Below are positions 1 through 34,484 of a stretch of DNA of 34,484 bases, piece by piece (the first letter of the stretch is position 1; each line of letters begins with the position of its first letter). This DNA is from Bacteroidetes/Chlorobi group bacterium MS-B_bin-24 (GTDB lineage: Bacteria > Bacteroidota > Ignavibacteria > Kapaibacteriales > UBA2268): NCBI GenBank assembly GCA_003731685.1, contig RCNO01000012.1:1-34484 (forward strand), given 5' to 3'. Under the pieces are notes generated by a model, which saw only the letters and a program-made list of their open reading frames with translations, did no database searches and was not told where the DNA came from. Both the position numbers and the translations under genes were made by a program.

Positions 1-30
1 CTGCTCAACTTTTTTAGTTAATTCTTTCAT
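1..30 (-). CDS. Possible start of a downstream gene (partial)
   Basis: An ATG on the minus strand at 30..28 opens a frame that runs to the window edge (MKELTKKVEQ), 27 bases after the stop of the S8 protease gene on the same strand. An AGGG lies directly before the ATG, which is close for a ribosome binding site. Ten codons are too few to identify a product. The call rests only on position, spacing and the open frame. Confidence 0.3.
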   Translation of the reverse strand, partial: MKELTKKVEQ

Positions 31-57
31 CCCTGCAACCTATTATTTTTGTTAAAA

Positions 58-1989
58 TTACAAAAAATTAAATCTTTTAATTGCATATTTCGGGTTAAAT
101 TTCTTTTCGAAAACAACTTCGCCAAGTAAGCTCACCACTGCAACTTTTATCCAATTGGAGTTAATTGTTGGCGTGTCGAAGTATAATTCTCCGCTTGATT
201 CAAGCAATGTTGGATAAAGTATCGATGAATTTTCCGAAGCAAAGAAGCTTAATCTTATGTAATTTGTATCTAAAATCGTGTTAACGTTTGATGATTCCAT
301 ACCCATTTTCAAAACAAAAGTTTTGTTTTGGTAAAAAGGCTTCCTTCTCTCCCGTCCATCAGTTGATTGGGCGACAACAAAGTATTGAAAGATGGAGTCC
401 CCAGTGTTGGGATTTAAATCGAAGTAATACAAATCATAGTATTCAGAATAGTTCATTTCGTGAAGTTTAAAATCTGATTCAGATTCGCCTTTTAAAAACA
501 AGTTCACCTTTCGAATAGGATATGTGTATTTTGCTTTAAAAATTATTCTTTGTCGATTGTTGATGGAATATGTGATAGGATAAGAAATTAAAATGTCGTA
601 ATTAATTGCAGAGGCGAAAAAGTCGGGTATTCCCCATCCAAGTGTATTATTAGGATGTTCTTTGTTGGAAGCAAAACTTTTCAGCAATGAAATAACTGTG
701 TCGGGGGTAAGTTCTTCGAAAGCCGAGAGTAAACAAACAACCCCACCAGCAAACAAAGGAGATGCAACAGAAGTTCCGCTTCCGTAGAGTAGAGTGTCGG
801 GATTAACGGCTGAGAATGAAATTACGGATTTGCCTTGTGCAAGGAAATCGGGCTTAATTCTTCCGTCGGCGGTTGGTCCACGGGAAGAGAACTTTAGCAC
901 AGTATCGCCCGTAGGAGCAACGGCTCCGATTGCAATTTCACTTAAGGCTTCTGCTGGGGCTTGTATTGTTGAATCTCGGGGTCCCTTATTGCCAGCGGAG
1001 GCAACAAGGCAAATCCCAAGCCTTTTCGCAAAGTTTGCATAAGCGGAAACCAGTGTGGTTTTTCCATCAAGTTCATCAAAATCGTAGCTAATTTCAGTTG
1101 AATCAAATTGGGAATATCCTAATGAAGAGGTAACAACATCAACACCCAAAGAGTCGAACCATTCCAAGGCAGAGGCGAAACAATCTTCTTCGAAGTGGCT
1201 TTCGAAAGGGATGCTTTCGGTTTTGGCTAATGCAAAATTGGCAAATGGAGCAGAACCTATTAACTTTCCGGGTGAAAAGCCAGCAATTATTGAGAAAACC
1301 ATAGTTCCGTGTCCATCTTGGGATGGAACATCGTTTGCTTCGTTTCCTGTGATTGTATCATTGTTGAGAAAATCAAATTCTGCAGCAACATTTGAGTTTT
1401 TTAAACCTTTGTGTGTTTTCCATCGAAAACCAGAGTCGAGTATTCCCAAAAGAACATCTTCGCCAAAGATTCCGTAAGAATGAAGTTTATCGATAGCAAG
1501 CATTCGCAACTGGTTGTAACTTTCACCATATTGCAGATTTTCGGCAATGTTGAGAAAAATTTCTTTTTTCAAATCAATTTTGCTTTCCTGATTTACAGAG
1601 TTGAAAAGTAACTCACGAGGTACTTTGTTGCCAATCTTTTGAACAAACTTAACGAACGGCAGGGATTGGATTTTACTTATCTTCTGACTATCGATTTCAA
1701 TAACAATATAATTTAGCCATTTGAGTTTAAGTTTAATTTCTGCTCCTTGGCTTGCAATTGTTTTTATGTATTCGGGGTTAATTGGCACATCTTGGGAAGT
1801 AACAAGAGAATCTTTTGGGAAAATTTTGGCTCGGCGGATTTTGCTTCTTTCGGAAATTGAATTTTCGGCAAGTTGGAACAATGTAGTTCCTTTGTAAAAT
1901 TCTCCTTCGCCTTTATCTTTGAAGAAAACTCTATATTTTTCGGCGTAAATGTTGGGCGAAATCAAAAGTAAAAAAATAAGAAATAACAT
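58..1989 (-). CDS. Secreted subtilisin-like serine protease (peptidase S8)
   Basis: This 643-aa protein is a predicted exported endopeptidase of the subtilase family. The first 16 residues (MLFLIFLLLISPNIYA) form a signal peptide, so I start at 1989. The open frame extends further upstream, but that would run into the divergent SDR gene. The triad is visible: Asp185 in ILDSG, His227 in DGHGT and Ser407 in GSGTSVASP, with the oxyanion Asn334 in SAGNKG. A propeptide-like region covers about residues 17-150. After the catalytic domain comes a beta-rich region, then residues 589-643, which resemble the beginning of a T9SS type A sorting domain (YPTLLESSGELYF, VVSLLGEVVFEKKF). The usual ending with a GxY step and basic tail is missing, so the domain looks cut short. 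It is transcribed divergently from the SDR gene across 52 bases. Family confidence is high; the substrate is unknown. Confidence 0.9.
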   Translation of the reverse strand: MLFLIFLLLISPNIYAEKYRVFFKDKGEGEFYKGTTLFQLAENSISERSKIRRAKIFPKDSLVTSQDVPINPEYIKTIASQGAEIKLKLKWLNYIVIEIDSQKISKIQSLPFVKFVQKIGNKVPRELLFNSVNQESKIDLKKEIFLNIAENLQYGESYNQLRMLAIDKLHSYGIFGEDVLLGILDSGFRWKTHKGLKNSNVAAEFDFLNNDTITGNEANDVPSQDGHGTMVFSIIAGFSPGKLIGSAPFANFALAKTESIPFESHFEEDCFASALEWFDSLGVDVVTSSLGYSQFDSTEISYDFDELDGKTTLVSAYANFAKRLGICLVASAGNKGPRDSTIQAPAEALSEIAIGAVAPTGDTVLKFSSRGPTADGRIKPDFLAQGKSVISFSAVNPDTLLYGSGTSVASPLFAGGVVCLLSAFEELTPDTVISLLKSFASNKEHPNNTLGWGIPDFFASAINYDILISYPITYSINNRQRIIFKAKYTYPIRKVNLFLKGESESDFKLHEMNYSEYYDLYYFDLNPNTGDSIFQYFVVAQSTDGRERRKPFYQNKTFVLKMGMESSNVNTILDTNYIRLSFFASENSSILYPTLLESSGELYFDTPTINSNWIKVAVVSLLGEVVFEKKFNPKYAIKRFNFL

Positions 1990-2041
1990 TTTTAAATTTG
2001 TTTTTACATAAAATTTAAATTTAACACAAGTTAATAGAATA

Positions 2042-2773
2042 ATGTCATTGGTATTGATTACAGGAAGTGGAAGAAGAATTGGGAAAGGCTTAGCAATTGA
2101 GTTTGCACGCAAGGGTTGGGATGTAATTATTCATTACAATAAGTCAGAAAAAGAGGCAGAAGAAACCGAAAAGTACATTACCAAAAATTTCGGTGTAAAA
2201 ATTCATAAATTTTCTTTGGATTTAAAGGAAACGAAAGCAATAGAAAAGACATTCGAAAATGTTTTTAAGGAGTTTGGCGTTCCAGATGTGCTTGTTAACA
2301 ACGCTGGCATTTTTCCTTTGCGGTTTGCTTTGGACGAACTTGAGGAGCAAGTTTGGGAAGAAACAATTGCGATTAATTTAAAAGCGTATCTTTTCGTTGC
2401 AAAAGTTTTTTCGAAATTTGCACGGGATGGTTCCAGAATTATTAACATTGGTTCACTTGGCGGGATTGAAACTTGGAAGGGAAGAATCCCTTATAACATT
2501 TCTAAAGCTGGGGTGATTCAACTGACAAAGTCTCTTGCGAAAGAATTAGCTCCCAGAATAAGTGTAAATTGTGTAAATCCAGGAACAATTTTTATTCCTT
2601 ACGAACCGAATCAAATTGATTCTCCTATGATTCCCCCGAACAAAATTCCGATGCAACGATATGGTACTATATTAGATGTATTCGACGCAGTTTACTTCTT
2701 CGCAACCTGTTCAAATTTTATTACTGGACAAGTCATCAATGTTGATGGTGGCTACCATTTAGACCGATTTTAA
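2042..2773 (+). CDS. Short-chain dehydrogenase/reductase (SDR)
   Basis: This 243-aa classical SDR is predicted to be a cytoplasmic NAD(P)H-dependent oxidoreductase. The cofactor motif TGSGRRIG sits at 7-14, with Arg residues after it as in NADPH-preferring members. NNAG is at 86-89, the structural Asn at 112, catalytic Ser138 in IGS, and the YxxxK pair is Tyr151/Lys155. The C-terminal GQVINVDGGY is typical of FabG-like and pteridine-reductase-like enzymes. Length is normal. No SD sequence precedes the ATG. The spacer to the divergent protease contains TAAATTTG at 1993-2000, a -7-like match without a partner upstream. The gene overlaps purN tail to tail through a shared TTAA. FabG proper is unlikely, because no fatty-acid synthesis genes are nearby. 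The substrate cannot be told from the sequence. Confidence 0.9.
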   Translation: MSLVLITGSGRRIGKGLAIEFARKGWDVIIHYNKSEKEAEETEKYITKNFGVKIHKFSLDLKETKAIEKTFENVFKEFGVPDVLVNNAGIFPLRFALDELEEQVWEETIAINLKAYLFVAKVFSKFARDGSRIINIGSLGGIETWKGRIPYNISKAGVIQLTKSLAKELAPRISVNCVNPGTIFIPYEPNQIDSPMIPPNKIPMQRYGTILDVFDAVYFFATCSNFITGQVINVDGGYHLDRF

Positions 2774-3372
2774 TCTAATTGGATTTCCCCCTTTGCGATT
2801 TTTTGTAGGACTTCGGGATATAATTTATGTTCTTGTTCAAGAACCCTTGCAGACAAGGTTTCGACGGTGTCGTCGGGATAAACGGGGACGACCTTTTGCC
2901 CAAGAATTCGTCCGTGGTCGTAAATTTCATCGACGAGGTGAACTGTACAACCCGATTGCGTTTCACCAGCCTTTAAAACAGCTTCGTGAACGAATTTCCC
3001 ATACATTCCTTTGCCACCAAACTTTGGTAGTAGGGCAGGATGAATGTTCAAAACACGATTCTTGAAATGTCTTAACACTTTTGGACCAACTTTTTTCATA
3101 TATCCTGCAAGGCAAACAATGTTGACATCGTGCTTCAAAAGGGTTTCGAGAATTGCATTGTCCAGTTCTTCCTCGGTTTCAAAATGTTTTGAACTGATGT
3201 GATACGCTGGAATCCCTTCGCGTCTGGCTCTTTCGAGAGCAAAGGCATTGGAGTTGTTCGAAATGACCACGCAGGGAATTGCATCTAATTCTCCTTTTTT
3301 AATTGCATCAATTATTGCCTGCAAATTGCTTCCATTGTGTGATGCAAGAAATCCAATTCGAAGCTTTTCCAT
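2770..3372 (-). CDS. purN: Phosphoribosylglycinamide formyltransferase PurN
   Basis: PurN transfers a formyl group from 10-formyl-tetrahydrofolate to glycinamide ribonucleotide (GAR), the third step of de novo purine synthesis, in the cytoplasm. At 200 aa it has normal length. The phosphate-binding start reads SHNGSNLQAI (11-20). The catalytic residues are Asn109 and His111 in LNIHPALLPKFGG, and Asp148 in the VDEIYDHG segment, matching E. coli Asn106, His108 and Asp144. The folate-side segment GCTVHLVDE is intact. No other pur gene is adjacent, so it stands alone and diverges from the S9 peptidase. Its TAA and the TAA of the convergent SDR gene overlap by four bases. Confidence 0.96.
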   Translation of the reverse strand: MEKLRIGFLASHNGSNLQAIIDAIKKGELDAIPCVVISNNSNAFALERARREGIPAYHISSKHFETEEELDNAILETLLKHDVNIVCLAGYMKKVGPKVLRHFKNRVLNIHPALLPKFGGKGMYGKFVHEAVLKAGETQSGCTVHLVDEIYDHGRILGQKVVPVYPDDTVETLSARVLEQEHKLYPEVLQKIAKGEIQLD

Positions 3373-3430
3373 AATTCTCTTTGTTTAGAAGCATTTAAAA
3401 ACAAAAATAATACATTTTCTATTAACTTCT

Positions 3431-3438
3431 TAATTTTG
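3431..3438 (+). promoter_or_regulatory. Possible -7 element for the S9 peptidase gene
   Basis: TAATTTTG fits the Bacteroidota -7 pattern TAnnTTTG and lies 30 bases before the chosen ATG. No TTTG is seen 19-22 bases upstream, so only half of the promoter pattern is met. Confidence 0.25.
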
Positions 3439-3468
3439 TTTTTTAAAAAATTTCAGGAAGGTGTTTTG

Positions 3469-5727
3469 ATGAAGAAGCAAATATTAATCCTAAGCTTGTT
3501 TCTTTTTGCTATTGGAAACATATTCTCTCAGCCTTTGATGAATCCTGTGTTGGATTCTATACTTCATTCAATGCCGCCCGACAAGGTACCCTATGTTCCG
3601 TTCTTTATGATGAATCAGGATTTAGAAAAGCTACAAAAAATGAATCGAAAGGAGTTGTTAGAACTATTTAATGTGAAATTCAGCAAATTTATTATTGATT
3701 CTGGATGGAAATATTTCCCAATAGAGCCATTGTTCATTTATAATGGCCAAATTACTTTTACACCTGAATTGTTACTTTCCTTAAAAAGAGTTGGAAAGCC
3801 CAAAGTATCACCCAATGGAAAGTATCTTTTGTATTCTGTTGGAACACCAAACATAAAAGAAAATACAATCGAAACCGACTTGTTCATTTTGAACTTAGAG
3901 ACAGGGGAAAAGGAAAATCTAACAAACGACCCCAAAGGCTCTAAATCGGATTATCAATGGGATAAAACAAGCGAGAATGTCTATTACATTGCCAAAGCAA
4001 ATTCTACTGAGCAAATTTTTAAAATCAACATAAAAACCAAAGAGAAAAAACAAGTAACATCATTTGAAAATGACATTACAACTTTTAAAATTTCACCTGA
4101 TGGAAAATATATAGCTTTTACTTCTGATGTTAAGGTTCAGCAAAGCATTCAGGATAAGTACACATTTTTGAACAAAGCTAAGGTTCGTATCTACGATAAA
4201 TTACCTGTACGGCATTGGGACACTTGGGAAGATGAATATAAGTCCCATCTTTTCATTATGAATCTTGAGAATGGAATTATTGAAGATATTATGCCAAACG
4301 AACCTTTTGATGTTCCAGACCCACCATTTGGAGGGAATGAGCAGTACGACTGGTCCCCCGACTCGAAGGAGATTGCTTATACCTGTAAAAAAGTGAATGA
4401 TTATGCTTTGAGCACAAATACGGACATTTACATTTACAACTTAGATACAAAGCAAACGGTAAATATCACCGCTGGTATGCCCGGTTACGATAAAGACCCC
4501 TTGTATTCGCCCGATGGGAAATGGATTGCTTTTCATAGTATGAAACGTGCGGGTTTTGAGAGCGACAGGGTAAGATTGATGCTTTACGATAGGCAAACAA
4601 AGAAAATCACTGAACTTTCGTGGCGATTAGACCAGTGGGTTGGGGATTTTGTATGGCATCCTAATAGCAATAAGATTTACTTTTCTGCCGAAGACGGACC
4701 CACCGTTCAAATTTATGAAATAGACATTTCGGACGGCTTTTGGAAAATTATCACCAAAGGTTATTTCAACTGTGATGGTGGTTTGGATATTTCGCCCAAT
4801 GGCGAGAAAATCTTCTTCGGACGAAGAAATATGCTTCGTCCATTTGAAATTTTTTCTCTCAACTTGGTCATTCCTAATGCTCCATTGTTTCAACATACTT
4901 ACGAAAACGAAGAAATTTATCGAGAACTCAAACCTGTTCGGGTTGAAAACTTCTGGATTAATAGCAGAGATAAAAAGAAGATACATACCTATGTTCTTTA
5001 TCCACCAGATTTTGATTCAACGAAGAAATATCCTGTAATTGTTTATTGTCAAGGCGGTCCTCAATCGACAATAAGCCAGTATTTCAGTTACAGATGGAAT
5101 TTATATTTGTTTGCTTCGCAAGGGTATATTGTCGTAGCACCGAATCGTCGTGGTGTTCCCGGATTTGGCCAGGACTGGGTCGATGCAATTAGCAAGGATT
5201 GGGCAGGAAAGCCAATGCAAGATATTTTAGACGTTGCAGATTCAATAAGCAAGTTGAGCTATGTTGATTCACATAGGAAAGCGGCTGTTGGGGCAAGTGC
5301 TGGTGGCTATGCTGTTTTCTGGCTCGCTGGAAATCACAAAAAGAGATTTTCTGCATTTGTTTCGCATTGTGGTGTTTTTAATTTGGAAAGCAAATATGGC
5401 TCGACCGAAGAATTATGGTTTCCCAACTGGGAATTTGGCGGACCTTACTGGGACCCCAAAAACAAAGAAGTTTACGAAAAGCAATCGCCACATAAATTTG
5501 CACAAAATTGGGACACTCCAATTCTTATTTCAACAGGGGAAAAGGATTTTCGTGTTCCATATACGCAGAGTTTAGAAGCATTCACCGTTGCTCAATTGAA
5601 GGGAATTCCATCGAAGTTGATTATTTTCCCTGAGCAAGGGCATTGGATTTTAAAACCCCAGGAACAAATTCTGTGGTATAAAGAAGTTTTTGATTTCCTT
5701 GATAAATATTGCAAGAGTAATAAATAG
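3469..5727 (+). CDS. S9 family peptidase, DPP5-like, exported
   Basis: This 752-aa protein is predicted to be an exported serine exopeptidase of the prolyl oligopeptidase clan. The start at 3469 is preceded by AGGAAGG at 3455-3461 with 7 bases of spacing, and it opens a clear signal peptide (MKKQILILSLFLFAIG, ending near IFSQ). The upstream in-frame ATG at 3436 is rejected because it would bury the signal peptide. Residues about 95-480 carry repeated SPDGK/SPNGK blades of a beta-propeller. The catalytic hydrolase domain follows, with Ser610 in GASAGG, Asp693 in GEKDFRVP and His725 in EQGHW. The segment RHWDTWEDEYKSHLF is typical of the S9C/DPP5 group, which releases dipeptides from oligopeptides in the periplasm. 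It converges on the M16 gene with 12 bases between the stops. Confidence 0.93.
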   Translation: MKKQILILSLFLFAIGNIFSQPLMNPVLDSILHSMPPDKVPYVPFFMMNQDLEKLQKMNRKELLELFNVKFSKFIIDSGWKYFPIEPLFIYNGQITFTPELLLSLKRVGKPKVSPNGKYLLYSVGTPNIKENTIETDLFILNLETGEKENLTNDPKGSKSDYQWDKTSENVYYIAKANSTEQIFKINIKTKEKKQVTSFENDITTFKISPDGKYIAFTSDVKVQQSIQDKYTFLNKAKVRIYDKLPVRHWDTWEDEYKSHLFIMNLENGIIEDIMPNEPFDVPDPPFGGNEQYDWSPDSKEIAYTCKKVNDYALSTNTDIYIYNLDTKQTVNITAGMPGYDKDPLYSPDGKWIAFHSMKRAGFESDRVRLMLYDRQTKKITELSWRLDQWVGDFVWHPNSNKIYFSAEDGPTVQIYEIDISDGFWKIITKGYFNCDGGLDISPNGEKIFFGRRNMLRPFEIFSLNLVIPNAPLFQHTYENEEIYRELKPVRVENFWINSRDKKKIHTYVLYPPDFDSTKKYPVIVYCQGGPQSTISQYFSYRWNLYLFASQGYIVVAPNRRGVPGFGQDWVDAISKDWAGKPMQDILDVADSISKLSYVDSHRKAAVGASAGGYAVFWLAGNHKKRFSAFVSHCGVFNLESKYGSTEELWFPNWEFGGPYWDPKNKEVYEKQSPHKFAQNWDTPILISTGEKDFRVPYTQSLEAFTVAQLKGIPSKLIIFPEQGHWILKPQEQILWYKEVFDFLDKYCKSNK

Positions 5728-5739
5728 CCGCCGCCGATT

Positions 5740-7029
5740 TTATTTCGGAACATAGATAATTTTTGACCAAAAGTCAGGATTAAGATAATTAAAAACAAAT
5801 TCATTCAGTTCATTCAATTGAATGTTTTCAATTAATGAGATTGTTTCGTTTAAATTGTCATAAGTTCCATAGACTAATTCGGACTTTATTAGTGATTGCA
5901 TTCGTTCAGAAAGATTTTCCAGAGAAATTATAGTGGAAGCTTTTAATTGTTCTTTTGCGAGATTTAGTTCGTTAGGTGTAAAGCCATTTTTGTGGATTTC
6001 AGTGAGTTCTTTAAGAAGTATCTCGTAGCTTCGGTTTTGCTTACGAGGATTCATAGAGGAGTAGATGTGGATTGTTGAACAATCGGAATATGTTGTGAAC
6101 GAAGAAAAGACATTGTAGACCAAGCCATATTTTTCTCGTAATGTTTTATATAAACGGCTACTTGCAGATTCTCCTATAAGAAGTGAAGCTATGGAGAGCA
6201 GAAGCCTTTCCTTTTTATCGAACTTTGGCAAGAGAATAGAAAAAATCAAATGAGTTTGATAGAATTTACTTGAAAGCGTTTTTTTAAAGCCTTGATTTAT
6301 TATCGATATTTGTTCTCTTTGATTTTTATCATTTTTGAGCTCGCCAATCAATTGTTGGTTTCGACTGACTAATTCTAAGATATAGGAATGCTCAAAATTC
6401 CCAACGACAGAAATTGTGATTTCACTTCCAGAGTAGTATTTATCGTAAAATTGCACAAGGTCGTCAATTTGAATTTTATTTAAACTTGTGATTGTGCCAA
6501 GAATCGGATGACTTAGTGAACTCGAACCGAAGAGTAATTTTTCTGCATAATCAAAAGTAACTTCCTCGGGGTCTTCGTTGTAAGACCGAATTTCCTCTCG
6601 GATTATGGATTTCTCTTTTTGAAGGTCGCTTCTTTCAAATTGAGGTTGGAAAACAATTTCATTTAGCAAATCCCAGATGTTGAGGAAATTGTGTTTCAAA
6701 CCTCGAACATAAAACAAGGTGTATTCCTTAGTTGTAAAGGCATTTGCATAGGCACCATTTTTTTCGAAAAGTTCGTTTATTTCGCTCGAAATGTGTTTCT
6801 TTGTTCTTCGGAATACACAATGTTCAAGAAGATGTGCAATCCCTTCTTTGCCAATAAAATCATCGCGGGAGCCAACTTTGATTCCAATTCCAAGGGCAAA
6901 TGAGTTAAAATAGGGAGAATTCTCTGTTATAATTGTTAGCTTGTCGTTTATTTTAGTCAGATTGCTAACTACTTTGATTGAGTTGCTATTTGTAGGTTTA
7001 TATTTGAAGATTTTTCCTCTCTTTGCCAT
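5740..7029 (-). CDS. M16 family zinc peptidase (insulinase/processing-peptidase type)
   Basis: This 429-aa protein belongs to the pitrilysin/MPP-beta family of zinc endopeptidases. The inverted zinc motif HLLEH is at 66-70 (His66, Glu69, His70), and the distal zinc ligand Glu146 lies in REEI exactly 76 residues later, as in active members. The N-terminal domain covers about 30-175 and the second, non-catalytic domain about 180-355. No signal peptide is visible, so a cytoplasmic location is likely. It is the last gene of a three-gene minus-strand operon, four bases after the decarboxylase stop. Its probable ribosome site (GGGGAG) lies inside the end of that gene. Family members degrade peptides or released signal sequences; the exact role here is unknown. 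Confidence 0.93.
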   Translation of the reverse strand: MAKRGKIFKYKPTNSNSIKVVSNLTKINDKLTIITENSPYFNSFALGIGIKVGSRDDFIGKEGIAHLLEHCVFRRTKKHISSEINELFEKNGAYANAFTTKEYTLFYVRGLKHNFLNIWDLLNEIVFQPQFERSDLQKEKSIIREEIRSYNEDPEEVTFDYAEKLLFGSSSLSHPILGTITSLNKIQIDDLVQFYDKYYSGSEITISVVGNFEHSYILELVSRNQQLIGELKNDKNQREQISIINQGFKKTLSSKFYQTHLIFSILLPKFDKKERLLLSIASLLIGESASSRLYKTLREKYGLVYNVFSSFTTYSDCSTIHIYSSMNPRKQNRSYEILLKELTEIHKNGFTPNELNLAKEQLKASTIISLENLSERMQSLIKSELVYGTYDNLNETISLIENIQLNELNEFVFNYLNPDFWSKIIYVPK

Positions 7030-7033
7030 TATT

Positions 7034-8446
7034 TTATCTCCCCACCAGATTTTGAATAAGCTTCCAAGTATTCAAAACATCTTCAGAAGTTGTATTTGTT
7101 TGACCAATTGAAAATCTCAAAGTGAACTTATTTTTCAAGGTTGTATGCGAAAGGAAAGCAAATCCACTTGCATTAATTTTATCGAGCAAGTTTTTGTTGA
7201 TTTCATTCAGTTCCGAATCAGTAAGATTTGCATCGGTAGGTTTATAGCGAAAACAAATAGTATTGAAATTGACTGGTGCAAGTATTTCGAAGCGACAGTC
7301 GGAACGAATTTCTTTTTCGAGTTGCTTTGCCAAAGAGATATGGTATCGTAATTTGTCCTGTAAGCCTTTTATCCCAAATGAACGGAGAACGAACCAAAGT
7401 TTTAAGGCACGAAAACGGCGACCAAGCTGAATTCCCCAGTCACGATAATTATTCACTTGCTGGTCGAAATCGGTAGCAAGGTAGCTGGGAGTCAATTGAA
7501 AGGTTTCGAGAAGTGCACGTTTATCTTTGACAAAGAAAGCCGAGCAATCGAAATTAGTGAAAAGCCACTTGTGTGGATTAAAGACAAAGCTGTCGGCAGT
7601 GTTTATCCCTTTTAAGTAGTGCTGGAATTCGGGTAAAATCAAAGCAGAACCAACCATAGCGCCGTCAATATGGTACCAAATTCCGTAACGATTTGCTATT
7701 TCACCAATTTGTTCGAGTGGGTCGACAGCAGTTGAGCCAGTCGTTCCGAATGCTCCAACAATACAAATTGGCTTGAAACCGTTCTGAACATCCTCTTTGA
7801 TTGCTTGTTCAAGCAAATCTGTTTTCATCGAGAAGTTTTCGTCCACAGGAATTTTTCGTAAATTATTGCTTCCGATTCCAGCGATTTTTACCGCTTTTTC
7901 GATTGAAGAATGGGCTTCTTCGGAACAGTAAACAGTAAATTTTTGATTAGAAAAGCCATTTTTATTTATTTCGAAATCCGTGGCTTTTTCGCGTGCAGTC
8001 AAAATTGCAACAAGAGTTGATGTTGAAGCAGTATCTTGAATCACGCCGTGAAAATTTTCGGAAAGGTGCATCATTTTTTTCAGCCAATCCATTACTTTTT
8101 CTTCCAGTTCAGCCGCAGAAGGGGAGGTAATCCACATCATTGCTTGAATTCCAAGAGCAGATGTAAGGAATTCGGCTAAAATCGAGGGGAAACTTGTGTT
8201 TGCTGGGAAATATGCAAAAAATCTAGGATGTTGCCAATGAGTTACACCTTTGAAAATTATATTCTGGAAATCCTCGAAAATTTTTTCGAATGGTTCAGGC
8301 TCTTCGGGTGGATTTGTGGGCAACGAGTCGAAAATTTCCCGAGGTTTTACTTGCGAAAGAACTGGAAAATTTCGGATTTCTCGGTAATGATTGGCAATCC
8401 AATTGGTGATTATTTCGGAATATCTCTCAAAGTCTTCTATTTCCAT
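7034..8446 (-). CDS. Aromatic-L-amino-acid decarboxylase-like PLP enzyme (group II)
   Basis: This 470-aa PLP enzyme resembles animal and bacterial aromatic amino acid decarboxylases, which turn Trp, Tyr or DOPA into the amines. The PLP lysine is Lys293 in NPHKW, the stacking histidine His179 in EEAHSS, and the pyridine-binding Asp261 in HIDGA. The N-terminal HWQHPRFFAYFPANTSFPS (about 70-88) is a hallmark of the family. Tyr322 in PSYL aligns with human Tyr332, the mobile-loop residue that favours decarboxylation; aldehyde synthases of this family carry Phe there. LGRRFRALKLWFVLR (about 341-355) is also diagnostic. It is the middle gene of an operon, two bases after the aldo/keto reductase and four before M16. 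Glutamate decarboxylase is unlikely given these motifs. The exact amino acid substrate is not determined. Confidence 0.88.
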   Translation of the reverse strand: MEIEDFERYSEIITNWIANHYREIRNFPVLSQVKPREIFDSLPTNPPEEPEPFEKIFEDFQNIIFKGVTHWQHPRFFAYFPANTSFPSILAEFLTSALGIQAMMWITSPSAAELEEKVMDWLKKMMHLSENFHGVIQDTASTSTLVAILTAREKATDFEINKNGFSNQKFTVYCSEEAHSSIEKAVKIAGIGSNNLRKIPVDENFSMKTDLLEQAIKEDVQNGFKPICIVGAFGTTGSTAVDPLEQIGEIANRYGIWYHIDGAMVGSALILPEFQHYLKGINTADSFVFNPHKWLFTNFDCSAFFVKDKRALLETFQLTPSYLATDFDQQVNNYRDWGIQLGRRFRALKLWFVLRSFGIKGLQDKLRYHISLAKQLEKEIRSDCRFEILAPVNFNTICFRYKPTDANLTDSELNEINKNLLDKINASGFAFLSHTTLKNKFTLRFSIGQTNTTSEDVLNTWKLIQNLVGR

Positions 8447-8448
8447 TT

Positions 8449-9270
8449 TTATTCAACTTTTTCTGGATTCCAAGCAACTCTGTAACCTTCGGAAAGGGAA
8501 TTAAGTTTTGCCATATCTTCGTCGGAAATTTCGAAATCGAACACGGAAGCATTTTCGATGATTCTTTCTTTCCGAGAGGATTTAGGTATTACAATTGTTC
8601 CAATCTGCAAAGCCCAGCGAATTAAAATTTGGGCAGGTGTCTTTTGGTACTTTCGAGAAAGTTCAACCAACAAAGGATGGTCAAATTTTCTTCCACGAAC
8701 CAAAGGAGAATATGCTTCGATGTATATATTATTTTCTTCGCAAAATTCTTTGAGTTCCTTTTGGTACAAGAATGGGGAAAACTCGACTTGATTTACAACA
8801 GGGATTACATTTGCATAATTAAAAAGTTCCTGCAAGTGGGCTATTGTGTAATTACTCACACCAATCGCAGCAGAGATGCCCTCGTCGTAAACTTTTTCGA
8901 GTGCTTTCCAAGTTTCTTTTCTCAATCCGGGGACAGGCCAGTGAACCAAAATTAAATCGATGTAATCGAATCCGAGCTTTTTCAAACTTGTTTCGACAGC
9001 ACGAAGAGTTTTATCATACCCTTGGTCATCATTCCAAACCTTGGTCGTAATGAAAACATCTTTTCTATCTATTCCAGAATTACGAACAGCTCTTCCAACA
9101 TCTTCTTCGTTGCGATAAAACGACGCTGTGTCGATATGGCGATAGCCAAATTCCAATGCCCAACGGCAGGCATTGTATGTTTCCTCTCCGGGTTTCATCA
9201 AATAGGTTCCCAGCCCAAGAACAGGAATCTTAACTTTGTTGTTTAGTGTTATTTTAGTTTGCAAATTCAT
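8449..9270 (-). CDS. Aldo/keto reductase (DkgA-like)
   Basis: This 273-aa protein is predicted to be an NADPH-dependent cytoplasmic reductase of aldehydes and ketones. The catalytic tetrad is complete: Asp47, Tyr52, Lys77 and His110 (HIDTASFY, ITTKVW, LVHWP). The signature GLGTYLMKPGE near 19-29 and the cofactor segment IPKSSRKERI (about 228-237) are intact. Length and motifs fit the AKR5-type group that includes 2,5-diketo-D-gluconate reductase. It is the first gene of the minus-strand operon and is separated by only two bases from the decarboxylase. It could reduce aldehydes derived from aromatic amines, but that is inference from position. It diverges from the M1 peptidase across 80 bases. 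Confidence 0.94.
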   Translation of the reverse strand: MNLQTKITLNNKVKIPVLGLGTYLMKPGEETYNACRWALEFGYRHIDTASFYRNEEDVGRAVRNSGIDRKDVFITTKVWNDDQGYDKTLRAVETSLKKLGFDYIDLILVHWPVPGLRKETWKALEKVYDEGISAAIGVSNYTIAHLQELFNYANVIPVVNQVEFSPFLYQKELKEFCEENNIYIEAYSPLVRGRKFDHPLLVELSRKYQKTPAQILIRWALQIGTIVIPKSSRKERIIENASVFDFEISDEDMAKLNSLSEGYRVAWNPEKVE

Positions 9271-9350
9271 ATTATTCCTAAATATTTTTTTGAAATTTCG
9301 TTATTATAACTTAACGGAAATAGTTTTCGAAAATTGTTTAAAAGGAAGAT

Positions 9351-11519
9351 ATGAAGAAAAGTCATTTTAACGCTTTATTTTTTATTTTTTTCTTTTCAAT
9401 TCAATATCTTGCATCAAGTCATTTGATTTTTCTTAACGAGCGGTCATTTGTGGAATTCAATGGATATTTTCGAAGTAGCTTCGCTAAAACTTCTGATGAG
9501 CCTTTAGAAGTCCAAAAGCGTAATTATGATGTTCTAAGTTATGATTTATACCTTGACTGGTACAATGCTTTGAAGAACCCCAAATCTATGGACTCGACCG
9601 ATATTGTTTGGTTTGGAAGCAACACAATTCTGTTGAAGGCGGAAGTTGAAAACCTTTCGAGCGTTGTGCTGGATGCAGCTTCGCTCCTCATCGACTCCGT
9701 TTTGGTTAATGATAATGGGATTTGGAGAAAAGTATTACCAACGCCCAAGATAGTTGCTCAAAAACTTACAATTCCACTGCTTCGAAGTTTAAACACTGGC
9801 GACAGCATATCGATTAAGGTATTCTACACATACAATAGATTTGTCGACGAGAGCCAATATCGTGGTTTTTATCTGTATCCAAAAGGGAAATATGTCGGGC
9901 GTTTGCCAGCTCCTTTTTATGATTCTGTATTTGTTGAGGAGCGACTGGCGTACACGATGAGCGAACCAGAAGATGCCCGCTACTGGATGCCTTGCAACGA
10001 CGCACCATACGACAAGGCTGATGCTAAAATTACTGTTAGAGTTCCTACGGGATATGTTGTGGCTTCCAATGGCTTTCTTTCGAAAGTTCAAGCAGAAGCC
10101 GATTCTGCAATAGTATATTTCTGGGTCAGTGATAAACCTATTACAACATATTTGATGGCTGCTACTGCTTCGAAATTCCATAAATATTCGGATTGGTACA
10201 AAAAAGTTACAAATCCATTGGATTCAATTGAAATTCAATACTACGTTTGGGAAAAGGATTTTAAAGCAACAAAAACAGATGGCTCGCAATACAATGCTAC
10301 AAACACTTTCAAAACTACACCCGAGATGGTAAAGTTTTTTTCTCAAATTTTTATCGAATATCCATTTGTAAAATACGGAATGGTTGCACTGATGCCATTT
10401 AATTTTGGTGGGATGGAACACCAGACAATCACTTCAATCAATAGAGTTTGGCTTAGGCAGAATACCCAATTTGGAATTGCTCATGAGCTTGCACATCAGT
10501 GGATAGGAGACCTTGTAACCTGTGCTACTTGGAAAGATATTTGGTTCAATGAAGGCGGAGCAACTTGGAGCGAAGCACTTTATGCAGAAAAACTTTGGGG
10601 GAAAAATGGCTACAATGCTTTTCTACTTAGCTCAAGAAGTGCTTACTTGAAGAAAGGAGGAATCTCTTTGCCGCCAATTTACGACCTTCCAGTTAATACA
10701 ATCTTTGGCGATTATGCCATTTTGGTTTATCAAAAAGCAAGCTGGTTTTACCATATGTTGAAAGAAATGCTGGGCGATTCACTTTTCTTCAAAACTTTTC
10801 GCTCCTTTTTGCAGGACTATTCTTTTAAATCGGTTACAACAGAGGATATTAAAAACTACTTCAAAAATAAGATTTCTAATCCACAAGTAGATTTCGATAC
10901 ATTTTTCGACCAGTGGCTTTACAAGGCAGGGCATCCAGTTTACACACTATCGTCCATTGTTCATAGTTACACAAATGATAGTGGATACTTCGATGCTAAG
11001 ATAATTCTTTCGCAAGTTCAAACTGGGAACAATGTTCCAGAGATTTTTGTTACCCCTGTAAAAATCATTTTTAAAGCGGGGGATTCGACATATTCACAAG
11101 TTTTTTTGAATAATTCGAAATTCCAAGTTTTCGAAACTTCTTTGCCTTTTTTCCCTGATTCTGTTTTCATCGATACAACTTTTGTTCTTTGTGAAGTTGG
11201 CGATATTGTATTAACTGCGTCAGAAGAAAGAAGCTTAGAAGAATTTAAAGTCTATCCAAATCCACTTGGGAGTTCGCAAGGTTTGAATGTATTGGTCGCT
11301 TTGCCTAAAAGTGGATATTTCGTACTTGAAATATATGATGTTCTTGGCAATAATGTTTATCGCAAGGAGCTTGGGTACTTGGGTAGGGGAGAAAACCAAT
11401 TTTCTATCTTCGACATTCCCAACTTATCAACAGGTGTTTATCTGATTAACTTAAAAACTGAGGGAAGGACATATAAATCGCATTTTATAAAAGTGCCTGC
11501 TGATGCAATCGGACAGTAA
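9351..11519 (+). CDS. Secreted M1 aminopeptidase with T9SS type A sorting domain
   Basis: This 722-aa zinc aminopeptidase has a signal peptide (about 1-22) and the M1 active site: GGMEH at 353-357 (the GxMEN substrate motif with His last), HELAH at 378-382, and the third zinc ligand Glu401 in NEGGATWSE, 19 residues after His382. Tyr460 in LVYQKASW is the likely catalytic tyrosine. Residues about 632-715 form a type A sorting domain (FKVYPNPL, LEIYDVLGNNVY, STGVYLINL), which in Bacteroidota directs proteins through the type IX secretion system to the surface or medium. An AAGGAAG precedes the ATG by two bases. The 3' end overlaps the EamA gene by 17 bases, suggesting co-transcription. It probably cleaves N-terminal residues from peptides outside the cell. 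Confidence 0.94.
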   Translation: MKKSHFNALFFIFFFSIQYLASSHLIFLNERSFVEFNGYFRSSFAKTSDEPLEVQKRNYDVLSYDLYLDWYNALKNPKSMDSTDIVWFGSNTILLKAEVENLSSVVLDAASLLIDSVLVNDNGIWRKVLPTPKIVAQKLTIPLLRSLNTGDSISIKVFYTYNRFVDESQYRGFYLYPKGKYVGRLPAPFYDSVFVEERLAYTMSEPEDARYWMPCNDAPYDKADAKITVRVPTGYVVASNGFLSKVQAEADSAIVYFWVSDKPITTYLMAATASKFHKYSDWYKKVTNPLDSIEIQYYVWEKDFKATKTDGSQYNATNTFKTTPEMVKFFSQIFIEYPFVKYGMVALMPFNFGGMEHQTITSINRVWLRQNTQFGIAHELAHQWIGDLVTCATWKDIWFNEGGATWSEALYAEKLWGKNGYNAFLLSSRSAYLKKGGISLPPIYDLPVNTIFGDYAILVYQKASWFYHMLKEMLGDSLFFKTFRSFLQDYSFKSVTTEDIKNYFKNKISNPQVDFDTFFDQWLYKAGHPVYTLSSIVHSYTNDSGYFDAKIILSQVQTGNNVPEIFVTPVKIIFKAGDSTYSQVFLNNSKFQVFETSLPFFPDSVFIDTTFVLCEVGDIVLTASEERSLEEFKVYPNPLGSSQGLNVLVALPKSGYFVLEIYDVLGNNVYRKELGYLGRGENQFSIFDIPNLSTGVYLINLKTEGRTYKSHFIKVPADAIGQ

Positions 11520-12384
11520 GGCTTTTGCCTATGGCATTCTTGCAGTAGTTTTCTGGTCGACCGTTGCTACTGCTTTTAAAATTGCTTTGCGGCAGGTAAG
11601 TTATCTTGAACTTCTTGCTTATTCTTCATTATTTTCCTGTTTCGTTTTGTTTTTAAGTATTGTGTTTTCGGGCAAGAGCCGAATACTTTTTGAAATCAAC
11701 TTGAGAATCATTTACAAATCAGTGTTAATTGGCTTTTTGAATCCCTTTTTGTATTATCTTGTTTTGTTCAAAGCGTATTCAATGTTGCCAGCACAAGAAG
11801 CTTTGAGTTTGAATTACACTTGGGCAATTGTTTTGACTTTTCTATCAAGTAAATTCCAAAAGAAACGAATTGGATTAGTTTCGTATATGTCCTTGCTAAT
11901 TAGTTTTTTCGGAGTTTTGGTGATTATTTCAAAAGGAAGAATAGTAGAACTGAAACCCTCCGACCCAATTGGTGCCTTATTGGCATTGTCCAGTGCATTT
12001 ATTTGGGGATTTTCGTGGATTCTGAACGTTTTATCCAAAACAGATGATAATTTAAGAATGTTTTTGAATTTCTTTTTCGGTGCAATTTTTTCTTTTGTCT
12101 ATTTATCTTTCAGCGTTTCACCTACTTTTCCAAATTTAGAGGCTCTGATTCCAATTTGCTACGTTGGTTTGTTTGAAATGGGAATTACTTTTCTCATTTG
12201 GAATAAAGCCTTGAAATATTCCACCAATCCTGCAAAGGTAAATAATTTAATCTACCTTTCGCCTTTGCTTTCAATTGTGTTTATAGGAATTATTCTAAAA
12301 GAACACATTGAGTATTCTTCGATATTTGGGCTTCTATTGATACTATCGGGAATAGCAATTCAAAATTTATTCGCTCGAAAATAG
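11503..12384 (+). CDS. EamA/DMT-family inner-membrane transporter
   Basis: This 293-aa protein has about ten hydrophobic helices arranged as two EamA repeats (about 8-140 and 155-290), typical of the drug/metabolite transporter superfamily. Recognisable pieces are VFWSTVATAFKIAL in the first repeat, LPAQEALSLNYTWAIV, and the second-repeat start LSSAFIWGFSWIL. Family members often export amino acids or other small metabolites; the substrate here is unknown. The ATG lies inside the last codons of the M1 peptidase gene (17-base overlap, different frame) with no good SD sequence, so translation is probably coupled. Being joined to a peptidase gene makes an amino acid or peptide metabolite plausible, but this is inference. 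Confidence 0.9.
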   Translation: MQSDSKAFAYGILAVVFWSTVATAFKIALRQVSYLELLAYSSLFSCFVLFLSIVFSGKSRILFEINLRIIYKSVLIGFLNPFLYYLVLFKAYSMLPAQEALSLNYTWAIVLTFLSSKFQKKRIGLVSYMSLLISFFGVLVIISKGRIVELKPSDPIGALLALSSAFIWGFSWILNVLSKTDDNLRMFLNFFFGAIFSFVYLSFSVSPTFPNLEALIPICYVGLFEMGITFLIWNKALKYSTNPAKVNNLIYLSPLLSIVFIGIILKEHIEYSSIFGLLLILSGIAIQNLFARK

Positions 12385-12457
12385 AGCATCTACACCATTT
12401 TTGTTCTTTCCTTCATCAAGGATTAATATTTCCTGATTTTTCGTATTTTGGAAAAGT

Positions 12458-13726
12458 ATGATGTTTTTAGTTGAAAAATACGGATTTTTGCTTTTGTTTT
12501 GTGTTCTGACACTTATGGGTTGTGCAACTCAAAGCAAGCGAAATTCTTTGAATGTTCGGAATGATTTTTTCAATCAAACATTTCTGCAAGCAGTAAAGAA
12601 TTTGAGCTTTGATAAAATTGAACCATCTGAACTCGACGCAAGCCACTTGGATTTGCTCGGTGTTGTTCAATTAGTGCTGAAATCTCAATTTGAACAAGTA
12701 GAAAGCAAAGTAAAGCGAATAATTTCTGAACGGAATGATTCACAGTTTTTGGCGGAGTATTTTCGACTTTTGTCATTTTCGTTGATTTTCCAATCGAAGT
12801 GGAAAGAGCTTCTGCCTTCGAGTTCGTATTATTTCTTCGACCCCGATAGTGTATTTTTGTTAGCCCGTGCTTTTTCGCAAATCGAAAAGGATACAATAGT
12901 TTTTTGGAAAGAAGCCGATACATTGAGTTTTTTTACAGCACCTTCGGGAGCGATAATTGTTAAAGTTCTGGTAAATGGGAGAGCCCGAAATTTTTGGTTC
13001 GACACAGGCACAAACTACACAATTGTTTCATCCAAAACAGCCGAAGATTGCAATTTGCCCATATTGTCCACTGAAAAGAGCAAAGCAATTACACTTACCA
13101 ATTTTCGTGTTGATGTTATTCCAACGTATATCCGCTCTTTAAAAATTGGAGAGATTGAACTTTTAAATCAGCCCTGTTTGATTGTTGATGATTTTAATTT
13201 GAAATTGCGGCTTTTTGCTTCGAATATTTCAACTGAAATTTACGGAATTTTGGGCTGGAAATCCCTACAAAATTGTAAGTTTACGATTGATTATAAAAAC
13301 CGTACCTTAATAATTCAAAAACCTCGTTATGAATATAGAAAGGAAGGAAATTTTTTCTGGTCTGGTGTGCCAATAATCATTGGGAAATTTGACAATGTGA
13401 ATTTGTTATTCATTTTCGATATTGGAGCCGAAAAAAGTTTGTTAACAAATAACATATTTAACAAAATTGATTTTCAGAAGGTTTATACACAAACAAAGAA
13501 AATTGGTTCTGTTGGCGGATGGAAATTTAATGCTGGAGTTGTTGTTCCATATTTGGAATTTAAAATTGGAACATATAAACTTACGCTTGAAAATATTCAA
13601 ACCATCGATATTCCGAAAGACTACTTTTTCAATATTGATGGAATATTAGGTTACGACTTGATTCAAAAGGTGAAAATTTCGTTTGACATTGCAAATTCAA
13701 ATTTTGAAATTCTGGAAGTTTATTGA
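12458..13726 (+). CDS. Lipoprotein with two retropepsin-like aspartyl protease lobes
   Basis: This 422-aa protein starts with a lipoprotein signal ending in LMGC (Cys22). An ATG at 12461 is an equally possible start. Residues about 30-150 are helical and unassigned. Two related beta-rich lobes follow. Lobe one has the catalytic-type motif FDTGTN (Asp182) and ends with a GILGW turn (263-267). Lobe two has FDIGAE (Asp321) and ends with GILGYD (395-400). In the aspartyl protease fold, D-T/S-G and a hydrophobic-hydrophobic-Gly turn recur once per lobe, so a single chain could form a pepsin-like active site. The second motif has Ile where Thr or Ser is usual, so activity is uncertain. The gene follows EamA after 73 bases and probably acts in the periplasm or at the outer membrane. 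Confidence 0.8.
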   Translation: MMFLVEKYGFLLLFCVLTLMGCATQSKRNSLNVRNDFFNQTFLQAVKNLSFDKIEPSELDASHLDLLGVVQLVLKSQFEQVESKVKRIISERNDSQFLAEYFRLLSFSLIFQSKWKELLPSSSYYFFDPDSVFLLARAFSQIEKDTIVFWKEADTLSFFTAPSGAIIVKVLVNGRARNFWFDTGTNYTIVSSKTAEDCNLPILSTEKSKAITLTNFRVDVIPTYIRSLKIGEIELLNQPCLIVDDFNLKLRLFASNISTEIYGILGWKSLQNCKFTIDYKNRTLIIQKPRYEYRKEGNFFWSGVPIIIGKFDNVNLLFIFDIGAEKSLLTNNIFNKIDFQKVYTQTKKIGSVGGWKFNAGVVVPYLEFKIGTYKLTLENIQTIDIPKDYFFNIDGILGYDLIQKVKISFDIANSNFEILEVY

Positions 13727-13771
13727 TGGAATTAATTATTTTTCAAAGTTTTACAAAAGTTTTAAAAAAAA

Positions 13772-13802
13772 TTTGGATTTTTAATTTCTCTTGTGTAATT
13801 TG
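13772..13802 (+). promoter_or_regulatory. Possible promoter for the susCD transcript
   Basis: TTTG at 13772-13775 is followed after 20 bases by TAATTTG at 13796-13802. This resembles the Bacteroidota TTTG-N19-22-TAnnTTTG pattern but lacks one base in the -7 element. If used, it would leave a leader of roughly 260 bases before the SusC ATG. Confidence 0.3.
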
Positions 13803-13917
13803 ATTTGTGTATTAAATGAAAAGTGTGTAAAGTTGTTATTAAGAGATTACATACGAGTTCTTTTAAAAAATCATTCCTGTTTAATTCTTTTTTTATTAAA
13901 AATCATAAGGGGGTTTT

Positions 13918-13968
13918 ATGGGCAACAATATCGCTATTACCGCCAAAGCCCGAGACAAACCAAATTAG
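13918..13968 (+). CDS. Possible 16-residue leader peptide
   Basis: AAGGGGG at 13907-13913, four bases before an ATG, is one of the best ribosome binding sites in the window, yet the frame (MGNNIAITAKARDKPN) ends at a TAG after 16 codons. Past the TAG the same frame stays open to a TAA at 14032-14034 and encodes a basic, hydrophobic segment (LRRIFLAFVFEV). It may be a leader peptide in the susC 5' region, a remnant of a small membrane protein, or chance. It resembles nothing I recognise. Confidence 0.35.
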   Translation: MGNNIAITAKARDKPN

Positions 13969-14034
13969 CCACTGCGTCGAATTTTTCTCGCATTTGTTTT
14001 TGAGGTCGGTCTTCGCTACATCTTTTTTAAATAA

Positions 14035-14055
14035 TTGTTAAATGTTTTGTTAAAT
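14035..14055 (+). repeat. Direct repeat TTGTTAAAT, period 12
   Basis: TTGTTAAAT occurs at 14035-14043 and again at 14047-14055, just upstream of the SusC start. A regulator binding site is possible, but in DNA this AT-rich chance is also likely. Confidence 0.35.
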
Positions 14056-14070
14056 AATGGTTGTGGGAGT

Positions 14071-17000
14071 ATGAAAAAGTTAGTTTATCTGTTTTTGGCA
14101 ATTTTTATTACTACCTCGCTTGCATTTGGGCAAGAAAGGGTAGTGACTGGAAAAGTAACAGACGAAAGCGGTGCAGCGCTTTCGGGCGTAACTGTAATGG
14201 TGAAAGGAACCGCAGTTGGTACCTTTACTAAAAATGATGGTTCCTTTTCGATTCGTGTTCCTGCAAATGCAAAGACACTCGTCTTCCGTCGCGTGGGTAT
14301 GAAAACAAAAGAAGTCCCAATTGGTACAAAGGACTTTTTCGCAGTAACTCTTGAAGAAGACAAACTGCTAACAGAAGAAGTCGTCGTTACAGCTATTGGT
14401 TTGGAAAGGGAAAAGAAGTCAATTGGCTACGCTTTCGAAGAAGTTGGAGGCAAAATTGTTTCGGAAGCCAAAGTTACAAATATAGTTAACTCCATAACAG
14501 GAAAGGTTGCCGGTGTGCAGGTTGTAAATTCAACTGGTGTACCTGGTGCATCGGCTTATATTCAAATTCGTGGACAGAATTCGTTTCTTGGCGGCAATCA
14601 ACCATTGTTCATTGTCGATGGTATTCCAATTGACAACTCAATGTCGTACAGCGGAAATCCCGATAACGGAACAAACAATCTTTTGGCTAGTGTGGCATAT
14701 TCAAACCGTGCTATCGACTTAAATCCTGATGACATTGCATCGGTAACGGTTTTGAAGGGTCCTGCTGCAACTGCATTGTATGGAATTAGAGCAGCCAATG
14801 GAGCTATTGTTATTACTACCAAAAAAGGACAAACTTTGGCTCAAGAAAAAATTAATGTTACTTTCTCGGCGACAACTTCTTTCGAAGAAGTAAATAAGTT
14901 ACCAAGTTATCAAACGAAGTATTCTCAGGGCGTCGGCGGTAAATTTGCACAACCTGGTACGAACCAATCGCGTTCTTGGGGAGCTTTTATTGACACATTG
15001 TATTGGGATTTGCAATCACCAAATAAATTTAGCAAATACGGAAATCTTGTTGGCAAATACTTTGTTGATAGCGTAAATAATCCCTCGAGGTTCAAAAAGG
15101 TTGAGCCTTACGACAATGTGAACAACTTCTTTGTTACTGGTGCTACAAACACACAAAATCTTTCGATGGCTGGGGGAACGGATTTTGGTTCGTTTTATCT
15201 TTCACTTTCGAATTCTAAATCGTCTGGTATTGTGCCTTTAACAAGTTTTGGGCGTCAATCTATTCGTTTTAATGGCGAAGCAAGAATTTCATCCAAACTC
15301 AAGGCTTCTGGTAATATTAGCTACACCAACTCTGGCGGTCGCCGTGCCCAACAGGGAAGTAATACTTCTGGTGTTATGCTCGGTCTTTTGCGAACTCCCC
15401 CCACATTCGATAATTCTAATGGGTATGGTAAGGAAGCATACGACCATCCTGATGCTTATATGTTTCCTGATGGGACACAGAGGAATTATCGAGGTAGGCC
15501 CTCTTATGATAATCCATACTGGACTGTTGTAAAATCTCCATTCTTCGATGATGTCGATAGATTTATTGGGAACATACAATTGAATTATTTCTTCAATCAA
15601 AATATTGACTTAATGTATCGACTTGGTGCTGATGTATATTTTGATAAACGACGCCAAGAGTTTGCAATTTATTCAAGCACTAATCCAGCAGGCCAAGTTT
15701 TCAATCACGAGATTTACAGCAACGACTTAACCTCGGACTTAATCCTTTCATTTAATTATAACATTACCGAAGACCTTGTTGGGAAATTAATGATAGGTAA
15801 CAACCTATTTCAATCCATTGGTAGTTCGCTTTATACGCAAGGTGATGGGCTAATTGTACCAGACTTTTATCATATTTCAAATACGACAAGCCAAATTGTC
15901 AGGCAATCTCGTGGAACGCTCCGCCGCTTAGGTTTCTATGGCGACTTAACTTTGGATTTTCAAGAATGGTTGTATTTCAACGGGTCGATTCGCAATGATA
16001 TGTCCACCACTTTGCCAAAGGATAATAATTCATTCTGGTATGGTCAAGGAAGCTTTAGCGTTGTCTTTACAGACTTGTTGAAAGATGTTTTCCAAAATAG
16101 CTTTTTGAACTTTGGAAAACTTCGTCTAAATTACGCTGTCGTTGGTAAAGACGCCCCGATGTATGCTACAACCACACCATTTATCCAAGCTGCATACGGC
16201 GATGGCTATACCAATGGTGTTTCCTTCCCATTTAATGGACAGGTTGGATTTGTTACAGGTGATGTATTAGGAAGTGACAAATTAAGACCCGAGAAAACAA
16301 CCTCTTGGGAGATTGGTTTCAATTTGGCATTCTTTAACAATTTATTCTCTTTTGACCTAACCTATTACAATTCTGTCAGTAAAGACCAAATATTCAGTGT
16401 TCCAATTGCACGCTCTACGGGGTATTATGCAGCAGTTTTCAATGCTGGAAAGATTTCGAACAAAGGATTTGAAGCAGTTTTGAATATAACACCAATTAAT
16501 ACAGCCGATTGGCGCTGGGATATGAACTTTAACTTTTCGACAAATAAGAATATGGTTGATGAATTGTACGAAGGTATCGACAATATCTTTCTGGGCGGTT
16601 TCGAAGGTTCATCTGTTCGAATAGTTGCGGGTAAACCCTATGGTTCGATATTTGGTTTTGGGTGGCTGCGCGACCCGCAAACTGGCGAAGTTATAATTAA
16701 TGATGATGTGAACAGTGAGGATTATGGTTATCCTATTCTTGATTTGAACAACGAAAAAGCTTTTGGTAGTGCTAATCCTGATTGGTTGCTTGGTTTCAGA
16801 AACACCGTTAGTTGGAGAGGTTTGTCCTTGTCCTTCTTGATTGACATCAAGAAAGGTGGTAAAATGTGGAATGGAACCCGAAGCGCCTTGTACTTCTTTG
16901 GTACTCACGGCGATGTATCAAAACCTGAGGTGCGAGACCCGAACTTGAATAAGAAAGTTTTCAAAGGCGTCAAAGGGCATTTTGATGAAAATGGAAATCT

Positions 17001-17352
17001 CGTAACTTCTGGAACTAATGACATCCAAGTAGTTGCTGGCGAAAACTGGTATTCATTGGGCAATGGTAATGGATTCTTTGGTAGCAATACAGAAGATTTC
17101 ATCGAAGACGCTGGTTGGGTCAGGCTTCGTGAGTTGAGTCTTTCTTATACTCTACCAAAATCTATCGTTGAATATACTCCGTTTTCGAACGTGATTCTTA
17201 CCTTTACCGGTCGGAATTTGTGGTTGAGTACGAAATATACTGGTGTAGACCCCGAAACCAACCTGATGGGTGCCTACAGTGCCCAAGGTCTCGATTACTT
17301 CAATATGCCGGGTGTTCGAAGCTACAATTTCTCAATAACAGTTGATTTCTAA
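14071..17352 (+). CDS. SusC/RagA-family TonB-linked outer-membrane receptor
   Basis: This 1093-aa protein is a TonB-dependent outer-membrane channel of the SusC/RagA family. I start at 14071 (MKKLVYLFLAIFITTSLAFG), where a signal peptide begins and GGGAG is directly upstream; an in-frame ATG 36 bases earlier is rejected. A carboxypeptidase-regulatory-like domain follows (about 23-103: VTGKVTDESGAALSGVTV), then the plug domain (about 104-260) with VVVTAIG and the SusC hallmark ALYGIRAANGAIVITTKKG. The remainder is a beta-barrel ending in the terminal Phe typical of outer-membrane proteins. The SusD partner begins 29 bases downstream. Such pairs import glycans or, as RagAB in Porphyromonas, peptides. 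There is no glycoside hydrolase next to it, but several peptidase genes lie upstream. Confidence 0.96.
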   Translation: MKKLVYLFLAIFITTSLAFGQERVVTGKVTDESGAALSGVTVMVKGTAVGTFTKNDGSFSIRVPANAKTLVFRRVGMKTKEVPIGTKDFFAVTLEEDKLLTEEVVVTAIGLEREKKSIGYAFEEVGGKIVSEAKVTNIVNSITGKVAGVQVVNSTGVPGASAYIQIRGQNSFLGGNQPLFIVDGIPIDNSMSYSGNPDNGTNNLLASVAYSNRAIDLNPDDIASVTVLKGPAATALYGIRAANGAIVITTKKGQTLAQEKINVTFSATTSFEEVNKLPSYQTKYSQGVGGKFAQPGTNQSRSWGAFIDTLYWDLQSPNKFSKYGNLVGKYFVDSVNNPSRFKKVEPYDNVNNFFVTGATNTQNLSMAGGTDFGSFYLSLSNSKSSGIVPLTSFGRQSIRFNGEARISSKLKASGNISYTNSGGRRAQQGSNTSGVMLGLLRTPPTFDNSNGYGKEAYDHPDAYMFPDGTQRNYRGRPSYDNPYWTVVKSPFFDDVDRFIGNIQLNYFFNQNIDLMYRLGADVYFDKRRQEFAIYSSTNPAGQVFNHEIYSNDLTSDLILSFNYNITEDLVGKLMIGNNLFQSIGSSLYTQGDGLIVPDFYHISNTTSQIVRQSRGTLRRLGFYGDLTLDFQEWLYFNGSIRNDMSTTLPKDNNSFWYGQGSFSVVFTDLLKDVFQNSFLNFGKLRLNYAVVGKDAPMYATTTPFIQAAYGDGYTNGVSFPFNGQVGFVTGDVLGSDKLRPEKTTSWEIGFNLAFFNNLFSFDLTYYNSVSKDQIFSVPIARSTGYYAAVFNAGKISNKGFEAVLNITPINTADWRWDMNFNFSTNKNMVDELYEGIDNIFLGGFEGSSVRIVAGKPYGSIFGFGWLRDPQTGEVIINDDVNSEDYGYPILDLNNEKAFGSANPDWLLGFRNTVSWRGLSLSFLIDIKKGGKMWNGTRSALYFFGTHGDVSKPEVRDPNLNKKVFKGVKGHFDENGNLVTSGTNDIQVVAGENWYSLGNGNGFFGSNTEDFIEDAGWVRLRELSLSYTLPKSIVEYTPFSNVILTFTGRNLWLSTKYTGVDPETNLMGAYSAQGLDYFNMPGVRSYNFSITVDF

Positions 17353-17381
17353 TTTTAAGTTTAACAAGGAGGAGAAAAAAT

Positions 17382-18749
17382 ATGAAATCAAAAGTTCTTA
17401 TAATTGCAATATTATTTGGCATTTTCTCATATTCTTGCGACCGTTGGATAGATACAAATTTGAACGTTGACCCCACAAGCCCAAGTAATGTACCATTTAA
17501 AACAATTCTTCCAACAACTCAAGTTGGTATTGCCTATGTTCTTGGCGGAGACATTGGTCGATTCACAGGTTGCTTTACACAACAATTTTATGGGAACAAT
17601 CGCCAGCATCTTGGTATATACAACTATACTTTCAAAGAAGATGATATCAGCAATGCGTGGAACACAATGTATGCCGGTCCAATGGTCGATTTGTATTATA
17701 TGATGCATAAAGCTCCTGAACAGCAATCTCCATATTATCAGGGCGTTTCAGAAATTTTGATGGCATTTAGTCTTGGAATGTGGACCGATTTGATTGGAGC
17801 GATTCCCTATTCCGAAGCTTTTCAGGGGACTAATAATCTCACCCCGAAATTTGATTCCCAAGAAGAGATTTACAACTCTATTCAAAAGCTTCTTGACTCT
17901 GCAATTACTCATTTACAAGCTACCACTAGCTTGTTCAAACCCGGTGCTGATGATTTCATTTACGGGGGTAAAACCTCGAAATGGATTAAAGCTGCATACA
18001 CTTTGAAAGCCCGTTATTTCTTGCACTTAAAGAAATACAACGAAGCCCTTGCAGCTTTGCAAAATGGATTTACCAGCAATGACGATGATATGCAAGTGAA
18101 CTTCACCGAAAAGGAGACCGAGGCAAACCCACTTTATCAATTTGATGTCCAACGTGGCGATATTTCTATGGGTCCAGCTTTGATGACTCTTATGAATCAA
18201 TTCAACGACCCACGACGCCCATTCTTTGCTAAGAAAGATGATAAAGGTGGTTTTTCATCTGATTCTCCTCTCGGTCCTTTCTATGCAAGCGCTAATTCTC
18301 CTGTTCCATTCATTACTTATGCCGAAGCAAAATTTATTGAAGCCGAATGCCAACTTGCTAACGGCAACAAAACGGCTGCCTACAATGCATACAAGGAAGG
18401 CATTTTGGCTTCGATGGCAAAGGTTGGCGTTTCTGATGCCGATGCACAATCTTACTGGTCGCAAAATACTGTTGATGTAGGCGAAAATAATCTGACACTC
18501 AAGCATATTATCGAGCAGAAGTACATTGCTTGCTTCTTCTCGCCCGAAGTTTACACTGATTGGCGAAGAACAGGGTTCCCCGAGCTAACACCAGTAAAAG
18601 GAAATGCTATTCCTCGCCGTTTCCCATATCCACAATCCGAGCGTCTGTACAACTATAACAATGTGAAGGCTGTTGCTCCGAATTTCCAAGACCCCAACTT
18701 CATCTTCACGGATAAGTTGTGGTGGGATAAAACATTCTGGAACCCGTAA
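17382..18749 (+). CDS. SusD/RagB-family substrate-binding lipoprotein
   Basis: This 455-aa lipoprotein is the surface lid and substrate-binding partner of the preceding SusC channel. The signal peptide ends at Cys19 (FSYSC), and CDRWIDTN follows. The C-terminal TDWRRTGFPEL and the later IPRRFPYPQSE are characteristic of the SusD-like subgroup with a DWRRTG motif. Helical TPR-like segments lie about 90-240 (WIKAAYTLKARYFLHLKKY, with NEALAAL after it). An excellent ribosome site (AAGGAGGAG, 17366-17374) precedes the ATG at normal spacing. The gene is followed directly by a strong terminator, so susC and susD form a two-gene unit. The ligand cannot be deduced. Confidence 0.95.
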   Translation: MKSKVLIIAILFGIFSYSCDRWIDTNLNVDPTSPSNVPFKTILPTTQVGIAYVLGGDIGRFTGCFTQQFYGNNRQHLGIYNYTFKEDDISNAWNTMYAGPMVDLYYMMHKAPEQQSPYYQGVSEILMAFSLGMWTDLIGAIPYSEAFQGTNNLTPKFDSQEEIYNSIQKLLDSAITHLQATTSLFKPGADDFIYGGKTSKWIKAAYTLKARYFLHLKKYNEALAALQNGFTSNDDDMQVNFTEKETEANPLYQFDVQRGDISMGPALMTLMNQFNDPRRPFFAKKDDKGGFSSDSPLGPFYASANSPVPFITYAEAKFIEAECQLANGNKTAAYNAYKEGILASMAKVGVSDADAQSYWSQNTVDVGENNLTLKHIIEQKYIACFFSPEVYTDWRRTGFPELTPVKGNAIPRRFPYPQSERLYNYNNVKAVAPNFQDPNFIFTDKLWWDKTFWNP

Positions 18750-18761
18750 AATGCTTTAAAA

Positions 18762-18796
18762 GGGCTGTCGCATTTTGCGGCAGCCCCTTCTTTTTT
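18762..18796 (+). terminator. Rho-independent terminator after susD
   Basis: An 11-bp stem (18762-18772 with 18776-18786, one G-U pair) closes a TTT loop and is followed by CTTCTTTTTTATT. It sits between the convergent susD and FtsL-like genes. The left flank has a short A run, so it may also weakly terminate the minus-strand transcript. Confidence 0.92.
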
Positions 18797-19058
18797 ATTC
18801 CAATTCTAATTTTTTTGCTGGCTTTTGAGGAAATTTCATACCAAACTTTTCGGTTGCTATTTTAATAATTCGTTCGGGGTCTTCAAGTTCATTCACTTCT
18901 TTGATTAGGAATATGTTTTCTTTTTTGAGATTCTCCAAATTCCTTTGTAATTCCGAATTATCTTTTGCCAATTGATTAATGGAAACAACATTGTTAACCG
19001 AAATAACAATAAAAAGTCCAAGTAGTAAAATTATTAGCAAAGAAATTATTTTTTTCAT
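18795..19058 (-). CDS. FtsL/DivIC-like cell division protein
   Basis: This 87-aa protein has a short cytoplasmic start, one membrane helix (about 4-22) and a heptad-rich coiled coil (about 25-60). It ends with PERIIKIATEKFGMKFPQ, which is typical of FtsL-type divisome proteins (ERIxxIAxxxxGMxxP). Together with FtsB/DivIC such proteins link early and late divisome parts and activate FtsWI. The gene stands alone, away from any dcw cluster (no rsmH or pbp gene nearby), which leaves open whether it is the FtsL or the DivIC/FtsB partner. Its stop lies in the T tract of the susD terminator. It diverges from rho across 153 bases. Confidence 0.7.
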   Translation of the reverse strand: MKKIISLLIILLLGLFIVISVNNVVSINQLAKDNSELQRNLENLKKENIFLIKEVNELEDPERIIKIATEKFGMKFPQKPAKKLELE

Positions 19059-19211
19059 TTTTCAACAATTTTTTTGTAATTTCGTCTTTAAAAATGAACA
19101 CAATATAAAAATTTATTTTTAATTACACAATAGTTTGTTTCTTTGATTTACTATGTGCTCTAATCTCTCCCTTAGAAAAACAAATATTATCAACAATACA
19201 AGGAGTTAAAA

Positions 19212-20525
19212 ATGCCAAAATTGGATGGAAACAATACCACAGTTACAAAAGAAATGATTGACCTTGAAAGCTTGAAGTCCAAGAAAATAGCCGAACTCAC
19301 TGCCATTGCGAAGTCTTTGGGAATTACAAATTTCTCGGACCTTCGGAAGCAGGAACTCATTTTGAAAATTTTACAAGCCCAGACTCAAAACAAAACAAAA
19401 GATACGACCGAGGAAAATGTGTTAAGCGCAACGGGTGTGCTCGAAATTCACCCGGATGGGTATGGATTTCTTCGCTCTGCCGATTACAATTATCTAAACT
19501 CGCCCGATGACGTTTATGTTTCGCCTTCCCAAATTAAGCGATTTGGTTTGAGAACTGGCGATACCATTCGAGGTCAGGTTCGGCCTCCAAAAGATGGAGA
19601 GCGCTATTATGCTTTGCTTAAAGTTGAAAGCGTGAATTACCTTGAGCCCGATATGCTTCGGGACCGTCCACTTTTCGACAACTTAACCCCAACTTATCCA
19701 GTCAAAAGAATTAATCTTGAAACAACACCCACTGAATATTCAATGCGAATTGTAAACTTGCTGTGCCCAATTGGCAAAGGGCAACGAGGATTGATTGTTG
19801 CGCCACCAAAGTCTGGGAAAACCATATTGCTTCAACAAATTGCAAACGCAATTGTAAGGAATCATCCGGAAATCAAATTGATAATACTTTTGATTGATGA
19901 AAGGCCCGAGGAAGTTACCGATATGGCTCGCTCGGTAAAAGCGGAAATAATATCATCGACCTTCGATGAGCCACCCGAGCGGCATATGCAAGTTGCCGAT
20001 ATGGTTTTGGAAAAAGCAAAACGGCTGGTCGAAGCAAAAATCGATGTTGTTATTCTTTTGGACTCGTTGACCCGTTTGGCGCGTGCAAGCAATACCGTTA
20101 CCCCGCATTCGGGTAAAATCCTTTCTGGTGGCGTTGATGCGAATGCTCTTCACAAACCGAAGCGTTTCTTTGGCGCAGCCCGGAATATTGAGGAAGGTGG
20201 TTCTTTGACAATTATTGCCACTGCATTGATTGAAACAGGCAGTAGGATGGACGAGGTGATTTTCGAGGAATTCAAAGGTACAGGGAATATGGAGCTCGTT
20301 CTCGACCGACGAATTGCCGACCGAAGAATCTTCCCTGCTATTGATGTTAATAGGAGTGGAACTCGCAAGGAAGAGCTCTTGTTGTCGCCCGAAGAACTCA
20401 ACAGAGTTTGGATTTTGCGAAAGGTTTTGAGCGAAATGCAACCAGTCGAGGCAATGGAATTCTTACTCGAAAAAATGAAAGGGACGAAATCGAATAGAGA
20501 CTTCCTCCAATCAATGAGTTCTTGA
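19212..20525 (+). CDS. rho: Transcription termination factor Rho
   Basis: Rho is the hexameric RNA helicase that ends transcription of untranslated RNA. The 437-aa protein starts with a Rho N-terminal helical domain (about 18-55) and a cold-shock-like RNA-binding domain (about 70-140, [15 protein letters not shown]). The ATPase core has Walker A APPKSGKT (197-204) and Walker B VVILLDS (Asp284). It continues with [20 protein letters not shown] and the R-loop region [22 protein letters not shown] lies seven to eight bases before the ATG. Many Bacteroidota Rho proteins carry a long disordered N-terminal insertion; this one does not. It converges on adk with 17 bases between stops. The 153-base upstream spacer contains no convincing promoter. 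Confidence 0.98.
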
Positions 20526-20542
20526 TTTTACTTTGAGAAATA

Positions 20543-21199
20543 TTAATTCTTCTTAATGCTATCTAAAATTGCTTTGAGCCTGGAATAAATATCTTCGATT
20601 TTACCAATTCCATCAATAAAATAGGCTAATCCTTTGGATTGGTAATAATCAATTAATGGCTTGGTTTGTTTTTCGTAAACTTCGAGGCGGTTGCGAACTG
20701 TTTCCTCATTGTCGTCGGAACGTTGATAGAGTTCGCCCCCATCTAAATCACATTTACCATCGACTTTGGGTGGATTATAAATCAAATGATAAGTTTTTCC
20801 GCAAATTGGACAGGTTCGCCTTGCAGTCAATCGGGTTATCAATTCTTCTGTTGGAACATTTAGAACTAACACAGCATCAAGGTGAAGATTGAGTTCGGCG
20901 AGGAGCTTATCGAGCGCTTCGGCTTGCGTAATAGTTCTTGGAAAGCCATCAAGAAGGAAACCGTTGCTGTATTCCTTCTTTTTTAGTTCGTTTCGAATAA
21001 TTTCGATAATTAAATCATCGGGCACAAGTTCGCCCTTGTCCATAAATTCTTTTGCTTTTTTCCCCAACTCTGTTCCATTCTTTCGATGGTAGCGCAACAA
21101 ATCACCTGTTGATAATTGGACGATGTGAAAATCTTTGCAAATAAATTCCGATTGAGTGCCTTTGCCCGAACCCGGTGGACCAAGAAAAATCAATCTCAT
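20543..21199 (-). CDS. adk: Adenylate kinase, zinc-LID type
   Basis: Adenylate kinase interconverts ATP plus AMP with two ADP and sets the cellular adenylate balance. At 218 aa it is the long-LID form. The P-loop GPPGSGKGTQ is at 7-16, the AMP-binding DGFPRT at 84-89, and the LID carries Cys130, Cys133, Cys150 and Asp153, the same zinc ligands and numbering as in Bacillus adenylate kinase. GAAGGAG sits seven bases before the ATG. It follows the large helical-repeat gene after 14 bases on the same strand, so the two are probably co-transcribed. The usual neighbours secY or map are absent. Confidence 0.97.
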   Translation of the reverse strand: MRLIFLGPPGSGKGTQSEFICKDFHIVQLSTGDLLRYHRKNGTELGKKAKEFMDKGELVPDDLIIEIIRNELKKKEYSNGFLLDGFPRTITQAEALDKLLAELNLHLDAVLVLNVPTEELITRLTARRTCPICGKTYHLIYNPPKVDGKCDLDGGELYQRSDDNEETVRNRLEVYEKQTKPLIDYYQSKGLAYFIDGIGKIEDIYSRLKAILDSIKKN

Positions 21200-21213
21200 T
21201 TCAAACTCCTTCT

Positions 21214-23529
21214 TTAAACATATTTACCTTCTAAAACTATTGATTTAATTTTTTCCAAGATTTCTTCGTATTCCTTTGGTGAACTCTTTTTGAGCTCCTT
21301 AAAGAATTTTTCAGCATTGTAGGATTCAAAAAGATGGTAGTAATTCTCAGCCAATTCAAGGATTTCACGCTCCGATGTAATCCTTCGACAATACTCAATG
21401 TATCGGGAAACTAAATGCTCCAAATCAAAGTTGTGTTTCTTCAACAACTCTATAATTTCGAAAAGTTCTCGGGGCGAATGAACTGAATTCCAAATTTTTT
21501 CTAATAATGTGTTCTGCAAACGATTGAAATGGTTATCGAGGGAGAATTCGATAAGGGCATAATAATCGTGGAATTTTTCAGCCCGCTCTACAAATTCCAA
21601 GAGGAAATCTTCGACATCTTTGGGGTTAATTTTAAATGTCAACATTAAATTGGCTAATTTTAATGCTTCGGTTGTATCCTTTGTTTTCGTTCGCCAAATG
21701 TTAAGGTATTTTTCGATAAGTTCCTTTGCTTTTTCTTTGTCAATTGGTAACAAAGCAATCTTTTGAAAAGTTTCGGCTAAATCATTCACGAAAACAATTC
21801 TGTTTTTAATCAAATTTTCAAAAATATTAAATACCCAGTTGCTATCATTTAAATAACTTAGGATTGACTTAGATAGTTTAAGGTAATTCTCAATGTTCAA
21901 GTACTGTTTTTCAATGAGTTCGTAGGCATTATTGAGAAGCTTCTTCACGTAATATTTATCGTTTAGTTCAGTCGAAACCCGTTCGGCTAATTGGAGGAAA
22001 TCTTTTAGGTATTTGGCTTCGTGTTCAAGCTTTTGAAATTCGTCGTATGTCTTTTGGTTTTCTTTTCGCTTTGTTAATTTTTTTTCTACTCGGGCAATCC
22101 ATTCTCCATCTTGTCCAAAATATTTTTTCACGTAGTCTGTAACAATTTGCATATCATTTAGGTTTGCAACAATTTCTTCGGCTTTCTCTAAAGTATTCTT
22201 TGCTTTTTCGATATTTTTTAGCGATTCGTAATAGAATTGGGCTAACAATATGTATTCGTTCGTGGATTTTGCACCATCTTCAGTTTGAGTGATGATGTCG
22301 TTCAACAGCTCATCTGTGCCATAGATTTGCAGGTAGTTTTTGGCAATTTCCAAAAGTTGTTCGAACTTTGAAGCATTGTTAAGTGCTTTTTTGAAAAACA
22401 AAAGTGTCACTTCTTTGTCAGCAGTTGATTTGAAACATTCTCCAGAAAATTTTAATAGTTCATTCGGCTCATTAATTTTTTCGACCGAATTTTGAAATTG
22501 CTTTTTAGTGTATTCTGGATTTTCAAATATTTCTTTGCCAATAAGAATCAACTCGAGAATTTCATTTGAAGCATTTAGTTTTTGCAAGACAAATTCTAAT
22601 ATCTCTTGGGCAAAAGCAATATTGCCGAGCTTACTTTTAACAAATTTGACTAAATCGAGAAGAACCTTTTTGTCTTTCAAAGAAGTATAAGATTTTTTGA
22701 GTAACTCAGCGGTTTGGTCTTTGTCGTTATAATATTTCCAAACAGCAAGGGCGAGTTCGTAGTTCTCTTCGGGGGAAACAGAGAAATCTTTTGCCTGCTG
22801 AATAAGTTCTTTTACTTTGTCCAAATTCCCAATTTTGTTGAATGATTCGGCAATAGCGAGAAACTCCTTGGTGAACTTGGCTTCGTCGATGGCTTCATCT
22901 AAAATTTCCTCAGCCCATCCTTTATCGTGTAAAACTTCGTAGATTAATGCAGAGAACTTGCTGTAATTTTCGATGCCGTCGACTTTTTTCTCGTATGATT
23001 TTAAAATTGACTTTATCAGGCTTGTTTCAGTAGTTTTTTTGGAAAACTCTGATAGGAAAGTTTGTAATTCATCGAAGTTTTTAAATTTTGATTCAAGCGT
23101 AGAAATTATTTTCTCCAACGATTCGGGGCTCTGAAAGTCTTGTGCAAATAATTCCAAGATAGAGGCAATTTCGTTAACATTTTTGACATCTTTTAGCGCA
23201 TTTTGATACAATTCAAAAGATTTTTCTGCATCCTTAAGGTTGGCAATAATACTGTGAGCAATAGTTGCAAACTCCAGTGGCTCGAAGGCATTTTCTTCAG
23301 CGGTTTCGTAAAGTTCCAATGCCTTTTCGTTTTTTCCTATCGATGAATAGACTTCTGCTATGGTAACATAATCATCGGGGAATTTGGCTTCGTTTTCTGC
23401 CGATTCTAATAGTTCGAGTGCATAGTCGGTGTCAGGTGGTTCAGTTAATGCTTTTCGAGCGAGTTCGACATAATCCTTTGCTTCAACACATTGCTTTTCT
23501 TCTTCTTTTAAATTTTCTCGCAAAGCCAT
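21214..23529 (-). CDS. Large cytoplasmic TPR-like alpha-solenoid protein, function unknown
   Basis: I do not recognise a named family. The 771-aa protein is very rich in Glu, Lys and Leu, has no signal peptide or membrane helix, and is built from helix pairs repeating about every 35 residues through most of its length. Repeat starts include YVTIAEVYSSIG (54), FATIAHSI (88), ALIYEVLHDKGWAEEI (about 195), LAIAESFNKIGN (224) and LALAVWKYYNDKD (259), with later copies such as YILLAQFYYES. The pattern (small-x-x-A/Y early, D/N turn, A-x-x-L late) is TPR-like but degenerate. No catalytic motif is visible. Such solenoids are usually protein-binding scaffolds. It is upstream of and probably co-transcribed with adk (14-base gap). 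Confidence 0.8.
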   Translation of the reverse strand: MALRENLKEEEKQCVEAKDYVELARKALTEPPDTDYALELLESAENEAKFPDDYVTIAEVYSSIGKNEKALELYETAEENAFEPLEFATIAHSIIANLKDAEKSFELYQNALKDVKNVNEIASILELFAQDFQSPESLEKIISTLESKFKNFDELQTFLSEFSKKTTETSLIKSILKSYEKKVDGIENYSKFSALIYEVLHDKGWAEEILDEAIDEAKFTKEFLAIAESFNKIGNLDKVKELIQQAKDFSVSPEENYELALAVWKYYNDKDQTAELLKKSYTSLKDKKVLLDLVKFVKSKLGNIAFAQEILEFVLQKLNASNEILELILIGKEIFENPEYTKKQFQNSVEKINEPNELLKFSGECFKSTADKEVTLLFFKKALNNASKFEQLLEIAKNYLQIYGTDELLNDIITQTEDGAKSTNEYILLAQFYYESLKNIEKAKNTLEKAEEIVANLNDMQIVTDYVKKYFGQDGEWIARVEKKLTKRKENQKTYDEFQKLEHEAKYLKDFLQLAERVSTELNDKYYVKKLLNNAYELIEKQYLNIENYLKLSKSILSYLNDSNWVFNIFENLIKNRIVFVNDLAETFQKIALLPIDKEKAKELIEKYLNIWRTKTKDTTEALKLANLMLTFKINPKDVEDFLLEFVERAEKFHDYYALIEFSLDNHFNRLQNTLLEKIWNSVHSPRELFEIIELLKKHNFDLEHLVSRYIEYCRRITSEREILELAENYYHLFESYNAEKFFKELKKSSPKEYEEILEKIKSIVLEGKYV

Positions 23530-23606
23530 AATTTTTCCAATTTGTGAAAATCCAAAGTAATTCTCATTGTGAATTTGACAAAAATAATTTTTTTCTTTGT
23601 AATATT

Positions 23607-23637
23607 TTTGTTTTTTGCGGTTTTTTACTTATATTTG
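23607..23637 (+). promoter_or_regulatory. Bacteroidota-type promoter for the YhdH-like gene
   Basis: TTTG at 23607-23610, a 19-base spacer and TATATTTG at 23630-23637 match the Bacteroidota vegetative promoter TTTG-N19-TAnnTTTG exactly. The -7 element ends 24 bases before the ATG at 23662, leaving a short leader. A second TAnnTTTG (TATTTTTG, 23603-23610) overlaps the -33 element. Confidence 0.55.
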
Positions 23638-23661
23638 ATTTTCAAATAAATCTAAAAGAAT

Positions 23662-24660
23662 ATGGAAGATTTGCTTTTTCGCGCGTTAATTGTTGAAGAA
23701 TATGAACCAAATAAGTTTCGTCGGTTTTTGGGCACAAAAAGATTGTCCGAACTACCCGAAGGAAATGTTTTAATTAAAGTCTTGTACTCTTCTTTAAATT
23801 ACAAAGATGCTCTTTCGGCTCGTGGACACAAAGGGATTACACGTAAATATCCGCATACTCCCGGTATAGATGCAAGTGGAATCGTGGTCGAGTCGAATTC
23901 CGAAAAGTTCAATCCCGGCGATGAGGTGTTAGTTACTGGCTACGATTTGGGAATGAACACTTCTGGTGGCTTTGGACAATATATTCGAGTGCCCGACTCT
24001 TGGGTAGTTCCTTTGCCCAAGAATTTAACATTGCTTGAAAGTATGGTTTATGGAACAGCAGGATTTACTGCTGGTTTGTGCGTTTTCGAAATCCAAAGGA
24101 AAGGGATTGAACCAAATGATGGAAAAATTTTGGTTACTGGTGCAACTGGCGGTGTTGGTTCTTTGGCAATTGCCATTCTTTCGAAAATTGGTTATTATGT
24201 CGTTGCTTCCACGGGTAAGTTGGACAGGAAAGATTTTTTGACCGAGTTAGGAGCGAAGGAAATTATCCACCGCTCCGAAGTTTACGATACCACCGGAAAA
24301 CCATTGCTACCACGCCGTTGGTCGGCAGTTGTTGATAATGTGGGAGGTGTTACTCTTTCCACAGCTATTCGTTCTACTGAATACGATGGCGTTGTGGCTT
24401 GCGTTGGGCTTGTCGAAAGTGAAAAACTGGAACTAACTGTTTATCCATTTATTTTGCGTGGTGTAACTCTTGCAGGAATTGACTCTGCCGAAACAAAAAT
24501 GGAAAAAAGACTTCGCATTTGGGAGTATTTATCCACTGATTGGAAGATTAATTTAAACAAGATTTACCGAGAAGTCTCGCTCGACCAATTAGATTCGGAA
24601 ATCGAAAAAATTTTGAATGGAAACCAAATTGGTAGGGTTGTTATTAATTTGTGGAAATAA
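23662..24660 (+). CDS. YhdH/AcuI-type NADPH-dependent quinone oxidoreductase-like protein
   Basis: This 332-aa protein belongs to the zinc-free medium-chain dehydrogenases of the YhdH/YhfP group, whose studied members (AcuI) reduce acrylyl-CoA with NADPH. The hallmark SSLNYKDALSARGHKGITRK lies about 43-62, HTPGIDASG at 65-73, and the nucleotide-binding GATGGVG at 160-166. Zinc-binding cysteines are absent, as expected for the group. Length is normal. It follows the best promoter match in the window and is 14 bases upstream of the SPFH gene, so the two are probably co-transcribed. Whether it acts on acrylyl-CoA here is not known. Confidence 0.9.
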   Translation: MEDLLFRALIVEEYEPNKFRRFLGTKRLSELPEGNVLIKVLYSSLNYKDALSARGHKGITRKYPHTPGIDASGIVVESNSEKFNPGDEVLVTGYDLGMNTSGGFGQYIRVPDSWVVPLPKNLTLLESMVYGTAGFTAGLCVFEIQRKGIEPNDGKILVTGATGGVGSLAIAILSKIGYYVVASTGKLDRKDFLTELGAKEIIHRSEVYDTTGKPLLPRRWSAVVDNVGGVTLSTAIRSTEYDGVVACVGLVESEKLELTVYPFILRGVTLAGIDSAETKMEKRLRIWEYLSTDWKINLNKIYREVSLDQLDSEIEKILNGNQIGRVVINLWK

Positions 24661-24674
24661 TTGAAGGGGGAAAG

Positions 24675-25586
24675 ATGTTTCTTCTGGCTATTGGATTAAT
24701 TATCCTTGGAATTAGCATATTCGGATTGAAGTCCCCAGTTGGAGTGGGGAGATTTCGCAAAAGTTTTATAACTCTTGGCTTGCTTGTTTCATTAATTGGC
24801 TTTTTGACTGCAACAATTCGGCAGATTGATGCTGGACACGTAGGCGTGCAAATTCTTTTCGGAAAGGTTCAACCAACGGTTTTGTACGAAGGGTTGAATT
24901 TTGTTAATCCTTTTGTTGAAATAAAGCAGATGTCGATTCAAACCCAAAGTTACACTATGAGCGGAAGCACTGATGAAGCAGTTCGAGAGCATGATGATGC
25001 CATTCGTGTTTTAAGCCGTGATGGTTTGGAAGTAACAATTGATTTAACTGTGCTGTATCGCATTTATCCAGACCAAGCACCAAAGATATATCGCGAAATT
25101 GGTTTGAATTATCAGGATAAAATCATTCGACCTGTTACCAGAACAGGGATTCGCGAAAGTGCTACTTATTACGATGCTATTTCCCTCTTTTCCGATAAGC
25201 GAGAAGAATTTGAGCAAAAGATTCGCGAAAAGATTTTCGATGAGTTTCAGAAAAGAGGAATTGTTTTGGAAAGGTTGTTGGTGCGAAATATCACATTGCC
25301 ACAATCGGTTAAGGAAAGTATTGAACGAAAGATTACAGCAGTGCAAGAGGCTCAAAGAATGGAATATGTACTTCAAAAAGAACGACAAGAGGCTGAACGA
25401 AAACGAGTCGAAGCTCAAGGAATCGCCGACGCACAAAGAATTATTAATTCAGGTTTGAGCGACAAAATACTCCAATTTGAGCTTATAAAAGTCCAAAAGG
25501 AATTGGTTAATTCGCCAAATTCGAAAATCATCATTCTTGGCGGGGGTAAGCAATCCCCACCGTTTATAATTGGCGACGGGAAATAA
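24675..25586 (+). CDS. Prohibitin-like SPFH-domain membrane protein
   Basis: This 303-aa protein has two N-terminal hydrophobic segments (about 1-17 and 30-48). A prohibitin/SPFH domain follows (about 50-220, starting QIDAGHVGVQILFGKVQ, with YEGLNFVNPF at 71-80), and then an Ala/Glu/Arg-rich coiled coil (about 215-255, EAQRMEYVLQKERQEAERKR). Such proteins form membrane-bound ring assemblies and often control FtsH-type proteases. I start at 24675 because AAGGGGG (24664-24670) lies just upstream; an in-frame start at 24651 would overlap the previous gene. No protease gene is adjacent. Confidence 0.9.
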   Translation: MFLLAIGLIILGISIFGLKSPVGVGRFRKSFITLGLLVSLIGFLTATIRQIDAGHVGVQILFGKVQPTVLYEGLNFVNPFVEIKQMSIQTQSYTMSGSTDEAVREHDDAIRVLSRDGLEVTIDLTVLYRIYPDQAPKIYREIGLNYQDKIIRPVTRTGIRESATYYDAISLFSDKREEFEQKIREKIFDEFQKRGIVLERLLVRNITLPQSVKESIERKITAVQEAQRMEYVLQKERQEAERKRVEAQGIADAQRIINSGLSDKILQFELIKVQKELVNSPNSKIIILGGGKQSPPFIIGDGK

Positions 25587-25653
25587 ACCTTGGTTATTAT
25601 TCAATGCAATCCATCCTTTAATAAACTTAAAAAGTTTTTCATAATTTCATCTT

Positions 25654-25684
25654 TTTTAGGGCAATTGATGAATTGTCCCTAAAA
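25654..25684. repeat. Palindrome 1 of copy A
   Basis: A 13-bp stem with one bulged T (25654-25666 with 25671-25684) closes a GATG loop. It is not followed by a T run on the plus strand, so it is a poor terminator for the SPFH gene. Confidence 0.75.
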
Positions 25685-25712
25685 TCAAAACATACCATCA
25701 TACCTTGTAAAC

Positions 25713-25745
25713 AGACATCGGATGTTTCGCAAGCATCCGATGTCT
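25713..25745. repeat. Hairpin 2 of copy A
   Basis: AGACATCGGATGTTT (25713-25727) pairs with 25731-25745 over 15 bp, with a single T-G wobble, around a CGC loop. It is followed by TTCAGC rather than a T tract. Confidence 0.85.
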
Positions 25746-25810
25746 TTCAGCAAAGAATCCCGTTAGGGTCAGAAAATAAAGTTTGCGATTATAACCAACA
25801 AAATTATTTA

Positions 25811-25951
25811 GGTAATTGCTCAATACAATCCACCTTATGTTCGAACTTTGAAAATTTACCATAATTTGTTCTATTGTATGGGGCAATTTTTAAACTGTAC
25901 CTAAAAAACTTTTTCAGACATCGAATGTTTCGCTAAAATCCGATGTCTTTG
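25811..25951 (+). repeat. REP-like two-hairpin element, copy B (degenerate)
   Basis: Copy B lies 219-222 bases after copy A and matches it at the start (GGTAATTGCTCAATACAATC), at ATAATTT (25861), at GGGCAATT (25881-25888), at TGTACCTAAAA (25896-25906) and at the terminal hairpin. About 19 bases present in copy A between palindrome 1 and hairpin 2 are missing. Palindrome 1 is decayed here. Confidence 0.7.
25916..25948. repeat. Hairpin 2 of copy B
   Basis: It has the same 33-base length and CGC centre as the hairpin in copy A, but three of the 15 stem pairs are mismatched (such as A924-C940, abbreviated from 25924 and 25940). The outer eight pairs are intact. Confidence 0.75.
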
Positions 25952-25998
25952 TTCTATGAATTTCTAAAGTCACGAACGAGTTCTTGCGGTCAGGCTTC

Positions 25999-26035
25999 CA
26001 AATAATTTTATCTTGAAGGGGCGAAAAATTATTTG
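25999..26035. repeat. Perfect 11-bp inverted repeat
   Basis: CAAATAATTTT at 25999-26009 is the exact reverse complement of AAAATTATTTG at 26025-26035, separated by 15 bases containing GAAGGGGCG. It lies 50 bases after repeat copy B. It could be a hairpin in RNA, an operator, or part of the same decayed element. Confidence 0.6.
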
Positions 26036-26291
26036 CCGCTACTTGGAATGAATTATGTAATCACCATTTTTATTTTCAAAGAATCATTAATTTCAGGAAT
26101 AAAACTTTCGATGAATAATTGGAGCCATTGTTATATTTAACAAGTTGGGTTTAATTTAGTACAAGTTTGTTAAAAATTTTCCATTCTGTATGAATTCTGA
26201 ATTCTCCACGAACTAGTTTTAAATTGCAAAATGACAACTTGGGTTATATCTCGGTGTTTTCGTATTTTTACATTTTTTGAAAAATGCGGAT

Positions 26292-27479
26292 ATGAAATTG
26301 GACACGGCAAGTTTAGTTGAACTGGAACAAAAATATATTTTACAAACTTATAAGCGATATCCAATTGTTGTCGACTATGCACAAGGAACAAGAATATTCG
26401 ACAAAAATGGTAACGAATATCTTGATTTTCTTGCTGGAATAGCAGTTAATTTGCTTGGTCATTCTCATCCAAAAATTATTCAGGCAGTGGAAAATCAGAT
26501 TCGTCGCTATATGCATCTTTCAAATTATTTTTATCAAGATGTGCAAATTGAACTTGCAGAAAAGATTTTAACACTTTCTGGTTATAGTAAGATATTTTAT
26601 ACAAATTCAGGTGCAGAAGCAAATGAAGGAGCTTTGAAAATCGTTCGGCGGTGGGGTAACCAAAGGAACAAAAAAACTGTTGTTGCGTTTACTGGCGGAT
26701 TTCACGGGCGAACTTACGGTGCTCTTTCTTTAATGGATAAGCCTCATTACAAGGAATTGATGGGTCCTTTCCTCGACGGAATTAAAATACTTACATTTAA
26801 CGATGTAGAGGCATTGAAAAGCACTCTCAGTCACGATACCGCTGGGGTTTTCATTGAATTTATCCAAGGTGAAGGTGGAATTTCCGAAGCCCAAGAACAA
26901 TTTGTTCAGGAATTGTGGGAGTTAAAAAAGAAATATAACTTCTTGATTGTTGCAGATGAAGTTCAGTCGGGAATTTTTCGCACTGGAAAACTTTTCGCTT
27001 TCCAACACTGGGATGTTTCTCCCGATATTGTTACTATTGCCAAAGGTTTTGGTGGGGGGCTTCCGCTTGGTGGTATTCTTGTTAAATCCGAGCTCGAAAA
27101 GATTTTCGAAAAAGGTATGCACGGGACAACATTCGGTGGCAATGCGGTTTCGTGTGCTGCTGGGATAGCAAATTTGAATGTTATTTATCCAGATTTGCTC
27201 GACCACATCAATTCTATTTCCGATTATCTTGATGGAATTTTACAACGAATTAAGCAAGAATTTCCCGAAAAAGTGCTTGAAGTTCGAGGTAGGGGGTTGA
27301 TGCGTGGATTAGTCTTGAGTTTCGAGGCTATAAGGCTTGTCGAAAAGCTTATCGATGAAAGAATTATCACGAATGCCACAGCTAAAAATGTATTGAGACT
27401 TGTTCCACCTTTAATTATTTCCAAAGATGATGTAGATTTATTTTATATTGGTTTGAAAAATGCTTTGCAAAAAGTTTGA
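26292..27479 (+). CDS. argD: Class III aminotransferase, acetylornithine aminotransferase-like
   Basis: This 395-aa PLP enzyme resembles ArgD, which makes N-acetylornithine in arginine synthesis. Visible motifs are DFLAGIAVNLLGHSHP, TNSGAEANE (phosphate cup, about 104-112), GGFHGRTYGALS, Asp222 in ADEVQSG, and the PLP lysine Lys251 in TIAKGFGGGLPLG. TTFGGN is near the start of the C-terminal part. I choose ATG 26292; an in-frame TTG at 26277 would add five residues. No other arg genes are near, so ornithine, 4-aminobutyrate or succinylornithine aminotransferase activity remains possible. The 3' end overlaps the next gene by 20 bases. Confidence 0.78.
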   Translation: MKLDTASLVELEQKYILQTYKRYPIVVDYAQGTRIFDKNGNEYLDFLAGIAVNLLGHSHPKIIQAVENQIRRYMHLSNYFYQDVQIELAEKILTLSGYSKIFYTNSGAEANEGALKIVRRWGNQRNKKTVVAFTGGFHGRTYGALSLMDKPHYKELMGPFLDGIKILTFNDVEALKSTLSHDTAGVFIEFIQGEGGISEAQEQFVQELWELKKKYNFLIVADEVQSGIFRTGKLFAFQHWDVSPDIVTIAKGFGGGLPLGGILVKSELEKIFEKGMHGTTFGGNAVSCAAGIANLNVIYPDLLDHINSISDYLDGILQRIKQEFPEKVLEVRGRGLMRGLVLSFEAIRLVEKLIDERIITNATAKNVLRLVPPLIISKDDVDLFYIGLKNALQKV

Positions 27480-28527
27480 TTTATTGCTTCTTTTGTTGAT
27501 ATCTTTCTTTGTTTTTTCCTGTAAAGTGGATACAATAACCGATACTTCTGCGAACAAGCCTAATATTCAGAAAATTGTACCAGAAGAAATTCATCCATTT
27601 GACCTTGTTACTATTTATGGCGAAAATCTTGGTGAAACTAACGATTCATCCTTTATTTTGATTGATTCGCTCTACACGATACCTTCGAAGTATTGTATCA
27701 AATGGAATAATAGTTTTATACAATTTTATGCACCAAAAAATCTTTTTAAAGGATTGCTTCGAGTAGTTATTAATTCTGATACAACAAACCCGTTAATGTT
27801 CAATTACTTTCCCTACCCAAAAATTGATTTGGTTCGTATTGAATCGGGGACTTTCCTGATGGGTTCAAATAAAGGGCTTGGCTATGAGCAACCCGTTCAC
27901 CAAGTTGTTTTGACTAAAAGCTTTTACATTTCCAAATATGAAATTACCCAAAAGCAATGGAATACATTGTTCGATACTAACGAAAGCCCTTTCATTGGCG
28001 ACAATCTTCCTGTTTCGAATGTTAGTTGGTTCCGAGCAATTCTATTTTGTAACAAACTCTCGAAATTAATGGGTTATGATACCTGTTATGTCATTTTGGA
28101 TACAAATTTAGTCGTTTGGGACACTTTGGCTAATGGTTTTCGGCTTCCTACCGAAGCCGAATGGGAATATGCCTGTAGGGCAGGCTCTCAGAACGAATTT
28201 GCTGGCAATGGTAATCCGCTCGATATGGGATGGTTCGATGTCAATTCTGGTATGAAATCGCATCCGGTTGGTGAAAAATTTCCTAATGACTGGGGAATCT
28301 ACGATATGCACGGAAACGTGTGGGAGTGGTGTTGGGATTGGTTCGACCCATTTTATTACGAAAAGTCGCCCAAAGTTAACCCACGAGGTCCTGCAACAGG
28401 GAAAGTGCATATTGTTCGAGGTGGTTGCTGGCAAAGGGGCACCACTTTTGGAAGAAGTAGCAGTAGACAATTTCCCGAAGACCAATCATTGAATTTTGGA
28501 TTCAGAGTAGTAAGGAATGCGAATTAA
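27460..28527 (+). CDS. Lipoprotein with IPT/TIG-like and SUMF1-fold domains
   Basis: This 355-aa protein has a lipoprotein signal ending FVFSC (Cys21). An Ig-like IPT/TIG-type domain follows (about 35-115, IVPEEIHPFDLVTIYGENLG), then a formylglycine-generating-enzyme-like (SUMF1) fold (about 123-353). SUMF1 hallmarks are GTFLMGS, YEITQKQWN, PVSNVSW, GFRLPTEAEWEYACRAG, DMHGNVWEWCWDW and a C-terminal GFRVVR. The paired active-site cysteines of true FGE should lie shortly after VRGG, but here the stretch reads CWQRGTTFGRSSSR, with only one Cys in a different place. It is thus probably not a sulfatase activator. GldK/PorK of the T9SS also has this fold, but gldLMN do not follow. The ATG overlaps the aminotransferase end by 20 bases. 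Confidence 0.82.
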   Translation: MLCKKFDLLLLLLISFFVFSCKVDTITDTSANKPNIQKIVPEEIHPFDLVTIYGENLGETNDSSFILIDSLYTIPSKYCIKWNNSFIQFYAPKNLFKGLLRVVINSDTTNPLMFNYFPYPKIDLVRIESGTFLMGSNKGLGYEQPVHQVVLTKSFYISKYEITQKQWNTLFDTNESPFIGDNLPVSNVSWFRAILFCNKLSKLMGYDTCYVILDTNLVVWDTLANGFRLPTEAEWEYACRAGSQNEFAGNGNPLDMGWFDVNSGMKSHPVGEKFPNDWGIYDMHGNVWEWCWDWFDPFYYEKSPKVNPRGPATGKVHIVRGGCWQRGTTFGRSSSRQFPEDQSLNFGFRVVRNAN

Positions 28528-29552
28528 CTTGATTTTCTCGACCTGATTGGCGTAGGATTTGCTTTAAAAGCATAATCAAAAAAAGTTTCTTTCGGTGTGT
28601 TTTTTAGTTTTAGTTCCCCTAACAAAGCTATCATCGCTGCGTTATCCATACAATATTGAATCTTTGGAATTACTACATTAAAACCTTTTTCGACAGAAAG
28701 CCCCTGAATTTTATTTCGCAAACGGGAATTAGCTGAAACACCGCCTGCAATAACAAAAGTTCCAATGTTGTAAAATTCTAATGCTTTAACACTTTTGTAG
28801 ATTAACACATCAACGATTGCTTCTTGAACAGAAGCACAAATATCTTTTAAATCGCTTTCAGGGATTGAAACTACGTTCTTATAGTGCTTTTCGATAAAAT
28901 ATCTCACGGAGGTCTTCAACCCGCTAAAGCTAAAGTCGAAATCATTTGAATTTATTAAACCTCTTGGGAAAGCAAATCTTTTCGGATTGCCTTCTTTTGC
29001 AAGTTTATCGATTTTTGCACCGGCTGGATAATCCAGACCAAGAATTTTGCCGATTTTGTCGAAAGCCTCCCCGGCTGCGTCGTCGCGTGTTGCTCCAATG
29101 ATTTGATATTGTGTAAAAGAACTGACAAGGAAGAGGATTGTATGCCCACCACTAACAACGAGAGTAATAAATGGAAATTCTATTTCGCTTTTTTCTAAAA
29201 AGCCTGAATAGATATGTCCCTCGATGTGGTCGATGGGAACCAAAGGCTTTGAATACCGCAAAGAAAAAGCCTTTGCAAAATTAGTTCCAACAAGGAGGGA
29301 ACCAATAAGACCCGGTTGGTAGGTTACGGCAATTCCATCGAGCTCTGAAATGTCCGTTTTCGCCTCATTCAAAGCGTCTTCGACGATTTTAGAAATTAAC
29401 TGCAAATGAATTCGAGAGGCAATTTCGGGAACAACGCCACCATAATATTTATGGACAGTTTGCGAGGAAATAATGTTACTCAATGTTTTGCTGTTTTCGA
29501 CAACAGCAGCGGAAGTTTCATCGCAAGATGTTTCGATGCCAAGGATTTTCAT
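28524..29552 (-). CDS. tsaD: tRNA threonylcarbamoyladenosine synthase subunit TsaD
   Basis: TsaD transfers the threonylcarbamoyl group onto adenosine 37 of ANN-decoding tRNAs (t6A), with TsaB and TsaE. The 342-aa protein shows GIETSCDETSAAVV at 5-18, the metal-binding histidines His109 and His113 in DHIEGHIYSGF, VVSGGHT, and the late GGVSANSRLRNKI. Length is normal. Its ATG overlaps the cinA stop as ATGA (29549-29552), a sign of translational coupling. Its TAA shares TTAA with the stop of the convergent lipoprotein gene. Confidence 0.97.
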   Translation of the reverse strand: MKILGIETSCDETSAAVVENSKTLSNIISSQTVHKYYGGVVPEIASRIHLQLISKIVEDALNEAKTDISELDGIAVTYQPGLIGSLLVGTNFAKAFSLRYSKPLVPIDHIEGHIYSGFLEKSEIEFPFITLVVSGGHTILFLVSSFTQYQIIGATRDDAAGEAFDKIGKILGLDYPAGAKIDKLAKEGNPKRFAFPRGLINSNDFDFSFSGLKTSVRYFIEKHYKNVVSIPESDLKDICASVQEAIVDVLIYKSVKALEFYNIGTFVIAGGVSANSRLRNKIQGLSVEKGFNVVIPKIQYCMDNAAMIALLGELKLKNTPKETFFDYAFKANPTPIRSRKSS

Positions 29553-30808
29553 ATTTCAAGTCTTTTTAAATATGCATAAAGCATTGTTAAAGCTGCGCCC
29601 ACGCTTCGTTCTCGATTTATCTGGCGGTCGTCACCGAATTGGTATCTTTTTGCAATAGTCTTATCAGGTGCGGAAAGGGAAATCCATACAGTTCCGACAG
29701 GCTTTTCGGTTGTTCCACCTTCGGGACCTGCAATACCTGTAATGCTGATGCCATAAGTTGACTTGAACAGTTTCCTTACATTTTCGGACATTTGTGTTGC
29801 TGTTTCTTGGCTAACAGCACCAAATTTTTGTAAAACTTGTTTTTCGACTCCGAGAATTCGCTCCTTAATTTCGTTGCTATATGCTATGATTCCACCAAGG
29901 AAGTATCGTGAGCTTCCGGGGTTGTTGGTGAACTCGCCACCCAAGAGACCGCCCGCGCAAGATTCAGCCACAGCAACAGTTTCCTTCCTTTCAGCGAGAA
30001 GTTCTCCAACTACTTGCGCCAAAGAAACTTCACCTTCACCAAAAATATACTCTCCAACTTTGCCTTTGATAAAATCTACAACCTTTTGGATTGCTAATTC
30101 GGTTTTGACAACATCTTCACCTTTTGCTTCGATTCGTAATCGAACTCCTTTATAGGAAGGCAAAAAAGCAACATTCACCCCGTTTAAAATTTCCTCCAAG
30201 CCAGAAAGTTTGTCGGCAAGAACGCTTTCGGCAATTCCGCAAGTTTGAAGTACTCGGAATATATGGGTAGGTAGTTTGCGACTGGTAATTTTATTTTGAA
30301 TGTAAGGAATGACATATTCTTTCATCAAAAATTGCATTTCTTTGGGGACGCCGGGCATAGCAAAGACAGCTTTATTCTCTTTTTCGAACAACAATCCGGG
30401 AGCAGTTCCAACTAAATTTTTTAATGGAGTACAACTTTTAGGAATTAACGCAAGATTTTTATTTCTTTCGGTAACTTCGTTGATGCCTCGTTTGGAATAA
30501 TATTCTTTTATCCATTCAAGAACTTCATCGGAAAAGATTAGCTCATCATCGAAAAATTTTATTAGAACAGGCTTGGTTAAATCATCTCGAGTAGGTCCTA
30601 ATCCGCCGGTTATTAAAATTATGTCCGAGAGATTATATAATCTCTTCAAAGTCTCGAGTATTTCTTCTTCGCTATCGCCAACCACACAATGCTCAATTAC
30701 AGAGGCTCCTACTTCGACGCATTTTTGGGCAATCCAACTTGCATTGGTATTAACAATTTGCCCAATTAAAATTTCATCACCAATTGTTAAAATTGAAACT
30801 CTCAACAT
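29549..30808 (-). CDS. cinA: CinA-family protein (NMN amidohydrolase)
   Basis: The 419-aa protein has the full two-domain CinA layout. The N-terminal molybdopterin-binding-like pyrophosphatase domain (about 1-170) has TIGDEILIGQIVNTN, GGLGPTRDD (68-76) and MPGVPKEM (151-158). The middle part (about 175-255) links to a C-terminal PncC-type nicotinamide-nucleotide amidase (about 260-415) with AESCAGG (281-287) and TGIAGPEGGT. CinA recycles pyridine nucleotides and is named for competence induction. It is the middle gene of glmM-cinA-tsaD, three bases after glmM and overlapping tsaD by four. Confidence 0.96.
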   Translation of the reverse strand: MLRVSILTIGDEILIGQIVNTNASWIAQKCVEVGASVIEHCVVGDSEEEILETLKRLYNLSDIILITGGLGPTRDDLTKPVLIKFFDDELIFSDEVLEWIKEYYSKRGINEVTERNKNLALIPKSCTPLKNLVGTAPGLLFEKENKAVFAMPGVPKEMQFLMKEYVIPYIQNKITSRKLPTHIFRVLQTCGIAESVLADKLSGLEEILNGVNVAFLPSYKGVRLRIEAKGEDVVKTELAIQKVVDFIKGKVGEYIFGEGEVSLAQVVGELLAERKETVAVAESCAGGLLGGEFTNNPGSSRYFLGGIIAYSNEIKERILGVEKQVLQKFGAVSQETATQMSENVRKLFKSTYGISITGIAGPEGGTTEKPVGTVWISLSAPDKTIAKRYQFGDDRQINRERSVGAALTMLYAYLKRLEI

Positions 30809-30811
30809 TAT

Positions 30812-32185
30812 TTACCCAAGAAAAATTTTTGCGAATAATTTAGAAATTCTCTGATGCTCATCAAAATCGAAGTTCTCATAAACAATTCGGGCAATAGGCT
30901 CGGTGTTCGACTTTCTTATGTGTAGCCAACCATTTTCTAAATTTATTCTGAAACCATCTTCGGTGTTCACGCCAAATAAACTTAAACCGAGCGTTTCAAC
31001 CAATTCTTCAATCTTCTCTTCGAAGTCTTCTTTTAAAGGGATTGTTTTTTTGTCCATATAAACTTTTGGTAGCGAGGAGATGATTTGCGATACTGTCAAA
31101 TTCATTTTACTTAACAAAGAGAGTATAAGAGCGATTCCAACGAGTGAGTCCCGACCATAGTGGCAAAGGGGAAGAATAACACCACCGCTTCCTTCCCCGC
31201 CGATTATCGCAGAAACTTCCTGCATTTTTTGGACAACATTAATCTCTCCAACAGGAGCACGAAGAACTTCTAATCCATATTTTTTTGCAATATATTCAGC
31301 AAGACTTGTAGTTGAATAATTCACGACAACCTTATTGCTTTTGGGATTGAAATATTCAAGATTTTCGGCAACACTCTGAATTGCCAATACGATTGTTAAT
31401 TCTTCCCAAACAGCATTGCCATTTTCATCGAAGATAACTAATCTATCGGCATCTGGGTCGACTGCAAAGCCAATATCGCATTGATGATTTAGCACTTGTT
31501 TGGAAGTTTCGAGAAGATTCTGTGGAATTGGTTCTGGCAAGTGTGTAAAGTTGCCATCAGGATTACAATTTAAAGCAATGACTTCCGCACCAAATTCTTT
31601 TAACAAATCTTGTAGTGCAATGGAGCCCGAAGCATTATTACAATCGATTAGAACTTTGAATTTCTTTGTGCGGATTTTTTCCAAAATACTTGTTTCCTTG
31701 AAAATTGGCAAGCTTAGGATTTTGTTTACGTGGATTTGTATTGCTTGGGTTTCTTCAACAACATTGGAGCTAAATTTATTTGGACATTTAAAAGCCTTGT
31801 TGTCGACCAGTTCAAACAACTTTTTGTTCTCATATTGTCCAAAGAAAATACCATTTTGATTAATAAACTTCAAACCGTTCCATTCCGATGGATTATGGGA
31901 TGCAGTGATAGAAATTCCACCGGAGGCTTTCAGTTCCTCGACCAGAACTTGAACAGTTGGAGTAGGAACGATACCTAAACGCACAACATCTCTGCCCATT
32001 GCAAGCAGAGTGCCGACAACAATATTTTCAATCCAGCAACCAGATGGTCTGCCATCCCTTCCTATTACAACTTTTCCCTCGGGTACGATTTCGGAGAAAC
32101 CAGCTACATATTCAGTAATTACATTTGGGGTTAAGCTTTTGCCTATTATTCCTCGTATTCCTGAAATTGAGCGAATTAAACTCAT
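30812..32185 (-). CDS. glmM: Phosphoglucosamine mutase (phosphohexomutase family)
   Basis: This 457-aa enzyme probably converts glucosamine-6-phosphate to glucosamine-1-phosphate for cell-wall precursors. The phosphoserine is Ser96 in TASHNP. The magnesium loop DPDADR has Asp243, Asp245 and Asp247. The sugar-specificity loop reads GGEGSGGV, and the phosphate-binding end reads RKSNTEPIARIV. The GEGSGG form, instead of the GENSGH of E. coli GlmM, is the type seen in Bacteroidota and archaeal members, so a phosphomannomutase role cannot be excluded. It is the first gene of the minus-strand operon and diverges from the MauE-like gene. Confidence 0.82.
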   Translation of the reverse strand: MSLIRSISGIRGIIGKSLTPNVITEYVAGFSEIVPEGKVVIGRDGRPSGCWIENIVVGTLLAMGRDVVRLGIVPTPTVQVLVEELKASGGISITASHNPSEWNGLKFINQNGIFFGQYENKKLFELVDNKAFKCPNKFSSNVVEETQAIQIHVNKILSLPIFKETSILEKIRTKKFKVLIDCNNASGSIALQDLLKEFGAEVIALNCNPDGNFTHLPEPIPQNLLETSKQVLNHQCDIGFAVDPDADRLVIFDENGNAVWEELTIVLAIQSVAENLEYFNPKSNKVVVNYSTTSLAEYIAKKYGLEVLRAPVGEINVVQKMQEVSAIIGGEGSGGVILPLCHYGRDSLVGIALILSLLSKMNLTVSQIISSLPKVYMDKKTIPLKEDFEEKIEELVETLGLSLFGVNTEDGFRINLENGWLHIRKSNTEPIARIVYENFDFDEHQRISKLFAKIFLG

Positions 32186-32248
32186 TTGATTATTACCTCA
32201 AAAATTAAATTAAAACTTTTGCGTTTAAATTTTTTAAAAAACAAAAAA

Positions 32249-32743
32249 ATGAGACGAAATTATTTCATAGAAATTATTGCTGTTATTTTCAGGATTACTC
32301 TTGGAATAATATTTTTGTACGCAGCAGTAGGGAAAATCGATAATCCCGAAGCTTTTTTCAAAGAAATAAGCAATTACAGACTTTTCCCGGATTTTATTTC
32401 TCAAATTTCAGCTATCATCTTACCCTGGATTGAATTAACCATTGGACTTTTGTTAATCTTGGGAATTCGGGTTAAAACTACCTCTGCCATTTCTTTTATT
32501 CTCTTAGTCGTATTTACTTTGATGGTAATTTCTGCTTGGGCACGTGGACTGAACATCAATTGTGGTTGTTTTTCCCATCGTATTGAATATGTTGGATTAA
32601 GAAAAGTAATTGAAAATCTTTTGACGATGGGTCTTAGTATTTTCTTGTTTTATTTTCCGGCTTCTGTTTTATCTTTGGAGACTTTTTTAAGGAAGGAAGT
32701 TCAAAAAGAAACTCCCAACAGTGAAATTCCGCTTCATTCTTGA
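32249..32743 (+). CDS. MauE/DoxX-family membrane protein with CxC motif
   Basis: This 164-aa inner-membrane protein has four predicted helices and the DoxX/MauE pattern: LGIIFLYAAVGKIDNPEAF at about 18-36, PWIELTIGLLLILGI (59-73), and a conserved NCGCF with Cys105 and Cys107 after the third helix. MauE-type proteins are linked to thiol-disulfide exchange in the periplasm. I start at ATG 32249, which begins a basic-hydrophobic N-terminus; an in-frame TTG at 32186 would add an unlikely lysine-rich leader. No SD sequence is present. The 3' end overlaps comF by 23 bases if the GTG start of comF is used. Confidence 0.78.
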   Translation: MRRNYFIEIIAVIFRITLGIIFLYAAVGKIDNPEAFFKEISNYRLFPDFISQISAIILPWIELTIGLLLILGIRVKTTSAISFILLVVFTLMVISAWARGLNINCGCFSHRIEYVGLRKVIENLLTMGLSIFLFYFPASVLSLETFLRKEVQKETPNSEIPLHS

Positions 32744-33443
32744 ATTGTTTAATTCCTTTAATTTTGTTCTTGCACCGCCAACTTGTATCCTCTGTGGCAA
32801 AATCATCGAGAACAACCCCATTGGCTCGAATCATATATGTAGTCATTGCTGGGAAAATCTTCCCCAACCAAAAAATTCAAAGGATATTCTTGAACGATTC
32901 GACCAACATTTCGGGGCGGAAAACAATCCTTTCTCTTTTGCCTTCTCTTTGTTCGATTCCGAAAAGAATCACCAGTTTTTGGAAATCATTCACTATTTCA
33001 AATACTCCAAATTTACACAAATAGGAAAATTCACTGGCAAATTGCTTGGTGAAAAGATTAAAGATGAGATTGAGAAAAAGCAGATAAAAGTTGACTACAT
33101 CGTTCCAGTGCCTATTCATCTTGTTAGAAAGCGAGAAAGGACTTTCAATCAGTCAGAAATCATTGGACAGGCAATATCAAAAGTAACGGCTATTCCTCTT
33201 GAAACAAAACTTCTTAAAAGGGTAGTTTACACAGAATCCCAAACACAACTTGGTTTTGAAGAGCGAATATCCAATGTATCCAAGGCATTTGCAATAACTC
33301 GGGATAAAGCTTTCGTCGAAAATAAGAACTTTATCATTGTTGATGATGTACTTACCACTGGTTCCACTCTATATTATTGCGGAAAGATTTTAAAGGAAAA
33401 CGGAGCCCAAAAATTAATGCTTGCTGTTCTTACAACTGCTTGA
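32721..33443 (+). CDS. comF: ComF family phosphoribosyltransferase-like protein
   Basis: ComF proteins are needed for natural DNA uptake in several bacteria and act in the cytoplasm. The 240-aa protein has an N-terminal zinc ribbon with Cys22, Cys25, Cys40 and Cys43 (CILC, CSHC). The conserved VPVPIHLVRKRERTFNQSE follows at about 128-146, then the PRPP-binding loop FIIVDDVLTTGST (204-216). No ATG is available near the start. GTG at 32721 gives the normal family length and overlaps the MauE-like gene; TTG at 32745 is the alternative. It ends tail to tail with the GH13 gene, overlapping by 14 bases. Confidence 0.93.
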   Translation: MKFRFILELFNSFNFVLAPPTCILCGKIIENNPIGSNHICSHCWENLPQPKNSKDILERFDQHFGAENNPFSFAFSLFDSEKNHQFLEIIHYFKYSKFTQIGKFTGKLLGEKIKDEIEKKQIKVDYIVPVPIHLVRKRERTFNQSEIIGQAISKVTAIPLETKLLKRVVYTESQTQLGFEERISNVSKAFAITRDKAFVENKNFIIVDDVLTTGSTLYYCGKILKENGAQKLMLAVLTTA

Positions 33444-34484
33444 AATATTTGAACACTGCATATCCAAAAGGTAATAAGATGATTTGGTTGTAGCTGTTCA
33501 TACAAAATTCACCCAAAATTATTTCTGAGTACTTCAGGAAAGAGTTATCGCTTTCAATAAAAGTTGGCTGTTCTTGGTTGGAAAAGTTGCCGAGTATAAT
33601 TATGTCGAATTCTTTCAATACTCGTTTATATGCTACTACATACGGATTTGTGGAATCAAGCTTGAGGATTTTCGATTCTTCGAACTTTTCGTTGGTTAAG
33701 TTAAATTCTTTTATCAATGAGTTTACATTTTGAATGAATCTGACTATGTTCGAGTTGAGCCAAGGCATTGAAGCAATTGAAAAAAGAGGTAAAATTTCTG
33801 GCGGGTACTGCTCAATTTCCTCGGTAGTGAAATTTAGCCCTGTATTGTAGGGCAGAGCATCACAAAGTTCGAACCCCGAAAGTAGGAATCGAATTCCGGG
33901 GAGAAAGGAATTGAAAACATAAGTCATTTGGCTGTAATCGCAACCAAACCTTGCAGAGCGTGGTGTGTTGTGTGTTTCGGGCGTCAAAAAGAATGGCAAC
34001 GGAAACTCATCGTTTTCCAATTTCATTATAAATTCATTCATTTTTTCGGGATTAGCTTCATCGAAAAACAAATAGCCCAATGCCGCATTGTAGCCTTTTT
34101 CCTTTGATTTGCTATGAATGTTGAAGTTTTCTTCCCAAAAGATAAAATCTTCTTTCAAAGAGCGTGCATTTGCAAAAATGTTATCCAGCAGTTCTTGGGG
34201 TATGGCGTGACCCATATCAATCATAGCACCGTCGATGTTGAATTTTGTTATGAAGTATGGGATAATGTCGGCTATGAAATTCCAAAGGCTATCGACTTTT
34301 TTTCCACCTTCGATTAATTCCTTCGAATACATTCGAACTGTGTTGTAAGCAATGTAGTTGAAATCGGGATGTTCGTAATAGCGAAAATAAGTAACATCCT
34401 TCCATAAGGGCTGTGTGTCGTCGGGAGGCCAGTCGGCAAATGCAAAAGGTATCCTTGCCTTTGTTCCGTCGGATAAAATACCAA
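33430..34484 (-). CDS. GH13 alpha-amylase-family protein, 3' part (5' end beyond window)
   Basis: The frame stays open upstream of the ATG at 34332 to the window edge, adding 50 codons (ending YIAYNTVR), so the gene is cut rather than starting there; 350 codons are visible. It resembles the GH13 maltosyltransferase/alpha-amylase group. Region II is DGAMIDMGHAIP with the nucleophile Asp, region III is DFIFWEENF with the acid/base Glu, and region IV is ETHNTPRSA, followed by LPGIRFLLSGFEL. Two near-invariant residues differ: Met replaces the Arg two before the nucleophile, and Asn replaces the region IV Asp (usually HDTPR or PDTPR). Activity is therefore doubtful or altered. It converges on comF with a 14-base overlap. 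Confidence 0.75.
   Translation of the reverse strand, partial: GILSDGTKARIPFAFADWPPDDTQPLWKDVTYFRYYEHPDFNYIAYNTVRMYSKELIEGGKKVDSLWNFIADIIPYFITKFNIDGAMIDMGHAIPQELLDNIFANARSLKEDFIFWEENFNIHSKSKEKGYNAALGYLFFDEANPEKMNEFIMKLENDEFPLPFFLTPETHNTPRSARFGCDYSQMTYVFNSFLPGIRFLLSGFELCDALPYNTGLNFTTEEIEQYPPEILPLFSIASMPWLNSNIVRFIQNVNSLIKEFNLTNEKFEESKILKLDSTNPYVVAYKRVLKEFDIIILGNFSNQEQPTFIESDNSFLKYSEIILGEFCMNSYNQIILLPFGYAVFKYFKQL

Follow-up and report, generated by a model that had tools for sequence, protein, structure and literature searches.

A probable insertion in the Band-7/aminotransferase gap

The window analyzed here is a stretch of 34,484 nt in which the gap separating a Band-7 gene from an aminotransferase class III gene contains a unit of two head-to-tail, decayed, MITE-like copies, A and B, spanning positions 25592–26065 on the (+) strand. 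Its limits come from a scan for paired terminal inverted repeats (TIRs) and from the 50- to 75-bp gap that occupies this site in sister species. Copy A begins with a left TIR (25592–25615, [+] strand; GGTTATTATTCAATGCAATCCATC) carrying three mismatches to the TIR consensus GGTAATTNCTCAATNNAATCCACC. It continues with the palindrome Q (GGGCAATT; 25658–25680, [+] strand), recognized by its sequence, by a predicted fold of −9.4 kcal/mol and by the presence of the block in other elements, and with the 33-base hairpin H (25713–25745, [+] strand), which has a 15-bp stem and a CGC loop and is supported by its fold and by the genome copies described below. The copy A tail (25746–25810, [+] strand) is, in alignment with other elements, truncated ahead of the terminal GTAG-type palindrome. 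Copy B starts with a left TIR that matches the consensus without a mismatch (GGTAATTGCTCAATACAATCCACC; 25811–25834, [+] strand), followed by a degenerate Q block (GGGGCAATT; 25880–25902, [+] strand) placed by alignment, by its own H hairpin (25916–25948, [+] strand) and by a tail (TTTGTTCTATGAATTTC..GTCACGAACGAG..; 25949–26012, [+] strand) that aligns with, and has BLAST matches to, many elements.

The first-pass annotation of this DNA had described two diverged copies (25592–25748 and 25811–25951) with the same order of blocks, and alignment bears this out: the local alignment score of copies A and B was 135.5, compared with 50.6 ± 7.1 (maximum, 86.5) in 1,000 dinucleotide shuffles, i.e., ~12 standard deviations above them, and it remained significant when the last hairpin was left out (86 versus a shuffle maximum of 59). 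The description of the copy B hairpin, kept at 33 bases despite three stem mismatches, was likewise accurate. The hairpin of copy A has a predicted RNA fold of −21.3 kcal/mol (z = −6.8), while that of copy B, with its broken stem, folds weakly (−9.1 kcal/mol). The proposed start block CAATnCAATCCA forms part of the left TIRs that start at 25592 and 25811. The end set at 25951 proved too narrow, since copy B runs on through its tail, a degenerate GTAG-type palindrome that had been missed (GAAGGGGCGAAAAATTATTTGCCGCTACTT; 26013–26043, [+] strand; consensus in other elements, GTAGGGGCGAATAATTATTCGCCCCTAC) and a right TIR (26042–26065, [−] strand). This right TIR has six mismatches to the consensus, a level that gave 14 control matches in 796 kb and is weak alone, and therefore its assignment rests also on its position and on left/right pairing elsewhere.

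Copy A lacks a right end, leaving the unit with two left TIRs (at 25592 and 25811) and one right TIR. The tandem could have arisen either by insertion of copy B into copy A or by recombination. No fragment of a gene for a REP-associated (Y1) transposase (RAYT) was found in the two window copies. A further ~210 bp (26066–26277) separate the right TIR from the start of the aminotransferase gene; they exceed the entire gap of the sister species and match none of the family members found.

In three sister species (G001–G003), the gene order ADH, Band-7, aminotransferase class III and FGE-sulfatase-like is conserved, and the element is absent from the orthologous site: the Band-7/aminotransferase gap is a near-empty 50–75 bp there versus ~700 bp here. 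Insertion in the present lineage offers the simplest account of the difference. Because it separates two gene pairs that are 50–75 bp apart in the sisters, the insertion may change expression of the aminotransferase gene. A conserved RNA structure or coding sequence, in favor of which strong predicted folding could be cited, can be practically dismissed given this absence in all three sister species, the lack of an Rfam match in the window and the fact that no ORF of ≥80 aa covers the region.

Copy number, location and conservation of the H hairpin

The first-pass annotation had also proposed a dispersed repeat family, and a search with the hairpin found 187 copies of H (≤2 mismatches) in the organism's own 2.6-Mb genome. 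By comparison, none was found in the four same-genus genomes searched, 2 of 95 genomes of more distant relatives had one copy each, and a 395-genome sample of the phylum yielded H only in the present genome and, as a single copy, in genome G012. Given the many copies here and the absence or near-absence in relatives, the expansion of H is lineage specific among the sampled genomes. Viral contigs gave no exact H match, and no RAYT gene was present in the retrieved DNA of four contigs, from three other genomes, that match H exactly. The single H-type palindrome of G012 (L118, ~1501–1533; G012:C75:80346) apparently lies in frame within a C-terminal domain (..RKTSDVWQTSDVSTRIDISSLPSGIYY..), which we take to resemble a type IX secretion sorting signal. 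The H palindrome with other loop bases also occurs singly in L062–L065, on contigs labeled Sphingobacteriales, Chloroflexi and Bacteroidetes, the retrieved DNA of which contains no RAYT.

Gene context was examined in 40 stretches totaling 796 kb (~31% of the genome), some of them picked on contigs known to carry hairpins, so that the density of H in this sample is biased as an estimate for the genome. With ORFs called by length alone, which makes these counts approximate, 109 of 115 H hairpins lay outside ORFs, and the other 6 fell in small, doubtful ORFs within arrays. Clusters of H were located between convergent genes in 22 of 63 cases, compared with 69 of 469 for all intergenic gaps, and the median intergenic gap was 447 bp with H versus 67 bp over all gaps. 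Arrays of several H hairpins, spaced by ~57 and ~90 bp, are found at G000:C7:50483–51077 and C43:13422–13942 and possibly reflect a second mode of amplification (H-57-H).

As a short, extragenic palindrome with more than 100 copies, H resembles REPs. However, among the 61 copies inspected, none had a GTAG or CGTC tag beside the stem, one flank reading in most cases TTTTC or TTTCCC and the opposite flank TTTTG or a similar sequence, and without the tag H is not a GTAG REP. The term "REP-like" from the first-pass annotation consequently suits other palindromes of the element, which are of the GTAG type, but not the abundant hairpin itself. A role as DNA uptake sequence was rejected, as the 18-base arm (187 forward and 198 reverse matches, against 187 hairpins) is practically confined to paired arms.

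Across 15 aligned elements, pairwise identity was 96% and 91% for the arms of H, compared with 75% for the TIR and 66–70% for other parts. Pairing within the stem reached 94.7% versus 92.0% in shuffles, with compensatory changes at pair 14 (17 from T-A to C-G) and pair 8 (five). Such conservation could stem from selection, from gene conversion or from H having re-spread on its own. If it is selection, H may be a cis element kept after its spread, for instance a transcript end, an mRNA stabilizer or a protein-binding dyad (ACATCSGATGT in each arm), an account of present function rather than of origin. The arm identity, the pairing with its compensatory changes and the excess between convergent genes all speak for such a role, but the stem of copy B is broken, a terminator scan was without a match at the window copies (by which an intrinsic terminator was rejected), and recent re-spreading or gene conversion fits the conservation equally well. 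We therefore regard a cis function as possible but doubtful.

Family architecture and the resident RAYT gene

A full-length family member is ~440 bp long and consists of a TIR, the GGGGCAATT palindrome, a GTAG-type REP, H, a spacer, a second GTAG-type REP and a TIR. Specifically, GGTAATTGCTCAATACAATCCACC and an A/T-rich stretch precede the GGGGCAATT palindrome, which is followed by a GTAG-type REP (GGGGCGAACACACAGGTTCGCCCCTAC), TTTTTC and H; next come the common tail, GTAGGGGCGAATAATTATTCGCCCCTAC, a short stretch, GTAGGGGCAGACCTATGTGTCTGCCCC and the 3′ end AAATTGAGTAATTACC. This order was read from alignments anchored at the left TIR, as a MAFFT alignment of all hairpin neighborhoods was too noisy in its 5′ part. 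Both ends are imperfect inverted repeats of ~24 bp, as in a MITE. The TIR motif had 29 matches (≤5 mismatches) in the 796-kb sample versus 0 for reversed or complemented motifs, and left and right TIRs paired eight times at seven places, the window unit (25592–26065) among them. By eye, no consistent target-site duplication was evident in the eight TIR pairs, the flanks of which are A/T rich. A GTAG tag beside the stem is carried by the palindromes labeled R, A and E, and GTAGGGGCGA..TCGCCCC has 31 and 25 matches on the two strands of the organism's own genome.

The first-pass annotation had suggested movement by a Y1 transposase, and profile searches of this genome detected a single RAYT gene, located at C73. 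It has an intact ORF, in which the HUH (HFH) and YY motifs are present in NHFHG and QRNYYEHI. The gene scored 23.1 bits against Pfam Y1_Tnp (cut-off, 23) and 60.8 bits against NF047646, below the curated NCBIfam cut-off of 80, where an in-frame REP insert splits the match. This insert (L158; L031) is an array of REP-like palindromes placed directly after the HUH motif (GADLCVCPENADLRVCP..GEHIGSPLH). In the sister species G002, a RAYT cluster (L156, 5813–8042; G002:C1, ~2651.8–2654.0 kb) has flanks and coding sequences filled with one REP-dimer unit.

The surroundings of the C73 gene share the architecture of the repeats. Upstream, a left TIR (five mismatches) is followed after ~41 bp by the GGGGCAATT palindrome and then by a GTAG-type REP, H, the common tail and REPs; the modules stand in the same order as in the repeats, and the distance from left TIR to Q is ~41 bp here and 42 bp there. 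On the downstream side, the gene is followed by a GTAG-type REP and by a right TIR that is weak (eight mismatches over 24 positions, two of which are N's), giving an element of ~1.19 kb with similar GTAG-type palindromes on either side of the gene. No matching TIRs were found at the RAYT loci of G001, G002, G006 and G009.

A fragment similar to the HUH-motif part of the RAYT gene is also present, beside a REP, in many family members; in L190, for example, the translation reads IMSYHFHAIIITIV versus IMPNHFHGIIIIV in the RAYT. Because such relics were weak by tblastn alone (best E-value, 3.8e-4), the position of the best alignment was tested instead. The segment ahead of the terminal REP had its best alignment on the RAYT codons immediately preceding the internal REP of the gene in 16 of 25 elements, which are related by descent and do not amount to 25 independent tests; the other 9 aligned best elsewhere, and individual P values ranged from 0.005 to 0.62. 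Together with the common left end and module order, these fragments support, but do not prove, that the repeats descend from the RAYT element by internal deletion. Since the unit has TIRs and resembles an internally deleted RAYT element, "MITE-like" is a better name for it than two-hairpin REP.

Origin of the family and known systems

On balance, we favor, with reasonable though far from full confidence, a lineage-specific insertion of a two-copy, decayed, MITE-like non-autonomous element, the members of its family being derived by internal deletion from a RAYT element bounded by TIRs. A larger element carrying the RAYT, an HUH Y1 transposase, between TIRs of the same kind would have undergone internal deletion and given rise to the non-autonomous family. 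RAYTs belong to the HUH enzymes and process single-stranded DNA that can fold. The resident enzyme would act in trans on single-stranded DNA, e.g., at replication forks; foldable palindromes, namely the GTAG-tagged REP modules and perhaps the TIRs and H, would serve as recognition structures, and the miniature copies would thereby have spread into intergenic DNA. By analogy with known RAYTs, the element is probably mobilized in trans by this enzyme, with the GTAG palindromes as its likely substrate. The weak points of this mechanism are the TIRs and the abundance of H without a GTAG tag. Further points against the favored reading are the weak right TIR at C73, the lack of a consistent target-site duplication, the NF047646 score below its cut-off, the window copies without a RAYT fragment, the H and REP modules that stand outside TIR-bounded copies and the RAYT loci of other genomes without matching TIRs. 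We know of no Y1 HUH enzyme that uses TIRs in the manner of DDE transposases. TIRs are unusual for Y1 enzymes, yet they have been described for TIRtrons (PMC3733652; discussed in PMC6006769).

More tentatively, the copies may be fossils of the birth of a REP or MITE family, in which deletion between two palindromes removed most of a RAYT coding sequence but spared the ends and hairpins, and the untagged internal H then became the preferred unit, re-spreading independently or under selection, in keeping with the identity of its arms in otherwise decayed copies. The idea that REPs and REPINs originate from RAYT elements becomes testable with this family, whose left end, internal palindromes and possible HUH-motif fragment have counterparts in a resident RAYT element. 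Related copies with a scrap of the probable parent transposase gene suggest how such repeats arise.

It is unlikely, in our view, that the family was moved by an unrelated, TIR-recognizing DDE transposase, with the RAYT gene and REPs as passengers inserted in one copy. TIRs of 24 bp and a size of 400–500 bp are the classic MITE layout, and insertion of a RAYT unit into a MITE would be possible given the many sequences that REPs enter. Yet all TIR matches with ≤4 mismatches in the 796 kb belong to H-bearing elements (one lies at a stretch end, where an element is placed), and a separate insertion sequence with these TIRs was thus not encountered in the ~31% of the genome sampled; moreover, many copies contain the RAYT-like fragment, and target-site duplications were not seen. 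Less probable still is a classical REP/BIME mosaic, in which GTAG REPs and H would accumulate in intergenic DNA as independent palindromes moved singly by the RAYT, without a larger unit. Such a mosaic would be in line with the wide spread of GTAG REPs, with the R-10-H and H-57-H arrays that exist alongside full elements and with the H and REP modules outside TIR-bounded copies, but many copies share ~400 bp of common order at 70–80% identity and common ends, which would not be expected from independent hits.

Compared with known systems, the unit, as preferred here, agrees with a MITE in its TIRs, small size, non-coding nature, many copies and apparent relation to a transposase-bearing element; what separates it from a MITE is that no target-site duplication was seen and that its partner is uncertain, the presumed one being an HUH Y1 enzyme rather than a DDE transposase. 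Mixed palindromes in an intergenic mosaic recall BIMEs, from which full-length copies differ by keeping one order and the same ends across ~400 bp. The family shares with GTAG REPs and REPINs (Bertels and Rainey 2011, PMC3116915; Nunvar et al. 2010, PMC2817692) a high copy number, intergenic location, palindromic structure and a RAYT in the genome. Its GTAG-type palindromes, found both as modules within the element and on either side of the RAYT gene, are like the REP superfamily in their tag, in their stem and in being associated with a RAYT; in contrast, the abundant H is untagged, and the unit is not a simple REP doublet such as a REPIN but spans ~440 bp with TIRs. Among systems described in the open-access literature, the closest is the TIRtron, or TIRYT, with its repeat family (Di Nocera et al. 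2013, PMC3733652), in which a RAYT-like gene is flanked by inverted repeats and end-related repeat families occur in the same genome. Unlike in that system, GTAG REPs and TIRs occur together here, the RAYT copy has a clear left but a weak right TIR, and the miniature copies are longer and composite, with internal palindromes and a seemingly retained fragment of the transposase gene.
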